Source: an uncultured Pelagibacteraceae bacterium
GTDB taxonomy: Bacteria > Pseudomonadota > Alphaproteobacteria > Pelagibacterales > Pelagibacteraceae
DNA length: 64,000 bases
Direction of reading: 5' to 3'
Assembly (NCBI GenBank): GCA_902574035.1
Contig: CACGMC010000002.1
Coordinates: forward strand, 202,865-266,864
This document shows, one piece after another, positions 1 to 64,000 of the stretch (position 1 is its first letter; each line of letters begins with the position of its first letter). Below the pieces are notes generated by a model that did not search any database, had not been told where the DNA came from, and saw nothing but the letters and a program-made list of their open reading frames with translations. Both the position numbers and the translations under genes were made by a program.

Positions 1-1
1 A

Positions 2-691
2 TACAGTCAATTTATAAAAACTGGCTATGATATCAAATATGATCTTCTTAATGCTAAAAATTTTGGTATTCCTCAAAATAGGGAGAGGCTGTTTGTAATT
101 GGATTTAAAAAAAATACTGAATTTGACTTTCCTAGAAGCATTACACTTAAAAAAACTTTACAAGATCTTTTAGAGGATAAGTTTGACAAAAAATTTTATT
201 TACCACCAAAAGGTATAGCTTTTGTTACAAAACAAAAAAATTTAAAAAAAAGATACACTCAAGTGAATGGTAAAATAGCTTTGTGCCAAAAAAGAAATCA
301 GCAATTTAATTGGCATGGTGATTTTGTACAGGTAGGTAAATCAAATATTAAAAAATATATTCTTTCAGATAAAGTTAAAAAATATGTTTTAAGTTCTGGC
401 ACCAAAGGATTTTATTCAAAACCTGAAATTGATCTTGAAGTTGCTAGACCTTTAGTTTCAACTATGCATAAGATGCACCGGTCAGGTGTCGATAACTATA
501 TAACCGTAAAAAAAGGTAAAATTAGAAAATTAACACCGAGAGAATGTTTAAGATTAATGGGGTTTCCCGATAATTTTAAACAGGTAGTTTCTGATACTCA
601 ACTTTACCGTCAAACAGGTAATAGTATAGTCGTTAATATTATTACTGCGTTATTTAAAGAGATGGATATTAGCAAATATGGTGCGAAATGA
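2..691 (+). CDS. DNA (cytosine-5-)methyltransferase, C-terminal part (5' end outside window)
   Basis: Frame open from base 2 (…NAKNFGIPQNRERLFVIGF…) into ORF 263..691; C-terminal C5-MTase motifs 'LTPRECLRLMGFPDNF' and 'RQTGNSIVV'. Confidence 0.9.
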   Translation, partial: YSQFIKTGYDIKYDLLNAKNFGIPQNRERLFVIGFKKNTEFDFPRSITLKKTLQDLLEDKFDKKFYLPPKGIAFVTKQKNLKKRYTQVNGKIALCQKRNQQFNWHGDFVQVGKSNIKKYILSDKVKKYVLSSGTKGFYSKPEIDLEVARPLVSTMHKMHRSGVDNYITVKKGKIRKLTPRECLRLMGFPDNFKQVVSDTQLYRQTGNSIVVNIITALFKEMDISKYGAK

Positions 692-1647
692 TCTTAAACG
701 AAAAAGAATTTGAATATATAGATTCCTCGGAAAAAATAACCATTGCAGATTCATTTGTTCATCCTGCTCAAAAATTGGGAACAGGTCATGGAGAAGCAAA
801 ATTATATATCGGAAATAAAAGTGATAATCTTTGGAATTTTTTTGGATCAGAAGATGGATTTAAAATAAAAAGCTTCTTAGATAAAAATAATTTATTAGAA
901 TTTATTCAAGATCTTAAACCTGAATATGAAAATCCTAACTTACCATATGAAAAAAAGGAAGATTTGCCTAAACATTTTAATGAGAGGAAAGCAAAGATTA
1001 AAAGTTTAGAGAATATAATTTGGTTTGATATGAAATATCAATCACATTTAAAAGGTCCAAGGGTTTACCTTAATTCTGATGATGAACATTACCAACTTTT
1101 AAGAGAAATACCGTTACCTAGACTGTGTTATTTAATTTTTGCGAAATATAAAAATAAAAATGAATATGTTTTTAAAATAAGGTTATTCACTAATTTTAGA
1201 GAAATTTCAGAAACAAATGAACATCCACAAGTAATAAAACAACAAATAAGTCAAATTCCTGCCGGTGATAGATTGCAAACGATTAGGGTAAGAAAAGGAC
1301 AGCCTGAATTCAGAAAAGCGTTGTTAAAAAAAATACCTTACTGCCCAGTTACAACTGTCACAGATGATCGACTTCTAGAGGCCTGTCATATTAAACCAAG
1401 AAGTAAATGTTCACAAATAGAGCAGAGTGACTCGAATAATGGTATTATGTTAACACCAACCATTCATCAATTATTCGATGATGGTTTTATAACTTTTGAG
1501 GAAAAAAGAATTAAAGTTTCTCCTTATATATCAAAAATAAATTTACAAAAACTTGGAATAGTTGATGGTCAACTATTTGATTTATTGCCTTTAGATGGTA
1601 GAGAAAAATACTTTGAATATCATAAGAACAATATATTCAAATCTTAA
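688..1647 (+). CDS. HNH endonuclease, probable type II restriction enzyme
   Basis: HNH_2-like 'CPVTTVTDDRLLEACHIKPRS…DSNNGIMLTPTIHQLFDDGFITF'; ATGA overlap with the C5 methyltransferase. Confidence 0.8.
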   Translation: MILNEKEFEYIDSSEKITIADSFVHPAQKLGTGHGEAKLYIGNKSDNLWNFFGSEDGFKIKSFLDKNNLLEFIQDLKPEYENPNLPYEKKEDLPKHFNERKAKIKSLENIIWFDMKYQSHLKGPRVYLNSDDEHYQLLREIPLPRLCYLIFAKYKNKNEYVFKIRLFTNFREISETNEHPQVIKQQISQIPAGDRLQTIRVRKGQPEFRKALLKKIPYCPVTTVTDDRLLEACHIKPRSKCSQIEQSDSNNGIMLTPTIHQLFDDGFITFEEKRIKVSPYISKINLQKLGIVDGQLFDLLPLDGREKYFEYHKNNIFKS

Positions 1648-2480
1648 GTACTTTTAAGTCTATTTTTATCATAAAAATATTTATACAAGTTACAACCACA
1701 ATTTTCAGGCGGGTTTGGTGGTTCTTTTAAACTTAACATATCAATTAGTTTGGTTATTTTATCTAAATAATTGTCTATATCTATTTTAACCTTTTCAAAT
1801 TTGTATGAGAATGGAACACTAAAACCTTTCTCTAAATTTATTTTACCTACTGGTAATTCTTCTTCAGGATAAACAAAAACTAATCCAAATAAAGATGGCT
1901 TATCAGATATTGATATCTGTTTGATTTTTTCTAAATTCTTTTCAGCACCTGCATTAATTTTTGCTGGATCAATTGATCTTGGATATCTTTTTTTGTATCT
2001 TTCTTTTAGAAATTCAATATTTGTCTCTAAATTTGAATATAATAAAAAATATGAGTGAAGCTGAGGATCGTATTCATCCACCTTATGCTTTAATTTTGAG
2101 TCGTTAAAAGTATAGTCTTTAGAATTTTTTTTCTTAAATTTTGAGGTCTTGTAATCAATTATCCCACAAGAGCCATCATCAAATTTAATAATGGCATCAC
2201 CTTTTCCCATTAATCTAAAAGGTCTTTCTTTATTATCATATAAAACCTTGGAATAAAAATATTCATTTAAAGGATCGATCACTTGGCCTGGTTTCAAGCT
2301 TTCATCAATTTTATTACTATCGCCTAAAAAAAAATTTTTTTCTATTCCATCTAATGTGCCTGTTATACCGGCAGAAATAGAATTATTTTGTAAATTATAA
2401 TTCTGTTTCATATACAAACAATGACTACAAAGATAAGATAATGAACTTGGAGTAAGAACTATTTCTTTATTATTCATCAA
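1644..2480 (-). CDS. PD-(D/E)XK (RecB/Cas4-like) nuclease-family protein with N- and C-terminal Cys pairs
   Basis: 'GKGDAIIKFDDGSCGIIDYKTSK' core; CxxC near N-terminus (LCSHC) and CxC near C-terminus (NCGCNLYKY). Confidence 0.6.
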   Translation of the reverse strand: MMNNKEIVLTPSSLSYLCSHCLYMKQNYNLQNNSISAGITGTLDGIEKNFFLGDSNKIDESLKPGQVIDPLNEYFYSKVLYDNKERPFRLMGKGDAIIKFDDGSCGIIDYKTSKFKKKNSKDYTFNDSKLKHKVDEYDPQLHSYFLLYSNLETNIEFLKERYKKRYPRSIDPAKINAGAEKNLEKIKQISISDKPSLFGLVFVYPEEELPVGKINLEKGFSVPFSYKFEKVKIDIDNYLDKITKLIDMLSLKEPPNPPENCGCNLYKYFYDKNRLKST

Positions 2481-2497
2481 TCAATTTAACCACTTTT

Positions 2498-3628
2498 TTA
2501 AAGTTTATTTTTTAGTATATCTGAAACTAAATCGGTTGGTAAGTTCTTTGTTTTAAAGCTTTCTAAAACTTTTTCAGTATTAGAAATTTGTTTTTTTATT
2601 TTATTTTGATCTTCTAAGAAACTAGAAACTAATTTACAAATTTCTTTAGGGTTACACTTTGATTGTAATAATTCAGGAATAATCATCTGTCCTGCAGCGA
2701 TATTTAATATATTCGCATATTTAATTTTTACTAACATTTTTACAATTAAAAAATTTATAAAATTCATCTTGTAAATAATTATTGAAGGTATTTTTCTTTT
2801 ACTTATTTCAAGAGAAATGGTGCCAGATTTTGAAACAGCAAAAATTGATTTTTTTAGTATGTGATCTTTAATCTTATCATCAGAAATAATTTCTGTATTA
2901 TTAATTTGGCTTTTATTAATTATATTTTCTAAATTAGATCTTTGCGCTTTTGTCGAGTGAAAAACATATAAAAAATCTTCATACTTTTCATTCATGAGTT
3001 TAATAAAGTCTAATAATATTGGAGTAAGTTTTTTAACTTCACTATCTCTACTTCCTGGAAAAACAGAAATAATTGCTTTATTTTTTTTGATAACTTGATT
3101 AAGTTCAATCTTGTCTTCTTTGTTGGTTTCTAAAAGTGGATGACCAACAAACTCACAACTTACATTTTCCTTTTCCCAATATTTTTTTTCAAATTTAAAT
3201 AAAAGCAAAATATGATCGATAAATTTTTTAATCTTCTTTACTCTTCCCTCTCTCCACACCCAAACCTGTGGGGCTACAAAATGTATTGTTTTTATATTTG
3301 GTGAATTATTTTTTACCTTTTCAGCAACTCGTAATGTGAAATCTGGACTGTCTACTGAAAACAAAATATCTGGTTTAAACTCTAATATTTTTTGAGAAGT
3401 TTCATTTATTTTTCTCTTAATTGTAAATAAGTTTAGTAATACCCGAGTAAAACCTAAGTATGTTACCTCGCTAAGTTTTGAGATTGAATTTATTCCTAAA
3501 GATTTAAGTTCTTCTCCACCCAAGCAAAGATAGGTGATGCTTGGATCTTTAATTTTTAGTTTAGAGATAACTTTAGCAGCTAATTTATCTCCTGAAGGTT
3601 CGCCTGTTAAAATAAAGATTTTCTTCAT
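2498..3628 (-). CDS. lpxB: lipid-A-disaccharide synthase
   Basis: 'ILTGEPSGDKLAAKVI', 'HFVAPQVWVWREGRVKKI', 'VFPGSRDSEV'; in lpx cluster. Confidence 0.93.
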   Translation of the reverse strand: MKKIFILTGEPSGDKLAAKVISKLKIKDPSITYLCLGGEELKSLGINSISKLSEVTYLGFTRVLLNLFTIKRKINETSQKILEFKPDILFSVDSPDFTLRVAEKVKNNSPNIKTIHFVAPQVWVWREGRVKKIKKFIDHILLLFKFEKKYWEKENVSCEFVGHPLLETNKEDKIELNQVIKKNKAIISVFPGSRDSEVKKLTPILLDFIKLMNEKYEDFLYVFHSTKAQRSNLENIINKSQINNTEIISDDKIKDHILKKSIFAVSKSGTISLEISKRKIPSIIIYKMNFINFLIVKMLVKIKYANILNIAAGQMIIPELLQSKCNPKEICKLVSSFLEDQNKIKKQISNTEKVLESFKTKNLPTDLVSDILKNKL

Positions 3629-4686
3629 TTAAACATTCTCCAAATACTGCCGTTATCAGAAATTAAATAAATTTCTCCTGTTTTTTTATGAATTTTAATA
3701 TCTCTTATTCTTCCAATATTTCCCTTAAATATTATTTGTTCAACAACAAATGAGTCTTTAAAACTAATTTTTCTTAATGACTGATCTTTTAACGCTGTAA
3801 CAAGTGCATCTCCATTCCATTCCTTAAATTCTTCCCCTTTGTAAATTGCAATTGCACTTGCTGCTATAGATGGTACCCAGTATTTTATAGCCTTGGTAAA
3901 TCCTGGCTTCCATTTTGGACCAATTTTTGTTCCACTATAATTAGTCCCACCCCATCCTAATATTTTCCAACCATAATTTTCACCATAGTTTGCTGTACCA
4001 AACCAATCACCTCCCTTTGCGCCATGATTGCTTAAATAAATTTTATCATCAAATGGTGATAAAGCCATTCCTTGAGGATTTCTTACGCCTATCTGATAAA
4101 TTTCAGGTAACCAATCATTTTTGTTTTTAAATTTTGGATTATCTTTTGGGATAGACCCATCTAAATTTATTCTAATAATACTGCCAGGATGCTTTTGAGG
4201 ATCTTGGGCAATCATTCCCTCACCTCTTTCTCCAGCCGTTATGAAAAGTTTGTCTTTTTTTATAACTAATCGTGAACCAAAATGATATCCAGAATTAATT
4301 GGGGGTTCAGCTCTAAAAATATTTTTAAAACTTATATTTTTATTATTAAATACTCCTCTTGCAACAGACGTGCTAGAATGCCAATTACCTCTATTTTCAG
4401 AATATGAAACATAAACATATTCATCATGAAATAAAACATCTAACAAACCACCTTGCCCATCTTCTAATACGGATAAATTATGTTTAATAACCGATTTTGT
4501 TTTATCTTTTAAATTTACAACTAAAAGATTTCCAGGTTTTTCTGTAATTAAAATATTAGTTTCATCAATGAAAGATAAACTCCATGGTTTGTTCAACCCA
4601 TCTAATATTTTGATAAGTTTTATTTCAGAGGAATATGAGTAGGAAAAGGTAAAATATATTAAAAGTGATAAGAACGTTTTTTTCAT
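3625..4686 (-). CDS. PQQ-dependent glucose/sorbosone dehydrogenase family protein with signal peptide
   Basis: 'LDGLNKPWSLSFIDE…ITEKPGNL', 'YQIGVRNPQGMALSP', 'NHGAKGGDWFGTANYGENYGW'. Confidence 0.85.
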   Translation of the reverse strand: MKKTFLSLLIYFTFSYSYSSEIKLIKILDGLNKPWSLSFIDETNILITEKPGNLLVVNLKDKTKSVIKHNLSVLEDGQGGLLDVLFHDEYVYVSYSENRGNWHSSTSVARGVFNNKNISFKNIFRAEPPINSGYHFGSRLVIKKDKLFITAGERGEGMIAQDPQKHPGSIIRINLDGSIPKDNPKFKNKNDWLPEIYQIGVRNPQGMALSPFDDKIYLSNHGAKGGDWFGTANYGENYGWKILGWGGTNYSGTKIGPKWKPGFTKAIKYWVPSIAASAIAIYKGEEFKEWNGDALVTALKDQSLRKISFKDSFVVEQIIFKGNIGRIRDIKIHKKTGEIYLISDNGSIWRMFK

Positions 4687-5477
4687 TTTGATAAAATAAA
4701 CATTTTGTTTTTATTTGCAAAATTAATACATTTTTTTCTCTCTAAAAAAATATTTTGTTTATTCTTTACAACAATACCTTTTAAGCCTGCTAACTTACAT
4801 TGTTTTAAAGTTTTTAATCCAACAGTTGGTAAATCAACTCTTAGGTCTTGTTTTTTTTTGGGAAATTTGACTAGTACTCCATTATTTTTAAATTTCTTAT
4901 TTTTTGATTTTTTTAACAAATTTTGAGTACCTCCTCTTCCTTCAATAGCTATAAGTTTATTATTTCTGACTACTGTGCCTTGGCTGAAGTTATATTTATT
5001 CAATTTATTTAATATTAAAATAGCCTTATTAATATCAGCGTTATCAACTCTGCTTGGTTTAATTTTTGTATAGATACCTTTTTTTAAAGTTAGCTCAGGA
5101 CTAAAAAATAAAGAGCTTATGGTTATAATCTTTTCTCTTTTAAAGATTTCAATTATTTCTTTCAAAATAGCTGCATCACCTATCCTAGAGCTTTTTATAA
5201 TTCGTGGCATGTAATAAACACCCTTAAAGTCTAATCTTAATTTAGAAAAATTGGGTTTTGTTACTTTTCCTGCAAAGAGTACCTTTTTGCATTTATTTTC
5301 TTTAAGTAAATTTATAATTTTTCCAAATTGACCAATAGATACTTTTTTAGAGTTTTTATCTTTTTTAAATGTCCTTTTTTTACTTAAATCTATAATTAAA
5401 TATTTTAATTTTTTTCTTTTAATTTTTTTTAGTATTTCTTTTGGAAAATCAGTATCTCCGAATATTAGTCCAATCAT
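4683..5477 (-). CDS. lpxI: UDP-2,3-diacylglucosamine pyrophosphatase LpxI
   Basis: LpxI-type sequence ('GTVVRNNKLIAIEGRGGTQNLL', 'LRVDLPTVGLKT'); between lpxB and lpxA. Confidence 0.85.
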   Translation of the reverse strand: MIGLIFGDTDFPKEILKKIKRKKLKYLIIDLSKKRTFKKDKNSKKVSIGQFGKIINLLKENKCKKVLFAGKVTKPNFSKLRLDFKGVYYMPRIIKSSRIGDAAILKEIIEIFKREKIITISSLFFSPELTLKKGIYTKIKPSRVDNADINKAILILNKLNKYNFSQGTVVRNNKLIAIEGRGGTQNLLKKSKNKKFKNNGVLVKFPKKKQDLRVDLPTVGLKTLKQCKLAGLKGIVVKNKQNIFLERKKCINFANKNKMFILSK

Positions 5478-6259
5478 TATTTAGATAATGGTGTGCAAAT
5501 AGGTCTTTTTTTATCTTTTTCTATAAAATCAATTACCTCTTTAACTAAATCATTCTTTTTAAATTCGCCGTTAATATTAGCTAAATTTTCGTGAAGTTTA
5601 TCTGACGAGAAGATCTTTTTATAAGCTGTATCTAATTCTAAAATTTTTTTATTTTCATATTTTTTTCTCCTTAATCCAATTAAATTTATACCTTGTAAGT
5701 AATTCCTGTTACCAAACGATAAACCGAATGGAATAACATCTTTAAGTACTCCCGTCATACCTCCTATCATCGCCAATCTTCCTATTCTTGTAAATTGTTG
5801 AACTGCTGAATTTCCTCCAATAACAACTGAGTCTTCTAATGTAACATGCCCCCCTAAAGGAACGTTGTTAGCTATGACAACATTATTACCAACTTTACAA
5901 TCATGAGCTATGTGTGAGGAGATCATAAATAGACAATTATTTCCTATAACTGTTTCACCTCCTCCTCCCTCTGTGCCTGGATTTATTGTTACATATTCTC
6001 TGATCATGTTGTTTTCACCAATTAAAACGCTATTTGACTCTCCTTTGTACTTTAAATCTTGTGGCATAGTACCAATACTTGCAAATGGAAAAATTTTTGT
6101 GCCTTTGCCTATTTTCGTATTCCCTTCTATGTGAACATTAGAGATTAGTTCTACATCTTCTTGCAGCTCTACATTTGGTCCGATGTAACAAAAAGGACCA
6201 ACTTTAACGTTATTCCCTATTTTTGCTTTTTTATCTACAAAACTTGAATTGTGTATCAT
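5477..6259 (-). CDS. lpxA: acyl-ACP--UDP-N-acetylglucosamine O-acyltransferase
   Basis: Hexapeptide repeats; 'ISSHIAHDCKVGNNVVIANNVPLGGHV', 'GLRRKKYENKKI'. Confidence 0.94.
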   Translation of the reverse strand: MIHNSSFVDKKAKIGNNVKVGPFCYIGPNVELQEDVELISNVHIEGNTKIGKGTKIFPFASIGTMPQDLKYKGESNSVLIGENNMIREYVTINPGTEGGGGETVIGNNCLFMISSHIAHDCKVGNNVVIANNVPLGGHVTLEDSVVIGGNSAVQQFTRIGRLAMIGGMTGVLKDVIPFGLSFGNRNYLQGINLIGLRRKKYENKKILELDTAYKKIFSSDKLHENLANINGEFKKNDLVKEVIDFIEKDKKRPICTPLSK

Positions 6260-6260
6260 T

Positions 6261-6716
6261 TTACTTCCTATCTACTATAGTCGCTGACCACTCGGCATCT
6301 GCCATTCTTTTTCCTTCAACTTTTGCTGTTCCTTTATATTTCCATACTCTACCGTGAGATCTTATCGCTTCTATTTCTAAGTGCAGTTCACAATCTGGTA
6401 AAACTGGATTTCTAAATTTTGCTTTTTCGACACTCATTAAATAAACTAACTTATTGTCGTATTCTTTAGGATCAATACCACATGCTGTTAGTGCTGCTGC
6501 AGCCTGACCGAATGCCTCTACAATTAAAACTCCTGGCATTACTGGTTGGCCTGGAAAATGTCCTTGAACATAGAATCCATCTTTTTTCACATTCATTATT
6601 GCCGTAGCAGATTTCAAATGAATAATTTTGGTAAGCTTATCTATAAGGAGCATAGGTGCTCTATGTGGAAGTAATTGCTCAATTTCTTTTCTGTCAATAG
6701 TATCTTTTTTAATCAT
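6261..6716 (-). CDS. fabZ: 3-hydroxyacyl-ACP dehydratase FabZ
   Basis: 'LLPHRAPMLLIDK', 'GHFPGQPVMPGVLIVEAFGQAAA'. Confidence 0.95.
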   Translation of the reverse strand: MIKKDTIDRKEIEQLLPHRAPMLLIDKLTKIIHLKSATAIMNVKKDGFYVQGHFPGQPVMPGVLIVEAFGQAAAALTACGIDPKEYDNKLVYLMSVEKAKFRNPVLPDCELHLEIEAIRSHGRVWKYKGTAKVEGKRMADAEWSATIVDRK

Positions 6717-6717
6717 T

Positions 6718-7677
6718 TTATTTTTTTTTTAAGAATTCTTTAAGTGGGACTGCTGGATATCCCATCACAATTGTATCATCAGGTATATCTTTTACTACTC
6801 CGCTGCCCCCACCAATTTTAACATTATTTCCAATTTTTAAGTGTCCTGAAACTCCAGCTTGACCTCCTATTGAAACATTATTTCCCAAGGTAGAACTGCC
6901 CGCGAACCCTACTTGACCGGCTATCATGCAGTTCTCACCAACATTTACATTGTGTGCCATATGAACTTGATTATCTAAGAAAGTATTTTTTCCTATTACA
7001 GTATTACCAATAGATCCCCTATCAATTGTGCAAGAAGCACCTATTTCAACATTATCTTCTAGTATTACTTTACCTACATGAGGAAATCTTAAATTTTTTC
7101 CTTTTAGTGGTATAAATCCAAATCCTTTTAAACCAATTTTAGCTCCATCTTGAATGACAACATTATTGCCTACCACTGTATTTTTAATCATTATTTGTGA
7201 TCCGATTGTACAACTTTTACCTATTAAAACATTTTTTTCTATAATTGTATTGCTTCCTATTATAGAGGATTTACCTATTTTTACGTTTTTTCCAATTAAA
7301 ACATTATTACCAAATTTTACGCCAGGAAATTTTGATTTATTTGGTTTTTTAAGTGAATTATCAGGATAATCTAAATCTGCGTTAGGATAAAATTTCGATG
7401 TAACTTTGGCCAACTCAAATAGCACACTTTTTACTATTATTGCCTCACAAGTTTTAGGCAAATATCTTTTTAAATTTTCCTTAGTTATACAGCTCCCTGC
7501 TTTTGTTTTTTCCGCTAAATTTTTGTATTTCAAAGAGTCAAAAAAAGTTAAATCTAGTTTACCAGCTTTATCTAGGGTTTTTATGTCATTTACTTTGTTA
7601 TTTGAAGTTGAGTGGGAAGGGAATAAAATATTTAATTTAAAAGGTCCTTTGCTTTCAAAAAAAATATTTTTTGACAT
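6718..7677 (-). CDS. lpxD: UDP-3-O-(3-hydroxyacyl)glucosamine N-acyltransferase
   Basis: N-terminal LpxD domain plus hexapeptide repeats; 'LDNQVHMAHNVNVGENCMIAGQVGFAGS'. Confidence 0.94.
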   Translation of the reverse strand: MSKNIFFESKGPFKLNILFPSHSTSNNKVNDIKTLDKAGKLDLTFFDSLKYKNLAEKTKAGSCITKENLKRYLPKTCEAIIVKSVLFELAKVTSKFYPNADLDYPDNSLKKPNKSKFPGVKFGNNVLIGKNVKIGKSSIIGSNTIIEKNVLIGKSCTIGSQIMIKNTVVGNNVVIQDGAKIGLKGFGFIPLKGKNLRFPHVGKVILEDNVEIGASCTIDRGSIGNTVIGKNTFLDNQVHMAHNVNVGENCMIAGQVGFAGSSTLGNNVSIGGQAGVSGHLKIGNNVKIGGGSGVVKDIPDDTIVMGYPAVPLKEFLKKK

Positions 7678-8204
7678 TAATTTAAATTAATTGATTTAAA
7701 TTCCTTATTTAAAATTTCAATAATTTGAGATGTAATTTCGAATTTTTTATCGCCCATTAAGACATTTTTTTTATCAATAACTACCGCGATATTGTTTTCT
7801 TGCATGTATTTACCTAATATGGGGTTAAGATTTTTTAACATTTCGTCACCGGCTCTCTTTCTTTTTTTGGCAACTTCTCTTATTGATTTTTCTCTTTCTT
7901 TATTAAGTTCAAACACCTTTTTTCTTAGTGCATCAGCTTTTTTTTTATATTCCTCTTTTGAGAGAGCGTTTTTTTGACTTATAATTTTATTTTCCTCTTC
8001 TTTTAATTTTTTTGCTGTATCATTGAATTTTTTATTAGAACTGTTTAAAAGATTTTTTAAATAATCCTGAGCTTTTTTTCCTGCTTTACTTTCATTCATT
8101 ACCCTAGAATAGTCTACAAAATAAATATCACTAGCTAAAGTTTTTTCCTCATTTGAAAAAATAAAGATGGATATAAATAAAATTATTTTGAATAAATTTT
8201 TCAT
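7677..8204 (-). CDS. OmpH/Skp-family periplasmic chaperone
   Basis: Signal peptide, 'YFVDYSRVMNESKAGKKAQDYL', coiled coil; between bamA and lpxD. Confidence 0.85.
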   Translation of the reverse strand: MKNLFKIILFISIFIFSNEEKTLASDIYFVDYSRVMNESKAGKKAQDYLKNLLNSSNKKFNDTAKKLKEEENKIISQKNALSKEEYKKKADALRKKVFELNKEREKSIREVAKKRKRAGDEMLKNLNPILGKYMQENNIAVVIDKKNVLMGDKKFEITSQIIEILNKEFKSINLN

Positions 8205-10433
8205 TTAAAATGTGGTTCCTAATCTAAAGTTAAAAGATTGATCAATGTCAGTAGTCGCCTTTGAGATATTCTTTGAAAAAATAAATGATAAAGGTCCTGC
8301 AGGAGAAAGCCAGCTTGTATTGACTCCAACTGTGGATCTTATTTTATTTGAATCGTCTATTGTATCGCTGTAGTCAACTCCCCATACATTTCCTGCATCT
8401 AAAAATAATCCTATATCGGCGTTACTTTTTTCTGGGAAAAAATTTGGAAAATTTGCCTCTAAGTTTAAAGATGTAGAGTAGTTTCCACCTATAAAATCAT
8501 CTCCATCTTTTGGTCCTATTTTTCCAGGTTCGAAACCCCTCAGTTTTTTAGAGCTCAAGCTTAGTCTTTGACTAACTCGAACGTCCTCATCACTTATCCC
8601 ATTAACGGCCGTAACGCTAAATTTGAGAGCTCCGATTACATCATCACTGAATTCTTTATAGTGATTTGTTCCAAAACTATTTTTAATATGTGGCTGTTCA
8701 GCATATACTGGAATTTCTTGGTAAAAAGATGTTAAGAATCCTGCTGTTGGCATAAACCTTCTGTCTCTTTTATCTGTGGTAAGGGAATAATCAAATAATA
8801 GGTCAGTTGAACTTCCGGATTGATTTTTAAGTAATTGAGACGCAGTAGTATCAGTAGTCAAGTCATCATATGTAAGGCTAAGACCGGGAGAAAAGAAGAT
8901 ATCTTTAAATCTTTCATAAGATAAACTTACACCTCCTCCTATTACTCTATTTTCATAACCAGAGTCAGATTTGTCATTTTGAATATTTTTTAAATAATAA
9001 GATAACTCTTTACCTGTAAAATTGTAATCTGGATCAGTGTAAGAAATTGAACCTCTTAAAGACTCTTGGCTTACTTCGGCAGCTGCAGAAAGTGTAACAC
9101 CTCTGCCTAACCAATTATTCTCCTTAACGTTAAAGGCAAAAGACCCACCATTAGTTCCTATTCCAGCTCCTGCACTTATTTCTCCAGTAGGCATTTCTTC
9201 TACTTCAATTTTAATTATTTTAGAGTTAGGCATTGATCCTTCAGTAGTAGTTTCTTTAACTGAACCAAAAATTCTTTTTGATTTGATTTGGGAAATTGAT
9301 TTGTCAACTTTTACTTTGCTGTATGGATCTCCTTCATCTAATAGAAGTCCACTTCTTATAACAGTTTCATTAGTTACAGAATTACCTAAAATATCAATTT
9401 TTTCTACAATAATTTTTTGACCTTCAGTGACATTTATTATTAATTCGATTGTATCATTATTTATGATTTCATTAACATTGTGTTCAATGAATTGAAGATC
9501 CTCGTTACTAATAATAAGATCTAATTCATCTAACAGTTTTTTTACTGTAAATGGTGAATAATAACTTCCAATTACCTTTTGATAAATCTTATTAAGAGGT
9601 AAAAAAACCTTCTTATCTAAAACAGGATCAACTTTTGTGCTAATCTTACTTATTTTGTATCTAGTTCCAGCATTAATGTTAAAAGTAATTTCTGCTTGAA
9701 AATCCTCTTTTAGCTCAACTATTTCAGATAAAACTTTTACATCATAATAACCCACAGATTTGTAATAATTTGTAAGTAATCTTTTATCTAACTCAATATT
9801 TGACTGATTTAAGTTAGTATTTCTTGTTAACACTTTCCAAAATTTTGACTCTTGCGAAGTTATTATATCTCTGAGTCTCCTATCTCTTATTTTTCTATCC
9901 CCTTTAAAATTGATTTTTGAAATTTTAGTTTTTTCTCCTTTTTCAATTTCGAAATAGATATTTACTCTTTTCTTTGGAAAATTTTCTACTTTAGATTTTA
10001 CCTCTAAGAAGTTAAAACCGAGTGAAGAATATAATCTTTTAATAATTATTTCATCTTCCACTATTAATGATTTAACAAATGGTCCATTTTTTTTTGATTT
10101 AATATTTTCTTTGATAGCTTCTTTGTACTTGTTAGCATCTTCACCAACAATTATTATTTCATTAATAACTGGGTACTCTACCAATTTGATAAATAAAGTT
10201 TGATCAGTAACTGATATATCAATATTTTCAAAAAAATTTGTAGAATAAAGGTTTTTAATAATTTGATTTATCTTCAAATTGTCAATATTTTGATTTATCG
10301 AGATATCACCATAAACTTTAACGGTTTCATCACTAACTCTTTCGTTCCCTGTGATCTCAATTTTTTTTATGATTTCACCGTTAAGATTACTAGAGAATAA
10401 CAAAAAAGTTATAATTATTAAAATTTTTTTCAT
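8205..10433 (-). CDS. bamA: outer membrane protein assembly factor BamA
   Basis: POTRA repeats and C-terminal barrel ('LRGFEPGKIGPKDGDDFIGGNY', terminal 'SFNFRLGTTF'). Confidence 0.95.
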   Translation of the reverse strand: MKKILIIITFLLFSSNLNGEIIKKIEITGNERVSDETVKVYGDISINQNIDNLKINQIIKNLYSTNFFENIDISVTDQTLFIKLVEYPVINEIIIVGEDANKYKEAIKENIKSKKNGPFVKSLIVEDEIIIKRLYSSLGFNFLEVKSKVENFPKKRVNIYFEIEKGEKTKISKINFKGDRKIRDRRLRDIITSQESKFWKVLTRNTNLNQSNIELDKRLLTNYYKSVGYYDVKVLSEIVELKEDFQAEITFNINAGTRYKISKISTKVDPVLDKKVFLPLNKIYQKVIGSYYSPFTVKKLLDELDLIISNEDLQFIEHNVNEIINNDTIELIINVTEGQKIIVEKIDILGNSVTNETVIRSGLLLDEGDPYSKVKVDKSISQIKSKRIFGSVKETTTEGSMPNSKIIKIEVEEMPTGEISAGAGIGTNGGSFAFNVKENNWLGRGVTLSAAAEVSQESLRGSISYTDPDYNFTGKELSYYLKNIQNDKSDSGYENRVIGGGVSLSYERFKDIFFSPGLSLTYDDLTTDTTASQLLKNQSGSSTDLLFDYSLTTDKRDRRFMPTAGFLTSFYQEIPVYAEQPHIKNSFGTNHYKEFSDDVIGALKFSVTAVNGISDEDVRVSQRLSLSSKKLRGFEPGKIGPKDGDDFIGGNYSTSLNLEANFPNFFPEKSNADIGLFLDAGNVWGVDYSDTIDDSNKIRSTVGVNTSWLSPAGPLSFIFSKNISKATTDIDQSFNFRLGTTF

Positions 10434-11614
10434 TTGTTTTTATCTCTAAAAATTTGCATCGCTCTACTTCTTGTCCAATTATCAATTATTAAAATTGTTT
10501 TTAAATTTGAGGGTTTTTTTATAGCATATTTTCTCATTTTTGGGTCTTTTAAAAGGTCAAATAGATAATTGATAATTGAGCAAAAACTCATATTTTTTTT
10601 TAAAAATTGATCAACAAATATTTCATTAGCTGCATTTAAGATAATTGGCAGTGACGTATATTTGTCCAATATAGGTTTTAGTTTTATAGCTGGAAATTTT
10701 TTAGAATTAACCTTTAAAAAATTTAAATTTTCGACTAGATAATTTTTTTTTGACTTTAAAACTATATTTTTTATTTTTTTAACCTCAAAATTATTTTCAA
10801 ATAAAGCATTGCCTATTGGTATTGACATGTCAGTTTCGAAGTACAAAAATTTGTATAATCCATTTTTAAACTTCACTATCGCATGAACTAAAGATTGCGG
10901 ATGTATTAAAATTTCAATTTTATTAAAATCAATAGAAAATAGTTTTTTGGCCTCAATTACCTCAAAAATTTTATTCATTAAAGTTGCTGAATCTATAGAT
11001 ATTTTTTTTCCCATTTTCCATTTAGGATGATTTATAGCTTGAGATGGTTTGATTTTATTCATCTTGTTTAAAGGATAATTTAAAAATGGTCCTCCTGATG
11101 CTGTTAAATATATTTTTTCAATACTATTTTTGCTTACATTATTTATTAAATTCATTATGGAAAAATGTTCTGAGTCTACAGGCAAAATTTTGACTTTATA
11201 TTTTTTTACAAGTTGTTGGATAACTTCCCATCCACAAATAACAGACTCTTTATTAGCAATGAGTATTTTTTTACTTTTTTTAATTGCACTTAGACTTGGT
11301 TGTAGTCCAGCTATACCAGAAATGGCTAAAATAGAAATATCAGATTTTTTAAATTTATATTTATAAAATTCTTTTGAATTTAATATTGTTACTTTTTTTT
11401 GGGAAAATTCAAACTTAATTTTTTTGTATGTTTTGTCGTCAAAAACTACAAAATAAATTGGTTTATATTTTTTTATTATAAATTTAATTTTTTTATAATT
11501 TTTATACCCAGTTAAAATATAAAACACATATTTTTTATTATTTTTTTCAAATAATTTAAAAGTGGAGTCCCCAATTGAGCCTGTACATCCGTAAATAGAT
11601 AATTTTTTTTTCAT
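10430..11614 (-). CDS. dxr: 1-deoxy-D-xylulose 5-phosphate reductoisomerase
   Basis: 'YGCTGSIGDSTF', 'IANKESVICGW', 'LPVDSEHFSI', 'LTASGGPF'. Confidence 0.95.
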   Translation of the reverse strand: MKKKLSIYGCTGSIGDSTFKLFEKNNKKYVFYILTGYKNYKKIKFIIKKYKPIYFVVFDDKTYKKIKFEFSQKKVTILNSKEFYKYKFKKSDISILAISGIAGLQPSLSAIKKSKKILIANKESVICGWEVIQQLVKKYKVKILPVDSEHFSIMNLINNVSKNSIEKIYLTASGGPFLNYPLNKMNKIKPSQAINHPKWKMGKKISIDSATLMNKIFEVIEAKKLFSIDFNKIEILIHPQSLVHAIVKFKNGLYKFLYFETDMSIPIGNALFENNFEVKKIKNIVLKSKKNYLVENLNFLKVNSKKFPAIKLKPILDKYTSLPIILNAANEIFVDQFLKKNMSFCSIINYLFDLLKDPKMRKYAIKKPSNLKTILIIDNWTRSRAMQIFRDKNK

Positions 11615-12270
11615 TGGGTAAATACTAATATTAAGACGAATGTTAACCCTACAGGTATTCCTAATAAGATTCCATCTATTCTATCAAGTATACCGCCATG
11701 ACCAGGTAAAATATTGCCAGTATTTTTTATTGCAGATTTTCTTTTCAAATAAGAAAAAAATAAATCTCCTAACTGAACACTAAGCGATATAAAAAAACCT
11801 AGAAGAATATTGCTCATAAGTTGGGTATTAAAAATATAACCAAGTAGAAAAGAGCTCATTAAAATTGAAAGTATAAATGAACCTATACTCCCAGATAAAG
11901 TTTTATTTGGACTAATTTTTGTTAATTTTGGTCCCTTAAATATTTTGCCAAATAGAATCCCGCCTATATCTGATGAAATACATATAAGTAAAATAATAAA
12001 TAATATTATTTTAAAATGAATATCATTTAGACCTAAGATAAAAATTAATAAAATAAAGAAGATATATATTGCAAACACACAATTGAGAGAAAAATTTTTA
12101 ATATGATTATTTTTTATTAATTTTTTTGATAATTTTGTAAATTCAACGAAAGATAAAGAAAAAATAACAATAGAAACAAATAGATACACTATTTTGCTTA
12201 GGAACATTAAAATTAATAACAAAAATAAAAATAAACTTGTATTAATTCTTTTGCTTATTTCTGATTTCAA
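11611..12270 (-). CDS. cdsA: phosphatidate cytidylyltransferase
   Basis: Membrane protein; 'SPNKTLSGSIGSF', 'KRKSAIKNTGNILPGHGGILDRIDG'. Confidence 0.93.
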   Translation of the reverse strand: MKSEISKRINTSLFLFLLLILMFLSKIVYLFVSIVIFSLSFVEFTKLSKKLIKNNHIKNFSLNCVFAIYIFFILLIFILGLNDIHFKIILFIILLICISSDIGGILFGKIFKGPKLTKISPNKTLSGSIGSFILSILMSSFLLGYIFNTQLMSNILLGFFISLSVQLGDLFFSYLKRKSAIKNTGNILPGHGGILDRIDGILLGIPVGLTFVLILVFTQ

Positions 12271-12942
12271 TTAGATTCCTCCAAAATTTCTTTTTGCTTT
12301 ATAATAATGTTTTAAAACTTTATGTAAATCTTTTGGTGAAAAGTCAGGCCACAACTTATCTAAGAAATATAACTCTGTATATGCTAGTTGCCATAACATG
12401 AAATTACTTAATCTTTTTTTTCCTCCAGTTCTTATTAAAATATCAGGGTCTGGGATGTTTTTTGTGTATAAATTATTTTGAACATTTTTTTCTGAAATAT
12501 TTTTTGATTTAATTTTTTTGAAAGTACTCATTAATTCTTTTTTGGATCCATAGTTTAAGGCTAGATTAACTAAAATTCTTTTATTTTTTTTTGTTTTTCT
12601 TACTGTTTCTTTTAAAATAAATTTTAGCTTATTAGGTAATTTATTTAATTCTCCGATAATATTTATCTTAATATCGTTATGGATTACATTCTGTAATTCT
12701 GATTTAAAGTAAGAACTTACTAAATTAAATAGAAAATTTATCTCTGTTTTTGGTCTTTTCCAATTTTCAGTTGAAAAAACATAGAATGTTACTACGGGTA
12801 TCTTAAATTTAATTGACGACTCTACTATTTTCTTTACTGTTTTTACCCCAGCATAATGTCCTGAGTTCCTGTTATTTTTTTTTTTCTTCCCCCACCTTCC
12901 ATTTCCATCCATAATGAATGCAACGTGGTTAAGTTTATTCAT
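12271..12942 (-). CDS. uppS: undecaprenyl diphosphate synthase
   Basis: 'HVAFIMDGNGRWGKKK', 'YVFSTENWKRP', 'DILIRTGGKKRLSNFMLWQLAYTELYF'. Confidence 0.95.
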   Translation of the reverse strand: MNKLNHVAFIMDGNGRWGKKKKNNRNSGHYAGVKTVKKIVESSIKFKIPVVTFYVFSTENWKRPKTEINFLFNLVSSYFKSELQNVIHNDIKINIIGELNKLPNKLKFILKETVRKTKKNKRILVNLALNYGSKKELMSTFKKIKSKNISEKNVQNNLYTKNIPDPDILIRTGGKKRLSNFMLWQLAYTELYFLDKLWPDFSPKDLHKVLKHYYKAKRNFGGI

Positions 12943-13499
12943 AATTGTAAGACTTCTTTTTCTTTTTCTGAAGTTATTTTTTCTATGAGAGATATGTGAT
13001 TGTCTGTAAGTTTTTGTGTACTTTTTTCATAATTTTCATTTTCGTCCTCAGTAATTTTCTTTTCTTTAAGTTTTTTCTTCAGTTCTTCATTGGCTTCTCG
13101 TCTAATATTTCTAATTGAAACTTTATTCTTCTCTGTCATACTTTTTAATACTTTAATTAATTCTTTTCTTCTTTCTTCTGTTAAGTCTGGTATTCTTATC
13201 CTAATTATCTGACCATCAATCTGTGGATTAATTCCTAAATCTGATTTTTGAATAGCGCTATCGATTAATCCAACATTTCCTTTGTCCCAAACCTGAACTG
13301 TTATTAGTCTAGCTTCTGGAACTGATATAGTTCCAAGTTGATTAATTGGCATCATTTGTCCATAAACATCTACCTTAATCATATCTAACATAGACGAATT
13401 AGCTCTACCTGTTCTTAAAGTCGAAATTTCTTTTTTAAATGATTGAATTGTTTTATCCATTTTTAAAGAATAATTTTTTTCATTAAATTCACTACTCAT
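12939..13499 (-). CDS. frr: ribosome recycling factor
   Basis: 'LRTGRANSSMLDMIKVDVYG', 'RIRIPDLTEERRKELIKV'. Confidence 0.96.
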   Translation of the reverse strand: MSSEFNEKNYSLKMDKTIQSFKKEISTLRTGRANSSMLDMIKVDVYGQMMPINQLGTISVPEARLITVQVWDKGNVGLIDSAIQKSDLGINPQIDGQIIRIRIPDLTEERRKELIKVLKSMTEKNKVSIRNIRREANEELKKKLKEKKITEDENENYEKSTQKLTDNHISLIEKITSEKEKEVLQL

Positions 13500-14357
13500 T
13501 TAAATACCCTCTCCCACTTTAATTCTTACAAAATCAATGATTTTAATTTCATCATTTTTTTTTCTCTCATTAAGAATATCTGAAACCTTTTTTTTGGGAT
13601 CCATAATCCAAATTTGATTTAAAAGTGTGTTGTCAGATATAAATTTATTAATTTTACCTTTTGATATTTTTTCTGCAATTTCTCCCTTTTTACCTGAATT
13701 AGCTAATTCCGCTTTGATTATTTCTAGCTCTTTATCAATTATTTCTTTTTTCAAATCAGACTTATCAATTGCTAAGGGGCCGGAGGCTGCAATATGCATA
13801 GCAATTTTTTGTCCCAAGTCTTTGTCTTCGTTGTTATTTATTTTCACTATAGAAACAATTTTTCCAATATTTTTTTCAACAGCCGAATGAACATAAAAGT
13901 AATTCTTACCACCTTGTTTATTAAAGAACTTGGATCTTCTAATGGTAATTTTTTCACCGATTTTTGATATAAGTGAAATTAAATTATCATCAACTGACTT
14001 TCCATTTTCCATTTTTGATGATTTTATTTTCTCAATATCACCAGACGACTCAAAATTAATTTTTGAAATTTCTTTACAGAAATTTAGAAAATCTTTATTT
14101 TTAGCTACAAAATCTGTTTCGCTATTTATTTCCACGACAGCTACCTCATCTGCTTTATCAAAAACTAACGCTAAACCTTCTGATGCGTTTCTACTCATTT
14201 TCTTTGAAGCTTTTGCAATTCCTTTTTTTCTCAAAAACTCTATAGATTTTTCTATATCTCCGTTATTTTCTTCAATGGCAGTTTTGCAATCTTTAAAACC
14301 TACACCAGTAAGTTCTCTCAATTTTTTAACGTTTATGAGTAAATCTTTATTTGACAT
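13500..14357 (-). CDS. tsf: translation elongation factor Ts
   Basis: 'LRELTGVGFKDCKTAIEENNGDIEKSIEFLRKKG', 'VEINSETDFVAKN', 'MHIAASGPLAI'. Confidence 0.95.
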   Translation of the reverse strand: MSNKDLLINVKKLRELTGVGFKDCKTAIEENNGDIEKSIEFLRKKGIAKASKKMSRNASEGLALVFDKADEVAVVEINSETDFVAKNKDFLNFCKEISKINFESSGDIEKIKSSKMENGKSVDDNLISLISKIGEKITIRRSKFFNKQGGKNYFYVHSAVEKNIGKIVSIVKINNNEDKDLGQKIAMHIAASGPLAIDKSDLKKEIIDKELEIIKAELANSGKKGEIAEKISKGKINKFISDNTLLNQIWIMDPKKKVSDILNERKKNDEIKIIDFVRIKVGEGI

Positions 14358-14374
14358 TAATCGATATTCTTAAA

Positions 14375-15163
14375 TTATTTTTTTTGAAGATTTTTTTTAT
14401 CTGACTTGATGGTCTTGTTCTTAATCTTTTTTTGATCAATTTTAGACATTTTTTTTTCATCATCGATATTTTTTTCAATAAATTTTTCTGCGTCTTTAAT
14501 AGTGCTTTTTAAAAGATCGCAATATAAATTTATTGACCTTCTTGCATCGTCGTTTCCGGGAATTGGGAAATTTATTCCAGTTGGGTCTGAATTTGTGTCT
14601 AACACGGCAATAATTGGTATATCTAATTTTTTAGCTTCATTTACCGCTAAAGACTCGATATTTGTATCGATTATAAAAATAAGATTTGGAAGTTTTTTCA
14701 TTTCAGATATTCCACCCAATGATCTTTGAAGTTTATCACGTTCTTTTCCAAATTTAATAATTTCTTTTTTTGTAAATCCCATATTATCTTTGGATAATTG
14801 GTCATCGAGATGTTTCAATCTTTTTATTGAATTTTGAATTGTGTTCCAGTTAGTTAACATGCCGCCTAGCCATCGGTAATTAACGTAATATTGAGATGTT
14901 TCTTTAGCAAGATCACTCACCTGTTCTGAAGCTTGTTTTTTTGTTGATACAATCAAAATTTTTCCTCCAGATGCAATACATTTGTGAACTTCAACTAATG
15001 CATTTTTAAGGAAATTAACTGTTTGAGTTAAATCAATTATATGAATAGAATTTTTCTCTCCAAAAATGAAGCTTTTCATTTTTGGATTCCATCTCAAAGT
15101 CTTGTGACCCAGGTGAACACCTGCCTCTAATAATTGTTTTATATTTACTTCTGGTACTTTCAT
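14375..15163 (-). CDS. rpsB: 30S ribosomal protein S2 (start moved to [12 protein letters not shown])
   Basis: '[25 protein letters not shown]', '[15 protein letters not shown]'. The ORF-track extension (15164..15196) lies in the structured leader. Confidence 0.95.
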
Positions 15164-15230
15164 ATTTTTCCGGTTTATCCACCACAACTGCTCCAATTCG
15201 GACCGGGGGGAATTACCCTTAAAGTTGTGT
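15164..15230 (-). ncRNA. Candidate structured cis-regulatory leader of rpsB (nested stems plus pseudoknot over the ribosome-binding region)
   Basis: Minus strand: outer stem CACAACT(15229-15223)/AGTTGTG(15189-15183); inner stem AATTC(15214-15210)/GAATT(15199-15195); loop CCGGT(15206-15202) complementary to ACCGG(15174-15170) just upstream of the ATG at 15163. Confidence 0.7.
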
Positions 15231-15245
15231 GCGAAATTAAGCTTT

Positions 15246-15251
15246 ATTATA
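15246..15251 (-). promoter_or_regulatory. Probable -10 element of rpsB promoter
   Basis: Perfect TATAAT on minus strand in the 80-bp rpsB-dnaE gap, ~15 bp upstream of the leader stem; a TTGCTT -35-like element lies upstream with a short (~15 bp) spacer. Confidence 0.55.
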
Positions 15252-15276
15252 ATTTATTCATCTAAAAAGCAAGTAT

Positions 15277-18200
15277 TTAAAAAGTTATTTTTTTTACGTA
15301 TTCTCTATTTTTTACTTCGTTAAATAATTTTAAATCAAATTTTCTTGGATTTTCAAGTTTAATCGTAAATTTTGTATCCTTCTGTCTTATTATTAATTGA
15401 ACTTCGGTTTCTCCTTTTTGTTGCAAAAGTTTTTTCAATTCTGAAAAATCTTGTTTATCATCAATTTCAATAAAAACTTTTTTATAATTGTTATTTATTA
15501 AATTATCTAAAGAGATAATTTTCTTAACATTAATTCTTTTTTGATCCCCGCCAGTATCTTTAAACAAAGTAATTACAAAAGACTCGCCCTCCTTAAGAAT
15601 ATCTCTATTTTTAATAAGAATTTCAGAAAAGATGAAAAGTTCGTATTCACCAAAATTATCACTGAATTTAGCAATAGCAAAAGGTGTTCCTTTGGAACTT
15701 TTTTTTTCTTGTATAGACATTAAAGTGCCTGCGATTAAACCATCATTTTTTTTATCTAAAATAAACTCTCTATAGGGTTTTATATTCAGTTGTGAAAAAA
15801 TATTTCTATAATTATTTAATGGATGATCAGAGATATAAAAGCCTAGTGATTTAAATTCCTCACTTAGAAGTTCTTTCGTGCTCCATTTTTCATCAGTATT
15901 GAGTCTTAATTTCTCAAGTTTGTCTTCATCTACATCATCAAATAAATTACTTTGTTTACTGATTTTTTCTTCATGATATATCTTGTTTAGTTGAATTAAT
16001 TTTGGAATTGTAACAAATATTCCCTTTCTGTTTTTTTCAAGTTTATCAAAGGCACCAGATTTTACTAACCCTTCTAATTGTAATTTATTAATATCTTTTG
16101 GATTAACTCTTTTGATAAAATCCATAAGCGATTTGAATTTTCCATTCGACTCCCTTTCTTTGACTAGATTAGAGATAGCTTCACTTCCTACATTTTTTAT
16201 AGCGCCTAACCCATACAAAATAGTATTTTTGGAAGTTTTAAAATCTCCAAAACACTCATTTATATCCGGTCTTACTACACTCACTTCAAGTCTTTTTAAT
16301 TCATCGACAAATTCCCTTAATTTATTCGTGTTTGTTGTTTCAGTAGACATTGTTGACGCAATAAATTCCTCTGTATGATAAGTTTTTAAATAAGCTGTCT
16401 GGAAAGCAATTAAGGCATATGCTGCAGCATGACTTTTGTTAAATCCATATTCTGCAAATGGCTCAATTTTAGTGAAAATATAATTAGCTAAATCTTTTTT
16501 AATACCATTTTTAATGGCTCCATTTACAAATCTTTCTTTTTGTTTTTCTAATTCAGCTCGTTTTTTCTTACCCATTGCTCTACGTAAAATATCAGCTTCT
16601 CCTGCGGAAAAACCGGCTAAAGTTTGAGCAATTTGCATTACCTGTTCTTGGTATATTATTATTCCGTAAGTTGTTTCCAATATTTTTTTTAAACTTGGGT
16701 GAATATAATCAGGTTCTCTGAGACCATTTTTACAATCATTATATATTGGTATATTGCTCATCGGACCAGGCCTATACAAAGCAACCAATGCGATTATATC
16801 GTCAAATTTATTTGGCTTCATTTGTTTTATAGCTTCTCTCATCCCAGTGCTCTCTAATTGGAACAGGCCTGTCGTTTCGCCTGTAGATAAAAGATCAAAT
16901 ACTTTTTTATCTTTTAAATTAATTTTTGTTATATCTAATACTAAATTTTTTTTATTTATCATTTTTACTGTTTTATCTATTACTGTTAACGTTTTTAAAC
17001 CAAGTAAATCGAATTTTACGAGACCAGCATTTTCTGATGAATACATGTCATATTGAGTGGATGGTAAAGGTAATTTTGATGAATGATCAATATAGAGTGG
17101 TATTTGATCAGAAAGTTCTTTTCCTGCAATTACGACTCCCGCAGCATGCGTAGCCATATTTCTATTTAAGCCCTCTAATTGCAGAGACAATTCAATTAAT
17201 TTTTTCACTTTTAAACTTTGATTTATTTCATTTTGAAATCGCGGTTCTCTATTAATAGACTCTTGTAAAGTTAAAGGTCGAGATGGATCAAAAGGTATCA
17301 TTTTACAAATCTTATCTACATGACCATAGGGTAGTCCTAAAACACGCCCAATGTCTCTTAAAGCCATTCTAGCTTTTAATTTGCCAAAAGTGATTATATG
17401 GGCTACGCCTCTACCATATTTCTGTTTAAGATATTCAAAGACTTTGTCTCTTTTTTCCTCACAAAAATCTATGTCAAAATCTGGCATTGAAATACGATCG
17501 GGATTTAAAAATCGCTCGAAAATTAAATCAAATTCGATTGGATCTAAATCAGTTATATCAAGACTATAAGCAACCAGTGAGCCTGCTCCTGAACCTCTTC
17601 CAGGACCTACTGGTATTGCATTTTTCTTCGCCCATCTAATATAGTCTGAGACTATTAAAAAATAACTTGGATAATTCATTGAGTTTATAATATTAATTTC
17701 ATGATTTAATCTGTCATAATATAACTGTTTTAATCTTTCTTGATCTTTATCCTTGTTTTTTAAAAAGATAAAATTTTTTAGTCTCTTTTCTAAACCTAAT
17801 TGAGCTTGTATTAATAATTCTTGCTCTGCAGTTTTATTTTCATTTAAAGCAAGGGTTGGTAAAAGAGGTTTAGTTTTTTTTGGTTTAAAGCTAAATTTTT
17901 TTGGAAAATTGTAATTATTTTCTAAAGCTTCTGGGATGTCTTTAAATAAATCTTTTAAATCACTTAAATCTCTTAAAAAATGGTTATTTTTTAATTTTTT
18001 TCTATTTTTATCGTCTACAAATGTTTTTTCTCCAACACAAATCAGTGCATCATGAGCTTCGGCCATATCTTTTTTAATATAAAAAACTTCTTGAGAAGAA
18101 ATTAGGGGAACCATCAGTTCAGATGAGATTGAAATTAAAAAATCTTCATAATTTTTCTCATCGTCCTCTTGATGTCTTTGAATTTCTAAATAAAAATTAT

Positions 18201-18687
18201 CTTTAAAAGTGTCATTAAGTTTTCTTAATAAAACTTTAATTAAATTTAATTTATTCAATTTAAATAATTTACCGAATAAATCATATATAGTTCCAGATAA
18301 AACCAGTAACCCACTTGAATTATCAAATAAATTTTTTAAATCACAGTAAGGTTCGGAATTGGCTTCACTCTCTAAATAGCTTAAAGATGATAATTTGGTT
18401 AAATTTTTATATCCCTCTTTTGTTTTAGCAAATATTGGTAATTTTCCTATTAAATTTTCAACTTTAAAATTTATTTGTGATCCGATAATTGGTTGGGTCC
18501 CTACTTTGCTAATCTTTTCTGCAAACTCCAAAGCGCCACATAAATTTAGACTATCACACAATCCTATAGCTTTAATTTTATTACTTTTGCAATATTCTGC
18601 TAATTCTTCAATTTTGACTGCGCCTTCACAAATAGAATACTGGGAGTGAATTTTAAAATTAATAAAATGAGGCTCATTTTTTTCCAT
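15277..18687 (-). CDS. dnaE: DNA polymerase III subunit alpha
   Basis: PHP domain start; 'GPGRGSGAGSLVAYSLDITDLDPIEFDLIFERFLNPDRISMPDFDIDFC'; 'RRAMGKKKRAELEKQ'. Confidence 0.96.
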   Translation of the reverse strand: MEKNEPHFINFKIHSQYSICEGAVKIEELAEYCKSNKIKAIGLCDSLNLCGALEFAEKISKVGTQPIIGSQINFKVENLIGKLPIFAKTKEGYKNLTKLSSLSYLESEANSEPYCDLKNLFDNSSGLLVLSGTIYDLFGKLFKLNKLNLIKVLLRKLNDTFKDNFYLEIQRHQEDDEKNYEDFLISISSELMVPLISSQEVFYIKKDMAEAHDALICVGEKTFVDDKNRKKLKNNHFLRDLSDLKDLFKDIPEALENNYNFPKKFSFKPKKTKPLLPTLALNENKTAEQELLIQAQLGLEKRLKNFIFLKNKDKDQERLKQLYYDRLNHEINIINSMNYPSYFLIVSDYIRWAKKNAIPVGPGRGSGAGSLVAYSLDITDLDPIEFDLIFERFLNPDRISMPDFDIDFCEEKRDKVFEYLKQKYGRGVAHIITFGKLKARMALRDIGRVLGLPYGHVDKICKMIPFDPSRPLTLQESINREPRFQNEINQSLKVKKLIELSLQLEGLNRNMATHAAGVVIAGKELSDQIPLYIDHSSKLPLPSTQYDMYSSENAGLVKFDLLGLKTLTVIDKTVKMINKKNLVLDITKINLKDKKVFDLLSTGETTGLFQLESTGMREAIKQMKPNKFDDIIALVALYRPGPMSNIPIYNDCKNGLREPDYIHPSLKKILETTYGIIIYQEQVMQIAQTLAGFSAGEADILRRAMGKKKRAELEKQKERFVNGAIKNGIKKDLANYIFTKIEPFAEYGFNKSHAAAYALIAFQTAYLKTYHTEEFIASTMSTETTNTNKLREFVDELKRLEVSVVRPDINECFGDFKTSKNTILYGLGAIKNVGSEAISNLVKERESNGKFKSLMDFIKRVNPKDINKLQLEGLVKSGAFDKLEKNRKGIFVTIPKLIQLNKIYHEEKISKQSNLFDDVDEDKLEKLRLNTDEKWSTKELLSEEFKSLGFYISDHPLNNYRNIFSQLNIKPYREFILDKKNDGLIAGTLMSIQEKKSSKGTPFAIAKFSDNFGEYELFIFSEILIKNRDILKEGESFVITLFKDTGGDQKRINVKKIISLDNLINNNYKKVFIEIDDKQDFSELKKLLQQKGETEVQLIIRQKDTKFTIKLENPRKFDLKLFNEVKNREYVKKITF

Positions 18688-19363
18688 TTACTCTTTTTAT
18701 ATTACCATTAATAATACTCAACTTATAATCAGCTTTGTTAGCAAGTTCTCTATTATGAGTTGCAAATAAAATTGTTTTTTTCATTTTTTTCAATTTTATG
18801 AAATAATCAAATATTTCTTTTGAGGTTTTGAAATCTAAATTTCCCGTAGGTTCATCTGCTAAAATGATGTCTGTTTCAGCAATAAGAGATCTTGCTATTG
18901 CAACTCTTTGTTGTTCACCGCCTGATAAATCACTGGGAAAAAAATCCAATCTATTAGAAAGATTAACCTGTGAAAGAATTTTTTTAGATTTTTCAAAACT
19001 TTGTTTATAGCTTTCCTTTCTTATTAGCAAAGGTAGCATCACATTTTCAATTACATTAAGATCAGAAATTAGGTTGTTATTTTGAAATATCAATGAAATT
19101 TTAAATTTTCTAATATTTTCAACTTCTTTATCGTTTAATTCATTTAAATTTTTATCTGAAAAAAAAATTTTTCCTGATGTAGGTTTTTCCATTAAAGATA
19201 TTAAATGTAATAATGTTGACTTACCAGATCCGGATGGTCCTGTGAGGGCTATTAATTCTCCTTTTTTTAAAGAAAAATTTAAATTTTTTAAAACCTCAAC
19301 TTTTCTATTATTGTGAATAAATACTTTTCTCAAATTTTTTATATTTAAAATTATTTTATTCAT
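18674..19363 (-). CDS. lolD: ABC transporter ATP-binding protein, LolD type
   Basis: Walker A 'GPSGSGKSTLLHL', signature 'LSGGEQQRVAIARSL'; adjacent to LolC/E permease. Confidence 0.88.
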   Translation of the reverse strand: MNKIILNIKNLRKVFIHNNRKVEVLKNLNFSLKKGELIALTGPSGSGKSTLLHLISLMEKPTSGKIFFSDKNLNELNDKEVENIRKFKISLIFQNNNLISDLNVIENVMLPLLIRKESYKQSFEKSKKILSQVNLSNRLDFFPSDLSGGEQQRVAIARSLIAETDIILADEPTGNLDFKTSKEIFDYFIKLKKMKKTILFATHNRELANKADYKLSIINGNIKRVNGKK

Positions 19364-20585
19364 ATTTTAGTGCTTCCGTTGTTCTCATTTTAGAAATAGT
19401 TTTTGCTGGGAAGTACGAAGCTAAAGAAGTAATTACTAATGATAAAATAAATACTAAGCTTACAGATAAAGGATTTATTTCGCTAGGCATTTTTTCTAAA
19501 TAGTAAACATCAGAGGGAAAAATATTTATTCCAAAAACCATTGATAAAAAATTTCTTATTTCATCAATGTAAAAAGAAAATGATACTCCAAAAATTACTC
19601 CTGTAATAGTGGCTAAAAAACCTATTGTGAAACCAGTTAAAAAGAAAGATTTAATAATTGAATTCTCAGATAATCCTAGAGTCCTTATTATTGCTATTTC
19701 TTTAGTTTTATTTTTTATTAAAATTGTCAATCCTGAAATAATGTTAAATGCAGCTACAATGATTATTAAAGTGAGAATTATAAACATGACATTTCTTTCA
19801 ATTTTAAGTGCATTAAAAAATGACTTATTAGTATCTGACCAAGTTGAAATAAAAATATTTTGATTTAGGGTACCAATTTCCTTTTTGTATTTTTCAGCTA
19901 AAAAAGGATCTTCTAAAAATATCTCTAAATCGACATTATCCTCATATCTGTCAAAAATTGATTTACTATCATTTAATTCAAGGTAAATTAAATTTTGGTC
20001 AAATTCATAAAAGCCACTATTAAAAAATCCAGCAATAATAAAATTATCTTGTTTTGGTATACTTCCAAATGGAGTATCTATAAAAGATGAAGAAACAATA
20101 TTTATTTTGTCTCCAATTTTTAAATTTAGATTAAAGGCGAGCTCACCTCCGATCATTACTCTACCAGTAGAAAAATCATTTAAACTTCCTTTGGTAATTT
20201 CCTTATTTAAAAAAGATTTCATTTTATCTTTTTCATTAATTCCCTTGATAAGAATACCCTTTGCTTTATTATTGGTTAGAATTATTCCCTCACCAGTAAT
20301 AGTTTCTGAGATATTTATATTTTTATATTTCTTTAACAATTTTGTTTTTATCTTTTCAACATCATTTTCCTTATTGAGTTGAATAATTATGTGTGGATTT
20401 AGTCCGATAATTTTATCTGTCAAGTCAGATCGAAATCCATTCATAACTGACATTACTATTATTAAAATGGCAACGCCTAACATAATCCCTAAAAAGGAAA
20501 ATAAAGAAATTATTTTTAGAAACCCTTGTTTCTTTTTAGGTCTTAAATTTCTTAAAGCGATAATTCTTTCAGTTTGGGTGAACAA
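19356..20585 (-). CDS. lolC: lipoprotein-releasing ABC transporter permease (LolC/LolE family)
   Basis: 'FLGIMLGVAILIIVMSVMNGFRSDL', C-terminal FtsX-like domain. Confidence 0.85.
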   Translation of the reverse strand: MFTQTERIIALRNLRPKKKQGFLKIISLFSFLGIMLGVAILIIVMSVMNGFRSDLTDKIIGLNPHIIIQLNKENDVEKIKTKLLKKYKNINISETITGEGIILTNNKAKGILIKGINEKDKMKSFLNKEITKGSLNDFSTGRVMIGGELAFNLNLKIGDKINIVSSSFIDTPFGSIPKQDNFIIAGFFNSGFYEFDQNLIYLELNDSKSIFDRYEDNVDLEIFLEDPFLAEKYKKEIGTLNQNIFISTWSDTNKSFFNALKIERNVMFIILTLIIIVAAFNIISGLTILIKNKTKEIAIIRTLGLSENSIIKSFFLTGFTIGFLATITGVIFGVSFSFYIDEIRNFLSMVFGINIFPSDVYYLEKMPSEINPLSVSLVFILSLVITSLASYFPAKTISKMRTTEALKYE

Positions 20586-20586
20586 T

Positions 20587-21900
20587 TTAACTTATGAGTT
20601 TTGATTTAATATCTTTCAAATCAATAAAAGAGCTTTCAGAATTTACTTCTTTAAATTCAATCTTATTTTCTGTTGATTTTGATCCAACAATTATTTGATA
20701 TGGTATTCCTATTAAATCGTGTTTTTTAAATTTTTGTGACATATTCTCATCAACATCGTCTAACAATACGTCAATATTTTGTTTCTTTAGATTGTCATAT
20801 ATTTTTATTGATTTTGATAGGTTTTCTTTATTGTTTTTACTAATGCTAGGAATTATCACAACATCAAAAGGCGAGACCGATCTTGGCCACTTCATGATTT
20901 CATTTTCATACTTTGCTTCAATGATTGCCCCGACTAATCTTGAAACTCCAATTCCATAGGACCCCATCTTAACAGCATTTTTTTTACCATCTTGATTATC
21001 TACAAAACAGTTTAATGGCTTTGAGTATTTATCGCCAAAATAAAAAATGTGTCCTACTTCTATGCCTTTTGTAATCATTTGATTTTCTTTAGTTACTTTC
21101 TTTTCAAATTCATTTTTTTTAAATTTATCATCGGTCACTGCGTATAATGAGGAATAATCCTTAATCATTTTTTCTAATGATGAGTTATTAAAAGTATAAT
21201 TATTTATATCTATTTTAAAAATACTCTTATCCATATAAATTTTGCTTTCTCCGGTTTCGGCTATAATAATGAATTCGTGAGAAAGATCTCCTCCTATTGG
21301 TCCTGTATCTGCTGCCATCGGAATAGCTTCAAGACCTAATCTTTTAAAAGTTTTAAGATATGAATAAAACATTTTATTATAAGAAGCTTTTGCGGTAGTG
21401 TCATCTAAATCAAATGAATAAGCATCTTTCATAAAAAATTCTCTGCATCTCATAACTCCAAATCTTGGTCTTATTTCATCTCTAAACTTCCATTGAATAT
21501 GATACAACATTTGCGGCAAAGACTTATAAGACTTGATTGAAGATCTAAAAATATCAGTAATTAATTCTTCATTAGTAGGTCCATACAACATTTCTCTTCC
21601 TTGCCTGTCTTTAATTCTTAGCATTTCTTCGCCATAATCATTGTATCTTCCGCTTTCTTTCCATATTTCTGCAGATTGTATAGTTGGCATAAGTAGTTCT
21701 TGAGCTCCTATATTATTTTGCTCTTCCCTGACAACTTGTTCAATTTTTTTCATTACTTTAAGACCTAATGGTAACCAAGAATAAATACCTGCGGATGATT
21801 GTTTAATCATGCCTGATCTCAACATTAATTGATGAGATTTTATTTTAGCATCTGAAGGAAGGTTTTTAGTAATAGGTAAAAATAATTTAGATAGAAACAT
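20587..21900 (-). CDS. proS: prolyl-tRNA synthetase (short form, ~437 aa)
   Basis: 'LMLRSGMIKQSSAGIYSWLPLGLKVMKKIEQ', 'GVMRCREFFMKDAYSFDLD', 'GIGVSRLVGAIIE'; lacks room for the long insertion/editing domain. Confidence 0.93.
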   Translation of the reverse strand: MFLSKLFLPITKNLPSDAKIKSHQLMLRSGMIKQSSAGIYSWLPLGLKVMKKIEQVVREEQNNIGAQELLMPTIQSAEIWKESGRYNDYGEEMLRIKDRQGREMLYGPTNEELITDIFRSSIKSYKSLPQMLYHIQWKFRDEIRPRFGVMRCREFFMKDAYSFDLDDTTAKASYNKMFYSYLKTFKRLGLEAIPMAADTGPIGGDLSHEFIIIAETGESKIYMDKSIFKIDINNYTFNNSSLEKMIKDYSSLYAVTDDKFKKNEFEKKVTKENQMITKGIEVGHIFYFGDKYSKPLNCFVDNQDGKKNAVKMGSYGIGVSRLVGAIIEAKYENEIMKWPRSVSPFDVVIIPSISKNNKENLSKSIKIYDNLKKQNIDVLLDDVDENMSQKFKKHDLIGIPYQIIVGSKSTENKIEFKEVNSESSFIDLKDIKSKLIS

Positions 21901-22154
21901 TATTTTATAAATTCTCTTAAGTTAAAATGATCACTTACAACTATATAATATATTCCTACGAAAATTACTGTAGTAATTAAGGTTGTGTATAAAAATTTTT
22001 TTAAAATATTTGGGTTTTTTGGCGCTCCAGGGTCAATACCCTCTAAATTATTAGTAAACGGCTTTTTATTATGCTTTATACCTATAGGTAAAACAGAAAA
22101 AAAAACGATCCACCAAATAATTACATATACTACAATAGAGCCGGTTATACTCAT
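21900..22154 (-). CDS. DUF1467-family small membrane protein
   Basis: 'VVYVIIWWIVFFSVLPIG…DPGAPKNPNILKKFLYTT'. Confidence 0.7.
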   Translation of the reverse strand: MSITGSIVVYVIIWWIVFFSVLPIGIKHNKKPFTNNLEGIDPGAPKNPNILKKFLYTTLITTVIFVGIYYIVVSDHFNLREFIK

Positions 22155-23812
22155 TATACCCTTGCAATATTTACGTTTGTAAAAGGTTTTTTGCCAGTTT
22201 TTTCTTTAACTATTTTTCTACAATTTTGTTTGATAGTTTCAATTAAATTTTTTTCTTGTTTAAAGTTATTTACTGCAAAACTTTTGCATGTTTTTGTAAT
22301 TTCATCCTCCAAATCAAATTTAAATGTTTCATTAATTTCATCTTCTGGAATTCCGCTATAAGATATAACAGGTTTTTTCACTTTTCCATTATTTGAAATT
22401 ATTAATGTAATTTCTAAAATTCCATTTATTGAAATATTTTTTCTTTGTTTAATTGATGTTGAGTCTATACTAACTGCTATGTTACCATCTAAATAAATTT
22501 TCCCTGTAGGTGCTTGATCTACTATTTTCGGTTTTTGATCTTTTGATATTTTAATTATATTTCCGTTTTCAACTTTTAAATTAAAGGGTATTTGCATTTC
22601 TTTTGCAAAACTAATATGTTCTTTTATGTGTCTATGCTCGCCATGAACAGGAATTACACATTTGGGTTTAACCCATTGATACATGTCTTTTAGATCTTCT
22701 CTGTTGGCATGACCTGATACATGAACAAATGCATTTTCTTCAGTAATAACTTCAATATTCCGTTTTACAATTGAATTCTGGAGTCCATAAAGTTTTTTTT
22801 CATTTCCAGGAATTATTTTTGACGAGAATATTACTGTATCTCCACTTTCTATAGCTACATCAGGGTGAATGTCATTTGCTATTCTGTTTAAGGCGCCCAT
22901 AGGCTCACCTTGGCTACCTGTACAAAGAAAAATTATATTCTCTCTAGAGATACTTTGTGCATCTCTAGAATCTACAGGCTCAACAATGTCCTTTAAATAT
23001 CCACATTGCCTAGCTGCTTTATAAATCCTATGCATAGATCTTCCAACCAGCGAAATATTTCTGTTAGTTTGTTTGGCGATATAAAAAATACTTTCCATTC
23101 TTGCCACATTAGAGGCAAAGGATGTTACTAAAACTCTTTTTTTTTGATTTGATATAATCTTAAGCAAACTTTCTCTAACATCTTTTTCTGATCCAGCTCT
23201 ACCAGGGCTAAAAACATTTGTAGAGTCACATATCATGGCTATTACACCCTTCTCTCCAATAGATCTAAGTTTTTGTTCATCTACCTTATTTCCAATAAGA
23301 GGATTCGGGTCAACTTTCCAATCTCCAGTGTGCAAAATAACTCCTTCGGGGGTTGTTATACTTAATCCATTTGGCTCCAAAATTGAATGTGTTAATGTTA
23401 CAAAGTCAATTTCAAAAGGACCTAGATTTATTTTGCTGTTAAGTTCAACAATTTTTAAATAATTTGTAATATCAATCTTTTTTTCTTTAAACTTTTCTTG
23501 AATTAAAACTGCAGTAAAAGGTGTGGCATATATTTTACACTTTAGTTTAGGCCATATATGCGAAATAGAGCCTATGTGGTCTTCATGGGCATGAGTTAAA
23601 ACTATACCTAACAAATCATCTTTTTTTTCTATTATAAATCCAGCATCTGGGTAAATAAGATCGACACCAGGAACTGTATCATCTGCAAATGTAACTCCCA
23701 TGTCGACGATTATCCATTTTTGATTTTCTTCGGTCCCATAAGCATACAGATTCATATTCATGCCTATTTCTCCGGAACCTCCAAGAGGACAAAAATATAA
23801 ATTTTCTTTCAT
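22154..23812 (-). CDS. rnj: ribonuclease J family metallo-beta-lactamase RNase
   Basis: 'FCPLGGSGEIGMNMNLYAYG', 'LTHAHEDHIGSI', 'CTGSQGEPMGALNRIA', 'PVHGEHRHIKEH'. Confidence 0.92.
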   Translation of the reverse strand: MKENLYFCPLGGSGEIGMNMNLYAYGTEENQKWIIVDMGVTFADDTVPGVDLIYPDAGFIIEKKDDLLGIVLTHAHEDHIGSISHIWPKLKCKIYATPFTAVLIQEKFKEKKIDITNYLKIVELNSKINLGPFEIDFVTLTHSILEPNGLSITTPEGVILHTGDWKVDPNPLIGNKVDEQKLRSIGEKGVIAMICDSTNVFSPGRAGSEKDVRESLLKIISNQKKRVLVTSFASNVARMESIFYIAKQTNRNISLVGRSMHRIYKAARQCGYLKDIVEPVDSRDAQSISRENIIFLCTGSQGEPMGALNRIANDIHPDVAIESGDTVIFSSKIIPGNEKKLYGLQNSIVKRNIEVITEENAFVHVSGHANREDLKDMYQWVKPKCVIPVHGEHRHIKEHISFAKEMQIPFNLKVENGNIIKISKDQKPKIVDQAPTGKIYLDGNIAVSIDSTSIKQRKNISINGILEITLIISNNGKVKKPVISYSGIPEDEINETFKFDLEDEITKTCKSFAVNNFKQEKNLIETIKQNCRKIVKEKTGKKPFTNVNIARV

Positions 23813-24552
23813 ATTAAATCTACCAATCTTAATAAACCTTTAATCGTCAAGTCTCTATCAACTTTAATTTTTTTTTTTATCGTATCTTTGAATAAATGTG
23901 AAAGACCTCCAGTAAATATGATCCTAAACTTTTTTTTATATTTTTTTTCAATTAGGTTTATCATATTTTCAATTAAACCTTGATAACCCCAATAAAATCC
24001 TGATCTAACAGCATTTTGGGTATTTTTTCCTATAATATTCTTTATTTTTGTCAATTTAGTACTTGGGATTAATTTTGCTTTTTCTACTAAAGTTTTTAAA
24101 GAAAGATTTACGCCTGGCGCAATAATACCCCCTTTATATTTGTTCTTTAACACTACGTCAAAAGTTGTAGCAGTTCCAAAATCTAAAATAATAAAATTAT
24201 CTTTATTATTTATAACACTAACAGCATTGGCTAGCCTATCTGAACCAACCTGTTTCGCATTGACTTCTATTTTTAATATTTTTTTCAAATTCAATTGTTT
24301 CAACTCTTTGACCTCTATTCTTAATTTTTTTTTGATAGATCCTTTTACATTTTTATACACATTAGGGACCACGCTGCTAAACATTGTTTTATCAATTTTA
24401 TTTTTATATGCATTTAAAAATTTGAATTTTTTACTAAGATTAGTTTTTTTAAAATTATTGGTATCAAATATCCTTTTTTTTAAAAGTTTTTTTTTATCGT
24501 TAAATAAACAAATTTTAGTTTCTGTATTTCCTATATCGCAGATCAAGTACAT
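23809..24552 (-). CDS. coaX: type III pantothenate kinase
   Basis: 'LICDIGNTETKICLF', 'VGSDRLANAVSVI', 'ILDFGTATTFDVV', 'GGIIAPGVNLSL'. Confidence 0.92.
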   Translation of the reverse strand: MYLICDIGNTETKICLFNDKKKLLKKRIFDTNNFKKTNLSKKFKFLNAYKNKIDKTMFSSVVPNVYKNVKGSIKKKLRIEVKELKQLNLKKILKIEVNAKQVGSDRLANAVSVINNKDNFIILDFGTATTFDVVLKNKYKGGIIAPGVNLSLKTLVEKAKLIPSTKLTKIKNIIGKNTQNAVRSGFYWGYQGLIENMINLIEKKYKKKFRIIFTGGLSHLFKDTIKKKIKVDRDLTIKGLLRLVDLI

Positions 24553-24560
24553 CTTTTTAT

Positions 24561-25076
24561 TTAAATAAATTTTTCAAAATTATTTTTAATTTTTTTATAA
24601 ATATCATTTTTTTTTATTTTATTGTTATTATATTTTTGTAAAAAAGAAACCTGTTTATTATTGATTTTTGGTGCTTTAACGAGATTTATACCGATTCCTA
24701 TGATAAAAAATTTATTATTATTATAATTAACCGTTTCTTGTAATATACCGCAAACTTTTGATCCTTTGATTAGTAAATCATTAGGTAACTTTATTATTAT
24801 TTTTTCATTTACAAATTTTTCTAAACTTTTTTTTATCAATTTATAAACTTTTTTAGATAAGGTTTTAATTTCAATTTTTCTTTTTAAAGAAAAATAAACA
24901 GTTATAAAAATATTGCCTTTATGTGAAATCCATTTTTTTCCATACTGACCTCTGCCCTTTTTTTGGCATTTTGCAATTATTAATGTTGGTTTAATTTTCC
25001 CTTTTTTTATTCTTCTTAATGCTACATTATTGGTGCTATCTACACTTTCAAATTTAATAATTTGTATTTTCATCAA
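24561..25076 (-). CDS. birA: biotin--[acetyl-CoA-carboxylase] ligase, catalytic domain only
   Basis: 'ESVDSTNNVALRRI', 'KKGRGQYGKKWISHKGNIFITV', 'KLPNDLLIKGSKVCGILQE'. Confidence 0.85.
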   Translation of the reverse strand: MMKIQIIKFESVDSTNNVALRRIKKGKIKPTLIIAKCQKKGRGQYGKKWISHKGNIFITVYFSLKRKIEIKTLSKKVYKLIKKSLEKFVNEKIIIKLPNDLLIKGSKVCGILQETVNYNNNKFFIIGIGINLVKAPKINNKQVSFLQKYNNNKIKKNDIYKKIKNNFEKFI

Positions 25077-26482
25077 ATAAATAGTTCATTCAATAAAGAA
25101 CCTATAATTGATGGAGAAATAAAATATAAAGACAAAAATAAACAACTTAAAAATATTGTTGCTTTTATACTCAGATTTCTGACATCATCAAATTTAACCT
25201 TGTTATCATCAAAATAAATAATTTTAATAACTTTTAAGTAATAGAAAGCCGATATAACAGTTGTTAACAATCCAATAATTGCTAAAGCATACATTTCACT
25301 CTCAATTACAGACATAAAAACAAAAAATTTAGCAAAAAATCCACCTAGTGGTGGTATTCCAGCTAATGAGAAAAAAAGAATTAAAAAAGAAAAAGCTAGC
25401 ATTGGTCTTTCTTTTGAAATTCCAGACAGGTCTTCAATTTTTTCAGAGTATTTACCTTCTGTTTTCATTAAATATAGACAAGCAAAAGTACCCATATTCA
25501 TAACTACATATATTGTTATATAGATAATTGTTGAGGTGTATCCTGATACTGTGCCGGTAGCCACACCTGCTAAAGCGTAACCCATGTGGCTTATAGAACT
25601 ATAAGCTAGAAGTCTTTTAATATTTGTTTGACCAATAGCTGCTACACTTCCAAGTATCATAGAGGCAATAGATATAAATATTATGATTGTTTGCCACTCT
25701 TCAATAATATTTTTAAAAGGTAAATCCATGAATCTGATAATTACAGCCAGTCCAGCAGCTTTAGGGACCACGGCAAAAAAATTGGTTATGGATGTTGGTG
25801 CACCTTGATAAACATCTGGTGTCCACATATGAAAAGGTACTGCAGATACTTTAAAAGCTAAGCCTACTAAAATAAACACCATTGCAAAAATAGCACCAGT
25901 ATTTTGGGTAATTAAGCTGACACCTATTTCGTCAAAATTTGTTGAACCAGTAAATCCATAAAGTAAAGAACATCCATATAAAAGTAGTCCTGAAGAAAGT
26001 GCGCTTAATACGAAATACTTAATACCAGCTTCTGAAGAGATTGTGTTGTCTCTATCGATGGAAGCTAAAACGTATAAGGCAAGTGATTGAAGTTCTAATC
26101 CTAAATAAAATAATATTAAGTCATTAGCACTTAACATAAAAAACATACCCAAAATTGAGAACATTATAATTATCGGGTACTCAAATTTATTTAATGTTTT
26201 ATCTTTTATAAACTGATCAGAAGAGAAAAAAATAAAAATACTTGATACCAAAATTAATATCTTAAAATAATCAGAAAACGTATCATTTTTAAAAGAGTTT
26301 AAAAATATTTTTTGTTCTCCACCCCAATCAGTTAAAATCAAATATATAACTCCTAACAAAATTAAAATTGAAAGTTTCATCACTATGGAAAAACTATTTC
26401 TGAAAAACACTCCAACCATCAAAGCTAAGCAGATTCCTAGAAAAAGCGTTATTTCAGGAATTATTATATTTATATTTTCCAT
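25073..26482 (-). CDS. nuoN: NADH-quinone oxidoreductase subunit N
   Basis: 'YLGLELQSLALYVLA', 'MWTPDVYQGAPTSITNFFAVVPKAAG'. Confidence 0.95.
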   Translation of the reverse strand: MENINIIIPEITLFLGICLALMVGVFFRNSFSIVMKLSILILLGVIYLILTDWGGEQKIFLNSFKNDTFSDYFKILILVSSIFIFFSSDQFIKDKTLNKFEYPIIIMFSILGMFFMLSANDLILFYLGLELQSLALYVLASIDRDNTISSEAGIKYFVLSALSSGLLLYGCSLLYGFTGSTNFDEIGVSLITQNTGAIFAMVFILVGLAFKVSAVPFHMWTPDVYQGAPTSITNFFAVVPKAAGLAVIIRFMDLPFKNIIEEWQTIIIFISIASMILGSVAAIGQTNIKRLLAYSSISHMGYALAGVATGTVSGYTSTIIYITIYVVMNMGTFACLYLMKTEGKYSEKIEDLSGISKERPMLAFSFLILFFSLAGIPPLGGFFAKFFVFMSVIESEMYALAIIGLLTTVISAFYYLKVIKIIYFDDNKVKFDDVRNLSIKATIFLSCLFLSLYFISPSIIGSLLNELFI

Positions 26483-26484
26483 AT

Positions 26485-27975
26485 TTATTTATTTATTAAA
26501 TTTACTGTTAGCTCATTTTGGTGATTTTGGATTATTCCGTTTACCGAAATATTCATAGTATCTAGTAATGGTTCAGGATAAAATCCAAAAATTATACTTA
26601 CTAAACATAGCGCAATTAAGATTGTTGCTTCTAAATAATTGATATCCTTTAATTTTGTAACAATAGTATTGTTAGTATTTCCAAAAACTACTCTTTTAGC
26701 CATCCAAAGCATATATGCGGCGCAGAGAACAACGCCGGTACTTGCTAATATTGCAACCAAATAATTTATTTTGAACGCCCCCAATAATACTAGAAACTCT
26801 CCAATAAAACCCGTTGTTCCAGGTAAACCTAATGCACCAAGCACAAATATAATAAATATTAGTGAAAAATTTGGTAAATAATTAACTACCCCACCAAAAC
26901 TTTTAATCATTCTTGAACCAGTTCTGTCATATAAAACACCAACGCATAAAAATAAAGCGGCAGATATTATTCCGTGACTAATCATTTGAAACATGCTGCC
27001 CTCGATCCCTTGTTTATTGAAAGTAAATATACCAAGAGTTACAAAGCCCATATGTGCAACCGAGGAATAAGCGATCAGCTTTTTCATATCATCCTGCATT
27101 AAAGCTACTAATGAAGTATATATAATAGCGATAATACTTAGAGCAAAAACCAAGGGAGTGAAAAATTCTGAAGCAATCGGAAACATTCCTAGAGAAAACC
27201 TCAAGAAACCATATCCAGCCATTTTTAAAAGAATAGCTGCTAGAATTACAGAGCCTGCAGTGGGTGCCTCAACATGAGCATCTGGTAACCAAGTATGTAC
27301 AGGCCACATAGGGGTTTTAACAGCAAAAGAACTAAAAAAGGCTAACCATAATAAGTATTGATATTCTTTAGCTATTTTTAGTTTATATATTTCAGTGTAA
27401 TCAGTTGTTCCAACAGCCCAATAAATGAAAATAATAGCCGCCAGCATTAAAACTGAACCTAGTAAAGTAAATAAGAAGAATTTATAGGCTGAATAGATCT
27501 TTCTAGGGCCTCCCCAAATACCTATTATTAAAAACATAGGAATAAGTCCTGCTTCGAAAAATAGATAAAAAATAATTAAATCTAAAGAACAAAATACACC
27601 TATCATAAAAGTTTCTAGAATTAAGATTGCTATTAAAAACTCATTCAGTCTTTTTTTCACGCTAATAATACAAGAAACTATACATATTGGAGTAATAAAC
27701 GCTGTTAGAACTATAAATAAGATAGAAATTCCATCTATACCAAGTTTAAATTTTATAAGTCCGCTTATCCAGTTTTTTTCTTCTATGAATTGGAAACCAG
27801 CAAAACTTTTGTCAAAAGAATACCATAAGAAAAAAGTTAACAATAAATTTGCCATAGATGTGAATATGGAAATATAAATTGCGCTTGAGCTTTCGTTTTT
27901 TTTATTAGAGATAAATATGAATAAAGCCCCAAGAAGTGGAAGAAATATAATAGTAGATAAAATAGGAAAATCCAT
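26485..27975 (-). CDS. nuoM: NADH-quinone oxidoreductase subunit M
   Basis: 'FFEAGLIPMFLIIGIWGGPRKIYSAYKFFLFTLLGS', 'PVHTWLPDAHVEAPTAGSVILA'. Confidence 0.96.
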   Translation of the reverse strand: MDFPILSTIIFLPLLGALFIFISNKKNESSSAIYISIFTSMANLLLTFFLWYSFDKSFAGFQFIEEKNWISGLIKFKLGIDGISILFIVLTAFITPICIVSCIISVKKRLNEFLIAILILETFMIGVFCSLDLIIFYLFFEAGLIPMFLIIGIWGGPRKIYSAYKFFLFTLLGSVLMLAAIIFIYWAVGTTDYTEIYKLKIAKEYQYLLWLAFFSSFAVKTPMWPVHTWLPDAHVEAPTAGSVILAAILLKMAGYGFLRFSLGMFPIASEFFTPLVFALSIIAIIYTSLVALMQDDMKKLIAYSSVAHMGFVTLGIFTFNKQGIEGSMFQMISHGIISAALFLCVGVLYDRTGSRMIKSFGGVVNYLPNFSLIFIIFVLGALGLPGTTGFIGEFLVLLGAFKINYLVAILASTGVVLCAAYMLWMAKRVVFGNTNNTIVTKLKDINYLEATILIALCLVSIIFGFYPEPLLDTMNISVNGIIQNHQNELTVNLINK

Positions 27976-29880
27976 TTAATTTAAAATCAAGAAAGTTATT
28001 AAAGCAGAAAGACCTATCAACATTACAAAAGCGTAATCATAAATATAGCCGCTTTGAAACTGTATAGCTTTGTTGGAAATAAATTTTATAACTTTTGAAA
28101 TACCGTTTGGGCCAAATCGGTCTATAGTATCTTGATCACCTTTTTTCCAAAAGAAAACTCCAATTTTTTTCAAAGGTTTTATAAAAATAAAATCATAAAC
28201 TTCATCTATATACCATTTTTTAAGTAAGAAATTGTATAATGGTAAATTGGAATTTTTAACACCTTCTAGGATTGTTTTATCTTTTATATACAGGAAATAA
28301 GAAAGAGGTATCGCTAACGTGATTATTATTGGAGTTATTATAATTAGCCATATAGGAATATTTTCTAATTTTATAAAATCTAAAAATAAAATTGACTCGT
28401 TCCAAAAAGTAGAATTATTTCCAATAAATAAATCTTTAAAAAAATATCCCGCCAATAAGGCTCCGATAGCTAAAATTACTAAAGGAATAATCATCACCAA
28501 TGGGGACTCATGAGTTTTTTCTATTGGAATTGATTTGTTATTATATTTTCCTAAAAAAGTTTTAAAAAATAATCTCCAGGAATAAATTGCTGTTAAAAAG
28601 GCAGTAAAAACCCCTACTGAACAGGCATAATATCCTACTGATGTATCTTTTAAATAAGCAAATTCAATTATTGCATCTTTAGAATAAAAACCCGATAAAA
28701 ATGGGAAACCAGTTAAGGCTAGCGTGCCAATGAGCATAAGTATCATTGTATAAGGAATTTTTTTCCAAACTCCTCCCATTTTTGAAATATCCTGTTCCTC
28801 ATGAAATGCGTGAATAACTGAGCCAGCACCCAAAAACAAAAGAGCTTTGAAAAATGCATGAGTAAATAAATGAAACATAGCTATATGATATGCTCCTATG
28901 CCTGCAGCAAAAAACATATAACCTAACTGACTACAAGTAGAGTAAGCAATAATTTTTTTAATATCATTTTGAACTAAAGCCACCGAGGCAGCAAATAAAG
29001 CTGTTATCATTCCTATAATAGCAACAAGATTCATAGCAAACTGCGAGTACTCAAAAATTGGTGAGCATCTAACTACTAAAAATACCCCAGCAGTAACCAT
29101 AGTTGCGGCATGGATCAAGGCCGAAACTGGTGTGGGTCCTTCCATTGCATCTGGTAACCATGTATGTAATAAAAATTGAGCAGATTTTCCCATTGCACCA
29201 ATAAATAAAAATACACAAATTAATGTGATAACATTATATTCTCCACCAAAAATACTTAAATTTGTTTTTGTAAATTCTGGAACTAGAAGAAAAACTTCCT
29301 CAAAGTTTAACGTTCCAAATATAAGGAAAACAATAAATATTCCAATGGCTAAACCAAAATCACCCACTCTATTCACAATAAAAGCTTTTATAGCAGCATT
29401 GTTAGCTGTTTCTCTTTTAAACCAAAAACCTATTAACAAGTAAGAGCATAAACCAACTCCTTCCCACCCAAAAAATAACTGAAGAAAATTATCAGAAACA
29501 ACTAAGCATAACATTGAGAAAGTAAATAAAGATAAATATGACATGAACCTTGGTTTATGTGGATCTTGACTCATATACCCTATTGAATAAATGTGAACCA
29601 AAGCTGATACAGATGTTACTACCATTATCATTACTGAGCTCAATGGATCAATTTTAATTGACCAGTTAACATTTAAATTTCCAGAATTAATCCATTCAAA
29701 AATTAAATAATTTCCATAATTATCATTAATGAGACCATCATAGAAAATGAAACAAGAAATTACGGCTGATATGACAACCATTGAACAGGAAAAAATTTGA
29801 GAAAACAAGTTTCCAAAACTTTTTCCAAAGTAAGTGATGATGGATCCTATCAAAGGTAAAAATATTACTAAATATTCCAT
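27976..29880 (-). CDS. nuoL: NADH-quinone oxidoreductase subunit L
   Basis: 'FFGWEGVGLCSYLLIGFW', 'LHTWLPDAMEGPTPVSALIHAATMVTAGVFLVVR'. Confidence 0.96.
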   Translation of the reverse strand: MEYLVIFLPLIGSIITYFGKSFGNLFSQIFSCSMVVISAVISCFIFYDGLINDNYGNYLIFEWINSGNLNVNWSIKIDPLSSVMIMVVTSVSALVHIYSIGYMSQDPHKPRFMSYLSLFTFSMLCLVVSDNFLQLFFGWEGVGLCSYLLIGFWFKRETANNAAIKAFIVNRVGDFGLAIGIFIVFLIFGTLNFEEVFLLVPEFTKTNLSIFGGEYNVITLICVFLFIGAMGKSAQFLLHTWLPDAMEGPTPVSALIHAATMVTAGVFLVVRCSPIFEYSQFAMNLVAIIGMITALFAASVALVQNDIKKIIAYSTCSQLGYMFFAAGIGAYHIAMFHLFTHAFFKALLFLGAGSVIHAFHEEQDISKMGGVWKKIPYTMILMLIGTLALTGFPFLSGFYSKDAIIEFAYLKDTSVGYYACSVGVFTAFLTAIYSWRLFFKTFLGKYNNKSIPIEKTHESPLVMIIPLVILAIGALLAGYFFKDLFIGNNSTFWNESILFLDFIKLENIPIWLIIITPIIITLAIPLSYFLYIKDKTILEGVKNSNLPLYNFLLKKWYIDEVYDFIFIKPLKKIGVFFWKKGDQDTIDRFGPNGISKVIKFISNKAIQFQSGYIYDYAFVMLIGLSALITFLILN

Positions 29881-30195
29881 TTATCCTTTCATTTCGTGAA
29901 TGTCTTCCACTCTGATAGATCCTTTATTTCTGTAAAATATAACTATAATGGCTAAACCAATAGCAGCTTCAGCTGCCGCTACAGTTAAGATCAACATTGT
30001 AAATATTTGGCCTAATAAGTCCCCTGAGAAAATTGAAAAAGAAATTAAATTAATATTTACAGATAGTAAAATTAATTCGACTGACATTAAAATTACAATT
30101 ACATTTTTCCGATTTAAAAAAATTCCTATTACCCCGAGAAAGAAGATTATAGCTCCTAATGTTAAATAATGCCCCAAACCGATTTCAATCATCAA
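29881..30195 (-). CDS. nuoK: NADH-quinone oxidoreductase subunit K
   Basis: '[31 protein letters not shown]', '[16 protein letters not shown]'. Confidence 0.95.
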
Positions 30196-30814
30196 TTTTT
30201 ACTCCCTTATTAAATTCAACATCCTTTAACATTACTGCAGATGCTTTATCCCTGGAAATTTGTTTGAGATAACTTTGTGTTTTCACATTTTCTCTTTTTC
30301 TGTATGTTAATATTATAGCTCCAACCATTGAAAGAAGAAGAATTACACCTGATAACTGGAAGTATAAAATATAATCCGTATACATCACACTTCCAATTGA
30401 ATGAGTGTTCGTTATTGATGTATCAATAACTAGATTGGAACTAGACATTATATTTTCTTTATATTTCCAGCCACCAACAACAACTAAAAGTTCAAGTAGA
30501 ATTAAAACTGAAACTATCAATCCTGAAGGTATATGAGTAGATTTTTGACCAACGAACCAAGATTGTTTTTGTTGTGCAACATTCAACATCATAACAACAA
30601 ACAAAAACAATACTGCAACCGCTCCTACATATACTATTAAAAGTATCATGCCCAAAAACTCTGCTCCGACCATAATAAATAAACAACCAACTGAGATGAA
30701 ATCTAAAATTAAAAAGAAAACAGAGTTTACTGTGCTTCTTGAAGTAATTACCATCAAAGCAGAAAAGATTGCTAAAATAGAGAAGAAGTAGAAAAAAATT
30801 GCATGAGCTAACAT
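30185..30814 (-). CDS. nuoJ: NADH-quinone oxidoreductase subunit J
   Basis: '[52 protein letters not shown]'. Confidence 0.95.
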
Positions 30815-31300
30815 TTATTTATAAATTTTGTCTGTTTTTAAATTTTTGGCTAGTACAGACTCCCATCTATCTCCGTTGTCTAATAATTTTTCTTTATTGT
30901 AGTAAAGCTCTTCTCTAGTTTCTGTAGCAAATTCAAAGTTTGGGCCTTGTACTATTGCATCAACAGGGCAAGACTCTTGGCATAGGCCGCAATATATACA
31001 CTTCAACATGTCGATATCGTATCTAGTTGTTTTTCTGCTACCATCTTTCCTCTCCTCTGACTCGATAGTAATAGCCTGAGCAGGACACACTGCTTCACAA
31101 AGCTTGCAAGCTATACATCTTTCTTCACCGTTTGGATATCTTCTTAACGCATGCTCTCCTCTATACCGTGGGCTAATTTGACCTTTTTCAAATGGGTAAT
31201 TAATTGTTTTTTTAGGTCTAAATATTTCTCTAATTGCTTTAATTATTGCTAAGAAAAATTCAGTTAAAAATATAGTTTTTAAAAATCTATTTAAATTCAT
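30815..31300 (-). CDS. nuoI: NADH-quinone oxidoreductase subunit I
   Basis: Two 4Fe-4S motifs '[12 protein letters not shown]' and '[12 protein letters not shown]'. Confidence 0.96.
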
Positions 31301-32304
31301 TAAAATGAACCTTTCGGTAATTTATCAAAATAAAGTAAAAAACTTGCAGTTAAGACTACGTAAATAAGTGAAAATGGTAAAAAAACTTTCCATCCTAATC
31401 TCATTAATTGATCGTAACGATATCTTGGTACAATTGCCTTAATAATTGCGAATAAAAAAAACAGGAATAAAATTTTAAATATCATCCAAAAAGGTGCTGG
31501 AACAACATTAAATGGGTATATGTCTAGTGGAGGTAGCCATCCTCCTAAAAATAAAATAGATCCCATTGCACACATCAAAAGAATATTAGCGTATTCCCCC
31601 AACCAAAACATTGCATACATCATTCCAGAATATTCTGTTTGATACCCTGCAACTAATTCTGCCTCTGCTTCTGGTAAATCGAAAGGTGGCCTGTTAGTTT
31701 CTGCTAATGCAGATATAAAAAAAACAACAAACATTGGGAAAAGTGGGATAACATACCAAAGATTTTTCTGGGCTAATACAATATCATTCAGATTTAGAGA
31801 ACCAACACATAATAATACATTTATGATTATTATACCTATTGAAACTTCATATGATACCATTTGTGCGGCAGACCTTATAGCACCCAAAAAAGGATACTTA
31901 GAATTAGAGGCCCATCCTCCCATTATGATTCCATAAACTCCTAAAGAGGAGATTGCAAAAAGATAAAGTATTCCAACATTAATATTTGATAATACTAATG
32001 TTTCGCTTAAAGGTATTACAGCCCAAGCTACTAAAGCTAAAGTCATTGTTATTATTGGAGCTAGAATAAAAATTGTCTTATTCGCGCTTGCTGGAATAAT
32101 TATTTCTTTAAAAATATACTTTAAAGCATCTGCTAATGTTTGAAATAAACCAAAAGGTCCCACAACGTTTGGGCCTCTTCTTTTTTGTACTAAACCCCAA
32201 ACTCTTCGATCTAACCAAACAATCATTGCAACAGAGACTAATATAGGAATTACTAAAAATATAATTTTATATATTTCATTTATCAAAGTATTTAAATATT
32301 CCAT
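31300..32304 (-). CDS. nuoH: NADH-quinone oxidoreductase subunit H
   Basis: '[29 protein letters not shown]', '[33 protein letters not shown]'. Confidence 0.96.
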
Positions 32305-34353
32305 TTAATTATTAGTCCCCGACTTTTTATATTTTAATTTTATATCCCGGCACTCACTCATAACTTTTGAAGCTCTAGATATGCTATTAGAAAAATAGTA
32401 ATCAATTGGATTAATATATATGCTTTCCTTTTCAAAATTATTATAAACTTTTTTTGATGGCTCTTTATACTTAGGTAGTTTGTTTAAAGACTCAAAGTTT
32501 ACTATTTTTTCTAAAACTTCATCTCTTAAAGTATTAAAACTATTAAAGAGATTTTTATTTTTATAAGCATTTGTTAATTTGTTAAGTACCTTCCAACTTT
32601 CTAGAGCTTCGCCAGCAGGGTAAGATGCCTTTCTACACTCTTGAACTCTTCCTTCTAAGTTTTCATAAAACCCATTTTCTTCAGTATAAGCAGCGCTCGG
32701 TAGAATTACATCCGCTATCTCAGCTCCACGATCACCATGGCTCCCTTGATAAATTATAAATTCATTATTTTTTTTAAGTTTAAGGTTATCTGAGTTTAGC
32801 AAATATAATATCTTAAATTTATTATTTTTTATATTGTTGAAAAACTCAAAATTATTTTTATCTTTATCAATTATTTTTAAATCCAAAGCCCCAACCGTCG
32901 AAGCATTTTGAATTAAAATATTTAACGCATTCCATTTTTCACTAATCAATTTTTTTTGATACAGAAAGTTTTTGAGTTCTTCAAAAATAAATCCACCAGA
33001 GTTCAGTTCTAAAGCCGACTCTCCTATTATAATTAAAGGTTTTTTCGCGGTGTCAAAAACTCTGTTAAATTCATGTTTTTCCTCAATAATGTCTTTAATT
33101 GTTTGGGTGTTATCCCCTATAATTTTATATTCATAAGTCTGATCCCCAGGGTCCCCAACTGAAAAAATTGACGTTTTATTGTTTCTAAAAGCTTTTCTTA
33201 TTCTAGCATTTAAAATAGTGGCTTCGTGCCTGGGATTACAACCTACTAGTAATATTAAATCGGATTTTTCTATTCCATTTATTGATGAATTAAACAAATA
33301 ATTCATTTTATCTTCTGAGTTGATATAAAAATTTTTTTCCCTGAACTCTAAGTTGTTACTTCCTAATAATTCAAAAAATTTTTTAAATGCCAGTGTTGTT
33401 TCTAGACTTACAAGATCTCCTATATGACCAGCGATTTGTGAGTTTTCAGTTTCATTGAACTTTTTAATAATCACATTTAACGCTTCATCCCAACTAGATT
33501 TGATTAATTTATTATTTTTTTTTACATACGGGGTATCAAGTCTTTGCTTTAATAATCCATCACATGAATATCTTGTTTTATCTGAAATCCATTCTTCATT
33601 GATATCCTCATTTAATCTTGGGAGAATTCTTTTCACTTCCCATCCATAGGTGTCTACTCTTATATTTGAACCAACAGCATCTAATACGTCAATGCTCTCA
33701 GTTTTTTTTAATTCCCAAGGTCTAGCAGAGAACGCGTAAGGTTTTGAAGTTAAAGCTCCTACCGGACATAAATCTATTACATTGCCTGATAATTCAGACT
33801 CCATAGATTTTTCTAAGTAAGTTGTTATCTCCATGTTTTCACCTCTACCTATGGCTCCTATCTCTGGCACTCCTGCAACTTCAGTTGCAAATCTCACACA
33901 TCTAGTGCAATGAATGCATCTGGTCATTTGAGTTTTTATTAAAGGACCCATATATTTTTCACTTACATATCTTTTGTTTTCTGAAAATCTCGATTTATCT
34001 ACTCCATAATAAAGTGACTGGTCTTGAAGATCGCATTCACCACCTTGATCACATACTGGACAATCTAAAGGATGATTAGCTAAAAGAAATTCCATAACAC
34101 CCTTCCTTGCTTTTTCAACCATTTCAGTGTTAGTTTTAATACTCATACCCTCAGTTGCAGGCATTGCACAAGATGCTATTGGTTTACGTGATTTATCCAT
34201 TTCTACTAAACACATTCTACAGTTTCCAGCAATTGAAAGTTTTTCGTGATAACAAAATCTTGGTATCTCCGCACCAGCTAACTCACATGCTTGAAGAACC
34301 GTCATACCTGACTGGAATTCTATTTCTTTACCGTTGACAATTATTTTAGGCAT
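32305..34353 (-). CDS. nuoG: NADH-quinone oxidoreductase subunit G
   Basis: N-terminal 2Fe-2S/4Fe-4S region '[24 protein letters not shown]', '[12 protein letters not shown]'. Confidence 0.95.
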
Positions 34354-35689
34354 TCTTTTTTTCTAATAAGTGTTGATCAATTAAATAAGGGACATCTTTC
34401 TTTTTTTTTATAAGAGGGTCATTGCTACATTTTTTATCAACTTCTTTTCTAAAATGTCTTAATAAACCTTGAACAGGCCAAGCTGAACCTTCTCCAAAAG
34501 CACAAATTGTATGACCTTCAATTTGTTTGGTAACATCTTCTAATAAATCTATGTCACTTAGAGTTGTTTCACCTTTCGTTGCTCTGTTTAAAATTCTCCA
34601 CATCCAACCAGAACCTTCTCTACAAGGAGTACACTGGCCGCAACTCTCGTGTTTGTAGAACCTTGCTATCCTTGCCATGCATGAAACAATATCTTGGTCT
34701 TTGTTAATGACAACTATACCTGCGGTGCCTAAACCGCTTTTGTTTTCTATTAGAGAGTCAAAATCCATTTTAATTGTTTCGCATATTTTTTTTGGTAATA
34801 AAGGCATTGAAGATCCACCTGGTATTACTGCTTGTAAATTATCCCAACCTCCAACTACGCCTCCAGCATAGGTATTTATTAACTCTTTAAGAGGAATACC
34901 CATTTCTTCTTCAACGTTGCATGGCGAATTTACATTTCCAGATATACAAAAAATTTTTGTACCAGTATTTTTTGGTCTACCTAAGGACGCAAACCATTTA
35001 CCACCACGCCTCAAAATTGTCGGTACTACTGCTATTGTCTCGACATTATTAACTATAGTTGGACATCCGTATAAACCAACAAGTGCTGGAAATGGAGGTT
35101 TTAACCGTGGTTGACCTTTATTTCCCTCAATACTCTCTAAAAGCGCAGTTTCTTCTCCACAAATATAAGCTCCAGCACCATAATGAATATGAATATCAAA
35201 ATCCCAGCCTGATCCACAAGCATTCTTTCCTAAAAAACTTCTTTTGTAAGCTTGATCTATAGCATCTTGAAGTCTTTGGCCCTCAAAAGAATATTCGCCT
35301 CTAATATAAATATAGCAAACATGTGCTCCAGTTGCATAACCTGCGATCAAACATCCCTCTATTAATTTTTGAGGCTCAAATCTTAATATATCACGATCCT
35401 TGCATGTTCCAGGTTCGGACTCATCGGCATTAATAACTAAATAATGTGGCCTCGAACCAATTTTTTTAGGAGCAAAAGACCATTTCATACCAGTTGAAAA
35501 ACCAGCACCTCCTCTACCTCTTAGTTCTGAAGTCTTCACCTCATTTATAATCCAATCTTTTCCTTTTGAAATAATTTCTTTTGTATCTTTCCAATCATCA
35601 CGTTCTATAGCTTTATCTATTTCCCATCCAAGGTTATTATATAAATTTTTAAATATCTTATTTTCCTTTTTAAGCATGTTCTGTGCCAT
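34346..35689 (-). CDS. nuoF: NADH-quinone oxidoreductase subunit F (start may be the internal Met at 35677)
   Basis: '[19 protein letters not shown]', '[16 protein letters not shown]', '[12 protein letters not shown]'. Confidence 0.96.
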
Positions 35690-36275
35690 TAATTGTTTTT
35701 ACATTTTCAGGAGAAGTGTTTTTTCTTCCTCTATAAGAGCCGGGTTTTAATAATTTATCTTTAAATATTGAATCTATTATTTTAGCAGTGCTTTTTTCAT
35801 CTAAATCTTCATAATAATCATTGTTAATTTGCATCATTGGAGCATTAACGCAAGCACCCAAACATTCCACTTCTGTCCAAGAGCACTCACCATTTTTAGA
35901 AATTTGATTTTCTTTATCAGATATTTTTTCTTTGCAAACTTTTACTATTTTATCAGCACCTCTAATCATACATGGTGTCGTTGTACAAACTTGAATAAAG
36001 TATTTGCCTACTGGAGATAAATTAAACATACTATAAAAAGTAGCAACTTCATATACGCTGATGTAGGGCATTGATAAATATTTTGAAATATATTTAATTG
36101 CAGCAAGGGGTATCCAATTATTGTTTTGTTTCTGAGCCAAGTATAAGAGAGGCATTACTGCACTTTTTTTATTTTTTTCTGGATATTTTTTTAAAATTTC
36201 TTGAGCAATATTCTTAGTTTTTTCATTAAACTCAAATGTCTTAGGTTGTTCAGGATTTACTTTTTTAATACTCAT
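35670..36275 (-). CDS. nuoE: NADH-quinone oxidoreductase subunit E
   Basis: '[34 protein letters not shown]', '[15 protein letters not shown]'. Confidence 0.95.
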
Positions 36276-37444
36276 CTATCAACCTCTCCAAAAACTATAT
36301 CAAGTGACCCTAAAACAGCTGGGACATCCGCTAACATATGCCCTTTGATTAAATAATCCATTGCTTGTAGATGAGAAAATCCTGGAGCTCGTATTTTACA
36401 TCTGTAAGGTCTATTGCTTCCATCTGATATTAAATATACTCCAAATTCTCCTTTAGGGGCTTCTACTGCTGAGTAAACATTTCCAGCAGGAACTCTAAAT
36501 CCCTCTGTAAATAATTTAAAGTGATGAATGAGGGCTTCCATAGACTGTTTTAAATCATCTCTATTAGGTGGGGAAATTTTTCCATCAACAGTTTTAATCG
36601 GTCCTTTAGGTAAACTTTCTATGCACTGTTTAATAATTTTTATACTCTCTCTCATTTCTTCTATTCTACAAAGATATCTGTCATAACAGTCCCCATTTTT
36701 ACCTACAGGGATTTTAAATTTTAAATACTGGTAACATTCATAAGGTTGAGATTTTCTTAAGTCCCACGGTACTCCGGAGCCTCTTAACATTACCCCAGTG
36801 AAACTGTGATCCAGTGCATCTTTTTTTGATACCAATCCAATATCAACATTTCTTTGTTTAAAAATTCTGTTTTCTGTTAACAGGTCCTCTAAATCGTCAA
36901 TAATTTTTGGAAAAGTTTCACAAAACTTTCCTATATCTTCAACAAGCTTAGTTGGTAAGTCTTTATGTACACCGCCAGTTCTAAAATAATTTGCATGAAG
37001 TCTTGAACCTGAAGCCCTCTCATAGAAAGTCATAAGAGTTTCTCTCTCTTCAAATCCCCACAAAGAGGGTGTTAAAGCTCCTACATCCAAAGCTTGTGTA
37101 GTTACATTTAATATATGACTTAAAATCCTTCCAATTTCACAAAAAATTACTCTAATGTATTTAGCTCTTATAGGTACTTCTATTTTTAATAATTTTTCTG
37201 TTGCAAGAGCGAAAGCATGCTCTTGATTCATTGGGGCTACATAATCCAACCTATCAAAGTATGGTAAAGCTTGAGTATAGGTTTTATTTTCTATTAACTT
37301 TTCAGTTCCTCGGTGTAATAAACCAATATGTGGATCGGCTTTTTCAACTATTTCACCTTCTAGTTCTAGAATTAGTCTCAACACTCCATGTGCTGCAGGA
37401 TGTTGAGGGCCAAAATTTAATGTCATTGATTTAGTTTTCTTCAT
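36272..37444 (-). CDS. nuoD: NADH-quinone oxidoreductase subunit D
   Basis: '[23 protein letters not shown]', '[16 protein letters not shown]', C-terminal '[13 protein letters not shown]'. Confidence 0.97.
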
Positions 37445-38046
37445 TTTTTATTGCTTTCTTTTATTTCTTTTAAATACTTTGTTCCTTCCCAAGGACTACT
37501 AAAATCAAAATTCCTGTAATTTTGTTCTAATTTAACTGGCTCGTATATTACCTTTTTTTCTTTTTCGCTGTATCTCACCTCATTAAATCCTGTGAGCGGG
37601 AAATCTTTTCTTAAAGGGTGTCCTTTAAAATTGTAATCAGTAAGAATTCTTCTTAGGTCAGGATGATTGATAAATCTAATACCATACATATCAAAAATTT
37701 CCCTCTCCATCCAGTTGGCTGAAGGAAATATCTTTACGATAGATTGTGTTTTTTCATTTGTTTCTAATCTAATAGATATCTTAGCTCTTAGATTGTTCTC
37801 TATTGAAAGCAATAAGTAAACTAATTCAAATCTTTTTTCTTCATTAGGGTAATCAATTGCTGCTATATCAATCAATTGCTTAAATTTTAATCTCTCATCA
37901 AGTTTTAGAAATTTAATGACGTCAATTATTTCGCTTGTTGAGGTTTTAAATAATAACTCCTCAAAAACTATTTCAGAACCAGATATTTTACTTGAGAGTT
38001 CTGAATTGACCAATTTTTCTACTTTGTCCAGTTTTTCTTTAATCAT
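37441..38046 (-). CDS. nuoC: NADH-quinone oxidoreductase subunit C
   Basis: '[45 protein letters not shown]'. Confidence 0.96.
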
Positions 38047-38048
38047 TT

Positions 38049-38579
38049 TTACCTCGTAATATCACCCTCTCTTCTAATTTTTTTTTGAAGTTGTAGAATT
38101 CCATACAACAGAGCTTCAGCAGAGGGTGGGCAACCTGGAACATAAATATCAACTGGTACAATTTTATCACAGCCTCTGACTACAGAATATGAATAATGAT
38201 AATATCCTCCCCCATTAGCGCAACTACCCATTGATATTACATATCTTGGTTCTGGCATCTGATCATAAACTTTTCTTAAAGCTGGAGCCATCTTGTTGGT
38301 AAGTGTTCCAGCGACTATCATTACATCTGATTGTCTCGGTGAAGCTCTAGGCGCTGCACCAAACCTTTCAAGATCGTATCTAGGCATAGACGTATGCATC
38401 ATTTCCACAGCACAACAAGCAAGACCAAAAGTCATCCAGTGTAAAGATCCTGTTCTTGCCCAATTAATAAGATTATTTGTTGAAGTAGTAATAAATCCTT
38501 TTTCTGCGAAGTCTTTAGCTATTTGCTTAAACTCATCAGGTACTTTTTTAAGTTTTTCATCTGAGTCTATTATTCTCAT
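38049..38579 (-). CDS. nuoB: NADH-quinone oxidoreductase subunit B (start taken as [10 protein letters not shown])
   Basis: '[52 protein letters not shown]'; internal start gives a 4-nt overlap with nuoA instead of 31 nt. Confidence 0.94.
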
Positions 38580-38953
38580 TCCCACTCCAATGCTCCCTTT
38601 TTCCATTCATAGATAAATCCAATAGTTAGCACAGCTAAGAATACCATCATGGACCAAAACCCAAATATTCCAATTTTTCCTAAAGAGATAGCCCATGGAA
38701 ATAAGAAAGCTATTTCTAAATCAAATATAATGAAAAGTATCGCTACTAAATAAAATCTTACATCAAATTCCATTCTAGAATCATCAAACGCATCAAATCC
38801 ACATTCATAAGCTGAGAGTTTTTCGGGATCTGGATTGTTGGGTGATGATATAAAATTGATTAGTATAAAGCCTGCACTTAAAAGTAAGGCTATAAATAAA
38901 AATATTATTATTGATAAATAGTCTGTTAAAAAATTATAAATCATACAAATCAA
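38576..38953 (-). CDS. nuoA: NADH-quinone oxidoreductase subunit A
   Basis: '[49 protein letters not shown]'. Confidence 0.96.
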
Positions 38954-39021
38954 TATCTACCTCAATACACATAGCTTGAGGATTTTTATATTAATCTTAA
39001 TAAGGATTTATATGATATCTC

Positions 39022-39050
39022 ATAATGAGTCTAGGACAGTTATGTAGCAA
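39022..39050 (-). promoter_or_regulatory. Candidate sigma70-type promoter for the nuo operon
   Basis: Minus strand TTGCTA (39050-39045) -17 bp- CATTAT (39027-39022), upstream of nuoA. Confidence 0.35.
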
Positions 39051-39055
39051 TTAGT

Positions 39056-39070
39056 TGATAATGATTCTCA
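39056..39070. promoter_or_regulatory. Fur-like 7-1-7 palindrome TGATAAT-G-ATTCTCA
   Basis: One mismatch over 14 informative positions to the 7-1-7 Fur box TGATAATNATTATCA; lies in the nuoA/methyltransferase divergent region. Confidence 0.45.
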
Positions 39071-39145
39071 AATCACTTAATAAGGTTCTATAAATGAGCA
39101 TGAAATTTCAGTTTTTCTCAATCAATTTCTAACTTAAAAATAGGA

Positions 39146-39949
39146 ATGTTTTTTTTAAAAGAATATAAGGCAAAAAAAGTAAAAGCACCGGACAATTTCT
39201 CTAATAGAGAGAGAATCATGGCCAGTAAAAATAAAAATTTAATATTTTTATTAAATAAAAGATTTTCATGGATGAGGAAATACATCAAAGGTAAAAAAAC
39301 TATAATCGAATTAGGATCTGGTAATGGATGTATAAAAAAAATAATAGATGGGAAAAAAATTATTTTAACAGATATCACTAAATATCCCTGGATAGATAAA
39401 AAAGTTGATATGATGAAAATAAATTTAGGGAAAAAGTATTTAAAAAAAGTTGATGTTTTTATAATAAATCATTCGCTTCACCATTGTGCAAATCCAGCTC
39501 TGACTCTAGAAAAGATGTCGATATATCTGAAAAAAAATGGTTATGTCTTAATTAATGAACCTGAAACATCCTTTTTTTTAAAATTAATTCAGGTATTACT
39601 GGATGATGAAAGTTGGTCTTTAAAAGCAAAAGTTTTTAGTCGTAAAAATATTTTTAATCCAAAGAGCCCTTGGGTGTCCAATACTGCCGTAGCCCAACTT
39701 TTATTTAAGGATAATAAAAAATTTCAAAAATATTTTCCACAATACAAGATTGAAAAAAATAAGTTGTCAGAATTTACCATTTTTTTGAATTCAGGTGGGG
39801 TAAACTCAAGTTTTTTACATGTTAAACTTAACTGTTTCTTTTTAAAAATACTAAATATTTTTGATAGTATTTTAATCTTTTTTTTGCCCAGTATTTTTGC
39901 TCTAAATAGGACTATAGTTTTAAAAAAGATAAATGAAAATAAAAAATAA
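39146..39949 (+). CDS. class I SAM-dependent methyltransferase
   Basis: 'TIIELGSGNGCIKKI…ILTDIT…DVFIINHSLHHCANPALTLEKMSIYLKKNGYVLINEPE'. Confidence 0.75.
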   Translation: MFFLKEYKAKKVKAPDNFSNRERIMASKNKNLIFLLNKRFSWMRKYIKGKKTIIELGSGNGCIKKIIDGKKIILTDITKYPWIDKKVDMMKINLGKKYLKKVDVFIINHSLHHCANPALTLEKMSIYLKKNGYVLINEPETSFFLKLIQVLLDDESWSLKAKVFSRKNIFNPKSPWVSNTAVAQLLFKDNKKFQKYFPQYKIEKNKLSEFTIFLNSGGVNSSFLHVKLNCFFLKILNIFDSILIFFLPSIFALNRTIVLKKINENKK

Positions 39950-41486
39950 AAGTTTATTAACTAAATCCTCGCTAATTTTTTTAATTTTTTTTTCCATAAT
40001 ATTTAATCAACATCATGGATATATAGGAATATTACCTATAGATAGTTTTTTAATTTTTAATTCGGGTTACGATTTAATGAATGGATATTATCCATTTAAA
40101 GATTATTGGACTATTAAAGAGCCATTTATTGATTTAATACAAGCGATTTTTTTTAAAGTATTTGGTGTTTCATGGTTTTCTTACATTTTTCATGCGTCAA
40201 TTTTTAATTGTATTATTACAGTTTGCACTTTTTATTTATTAAAAAAATTTAATTTAGAGAATAAATTTTGTTTTTTTTATTCTATTTGTGTTGCAATATT
40301 ATTTTACCCTACAGCTGGAACACCATTTAGTGATCATCATACTCTAATATTTTGTTTGTTATCTCTTTATTGTTTTATCTTGGCGATTATTAAAAAAAAT
40401 AATACTTACTGGTTTCTGACTCCAATTATTCTTGGATTTTCTTTTTTATCAAAACAGGCGCCAACAATTTACGTTATTTTTGTAATAACAATTTTATCAA
40501 TCATATTTTTTATAAAATCAAAGAGTATATTTAGTTTTATATCTGCATTCATTGGTGCGATGGTATTTTTGATTTTGTTTTTCATTTTGATTTATTTAGG
40601 CAATATTAATTTTAATGATTTTATAATTCAATATTTTTCATATCCACAATCACTTGGAGGAAGTAGATTTGAATGGTTATCGCCATTTGAATTTCAAAGA
40701 ATTATTTGGCGTTATAAATTACAATATTTATCTATAGCAGTATTATTTTATTTAGTAATAAAATTTTCATTCTCAAGAAATAAAAAAGATTTTTCAGATT
40801 ATTTAATTTTATTAAGTATAATTTCCTTTTGCTTACTAACTATAATGCACCAATTGATGACGATAAATGCAATTTTTATTTATTGTTTAATACCAATTTT
40901 TTGTGGTCTCTCTCACGTATATTCCAAAAGGTATTTAAGCAGTGAAAAGATGATAAATCGTTTTTTAATAACTTTAACGCTCTGTTCAACCGTATACTAT
41001 TATTTTAATTATATAAAAAATCGTACTTTCATGGACTTAAGAGGAGTAAACTTAACAAAGTCGATAGACGGAAATAAAATACATCCTAAATTATCAAACA
41101 TTCAATGGATAACTATGTTTTATCCTGATAACCCAGAGGAAGAAATTTCAAATATTGTATTAGCAATTAAAACATTAGAAAAAGATAAAAGTAAAAAAAT
41201 GCTTATAACAGATTATCAATTTATCTCTGTTTTTTTAAAAGAGTATGACTATTCTCCTACAAGATTTTGGTATGATTTTCATGGTTATCCATCAGAAAAT
41301 AATAAGTATTTTAATTACTGGAAGCAGTTTGTTCTGAAAAAGATAAGAAATAATAACATCAAAAGTATTTATGTGTTGAAACCTTTGCACGGTGAAACCA
41401 AACCATTAGAAAATATCTTAAAAGGCTGTTATCAGAGAAAAAATTTTTCTGATGTATTTTACAAATTAATTTTAAAAAATTGCTAA
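39933..41486 (+). CDS. polytopic membrane protein, probable lipid-linked glycosyltransferase (PMT/ArnT-like superfamily)
   Basis: ~12 hydrophobic segments; early loop 'FNSGYDLMNGYYPFKDYWTIKEPFIDLIQAIFFKVFG' typical of GT-C enzymes; 17-nt overlap with upstream methyltransferase. Confidence 0.55.
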   Translation: MKIKNKSLLTKSSLIFLIFFSIIFNQHHGYIGILPIDSFLIFNSGYDLMNGYYPFKDYWTIKEPFIDLIQAIFFKVFGVSWFSYIFHASIFNCIITVCTFYLLKKFNLENKFCFFYSICVAILFYPTAGTPFSDHHTLIFCLLSLYCFILAIIKKNNTYWFLTPIILGFSFLSKQAPTIYVIFVITILSIIFFIKSKSIFSFISAFIGAMVFLILFFILIYLGNINFNDFIIQYFSYPQSLGGSRFEWLSPFEFQRIIWRYKLQYLSIAVLFYLVIKFSFSRNKKDFSDYLILLSIISFCLLTIMHQLMTINAIFIYCLIPIFCGLSHVYSKRYLSSEKMINRFLITLTLCSTVYYYFNYIKNRTFMDLRGVNLTKSIDGNKIHPKLSNIQWITMFYPDNPEEEISNIVLAIKTLEKDKSKKMLITDYQFISVFLKEYDYSPTRFWYDFHGYPSENNKYFNYWKQFVLKKIRNNNIKSIYVLKPLHGETKPLENILKGCYQRKNFSDVFYKLILKNC

Positions 41487-41505
41487 TTTTAAACTTTAAT
41501 GTTAA

Positions 41506-41583
41506 TGGCGGGAGTGACGGGACTCGAACCCGCGGCCTCCTGCGTGACAGGCAGGCGCTCTAACCAAACTGAGCTACACCCCC
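41506..41583 (-). tRNA. tRNA-Asp (GTC), CCA encoded
   Basis: GGGGGTG…CACTCCC acceptor stem, anticodon loop CTGTCAC, TTCGAGTCC T-arm, 3' GCCA. Confidence 0.95.
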
Positions 41584-41585
41584 AA

Positions 41586-41661
41586 TGGTGGGTGGTAAAG
41601 GACTCGAACCTATGACCCTCTCGGTGTAAACGAGATGCTCTACCAACTGAGCTAACCACCC
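41586..41661 (-). tRNA. tRNA-Val (TAC), CCA encoded
   Basis: GGGTGGT…ACCACCC acceptor, anticodon TAC in TTTACAC, GGTTCGAGTCC T-arm, 3' ACCA. Confidence 0.95.
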
Positions 41662-41747
41662 TAAAATTTGTTCGACATATACAATATAATTCCCGTAAAG
41701 TAAAAATGTATTTATAGAGCTATAAATAAGCTGTATTATTAATAATT

Positions 41748-42308
41748 ATGATTCTTGAATGTAAATCTTGCCAAAAAAAATTTGTTGTTCCGGATAACGC
41801 TATTCCGGCTACTGGCAGATTAGTCCAATGCAGTTCATGTGGAAACAAATGGACACAATTTCCAGTTTCAAAAAAGGTAACTAAAAAATCAAAAACTCCT
41901 CATTCTAAAAATGAAAAAATAGAAAAACCAACTCTAGTTAAATCTAAATTTAAAGAGATAAAAACTTTCGATACAGTAATAAAGAAAAAGAAAAAAATAA
42001 AAAAAAGGTCAGGACCATCAATCTACTCTAAAGAATATCTAGAAAAAAAACATGGTATTAGAATTGATGAAAATTTTAAGAATAATTTAAAAGATAAATC
42101 AAATAAAAAAGTTTCTCAGTCATATTTTGGCTTTTACAGCTACACAATTATATTTCTATTTTTAGTTACGTCGATAATAGGAATTATAAATCTTACTAGG
42201 GAAATTATTATATTCTACTTTCCTTTTACGGAGATCTATATAAAATACTTGTTTGAAAATCTAAATTATTTTGGGATACTTTTAAGAGATACATTTAATT
42301 TATATTAA
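41748..42308 (+). CDS. MJ0042-type zinc-ribbon domain protein with one C-terminal transmembrane segment
   Basis: 'MILECKSCQKKFVVPDNAIPATGRLVQCSSCGNKW' two CxxC pairs; hydrophobic C-terminal stretch. Confidence 0.75.
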   Translation: MILECKSCQKKFVVPDNAIPATGRLVQCSSCGNKWTQFPVSKKVTKKSKTPHSKNEKIEKPTLVKSKFKEIKTFDTVIKKKKKIKKRSGPSIYSKEYLEKKHGIRIDENFKNNLKDKSNKKVSQSYFGFYSYTIIFLFLVTSIIGIINLTREIIIFYFPFTEIYIKYLFENLNYFGILLRDTFNLY

Positions 42309-44851
42309 TTTTCCAGTTCTTTTATATTAATAAAATTTTTAGATAAATTTGCATTATTCTTTTTAATATCTTTATAGAAATTCCAAGCTAATACGACCAT
42401 AGTATTATTGTTGTTTTTTACTAATTTTTTACTTTTAATAGGTATTTTTACGCCAGGAATAAATTTGTTATGTTTTAAAGAATTATCCTCTACTATAAAA
42501 TCTATTTGATCTGAAATACCATAAAAATTTAGTGCTGTTGTAGCTTTTGCTGGTGCGCCATAACCTATTATTTTTTTATGATCTTTCTTCAGTTTATTAA
42601 AATTTTTAATAATATTTTCTCTTATTTTATAAACTTTTTCCCCAAATTTTTTATATGTACTAAATTTTTTTATTCCAAATTTATTTTCATCATTAATTAA
42701 TTTTTTAACACTCTTTTCAACTTTTTTGTTTTTATCTTTGGAAACGTATATTCTAATTGAACCTCCGTGAGTATCGATTCTTTCTGCTCGATAAATTTTA
42801 GTGTTTAGTCTATTAAAAAAATTATTTAATGATGTTAAAGACCAATAATTGTAATGTTCATGGTATATATTATCAAATGTAAGATCTTTTAAGGTATTGA
42901 GCAAATATTGAACTTCAATGATTATAGTACCTTTTTTATCTAGTAGTTTAAACATACAATCTGCCATCCCTTGAAGATTATCTGAATGTGCAAAAACATT
43001 AGAAGCTAATATCAAATTAGCTCCCTTTTTAATTTTTTTTAAATTTTTATTATTTAAAAAACCATTAAAAGTTTTGATTTTATTTTTGTTAGCACTCTTA
43101 GCTAAATTTTTCGCGGGTTCAACACCTAGTATATTTTTAAAATTTAAGTCTTTAAAGGGTTTGAGTGCTACGCCGTCATTGCTGCCAATATCGATTATAT
43201 ATGATTTTTTTGGTTTTAACTTAAAATCTTTTATATATTTTTGAGCCGCTCTTACAAAATGATCTCTAAAAACTTTTGAAGTAGAGGATGTATACAAATA
43301 ATTTGAAAACATCTTTTTTGGATCTACAGAAACTGATAATTGACAATTGTGACATTTTTCACAATAGTTCATTTCTAGTGGGTAAAGCTCACTCTTATCG
43401 TTTTTATTTTTGATTAAATTATTTGCAAGAGGCTGGTAACCTAAGGAGACTACTCTTTTTAATTTTGTACTTCCGCATGATCTACATTCAAATTTATAAC
43501 AATTCATTAATAGATTTTTCTCATTCTCATCAACGAAAACATGTTTGATAGTATGTGTGATACCATAATTATCATGTTCTCTTTCGCCTCTAACTAAATT
43601 TAAAAAAGTTGTATCTTTAGTAAAAACCATTGTGTGGGCAACATTTGGTTTAATAATTGATAGTTCGCCCTCATTAACAACTTGAGTTACTTTAGGAGAT
43701 CCAGGATTTATAATGTCCTGAAAAACTTCAATTATTTGTCCTTTTGTAAAAAGACACTTTTGTTCTTGTTGTGGATGATAATGATTAGCTCTAATAGTAC
43801 CTTTTTTAGAGCTAATTAAACCTATTAAGTTTATAGGTTCTGTAAGCTCATGATTGCTTATTTTTCCTCTTTTATCTACAAATTCATTGTCACCACTTTT
43901 AACATATTCTAAATCTTTTTTTTTATTTTGATTTGACCATTTTAAAATCATTTCTTTGATGCTTTCATCAAGACTATAAAGAAATTTAAAACCTTTTTTC
44001 TTAATTTTCTTGTTGGAAAGAGAAAACCCTAGATTTGGTATCTCATCATTGGTCTCTCTTAAGACAACTTTAGGATTATATTTTTTACATATTTCTGCTA
44101 CTTCCTTAACTGTAACAGTATCTTTGGTTAAATTAAATATTTCCTTATTAATATCTTTTTTTTCTTCCACAAATTTAAAACATCTAGCTACATCTATTAA
44201 AGGCACTAAACTCTTTATTTGTTTTCCTCCAGAAAATAATTTTAAAACTCCATTCTGAGAAGCGATCTTTGAAAATAAATTTGGCATTATATCAATTCGC
44301 ATTGTATCAGTAGAATATCCATACACAGAGCCTAGTCTTAATATTACATAATTTTTTCCAGACTCTTTTAGTTGCTTCTCGTTATAATCTTTTGATTTTG
44401 CATAAGATAAAACTGGAGAAGTAATTTCTTCTTCTAAAATATCTTTCTTAACTTCATTTATTCCTTCATAAACAACATGGGTTGACGGCATTACTATTTT
44501 GCAATCATCTGATATAACATTCAAAATATTTTGAGTTCCCTGTTCTGCATTAAGCTTTATCTCGTTGTTAATTTGATCATTACTCTCGCTTTTTACTCTT
44601 GGCACATTTGTGATACCTGCCAAATGATGAACAACGTCTGCATCTCCACAGTAATGTTTTATTAAATCTTTATCTAAAATATCACCTTGTACAAAGTTAA
44701 TATTCCAGTTTCTTAGCTGATTAACCCTTTCAGAAATAAATCTATTATCAATTACTGTGATTTCATCATTCCAACTATAACCTGAATAGATTTTGCATAA
44801 CTCAGTGCCAATGTATCCTAAGCCACCAGTAATAATAATTTTCTTTCCCAT
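42305..44851 (-). CDS. trifunctional fusion: NAD-dependent sugar epimerase/dehydratase + cupin + C-methyltransferase (zinc-binding N-domain and SAM domain)
   Basis: 'KKIIITGGLGYIGTELCKIY' Rossmann; 'ANHYHPQQEQKCLFTKGQIIEVFQD…VAHTMVF' cupin; 'CRSCGSTKLKRVVSLGYQPLANN…MNYCEKCHNCQL…IIDIGSNDGVALKPF…EVQYLLNTL…DNIYHEHYNYWSLTSL' C-methyltransferase. Confidence 0.85.
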   Translation of the reverse strand: MGKKIIITGGLGYIGTELCKIYSGYSWNDEITVIDNRFISERVNQLRNWNINFVQGDILDKDLIKHYCGDADVVHHLAGITNVPRVKSESNDQINNEIKLNAEQGTQNILNVISDDCKIVMPSTHVVYEGINEVKKDILEEEITSPVLSYAKSKDYNEKQLKESGKNYVILRLGSVYGYSTDTMRIDIMPNLFSKIASQNGVLKLFSGGKQIKSLVPLIDVARCFKFVEEKKDINKEIFNLTKDTVTVKEVAEICKKYNPKVVLRETNDEIPNLGFSLSNKKIKKKGFKFLYSLDESIKEMILKWSNQNKKKDLEYVKSGDNEFVDKRGKISNHELTEPINLIGLISSKKGTIRANHYHPQQEQKCLFTKGQIIEVFQDIINPGSPKVTQVVNEGELSIIKPNVAHTMVFTKDTTFLNLVRGEREHDNYGITHTIKHVFVDENEKNLLMNCYKFECRSCGSTKLKRVVSLGYQPLANNLIKNKNDKSELYPLEMNYCEKCHNCQLSVSVDPKKMFSNYLYTSSTSKVFRDHFVRAAQKYIKDFKLKPKKSYIIDIGSNDGVALKPFKDLNFKNILGVEPAKNLAKSANKNKIKTFNGFLNNKNLKKIKKGANLILASNVFAHSDNLQGMADCMFKLLDKKGTIIIEVQYLLNTLKDLTFDNIYHEHYNYWSLTSLNNFFNRLNTKIYRAERIDTHGGSIRIYVSKDKNKKVEKSVKKLINDENKFGIKKFSTYKKFGEKVYKIRENIIKNFNKLKKDHKKIIGYGAPAKATTALNFYGISDQIDFIVEDNSLKHNKFIPGVKIPIKSKKLVKNNNNTMVVLAWNFYKDIKKNNANLSKNFINIKELEN

Positions 44852-44909
44852 GGAAAATAAATTTACTCTAAATATTATTTAGAAACAATAATGTTTATAT
44901 CTTAATTGC

Positions 44910-47294
44910 TTAATTAATAGGAGCTTTTGACTCTTCCTTAGTTTTATTTTTTGATAATTGTTCAACTTCTACCCATTCTACTCTTTTAAGGTTTTTTGTT
45001 AAAGCAATCTTTAAAACATCATCAACATTTTTTACAGGTATAATTTCCATATGTTTTTTAATTGAATCTGGAACTTCAGCAAGATCTTTTTTATTTTCTA
45101 TCGGTATTAAAACTTTTTTGATCCCAGCCCTGTGAGCTGCTAAAAGTTTTTCTTTCAATCCCCCGATTGGTAAAACTAAGCCTCTCAAGGTGACTTCTCC
45201 TGTCATTGCTACTTTTTTATCAACTGGTATCTCAGTAATAGCAGAGACAATTGAGGTTACCATTGCTATACCTGCAGAAGGTCCATCTTTAGGAGTGGCT
45301 CCTTCCGGGACATGAATATGAAAATCTTTTTTATCAAAAATTGGTGGTATTATTCCGAATTCTAAACTTTTTGATCTTATATAAGATTTTGCAGCTTTTA
45401 CTGATTCTTGCATAACTTCACCTAGTTTACCTGTAATTTGCATTTTACCCTTACCAGGCATGACAGCAGACTCTATTTTCAAAATCTCACCTCCAACTTC
45501 AGTCCAAGCTAACCCTGTTACAACGCCAATTCTATTTTCTTCTTCTATTTCTCCGTACTTAAATTTTTGAACTCCTAAAAAATTGCTTAATTCTTTTTCG
45601 CTCAGTGATGTATTTACTTTTTCTTTTGCATCAATTTTTTTTACTAGTTTTCTTGCGATTTTAGCAATTTCCCTCTCTAAATTTCTTACTCCAGACTCTC
45701 TAGTATAGTTTCTTATTATTTTTCTATTGACGTCTTCACTTAACTTCCATTCTTCATTTTTTAATCCGTTGTTTTTACTTTGTTTTGGAATCAAATACTT
45801 TTGAGAAATATTCACTTTCTCATCCTCTGTGTAACCTGATATTCTTATCACTTCCATTCTATCTAGAAGTGGAGGTAGAATATTTAAAGTATTAGCCGTT
45901 GTTACGAACATTACATCAGATAAATCGTAATCAACCTCTAAATAATGATCGTTAAATTCTTTATTTTGTTCAGGATCTAAAGCTTCAAGTAAAGCTGAAG
46001 ATGGATCTCCTCTATAGTCGTTACCTACCTTGTCAATTTCATCTAATAAGAATAATGGATTTTTTGATCCAGCCTTTTTCATCATTTGAATTATTTTTCC
46101 AGGTAATGATCCAATATAAGTTCTTCTATGACCCCTTATTTCAGCTTCATCTCTAATTCCTCCTAAAGAAATTCTTATAAACTTTCTATTTGTAGCTTTT
46201 GCTATAGATTTGCCTAAAGAAGTTTTACCTACACCTGGAGGACCAACTAGGCAAAGTATAGGTCCTTTCATTTTTTGAATTCTTTTTTGAACAGCTAAAA
46301 ATTCTATTATTCTTTCTTTAACTTTGTCTAAGCCATAGTGATCTTCGTCAAGAATTTTTTGTGCTGAGCTTAAATCTGTATTTATTTTTGTTTTTTCTGA
46401 CCAAGGTAATTCTGTCATCCAATCAAGATAATTTCTTACCACCGTTGCCTCTGCTGACATGGGACTCATTGATTTCAATTTTTTTAATTCAGAAAAACAT
46501 TTTTCTTGGGCAATTTTCGGCATTTTGGCTTTTGTTATAGCTTTGGAGATGCTGGCAATTTCATCTTTTCCTTCATCAATCTCTCCAAGTTCTTTTTGAA
46601 TAGCTTTTAATTGCTCATTCAGATAGTACTCTCTTTGCGTTTTTTCCATTTGAGTTTTAACTCTTCCCCTGATTTTCTTTTCAACAGATATCACGCTAGT
46701 TTCCTTATTGACAATCTCGTAAATTTTTTCCAATCTTTTTCTTAAGTCCCTAATTTCGAGAATTTCTTGTTTTTGAAAAATTTTTATGTTTAAGTTGGCT
46801 GCAATATTGTCTGCTATTATTTTTGCATCTTTTGAATTTTTAATAATATTGAGATTTTCAGTAAAATCTTTTTTATTTAAAACAATTAATTTTTCAAACC
46901 TTTTAACAAGTCCTTGTGCATAAACATCTAAATCTTTTGAGACATTTGTATCTGCAGCTATTTCAACATTGCATTTTAAAAAAGTATTTTCATTTGTTAT
47001 ATTTGTTATTTTTACTCTCTTCTGTCCTTCAACAAGCACCTTCACAGTTCCGTCGGGTAATTTTAAAAGTTGAAGAACTTTGCTCAAACATCCAAAAGAA
47101 AATAAATCTTTTTCGGAAGGGTCATCGGTTTCTGAATTTTTCTGAGCGACTAGAATTATTGACTTATCTGTTTTCATTGCTTCTTGTAAGGCTTTGATTG
47201 ACTTTTCTCTGCCAACAAACAATGGAACTACAATTGATGGAAAAATGACTATATCTCTAAGGGGCAGTAAAGGTTTTGTATATGTGACGTCCAT
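44910..47294 (-). CDS. lon: ATP-dependent protease Lon
   Basis: 'GPPGVGKTSLGKSIAKATNRKF', 'HVPEGATPKDGPSAGIAMVTSIVS'. Confidence 0.97.
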   Translation of the reverse strand: MDVTYTKPLLPLRDIVIFPSIVVPLFVGREKSIKALQEAMKTDKSIILVAQKNSETDDPSEKDLFSFGCLSKVLQLLKLPDGTVKVLVEGQKRVKITNITNENTFLKCNVEIAADTNVSKDLDVYAQGLVKRFEKLIVLNKKDFTENLNIIKNSKDAKIIADNIAANLNIKIFQKQEILEIRDLRKRLEKIYEIVNKETSVISVEKKIRGRVKTQMEKTQREYYLNEQLKAIQKELGEIDEGKDEIASISKAITKAKMPKIAQEKCFSELKKLKSMSPMSAEATVVRNYLDWMTELPWSEKTKINTDLSSAQKILDEDHYGLDKVKERIIEFLAVQKRIQKMKGPILCLVGPPGVGKTSLGKSIAKATNRKFIRISLGGIRDEAEIRGHRRTYIGSLPGKIIQMMKKAGSKNPLFLLDEIDKVGNDYRGDPSSALLEALDPEQNKEFNDHYLEVDYDLSDVMFVTTANTLNILPPLLDRMEVIRISGYTEDEKVNISQKYLIPKQSKNNGLKNEEWKLSEDVNRKIIRNYTRESGVRNLEREIAKIARKLVKKIDAKEKVNTSLSEKELSNFLGVQKFKYGEIEEENRIGVVTGLAWTEVGGEILKIESAVMPGKGKMQITGKLGEVMQESVKAAKSYIRSKSLEFGIIPPIFDKKDFHIHVPEGATPKDGPSAGIAMVTSIVSAITEIPVDKKVAMTGEVTLRGLVLPIGGLKEKLLAAHRAGIKKVLIPIENKKDLAEVPDSIKKHMEIIPVKNVDDVLKIALTKNLKRVEWVEVEQLSKNKTKEESKAPIN

Positions 47295-47342
47295 GCTTAT
47301 TTATATGATAATTTTAATCAATATTTCAAGGAACAAATTGGC

Positions 47343-48596
47343 TTATGCTACTGATGTTGATTGTTTTTTGCCATAAGTGATAATTGGGTCACTCTCACCT
47401 TTTGCTGATGATTTATCAATAGTTACTTTTAAAACATCCTCTTTATCAGGCAATTCAAACATCGTCTTCAAGAGAATATTTTCTAATATAGACCTTAATC
47501 CTCTAGCACCAGTTTTTTTCTTAATTGCTTTTTTTGCTATTTCAAGAACTGCATCTTCTTGAAATTCAAGCTCAACATTTTCAAATTCAAACAACCTTTT
47601 GTATTGTTTTATTAATGAGTTTTTTGGCTCTTTAAGTATTTTTATTAATGATGATTCATTTAACTCATCTAAAGTTGCTATAATTGGCATTCTTCCAATA
47701 AACTCTGGAATCAATCCATATTTTATCAAATCCTCAGGTTCGAGAGACTTCATTAATTCTGATAAAGGTAATTCTTTATAACTTTTAACTTTTGCACCGA
47801 AACCAATAGAACTTCCTTTGCCTCTACTATCAATAATCTTATCCAAACCTGCAAAAGCTCCACCGCATATAAATAATATGTTAGTTGTATCTACTTGTAA
47901 AAATTCTTGTTGAGGATGTTTTCTTCCTCCTTGTGGGGGAACGCTTGCAATAGTTCCTTCCATAATTTTAAGTAAAGCTTGTTGTACACCTTCTCCTGAT
48001 ACATCTCTTGTGATTGAAGGGTTTTCTGATTTCCTACTAATTTTATCAACTTCATCAATGTAAACTATTCCACGTTGAGCTTTTTCAACATTATAATCTG
48101 CAGCCTGTAAAAGTTTTAAAATAATATTTTCAACATCTTCTCCTACATAACCTGCTTCAGTCAAGGTTGTAGCATCAGCCATAGTAAAAGGTACGTCCAA
48201 AATTTTTGCTAAAGTTTGAGCCAGTAATGTTTTCCCACATCCAGTTGGACCAACCAATAAAATATTAGATTTAGATAATTCTACGTCTTTATTTGTTTTA
48301 ACTTCGTGATTGAGTCTTTTATAGTGATTATGCACAGCAACAGATAAAACTTCTTTAGCTTTCTTCTGACCTATTACATAATCATCAAGCACGTTACAAA
48401 TTTCTTTGGGTGTTGGAACTCCGTCTTGATGTTTAATAAGTGAGCTTTTATTTTCCTCTTTAATAATATCCATACAAAGCTCAACACACTCATCACAAAT
48501 GAAAACGGTAGGACCTGCAATAAGCTTTCTAACTTCGTGTTGGCTTTTTCCGCAAAAAGAACAATATAATATATTTTTATTATTTTTATCACTCAT
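47343..48596 (-). CDS. clpX: ATP-dependent protease ATP-binding subunit ClpX
   Basis: N-terminal zinc finger '[30 protein letters not shown]', '[18 protein letters not shown]'. Confidence 0.97.
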
Positions 48597-48613
48597 AACG
48601 AATCAATGTTATG

Positions 48614-48642
48614 ATAATAAAGTTCAAATAAAGTCTTATCAA
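48614..48642 (-). promoter_or_regulatory. Candidate sigma70 promoter upstream of clpX
   Basis: Minus strand TTGATA (48642-48637) -17 bp- TATTAT (48619-48614) in the 79-bp clpP-clpX gap. Confidence 0.5.
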
Positions 48643-48675
48643 GCTCAAGTTGAAATATAAGCTATATATTGTGTG

Positions 48676-49287
48676 TTATTTTCTTTTTTCCACAACAGAG
48701 TCAATTAATCCGAATTTTTTTGCCTCCTCTGGAGTCATAAAATTATCTCTTTCTAAGTCTTTGGAAATTTCATCTATAGATTTGCCTGTGTGCTTTGAAT
48801 AAATTTCATTTAGTCTTGTTTTAAGTGATTGAATTTCTTTTGCGTGAATTTGTATGTCTGTAGCCTGACCTTGAAATCCTGCTGATGGTTGATGAACCAT
48901 TATTCGAGAGTTAGGGAGTGAGTACCTTTTTCCTTTTTCTCCTGCAGCTAATAAAAAAGATCCCATAGAGGATGCTTGACCTATACATAAAGTGGATACG
49001 GGTGAGTTAATATATTGCATAGTATCATAAATACCTAGACCTGAAGTAACTAGTCCCCCCGGACTATTAATATAAAAGCTTATTTCTTTTTTTGGGTTTT
49101 CTGATTCTAAAAATAATAATTGCGCAGTCACTAATGAAGCTACATTGTCATTTACCGGACCAACCAGAAAAACTATTCTTTCTTTTAGAAGTCGAGAATA
49201 TATGTCATATGCCCGCTCTCCCTTACTCGACTGCTCAACAACCATTGGGATTAGATTGTTCATTTTTTCTTCAAAATTACGACTCAT
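48676..49287 (-). CDS. clpP: ATP-dependent Clp protease proteolytic subunit
   Basis: '[22 protein letters not shown]', '[14 protein letters not shown]', '[20 protein letters not shown]'. Confidence 0.97.
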
Positions 49288-49311
49288 AATTTTGTGTTAT
49301 ACAACTATTGG

Positions 49312-50670
49312 TTACTTTTTGCTAATTTTTTTTGATTTAGATGCTTGAGTCTCTTTTTTTTTAACTTCTAACCTTGATTTTGGATTATTATTATTATTAA
49401 AACTTGCTATCATTTTTTCGGCCTCTTTAATAGTAAGTTCTTTTTTAGTTAATTTTATTTTAGATTTAATAAAATTGATAATTTTTTCCTCATAAATACT
49501 GCTCTGTAAGTGTTGGGTAGCTGATGGGTTTTTTTGATAATACTCAAAAACAAATTTTTCTTGACCAGGCATGCTTTTAACTTGTTTTTGTATCTCATTA
49601 CGTATTTCATCTTCTGTAACTTTAATTTTATTGTTTTCACCGTACTCGTTTAAAATTAAACCTAATTTAATTCTTTTTTCAATAAGTTTAGTATTTTTAT
49701 TATCACTTTTAGTATTAGGATTGCTAGGACTCATTTTAATCTCATTATCAATTAAATTTTGTGGCACCTCTACCTTATGATTTTTTTCTAATTGATCTAA
49801 TATTTCCTTTTTTAAAATTGAATTCAAAGCTAAATTATATTGGTTAGTTATTTGATTTTTTACTTGTTCTGTTAACTCTGATAAGTCTTTGGCACCAAGT
49901 TTTTTTGCAAATTCATCATCAAGTTTATTTTCTTTAGGGCTCTTAACATTTGTGATTTTACATTCAAAAACTGTTTGTTTATTTGCAAGTTCTTTCTTTG
50001 GATGATTTTGAGGTAAAGTAGTTGTGATTTTTTTACTATCATTTTTTTTCACTCCAACTAATTGTTTGTCAAATCCTTGTAAAAATAAATCTTTGCCAAG
50101 TTCTAATGCAACACCTTCTCCTTTTCCTCCTTCAAATTCTTTACCATCAACTGTGGCTTGATAGTTAAATATTACTTGATCTCCCAATTCAGACTTAGTG
50201 TCGGTTTTTTTATCTTCAAAAGATTTGTATTCTTTGATTAGGTTATTCAACTTTTCGTCCAATATATCTTTCCCTACTTTCACCGAGTAGTCAGAAGCTT
50301 TATATTTTTCAAATGATTGCAATTTTATTTCAGGTAATAAATCTAACTGCAATTCAAAATTTAAATCTTTTCCCTCACCGAATGTTTTAAGATCAATTTT
50401 AGGTTGGCCAGCAATTTTTAGCTTTTTTTCCTGGATAGCTTTTGTAGTACTTTCCTTTAAAACTTTATCAATTACCTCACCATAAGTTGCTTTACCAAAT
50501 TGTTTTTTAATTATTAATGGAGGGACTTTACCTTTTCTAAAACCTTTAAGATCTATTTCATTTTGTAATTCTAGTAATCTATTATCTAGTTTTTTTTTAA
50601 TATCATTTTTATCTACGTAAATAGATAAAGTTGTTTTTAAACCCTTTTTTGACTGTACATTTATTTTCAT
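49312..50670 (-). CDS. tig: trigger factor
   Basis: 'EIDLKGFRKGKVPPLIIKKQFG', FKBP-like 'GDQVIFNYQATVDGKEFEGGKGEGVALELG'; upstream of clpPX-lon. Confidence 0.95.
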   Translation of the reverse strand: MKINVQSKKGLKTTLSIYVDKNDIKKKLDNRLLELQNEIDLKGFRKGKVPPLIIKKQFGKATYGEVIDKVLKESTTKAIQEKKLKIAGQPKIDLKTFGEGKDLNFELQLDLLPEIKLQSFEKYKASDYSVKVGKDILDEKLNNLIKEYKSFEDKKTDTKSELGDQVIFNYQATVDGKEFEGGKGEGVALELGKDLFLQGFDKQLVGVKKNDSKKITTTLPQNHPKKELANKQTVFECKITNVKSPKENKLDDEFAKKLGAKDLSELTEQVKNQITNQYNLALNSILKKEILDQLEKNHKVEVPQNLIDNEIKMSPSNPNTKSDNKNTKLIEKRIKLGLILNEYGENNKIKVTEDEIRNEIQKQVKSMPGQEKFVFEYYQKNPSATQHLQSSIYEEKIINFIKSKIKLTKKELTIKEAEKMIASFNNNNNPKSRLEVKKKETQASKSKKISKK

Positions 50671-50677
50671 AAATATT

Positions 50678-50762
50678 TGGTGGGCAAGAAGAGACTCGAA
50701 CTCTTAAGCCTTGCGGCACTAGTTCCTAAGACTAGCGCGTATACCAATTCCGCCACTTGCCC
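50678..50762 (-). tRNA. tRNA-Leu (TAG), CCA encoded
   Basis: GGGCAAG…CTTGCCC acceptor, anticodon TAG in CTTAGGA, long variable arm, GAGTTCGAGTCTC T-arm, 3' ACCA. Confidence 0.95.
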
Positions 50763-50773
50763 GAATTTATTGT

Positions 50774-51847
50774 TTATATATCAATTTTTTTTTTTATAAA
50801 ACTGTTAAGTAAGAAATAAATACTCATATAAATTATGATTAAAGCGAAAAACCATAGCATACAAAATAATACGTTTGTTTTCATAATAAAAGCAGGCATA
50901 ATTAATATTAAGTAAACAAAATTTATCAGTAAAGAATTCAGATAATTATTATCCTGGCCTGGATTTTTTAATTTTAAAATTTTGAATGAAAGCATATGAA
51001 GATGTTTATCATCTGGCATTATAGGTGATTTTTTTTGATAAATTTTTCGAAAAAATGAAAAAAATACTTCAAAAAATAAATAAAACATAATTATACAATA
51101 AAAATAAGTAGAAAGAGCAGGATTTGTATTATTAGTTAAAATAACATTTAAGGCTGTTAATGATCCAAAAAAATATGCACCTCCGTCACCCATGAACATT
51201 TTAGCTTTTGGAAAATTAAAAAGTAAAAATATTAAAAGAATAATAATTTGTCCTGTTATAAATATTGAATAAAATTTAATTTCGTTTTCAATATTAATTG
51301 CAAATAATAATGAGTTTATAATTAGTAGCTGAATAGCAAGAAGACCATTAAATCCATCAATTAGATTTGATCCGTTGATTATAAATAGGAAGCATAAAAG
51401 AACAAAAAGAATTGACCATAAATTAATTGATAAAATATTTTGTAAAAAATTTAATTCTATCCATAAAATATTTATTGAAAATATTTTAATCAAAATGAAT
51501 AAAACGACGGCCATTGTGGCTAATCTAATTTTTGGTGTTAGTTTAAGTTTAACATCCTCAAAAAATCCTATTAAAAAGAGGCAAATACTAAGCAATAAAT
51601 GTTCTATGTATAAAATTGAAAAAAATAAATTAAACAAAAGTATCAAAAATATGAAGGATATTGCGGACGCTAACCCACCGCTTCTTGGAATATTTAAAGT
51701 ATGAAAGGCTTGAGGTTTTTCAAAGTCATCGTCCAATAAAGAATTTCCAAAAAATAAATGAGAATATTTTTGAACGATAAAAAAAATAAAAAAACTAAAT
51801 AAAGTAAAAATTGATAGAACGCTTAGCTCCAAAGAGTCGTTTTGCAT
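50774..51847 (-). CDS. MraY/WecA-family undecaprenyl-phosphate glycosyl-1-phosphate transferase
   Basis: 'NGSNLIDGFNGLLAIQ', 'KAKMFMGDGGAYFFGSL', 'IYQKKSPIMPDDKHLHML'. Confidence 0.85.
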   Translation of the reverse strand: MQNDSLELSVLSIFTLFSFFIFFIVQKYSHLFFGNSLLDDDFEKPQAFHTLNIPRSGGLASAISFIFLILLFNLFFSILYIEHLLLSICLFLIGFFEDVKLKLTPKIRLATMAVVLFILIKIFSINILWIELNFLQNILSINLWSILFVLLCFLFIINGSNLIDGFNGLLAIQLLIINSLLFAINIENEIKFYSIFITGQIIILLIFLLFNFPKAKMFMGDGGAYFFGSLTALNVILTNNTNPALSTYFYCIIMFYLFFEVFFSFFRKIYQKKSPIMPDDKHLHMLSFKILKLKNPGQDNNYLNSLLINFVYLILIMPAFIMKTNVLFCMLWFFALIIIYMSIYFLLNSFIKKKIDI

Positions 51848-51852
51848 TAGTA

Positions 51853-52746
51853 CTAATTTTCCCCTTTATTGTTTTTTTTTACTATATAAATTCCCATTAT
51901 TATTATACTCAATGAAATCAAAACCCGCCATGTAATAACTTCATCCATAAGGAAATATCCAAAAAATACCCCAAAAATTGGAATTAAATATGCCACTTGA
52001 GTTTGAAAAACTAAACCATTGACGGATAAAATTCTAAATCTTATTAACCAAGCTAATCCAGTTGCAACAATGCCTAAGTAAAGTAAAGAGAAAGTAGACT
52101 CAAGCGTAGGAGAAGCAAGCCAAGGTTTTTCTAAAATTATCGCCATTGGAAAAAGGAAAATTAATGACCAGACGGTTGTTGATGTTGTGACATTTTCATT
52201 TCCTTTATTTTTAATTTTTAAAGTCAAAATACCACCAATCGAATAAAATGTTGATCCCAAAATTGTGATTAGTGCAAAAATATAATTATTTTCATTTATA
52301 ATAATTTTGTCTAAAAATAAAAATAAAATACCTGAAAAACCTATTAAAATACCGATTACTTTAAAAAAATTTATTTTTTCATTTTTTGTAAAAAAGTGAG
52401 CTAATACTGTTCCACTTAGAGGAGTTGTGCTCATTAGCATAGCCGCTAGGTAACTGTTTATTTTGCTAGTACCTATAGCTATTAAAATGAATGGGATAGC
52501 TATATTACATAATCCAATTAAGGCATACTGTTTCCATTCTTTAGAAAATGCCTCTATTTTTATATTCTTAAATTTACAGAGTAAAATTAAAGGTACGCTA
52601 GCAAAAATTACTCTGACCAAAGCTAGCGTAATTGGTTCATAAGAGTAGGTTGCAATTTTAATATTAAAAAAAGAAGATCCCCAAATTAAGCCAAGTAAAA
52701 CAAGTAAAAAAATGTCAATTGATTTTGCTTCTCTCATAATATGCAA
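51853..52746 (-). CDS. EamA/DMT-family transporter
   Basis: Ten hydrophobic segments; 'LVLLGLIWGSSFFNIKIA', C-terminal 'QVAYLIPIFGVFFGYFLMDEVITW'. Confidence 0.88.
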   Translation of the reverse strand: MHIMREAKSIDIFLLVLLGLIWGSSFFNIKIATYSYEPITLALVRVIFASVPLILLCKFKNIKIEAFSKEWKQYALIGLCNIAIPFILIAIGTSKINSYLAAMLMSTTPLSGTVLAHFFTKNEKINFFKVIGILIGFSGILFLFLDKIIINENNYIFALITILGSTFYSIGGILTLKIKNKGNENVTTSTTVWSLIFLFPMAIILEKPWLASPTLESTFSLLYLGIVATGLAWLIRFRILSVNGLVFQTQVAYLIPIFGVFFGYFLMDEVITWRVLISLSIIIMGIYIVKKNNKGEN

Positions 52747-52845
52747 TTAAAAATTGTATTGATGCTTTAGGCGCATAGCTGATATCATTTTATTAGAGGT
52801 TATTCTATAACTATATTCTGCTATTAAGCATTGGATTTAAAACTT

Positions 52846-54252
52846 ATGAGTGCTAGTAAAATTACAAAATTAATGAAAGATAAAGAGGTTGAGTACGTAG
52901 ATCTTAGATTTACAGATCCTAGAGGTAAGCTCCAACACCTAACGATGGATAGCTCTGTGGTTGATGAGGAAATGCTAGAAAAAGGAGTGTTTTTTGATGG
53001 ATCATCAATAGCTGGCTGGAAGGCAATTAACGAGTCAGACATGATTTTAAAACCTGATTTATCTAGACCGATAATTGATCCATTTAATTCTCACACTACC
53101 TTAAATATTTTTTGCGATATTATGGATGCAGTTAAAAAAGATCCTTATGGAAGAGATCCGAGAGGTACAGCCAAAAAAGCTGAGGCATATTTAAAAAAAT
53201 CAGATATCGGAGATAAAGCATACTTTGGACCAGAGCCTGAATTTTTTGTTTTTGATGATGTGAGATTTAAAAATGAGATGAATGAAACAAGTTTTTCTAT
53301 CGATAGTTCTGAAGGTCCATATAACACTGGTAAAAAATATGAAAACGGCAATTTAGGTCATAGACCGGGTATTAAGGGAGGTTATTTTCCAGTTCCTCCT
53401 GTTGATAGTGCACAAGATATGAGAAGTGAATATTTAAAGGCTTTAAAAGATATGGGTGTTAAAGTAGAAAAACACCATCATGAAGTAGCTCCGTCACAAC
53501 ATGAGCTAGGAATGTATTTTGGTACTCTTACAGACATGGCAGATAACGTTCAATTATACAAATATGCAGTGTTAATGGTTACAAATTCATTTGGAAAATC
53601 CGCAACTTTTATGCCGAAACCAGTTAAAGGTGATAATGGCTCTGGTATGCACTGTCATCAATCTATTTGGAAAGGAAACACTCCTTTGTTTATGGGTAAG
53701 GAGTATGCAGGTCTTTCGAAAACAGCTTTACATTACATAGGTGGAATACTAAAGCACGCGAAAGCTATAAATGCTTTTTCAAACGCAACAACTAATAGTT
53801 ATAAAAGATTAATACCTGGCTTTGAAGCTCCAGTGATTTTAGCCTACTCTGCAAGAAATAGATCTGCATCGTGTAGAATACCAATAACAATGAGCCCTAA
53901 AGCTGCAAGAATGGAAATTAGGTTTCCTGATGCTGCTGGAAACCCTTACTTGACTTTTGCTTCAATGCTAATGGCAGGTATTGATGGAATTAAAAATAAA
54001 ATTGATCCGGGTAAAGCATTTGACAAAGATCTTTACACTTTAGGAGAAGACGAAGTTAAAAAACTTCCAACAGTTTGTGGTTCATTAAGGGAAGCTATGG
54101 AAAGTTTAGATAAAGATAGAAAGTTTTTGACTCAAGGCGGTGTTTTCACAGACGATCAAATAGATGCTTACATAGACTTAAAGTTCCAAGAGATTTATAA
54201 ATTTGAACATACTCCTCATCCAATTGAATTTGAGATGTATTACAGCCAATAA
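52846..54252 (+). CDS. glnA: glutamine synthetase, type I (start set to ATG MSASKITKLM; track start 52831 is TTG)
   Basis: 'GVFFDGSSIAGWKAINESDM', 'GSGMHCHQSIWK', 'KRLIPGFEAPVILAYSARNRSASCRIP'. Confidence 0.96.
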   Translation: MSASKITKLMKDKEVEYVDLRFTDPRGKLQHLTMDSSVVDEEMLEKGVFFDGSSIAGWKAINESDMILKPDLSRPIIDPFNSHTTLNIFCDIMDAVKKDPYGRDPRGTAKKAEAYLKKSDIGDKAYFGPEPEFFVFDDVRFKNEMNETSFSIDSSEGPYNTGKKYENGNLGHRPGIKGGYFPVPPVDSAQDMRSEYLKALKDMGVKVEKHHHEVAPSQHELGMYFGTLTDMADNVQLYKYAVLMVTNSFGKSATFMPKPVKGDNGSGMHCHQSIWKGNTPLFMGKEYAGLSKTALHYIGGILKHAKAINAFSNATTNSYKRLIPGFEAPVILAYSARNRSASCRIPITMSPKAARMEIRFPDAAGNPYLTFASMLMAGIDGIKNKIDPGKAFDKDLYTLGEDEVKKLPTVCGSLREAMESLDKDRKFLTQGGVFTDDQIDAYIDLKFQEIYKFEHTPHPIEFEMYYSQ

Positions 54253-54254
54253 GC

Positions 54255-54590
54255 TTAGATTTTAAAAGACTCCCCGCACCCGCAACGCTCAGTTTCATTA
54301 GGATTTTTAAAAACAAATTGAGAAGAAAACTTTTCTTTTTTATAATCCATTTCGGTACCTAAAAGATAAATTATAGCAGCTGGATCAATAAATACTTTTA
54401 CTCCTTTATCTTCAATGATTTCGTCGTTTTCTTTTTTATCTTTAGCATATTCCATAGAGTAACTCATGCCAGCGCAACCTCCAGATTTTACTCCAATTCT
54501 GACACCAATGGTTTTATTATCTGCGTTAGACATAATTTCTTTGATTCTAGCTGCTGCAGTATCAGATAATTTAATTATTGGCTCGCTCAT
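54255..54590 (-). CDS. sufA: HesB/IscA-family A-type Fe-S carrier
   Basis: 'VRIGVKSGGCAGMSYSMEYA', C-terminal 'CGCGESF'; end of suf operon. Confidence 0.88.
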   Translation of the reverse strand: MSEPIIKLSDTAAARIKEIMSNADNKTIGVRIGVKSGGCAGMSYSMEYAKDKKENDEIIEDKGVKVFIDPAAIIYLLGTEMDYKKEKFSSQFVFKNPNETERCGCGESFKI

Positions 54591-54889
54591 AAATTTAATT
54601 CTAATTTTGCCTCTTCACTCATCATATCTTTAGTCCAAGGAGGACTCCAGACTAATTTTAAATCTACTTTCTTTATTTCCTCTATGGAATTGATATTTTC
54701 TTTTACCATCTTAGGTAAACTATCAGCTACTGGACAATTAGGACTGGTCAATGTCATTTCAATGTAAGCTTCATTCTCATTTTTGACCTCAATATTATAA
54801 ATTAAACCTAAATCATAAATATTTACTGGTATTTCAGGGTCATAAACTTTTTTAATTTCAGCAATTATTTTTTCTTTAATTTTCATTAT
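54587..54889 (-). CDS. sufT: SufT/MIP18-family (DUF59) Fe-S assembly protein; start set to MKIKEKIIAEIKKVYDPE
   Basis: 'VYDPEIPVNIYDLGLIY', 'TLTSPNCPVADSLP'. Confidence 0.88.
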   Translation of the reverse strand: MMKIKEKIIAEIKKVYDPEIPVNIYDLGLIYNIEVKNENEAYIEMTLTSPNCPVADSLPKMVKENINSIEEIKKVDLKLVWSPPWTKDMMSEEAKLELNL

Positions 54890-55326
54890 TTTTTCTCCAA
54901 AACCGAAGATAGTGTATGCCAAGCCATTGTTGCGCACTTAACTCTCATTGGGAAATCTTTCACTCCTGATAGTGACATCAAGGTTGTCTTTTGATCTTCG
55001 TTTAAACTATTTAACGTTATTGATTTATTTTCTTTAATTAAGTTCAAAAAATTATCAGTAATAGCTTTAGCTAAATTAAAATCTTTGCCTTTCAAAATAT
55101 CGGTTAAAATAGAAGCTGAAGCTAAAGAAATTGCACAACCTTCACCTTCAAAACTAAGATCTAAAATTTTTTTGTTTTTATCCAATTGGGCGTAAATATG
55201 AACCTTGTCACCACAAAGAGGATTGTGGCCCTTCGCATCGCTGGTGAAATCTTTACATTTGCCAAAATTTCTTGGATTTTTTCCATGATCCAAAATTATT
55301 TCTTGATATAGTTCTTTTAATTCCAT
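54886..55326 (-). CDS. sufU: SufU-type Fe-S assembly scaffold/sulfurtransferase
   Basis: 'LYQEIILDHGKNPRNFG', 'NPLCGDKVHIY', 'FEGEGCAISLASASIL', 'VKCATMAWHTL'. Confidence 0.9.
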   Translation of the reverse strand: MELKELYQEIILDHGKNPRNFGKCKDFTSDAKGHNPLCGDKVHIYAQLDKNKKILDLSFEGEGCAISLASASILTDILKGKDFNLAKAITDNFLNLIKENKSITLNSLNEDQKTTLMSLSGVKDFPMRVKCATMAWHTLSSVLEKK

Positions 55327-56543
55327 TATATTTTAAAAACCTTTTTACATTTTTCTATTGCATTAATTAAAATATCAATATCTTCTTTTGTATTATATAT
55401 TCCTATAGAGGCTCTAGCAGTAGCAGACATGCCAATTTTTTCATGTAATATTTGACAACAATGATGCCCAGCTCTTATAGCAACTCCATCATCATCAAGA
55501 ATTGTTGCAATGTCATGTGGGTGAATTCCTTTTAAAGTAAATGATATCACAGACGCTTTATTTTTTGGATCACCAACTAAATTTATTGAATTATTTTTTC
55601 TTATTTTATCTATACCATATCTAAGGACATCATTTTCATTTTCAGAGATTTTATCTAAACCAATTTTTTCAATAAGTTTAATTGACTCACTGAACGCAAC
55701 TACTTCAGCAGTTTGCATTGTACCAGCTTCAAATTTTGTTGGACTTTCAGCAAACGTTATATTTTCTTTTTTTACCTCATCTATCATTCCTCCACCACCT
55801 TGATAAGGAGGCATTTCATCTAACCATTTTTTCTTTCCGTAAAGAATTCCTAGTCCATTAGGTCCGTATAACTTATGGCAAGATATTACGTAAAAATCGC
55901 ATCCTAATTTTTGCATATCTAATTTTAAGTGGGGGGCGCCTTGAGTTCCATCTACCAAAACAGGAATTTTTTTTGATGAAGCAAGATCAATAATTTCTTT
56001 TAAAGGAGTTATTCCACCTGTTACATTCGATATGTGAGTAATAGCTATCATCTTAGTTTTATTCGTAATTAATTTCTTTATTTCATCTATTTGTATTTCA
56101 AGGTTTTCATTAATTTTTGCGAATTTTATTACTGCTTTTTTTTTATTTCTTAAATAATGCCAAGGAACATAATTCGAGTGATGCTCTAATTCTGTAAGAA
56201 TAATCTCGTCTCCCTCATTTATATATTTTTCTCCGAAGGAATTTGCTACTAAATTTATGCCTTCTGTAGCACCTTTAGTGAATATTATCTCTTCTCTATG
56301 CTTTGCATTTATAAATTTTTTGACAAGATCTCTAGTTTCCTCAAATCTATTTGTTGCAGTAACAGCTAATGAATGAACACTTCTACCAACATTTGAAAAT
56401 TCGTTCTCATAGAAGTATGACATTCTATCAATAACAGATTTAGGTTTTTGAGAAGAATTAGCGCTATCTAGATAAACTAAAGGTTTATTATTTATCTTTT
56501 TTTTGAATATTGGAAAATTATTTTTAATTTGATCTATTTTCAT
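55326..56543 (-). CDS. sufS: cysteine desulfurase SufS
   Basis: 'PLVYLDSANSSQKPKSVID', 'VISCHKLYGPNGLGILYGKKKWLDEMPPYQGGGGMI', 'AIRAGHHCCQ'. Confidence 0.95.
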   Translation of the reverse strand: MKIDQIKNNFPIFKKKINNKPLVYLDSANSSQKPKSVIDRMSYFYENEFSNVGRSVHSLAVTATNRFEETRDLVKKFINAKHREEIIFTKGATEGINLVANSFGEKYINEGDEIILTELEHHSNYVPWHYLRNKKKAVIKFAKINENLEIQIDEIKKLITNKTKMIAITHISNVTGGITPLKEIIDLASSKKIPVLVDGTQGAPHLKLDMQKLGCDFYVISCHKLYGPNGLGILYGKKKWLDEMPPYQGGGGMIDEVKKENITFAESPTKFEAGTMQTAEVVAFSESIKLIEKIGLDKISENENDVLRYGIDKIRKNNSINLVGDPKNKASVISFTLKGIHPHDIATILDDDGVAIRAGHHCCQILHEKIGMSATARASIGIYNTKEDIDILINAIEKCKKVFKI

Positions 56544-57780
56544 ATTTTATATGCTTATTAAAATGGTTTAATAAAATATCTGTAATGTCTTTATCTTTAA
56601 TTTTTTCTAGAACACTCTCTAAAAATCCTTTTATAATCATTTTTATAGCTTCTTTTTCCTTTATTCCTCTTGCTTTTAAATAAAATAAAGACTCTTTGTC
56701 GATATTTCCTGAAGTTGATCCATGAGAACATTTTACATCGTCAGCATAAATTTCAAGTTCAGGCTTCGTGTTAAATTCGGAATCTTTATCAAGCAAAAGA
56801 CCCTTGCTTAATTGATAAGCATTAGTTTTTTGTGCTATGCTGTCTACAAAGACTTTACCTTGAAATACTCCTTTGCTACCTGAGGCAAGAACGTTTTTGA
56901 TATCTTGATGACTTTGGCAATTTGGTTTTAAATGTTGAATATTTGTTTTAATTTCTTGATGGTTGTTAATTCCTAAAAATAATCCTGAATAGACCTCGCC
57001 ACAAGAATTCATTCCATTTAGTTTGATATTACTTTCAAATTTTCCGAATTTCATACCGGATGAGAATAAATATTTTTTAAAATTTGAATTTTTCAGTAAC
57101 TCAACTTTTGAAAATTCATAAAAAAAATTATTACTTTCTTTTTTATTTATGAAATAATAGTTAAGAGAAGCATTTTCTTCTAGATTAATATATTTAAATG
57201 TGTTGTTAAAAAAATTACCTTCAGACTCATCTATTAAATATTCTATAATAGTAGCATCGGAGTTCTTTGACATAGTAATAGTCTCAGAGTTATTAATTAT
57301 TTTATTTTTTAAAACACCGGTAAAATAGTTATAAATTACTATAGGGTATTTGAATTTATAATCTGATTTAATATTTAAGTAAAATCCACCTTCGTGTAAT
57401 GCGGTATTAAGATTTTGCATTTGGTTATCTTTTAATTCATTTGCAAAATTTAAGTGCTGATCAAGATTAAATTCATTTATTTTAAAAAAATTTTCATATT
57501 GTAAATTTTCAGATTTAAAATCAAAAGACTCTAATTTTCCGTTAATTAGTGTTATTGAATTATGACTAAATTTTAAATCTTGAACATTTGGTTTTTTATT
57601 ATCTAGTTGATTATTATGCAGTTCTTTAAAATTTTCGCTTAAAACTTTTTCTAAATCAGTAAACTTCCAATCCTCTTCTCTTTTATTAGGAAAACCTTTT
57701 TTTTTAAAAGTAGACAAGTTTGCCTCTCTTAATTTAAGACTTTTATCCGATTTATCTTTAATTTTAAAATTTAATTCCAT
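56524..57780 (-). CDS. sufD: Fe-S cluster assembly protein SufD
   Basis: 'NKREEDWKFTDL', 'KPELEIYADDVKCSHGSTSGNIDKESLFYLKARGI'. Confidence 0.93.
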   Translation of the reverse strand: MELNFKIKDKSDKSLKLREANLSTFKKKGFPNKREEDWKFTDLEKVLSENFKELHNNQLDNKKPNVQDLKFSHNSITLINGKLESFDFKSENLQYENFFKINEFNLDQHLNFANELKDNQMQNLNTALHEGGFYLNIKSDYKFKYPIVIYNYFTGVLKNKIINNSETITMSKNSDATIIEYLIDESEGNFFNNTFKYINLEENASLNYYFINKKESNNFFYEFSKVELLKNSNFKKYLFSSGMKFGKFESNIKLNGMNSCGEVYSGLFLGINNHQEIKTNIQHLKPNCQSHQDIKNVLASGSKGVFQGKVFVDSIAQKTNAYQLSKGLLLDKDSEFNTKPELEIYADDVKCSHGSTSGNIDKESLFYLKARGIKEKEAIKMIIKGFLESVLEKIKDKDITDILLNHFNKHIKYENRSN

Positions 57781-57787
57781 AATTAAA

Positions 57788-58522
57788 TTAGATTAGATTA
57801 GTGTACCCAGTTTTTTCCAGTTCTTCCCCAAGTTCTTTAGAACCAGTTTTTATAATTTTTCCTGCTGATAACACGTGTATAAAATCAGGTTTTATAAAAT
57901 TCAAAAGTCTTTGATAATGTGTAATAATTAAAAAAGAATTATTTTTATTTTTGTAGGAATTGACGCCATCTGCAACAATTTTTAATGCATCAATATCTAA
58001 ACCCGAGTCAGTTTCGTCTAAAATTGCAAGTTTTGGTTCTAATATTTTTAATTGAAGAATTTCGTTCTTCTTCTTTTCTCCACCTGAAAATCCAACATTT
58101 AAATGTCTTGATAAAAATTTTTCGTCAATACTTAGTTCTTTGGCTTTTTCTTTTACGATTTTTATAAAACTTATGGCATCTATATCTTTATGACCTTTTG
58201 CTTTTCTAATTGAATTTAGCGATGTTCTTAAAAAATTGTTAGTATTAACACCTGGTATTTCTGTAGGATATTGAAAAGCTAAGAACATGCCTTTTTGAGC
58301 CCGCTCTTCTATTGAAATTTGAGTTAAATCTTCCCCTTCATATTTTAAATCCCCTGAAATATCATATCCAGGTTTACCAGATAAAATATTGGCTAATGTA
58401 CTTTTACCCGATCCATTTGGGCCCATAATAGCATGAACTTCACCTGGATTTATTTTTAGGTTTAAACCTTTAATAATTTTTTTATTATTAATTTCTGCTT
58501 CTAAATTTTTAATTTCTAACAT
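57788..58522 (-). CDS. sufC: Fe-S cluster assembly ATPase SufC
   Basis: 'HAIMGPNGSGKSTLANILSGKPGY', 'GFSGGEKKKNEILQL', 'LDETDSGLDIDALK'. Confidence 0.96.
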   Translation of the reverse strand: MLEIKNLEAEINNKKIIKGLNLKINPGEVHAIMGPNGSGKSTLANILSGKPGYDISGDLKYEGEDLTQISIEERAQKGMFLAFQYPTEIPGVNTNNFLRTSLNSIRKAKGHKDIDAISFIKIVKEKAKELSIDEKFLSRHLNVGFSGGEKKKNEILQLKILEPKLAILDETDSGLDIDALKIVADGVNSYKNKNNSFLIITHYQRLLNFIKPDFIHVLSAGKIIKTGSKELGEELEKTGYTNLI

Positions 58523-59958
58523 TATCCAACACTTCCCTCTAAACTTATTGAAACTAACTTTTGAGCTTCCACTGCGAATTCCATTGGTAATTGTTGTAAA
58601 ACTTCTTTACAAAATCCATTTACAATTAAACTTACTGCCTCTTCTTGGTTTAACCCTCTTTGATTGCAATAAAAAAGCTGTTCTTCATTTATTTTTGAAG
58701 TAGTGGCCTCATGCTCAATTATCGAAGATGAGTTTTTATTCTTTATATATGGTACAGTGTGTGCTCCACATTTATTTCCCATTAAAAGTGAGTCACATTG
58801 AGTATAATTTCTTGAATTTATTGCTTTTCTATTTATGTCAACTAATCCTCTATAGGTATTGTCAGCTTTACCAGCTGAAATTCCTTTAGAAATAATTTTG
58901 CTTTTGGTATTTTTTCCTAAATGTATCATTTTTGTACCGGTATCTGCTTTTTGGTAATTATTAGTAATTGCTATAGAGTAAAATTCACCTACAGAGTTAT
59001 CTCCTTGTAAAATGCAGCTTGGGTATTTCCAAGTTATTGCAGAACCAGTTTCAACCTGTGTCCATGATATTTTTGAATTTTTACCTTTACAGGCTCCTCT
59101 TTTGGTTACAAAATTATAAATTCCACCTTTTCCCTGCTCATCACCAGGATACCAATTTTGTACAGTCGAGTATTTAATTTCAGCATCATCAAGGGCCACA
59201 AGTTCTACATTTGCAGCATGAAGTTGATTTTCGTCTCTCATTGGTGCAGTGCAGCCCTCAAGATAACTTACATAGCTACCTTTATCAGCAATAATTAATG
59301 TTCTTTCAAACTGTCCGGTTTGGGAAGCGTTAATTCTGAAATAAGTAGAAAGCTCCATTGGACATCTTACGTTTGGTGGTATGTATACAAAAGATCCATC
59401 GGTAAAGACTGCAGAATTTAATGTTGCAAAATAATGATCAGTTATAGGAATTACGGATCCTAAATATTTTCTTACTAGTTCTGGATGTTTTTGTATTGCT
59501 TCAGAAATGGAACAAAAAATTATACCCTTCTTAGTTAGTTCACCTTTAAAAGTAGTTGCGACTGAAACAGAGTCAAAAACGGCATCTACTGCAACACCAC
59601 TGAGTCTTTTTTGCTCATCTAAAGGAATTCCGAGTTTTTTATAAGTTTCAATAAGCTTCGGATCAACTTCATCCAAACTCTTAGGTTTTTCTTTTGCGCT
59701 TTTAGGTGCAGAGTAATAATAAAGATCCTGATAATCTATTTTAGGATATTTTGGTTTTTGCCAATTAGGTTCTTTTAGTGACTTAAGCCTTTTGTAAGCT
59801 TTGAGTCTCCAATCTAAAAGCCATTTGGGTTCTTTTTTCTCTCTAGAAATAAATTTTATTGTTTCTTCATTTAATCCTTTAGGAGCTTTAAAACTTTCAA
59901 TATCAGTTGTGAAACCGTATTTATATTCTTTGTTAGAGTCTATAACTTTAGTGCTCAT
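58522..59958 (-). CDS. sufB: Fe-S cluster assembly protein SufB
   Basis: '[66 protein letters not shown]'. Confidence 0.96.
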
Positions 59959-60365
59959 TGTCTTTTTATCAATTCCTCTAATTTAACATTTTCAAAAAAA
60001 CCATTAATATGTGTGTCTAATTTGTCCCATAGATTATGTGTTATGCATTTAACTGACTTATTGTTGCAACCTTTTTTCGAATCTTTTTTACAATTGAGGG
60101 TTTTTATCTCCTCGTTGACAGCTTGAAATATATTTGAAAGTTTAATCTCTGATGCTGGTTTGTCTAGCGCATATCCTCCCTTTACGCCCCTGACACTTCT
60201 TACTAATTTATCTTCTTTCAAATGTATAAATAACTGTTCTAAGTAGGCTAAAGAAATATTTTGTCTTGTTGAAATTTCTGATAGACTTACAGGCTTATTC
60301 TTTGAATAAGACGCAAGATCAGCCATCGCCATAACCGCATATCTGCCTTTCGTTGTAAGTTTCAT
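59955..60365 (-). CDS. Rrf2-family transcriptional regulator (IscR-like)
   Basis: '[17 protein letters not shown]', '[30 protein letters not shown]'; heads the suf operon. Confidence 0.88.
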
Positions 60366-60496
60366 AAATTGGCCTTGTTTTACAACAATTTTGTAATAAT
60401 TCCTACCATATTACTAAGATTTAAAAAAAAATATTTGACGCATAAAAACATGTTATAAATCTAATCTTTTATTGAAACTGGTTATCATTACTAAAT

Positions 60497-61153
60497 ATGA
60501 AACAAAAAAGTTTAGAAATTTTTATACCTGGCCCCGCGGGAAGATTAGAGGGAAAGTATTACAAAAATCCTAAATTTGGTTCACCAGTTGCAATAGTGCT
60601 TCAACCCCATCCGCAATATGGTGGAACAATGAATAACAGAATAGTTCAATTAATGTATAACATTTTTTTAGAGAACGGATTTTCTGTAATAAAAATAAAT
60701 TTTAGAGGTGTAGGTAAAAGTGATGGTGTATTTGATAATGGTCAAGGTGAACTTTCTGATGCAGCGGCAGCTCTTGATTGGATTGAAAGAGAAAATATGG
60801 ATTATAGTCAATGTTGGGTGTCTGGTTTTTCTTTTGGTGCTTTAATTTGCATGCAATTAATTATGAGACGTCCTGAAGTTAATAACTTTATTGCAATTTC
60901 TCCTCAACCGAACGTATATGATTTTTCTTTTTTAGCCCCCTGTCCCACTTCAGGACAAGTAGTTTATAGTGATAATGATGAACTGGTGACTAAAGAAAGT
61001 ATCAATGAACTTGACAGCAGAATTAAAAGTCAAAAGGGTGTAGAAGTCATATTTTCAAAAATTAAAGGTGCAAATCATTTTTTTAAAGATAAAGAAAAAG
61101 AACTTACTTTAGAAATTCAAAAATATATTAAAGAGAAGACGGCTTTGATTTAA
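60497..61153 (+). CDS. alpha/beta hydrolase (COG2945-like)
   Basis: 'IFIPGPAGRLEGKY', 'VLQPHPQYGGTMNNRIV', 'INFRGVGKSDGVFDNGQGELSDAAAALDWI', 'VSGFSFGALI'. Confidence 0.85.
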   Translation: MKQKSLEIFIPGPAGRLEGKYYKNPKFGSPVAIVLQPHPQYGGTMNNRIVQLMYNIFLENGFSVIKINFRGVGKSDGVFDNGQGELSDAAAALDWIERENMDYSQCWVSGFSFGALICMQLIMRRPEVNNFIAISPQPNVYDFSFLAPCPTSGQVVYSDNDELVTKESINELDSRIKSQKGVEVIFSKIKGANHFFKDKEKELTLEIQKYIKEKTALI

Positions 61154-62271
61154 AAATCAATTGCCTCACCTCCACTACATGGGGCATTACATCCAGTCGT
61201 GGAAGGAAAAGATATTGGTAAGGACAAAACAGATCTAATAGCTATATAACCAAATGCTTGAGACTCTATAAAATCCCCATTTAGTTCCAAGTCCTCGGAG
61301 TTATAAAAAGAAATATTTTTTTTTGAATTTAATTTAATTTGTTTAACAAGATTGGTATTTTTTCTACCACCCCCGCAAATTATTATTTTAATTATTTTTT
61401 TTCCATGTTTATTCAGTAAAAAGTTAATTTTAGTTGAAATTATTTTTGCTGAAAAAGCAGTAAGTGTTGCTGCACCATCTTCTAGGCTTAAACCCCTAGC
61501 AAATGAAATATCAAAATCGTTAGTGTCTAACGAAATATTATTTTTTTTTTTGAAATTACTTTCATAAATTTCTAGAGCTTGCTCAAGGATAATTTCATTT
61601 ACTTTTCCTCTACTAGAAATTTCACCTCCAAAATCAAATTTTTTATTTGTGTTGTTTTGTATCCAGCTATTAATTAAACAGTTACCAGGTCCTAAATCTT
61701 GACTTAAAATTTCATGATCATTCATATTTCCAACTACTGTCAAATTAGAAATGCCCCCAATATTTAATATACATGCTGGTAATTCAATTTTTTTTGATTT
61801 TATTAGATGCTTGTGAAAAATCGGGGTTAAGGGCGCACCCTCACCCCCATTTAAAATATCGTTTTTTCTAAAATTAAAAATAATTTTTTTTTTAGATAAT
61901 TGCGATAACAAATTTCCGTTGCCCAATTGAAGAGAAATCTTTTCTTCAGGATTATGATAAAGAGTTTGGCCATGAAAGCCAATAAGATCTAAGTTTAATC
62001 CAGCGCTTATATCCTTAACAGCTTTAGCATGGAAAATTGTAATATCATTTTCCAATTTTTTTATTTCTGAGGAAAAAGTTTTAAGATCTTTTAATGAATT
62101 TATCTTTTTTTTTAAATTATGAAATTTATAGAATAATTTTTCATCGTACTCGTAATATTTTTCTCTCAATATTGTTAATTCATTTAAACCATTTGAACGA
62201 ATTATAGATGCGTCCACTCCATCACCAGAGGTTCCACTCATCATTCCTAAACATGTGTATTCTTTGCTCAT
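61150..62271 (-). CDS. anmK: anhydro-N-acetylmuramic acid kinase
   Basis: 'LGMMSGTSGDGVDASII', 'IGFHGQTLYHNP', 'NIGGISNLTVV', 'ICGGGRKN'. Confidence 0.92.
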   Translation of the reverse strand: MSKEYTCLGMMSGTSGDGVDASIIRSNGLNELTILREKYYEYDEKLFYKFHNLKKKINSLKDLKTFSSEIKKLENDITIFHAKAVKDISAGLNLDLIGFHGQTLYHNPEEKISLQLGNGNLLSQLSKKKIIFNFRKNDILNGGEGAPLTPIFHKHLIKSKKIELPACILNIGGISNLTVVGNMNDHEILSQDLGPGNCLINSWIQNNTNKKFDFGGEISSRGKVNEIILEQALEIYESNFKKKNNISLDTNDFDISFARGLSLEDGAATLTAFSAKIISTKINFLLNKHGKKIIKIIICGGGRKNTNLVKQIKLNSKKNISFYNSEDLELNGDFIESQAFGYIAIRSVLSLPISFPSTTGCNAPCSGGEAIDF

Positions 62272-62329
62272 TATTGTATTTATTTATATCAAATATTGTA
62301 TAATAGTATTTCGGCAACAAATAGAAAAT

Positions 62330-63565
62330 ATGAAAAGCACTTTTTTGAGAGAAATGCAAGAAAGGGGTTATCTAAATCAATGTACTGATTTAGAAAAACT
62401 AGATACGGTTATTTCAAAGAAATCTATACCAGCTTACATAGGTTTCGATTGTACTGCTAACAGTCTCCACGTTGGAAGTTTGTTACAGATAATGATTTTA
62501 AGATTGTTGCAAAAACACGGGCATAAACCCATAGTTCTTTTAGGTGGAGGAACAACATTAATAGGTGATCCTTCCGGAAAAGACTCAACGAGAAAAATTT
62601 TAAAGAAAAAGGATATAAAGAAAAATATTTTAGGTATAAAAAAACTATTTGAAAAGTTATTAATTTTTAAAAACAAAAAAACAAAACCAATTTTTATTGA
62701 TAATTATTCTTGGTTGGGAAAACTTAATTATATAGATTTTTTAAGAAATATTGGTTCACAATTTACATTAAATAAAATGTTAACTTTCGATAGTGTAAAA
62801 TTAAGATTAGAGAGAGAGCAATCTTTAAGTTACATGGAGTTTAATTATATGATTCTTCAGGCATTTGATTTTTTTAAACTTTTTGAAAAAGAGAAATGCT
62901 TGCTACAACTTGGTGGCTCCGATCAATGGGGGAATATAGTAAATGGAGTTGATTTGATAAGACGTATTCTTAAAAAAGATGCATTTGGATTAACAAGCCC
63001 ATTAATTACATTATCCTCGGGTGCCAAAATGGGGAAAACGGAAAAAGGTGCAATCTGGTTGGACGAGAAACTATTTTCTTCTTATGATTATTGGCAATTT
63101 TGGAGAAATATTGATGATAGGGACGTTGTTAAATTTTTAAAGTTTTTCACAGATATTAAAATTGAGAACATAAATAAACTTGAAAAAGAAAAACAAATAA
63201 ATGATCTAAAAGTTATTTTAGCTAATGAGACTACAAAAATTCTTCATGGAAAGATTAAATCATCAAAGGCAGAAAGAACAGCTACCGATATTTTTAAATT
63301 TGGAAAAATAAATTATGATCTTCCTACAAAAAATATTTTTAGAGAAGACATTAAAAAAGGTTTAAAACTTTTAGAATTATTGGTTAATACAAATATAATG
63401 AAATCTAAAGGTGAAGTAAGAAGGGCAATAAAAAATAATGGTATTAAGATAAATGACCTACTTGTTGATGATGAAAATAAAATATTAAATTTTTCAGATT
63501 TTAAAGAAAATTGTTTAAAGATATCTTTTGGTAAAAAAAAACATTTTATCTTTAAAATTACTTAG
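62330..63565 (+). CDS. tyrS: tyrosyl-tRNA synthetase (start set to MKSTFLREMQERG)
   Basis: 'YIGFDCTANSLHVGSLLQIMIL', 'GGSDQWGNIVNGVDLIRR', 'KMGKTEKGAIWLD'; C-terminal S4-like domain. Confidence 0.95.
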   Translation: MKSTFLREMQERGYLNQCTDLEKLDTVISKKSIPAYIGFDCTANSLHVGSLLQIMILRLLQKHGHKPIVLLGGGTTLIGDPSGKDSTRKILKKKDIKKNILGIKKLFEKLLIFKNKKTKPIFIDNYSWLGKLNYIDFLRNIGSQFTLNKMLTFDSVKLRLEREQSLSYMEFNYMILQAFDFFKLFEKEKCLLQLGGSDQWGNIVNGVDLIRRILKKDAFGLTSPLITLSSGAKMGKTEKGAIWLDEKLFSSYDYWQFWRNIDDRDVVKFLKFFTDIKIENINKLEKEKQINDLKVILANETTKILHGKIKSSKAERTATDIFKFGKINYDLPTKNIFREDIKKGLKLLELLVNTNIMKSKGEVRRAIKNNGIKINDLLVDDENKILNFSDFKENCLKISFGKKKHFIFKIT

Positions 63566-64000
63566 ATTTTTTAATTGCTTTTTGAATAAATCGTGGCGTT
63601 AAAGATTTAATAGGGTTAACAGTAGTTTTAATTTTACCAGGTACGCCTTTCATTTTAAAACTTATTCCAAATAAACCCTCCCCTATTTCTTTAGGTATTA
63701 AAATATCTCCCACTATTGGTAATTTTGATAAAAATTTATTTAAAGTTTTTGCTGGAACCATTGTACCTCTTAAACTAACAAGTCCTGATTTGGACTCAAC
63801 GTATCCCTCCATTAATATAGAAATACTAGGTCCAATAGCATATAACTCCTTCAAATTTAGTACTTGTTCATTTTTTTCTAAAATCATTTCCAACTTGTCA
63901 AAGGATAAACCTTCGCCTGACATAGCATCAACCATTCCCCCGAAATCTGCTAGTGACAATAATTTTACCAATCCTGGTGCATCTTTTACCTTAAAATTTT
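63558..64000 (-). CDS. AsmA/YhdP-like large envelope protein, C-terminal fragment (5' end outside window)
   Basis: Frame stays open to the window edge (…KFKVKDAPGLVKLLSLADFGGMVDAMSGEGLSFDKLE…); 'LVSLRGTMVPAKTLNKFLSKLPIVGDIL' resembles AsmA-like C-terminal domains. Confidence 0.6.
   Translation of the reverse strand, partial: NFKVKDAPGLVKLLSLADFGGMVDAMSGEGLSFDKLEMILEKNEQVLNLKELYAIGPSISILMEGYVESKSGLVSLRGTMVPAKTLNKFLSKLPIVGDILIPKEIGEGLFGISFKMKGVPGKIKTTVNPIKSLTPRFIQKAIKKSK

Follow-up and report, generated by a model that had tools for sequence, protein, structure and literature searches.

The window, by which we mean the whole stretch of 64,000 nucleotides analysed here, carries on its minus strand a structured RNA element between dnaE (15277-18687) and the start codon of rpsB (ATG, 15163-15161). 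This element is the already known rpsB motif, published from Candidatus Pelagibacter ubique HTCC1062 (Meyer et al. 2009, PMC2704228). By analogy with the homologous leader of Escherichia coli, we hold it very probable that the element acts as a repressor of rpsB-tsf that responds to ribosomal protein S2, probably together with S1. In the Pelagibacter family, its pseudoknot may do so by hiding the ribosome site. It leads the operon rpsB-tsf-frr-uppS-cdsA-dxr, also on the minus strand; in this operon (10430-15163), pyrH is missing between tsf and frr, an arrangement that differs from that of E. coli. The parts of the element are listed in Table 1.

Table 1. Parts of the rpsB leader and the first two genes of its operon, in window coordinates
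Feature	Position	Strand	Evidence
rpsB leader element (rpsB motif, RF01815-like)	15164..15233; Rfam match 15155-15233	-	RF01815 34.7 bits; model R1 73.9 bits
CGCA: bulged A15230 and lower P1 5' side	15230..15233	-	invariant C-G pairs
P1 5' strand CACAACT	15223..15229	-	sequence reading; covarying pairs, pair 6 E=0.042
P2 5' strand GGG	15216..15218	-	pair 3 compensated in the family, E=0.0017
P2 3' strand CCC	15208..15210	-	covariation test
Pseudoknot 5' strand CCGGT, junction J2-3	15202..15206	-	family-invariant; covaries across Proteobacteria
P3 5' strand CC (2-bp helix)	15200..15201	-	2-bp P3 of Ca. P. ubique (PMC2704228)
P3 3' strand GG	15193..15194	-	PMC2704228 and family comparison
P1 3' strand AGTTGTG	15183..15189	-	sequence reading; covarying pairs in 72-sequence alignment
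Lower P1 3' side GTG	15180..15182	-	proteobacterial leader comparison
Pseudoknot 3' strand ACCGG, 6 nt before the start codon	15170..15174	-	sequence reading; comparison
rpsB, ribosomal protein S2, ATG start	14375..15163	-	TIGR01011 310.7 bits
tsf, elongation factor Ts, second operon gene	13500..14357	-	TIGR00116 253.8 bits

The initial annotation, made from the sequence alone, had proposed a structured, pseudoknotted rpsB leader and had pointed to comparative work on Pelagibacter. Both hold: the paper exists and describes this very element, and the leader matches both the published motif and RF01815. Meyer et al. place the motif of HTCC1062 between dnaE and rpsB, in an intergenic region at 873155-873283, and we locate the element at 873205-873286; their published fold consists of P1, a 3-bp P2, a 2-bp P3 and a pseudoknot formed by junction J2-3 (PMC2704228). 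The window leader shares with it the organism family, the position directly upstream of rpsB and after dnaE, P1, the two short helices at the same lengths and a 5-bp J2-3 pseudoknot, while its sequence departs in detail. A published regulatory RNA is thus confirmed in another genome, and the fold proposed in the initial annotation is corrected.

The Rfam scan that had been suggested gives a mixed answer. RF01815 does match, with an E-value of 5.4e-5, but its 34.7 bits fall below the gathering score of 40, hence the element is missing from a standard Rfam scan. Such a score is normal for the clade, because the leader of HTCC1062 itself reaches only 33.3 bits, so that the gathering score leaves out the very genome in which the motif was discovered. 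The threshold is too strict for the SAR11 clade, which limits the formal Rfam assignment and not the homology. The related family RF00127 (t44) has no match to the window at E<=10; the E. coli leader scores 83.5 bits with RF00127 and is not matched by RF01815. Homologous rpsB leaders are thus divided between two Rfam families that have no common clan and are both typed as sRNA genes.

Two of the pairings first read on the minus strand stand: the 7-bp outer stem, here P1, and the complementarity between CCGGT and the ACCGG preceding the start codon. What that reading had overlooked are the helices P2 and P3, the bulged A15230, which is conserved, and lower P1. In lower P1, the pairs C15231-G15182 and C15233-G15180 are both invariant in 189 proteobacterial leaders; the middle pair is a G.U in the window leader and a mismatch in many relatives. 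The signal for P3 is weak in the Pelagibacter family.

An inner stem proposed inside P1, pairing AATTC (15214-15210) with GAATT (15199-15195), had to be dropped, and P2 and P3 stand in its place. A model made of P1 and this stem, closing a loop of 10 nucleotides, retains almost no credence: the two strings are present and complementary in this single sequence, but all five pairs form in the homologous register in only 1 of 86 distinct family leaders. Allowing a displacement of up to 2 nt, they form in 14 of the 86, against 12.5% for swapped sequences, which is no excess. The stem also competes with P2, from which it takes C15210; this helix covaries, and 98-100% of relatives form its first three pairs. 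The evaluated energy of the rejected model is also worse, at -10.4 kcal/mol against -14.1 kcal/mol for P1, P2 and P3 together.

Taken as a single sequence, the element gives a modest signal, and the case for it rests on conservation among relatives. After dinucleotide shuffling of the 113-nt intergenic stretch, a 7-bp stem closing a suitable loop is present in 26% of the sequences, and such a stem together with a GC-rich 5-bp pseudoknot in 2.8%. The folding energy of the element is not unusual (z about -1), and we set it aside as uninformative. The leader was rightly described as a GC-rich island: positions 15164-15233 have a GC content of 48.6%, against 16.3% for the remaining intergenic stretch and 28.9% for the window. 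The perfect TATAAT noted upstream of the element, at 15251-15246, would suggest a promoter, which comparison does not bear out: a -10-like hexamer lies 15-32 nt upstream of the element in 20% of relatives, against 34.5% in shuffled DNA, so that the hexamer is not conserved beyond chance, and it is not among the promoters listed by a sigma-70 scan.

Conservation of the element is extensive. RF01815 is widely distributed in Alphaproteobacteria, in 245 of 388 genomes. Within the Pelagibacter family, P1, CCGGT and ACCGG (once ACCGA) are present in all 91 leaders examined, and a search of 99 genomes finds the element in each of the 40 that are more than 90% complete, with the strong matches in front of rpsB. 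A model built on the family itself, R1, has this locus as its sole match in the window's genome. Weaker matches elsewhere were rejected as second copies: L236-L238, the three best extra hits of the model (24-26 bits, near 1498-1613 on the minus strand), come from three genomes. They directly follow pheT and fall in the first part of lepA, within its coding sequence for the GTPase P-loop (for L236 the open frame shows this), and we judged them chance resemblances in a conserved gene; L239 is an unrelated partial match.

In an alignment of 72 family sequences, 97.4% of the cells of P1 and the pseudoknot are paired, most of the unpaired pseudoknot cells stemming from seven rows that are shifted by one base, and the covariation score is 0.203, against 0.071 when shuffled and at most 0.081 when slid. 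Individual pairs were assessed with a phylogeny-preserving test of our own, modelled on R-scape. Pair 3 of P2, which alternates between G-C, T-A and C-G with compensation, reaches the floor of the simulation; pair 6 of P1 is also significant, as had been asked of the outer stem, and significance is confined to pairs of the structure. For P1 we rely on this family run, in which anchoring did not use P1 complementarity; the P1 E-values of the set covering all Proteobacteria are biased, the leaders there being picked by that complementarity. In genus g280 of the family (L072, L091 and L098), the register of P1 seems to be shifted, to GAGGAA/TTCCTC, which looks like the loss of one base of the 5' strand.

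For the pseudoknot, the same check succeeds at one scale and not at the other. Except for one broken end pair, the pseudoknot never varies within the family, and therefore cannot covary there. Across Proteobacteria it is compensated: Alphaproteobacteria mostly have CCGGU/ACCGG and some have CUGGU/ACCAG, and further pairings are GGGGU/ACCCC (E. coli and others), UGGGU/ACCCA, AGGGU/ACCCU and AUUGU/ACAAU. At position 2 the test yields E=0.018, with the 5' strand placed by its GU-containing end, not by complementarity at positions 1-2. The AUUGU/ACAAU type occurs in proteobacterial family f174 (L175, L181, L182, L191, L192, L194 and others), where three of the five positions have changed, with compensation.

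What does such a leader do? Its counterpart before rpsB-tsf in E. coli, also known as t44 or tff, has the same P1 with a CNCA bulge element, the same GNGG, and a J2-3 pseudoknot (GGGGU/ACCCC); it differs in that its hairpin is longer and its pseudoknot lies far ahead of the start codon, with GAGG as a distinct Shine-Dalgarno sequence in the interval. There, excess S2, helped by S1, represses the translation of rpsB-tsf through the leader; the operator structure does not include the ribosome-binding site, and deletion of a conserved bulge, far upstream of that site, may eliminate regulation (PMC10931766). For the window leader, S2 autoregulation is the likeliest reading because its homologue responds to S2 in vivo. 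The invariant core that the two have in common points to the same ligand in SAR11. Comparison shows that the rpsB-tsf mRNA begins with P1, with its bulged A, capped by the short P2 and P3, and that the P2-P3 junction pairs with the ACCGG just before the start codon. If E. coli is a guide, S2 made beyond the supply of 30S subunits would bind and stabilise this fold, probably with S1, of which a homologue is found in the window's genome, and the bound fold would repress rpsB and, downstream, tsf. The leaders of S15 (rpsO) and S4 (alpha operon) similarly combine autogenous translational control with a pseudoknot near the ribosome-binding site (PMC10931766), with other RNA folds and other protein ligands.

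The structure could instead be mainly an element of translation initiation or of stability, for instance a standby site for S1 or the 30S subunit or a protection of the 5' end, no longer regulated by S2 in this lineage. In favour of this, regulation is often lost in streamlined genomes, and within the family the pseudoknot shows no variation and sits at the ribosome landing site. S1 also binds pseudoknots with high affinity (PMC10931766). We nevertheless judge this unlikely: the bulged A, the lower C-G pairs and the GU/AC end of the pseudoknot form an invariant core shared with gammaproteobacterial leaders, among them the S2-responsive one of E. coli (PMC10931766), and it is rpsB that follows the strong matches. 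That the leader answers to another ligand, a metabolite or a different ribosomal protein, is highly improbable: the literature seems to hold no ligand test in any alphaproteobacterium, but the association with rpsB is tight, the homologous E. coli leader is regulated by S2, and the junction is very short in SAR11.

Repression by S2 remains our preferred reading. Since the operator of E. coli does not include the ribosome-binding site, the occlusion of ribosome binding is not a step that can be transferred by homology, nor should it be extended to the E. coli leader. It is plausible in the Pelagibacter family because the pseudoknot strand there occupies the position of the Shine-Dalgarno sequence, so that its pairing should directly hide the ribosome landing site. 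In the family, 3-12 nt (mode 8) separate the 3' strand of the pseudoknot from the start codon, against 13-23 nt in 69 of 70 leaders of other Alphaproteobacteria, the exception being L131, at 9 nt. With the pseudoknot strand and all upstream sequence masked, a pairing with the anti-Shine-Dalgarno of -4.5 kcal/mol or better is kept by 7% of the family leaders, against 87% of the other alphaproteobacterial leaders; the anti-Shine-Dalgarno (...GGATTACCTCCTTT) was taken from a 16S of the same genus, that of the window's genome not having been found.

We reject the idea that small genomes in general compress this spacer: all 10 leaders from other small-genome Alphaproteobacteria keep a spacing of 14-23 nt and a Shine-Dalgarno sequence, although two of these leaders have a total length that hardly exceeds that of the SAR11 form. 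The difference in spacing is confined to one clade, and is therefore probably the result of one event. It is conceivable, though we put it at somewhat less than even, that the Pelagibacter-family leader is a derived variant whose spacer shrank, whose separate Shine-Dalgarno sequence was lost, and which became a direct masking switch, unlike that of E. coli. On the other side, 20% of the open reading frames of the window reach -4.5 kcal/mol of Shine-Dalgarno pairing, against 10% when shuffled; such use is weak, so that hiding a Shine-Dalgarno site may matter little.

The placement of the pseudoknot at the Shine-Dalgarno position in this family seems not to have been described in the literature, and suggests a modest addition to it; the rpsB section of PMC2704228 does not remark on how far the pseudoknot lies from the start codon. 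If the masking proposal is true, an operator that lay upstream came, in SAR11, to cover the ribosome landing site directly. This would bear on the mechanism of autoregulation by S2, which according to a 2024 review is unclear even for E. coli. One last observation concerns annotation: the reading frame of rpsB is open upstream of its ATG as far as a TTG at 15196, inside the leader, so that automatic gene prediction could place the start of rpsB too early, within the structured RNA (15164-15196).
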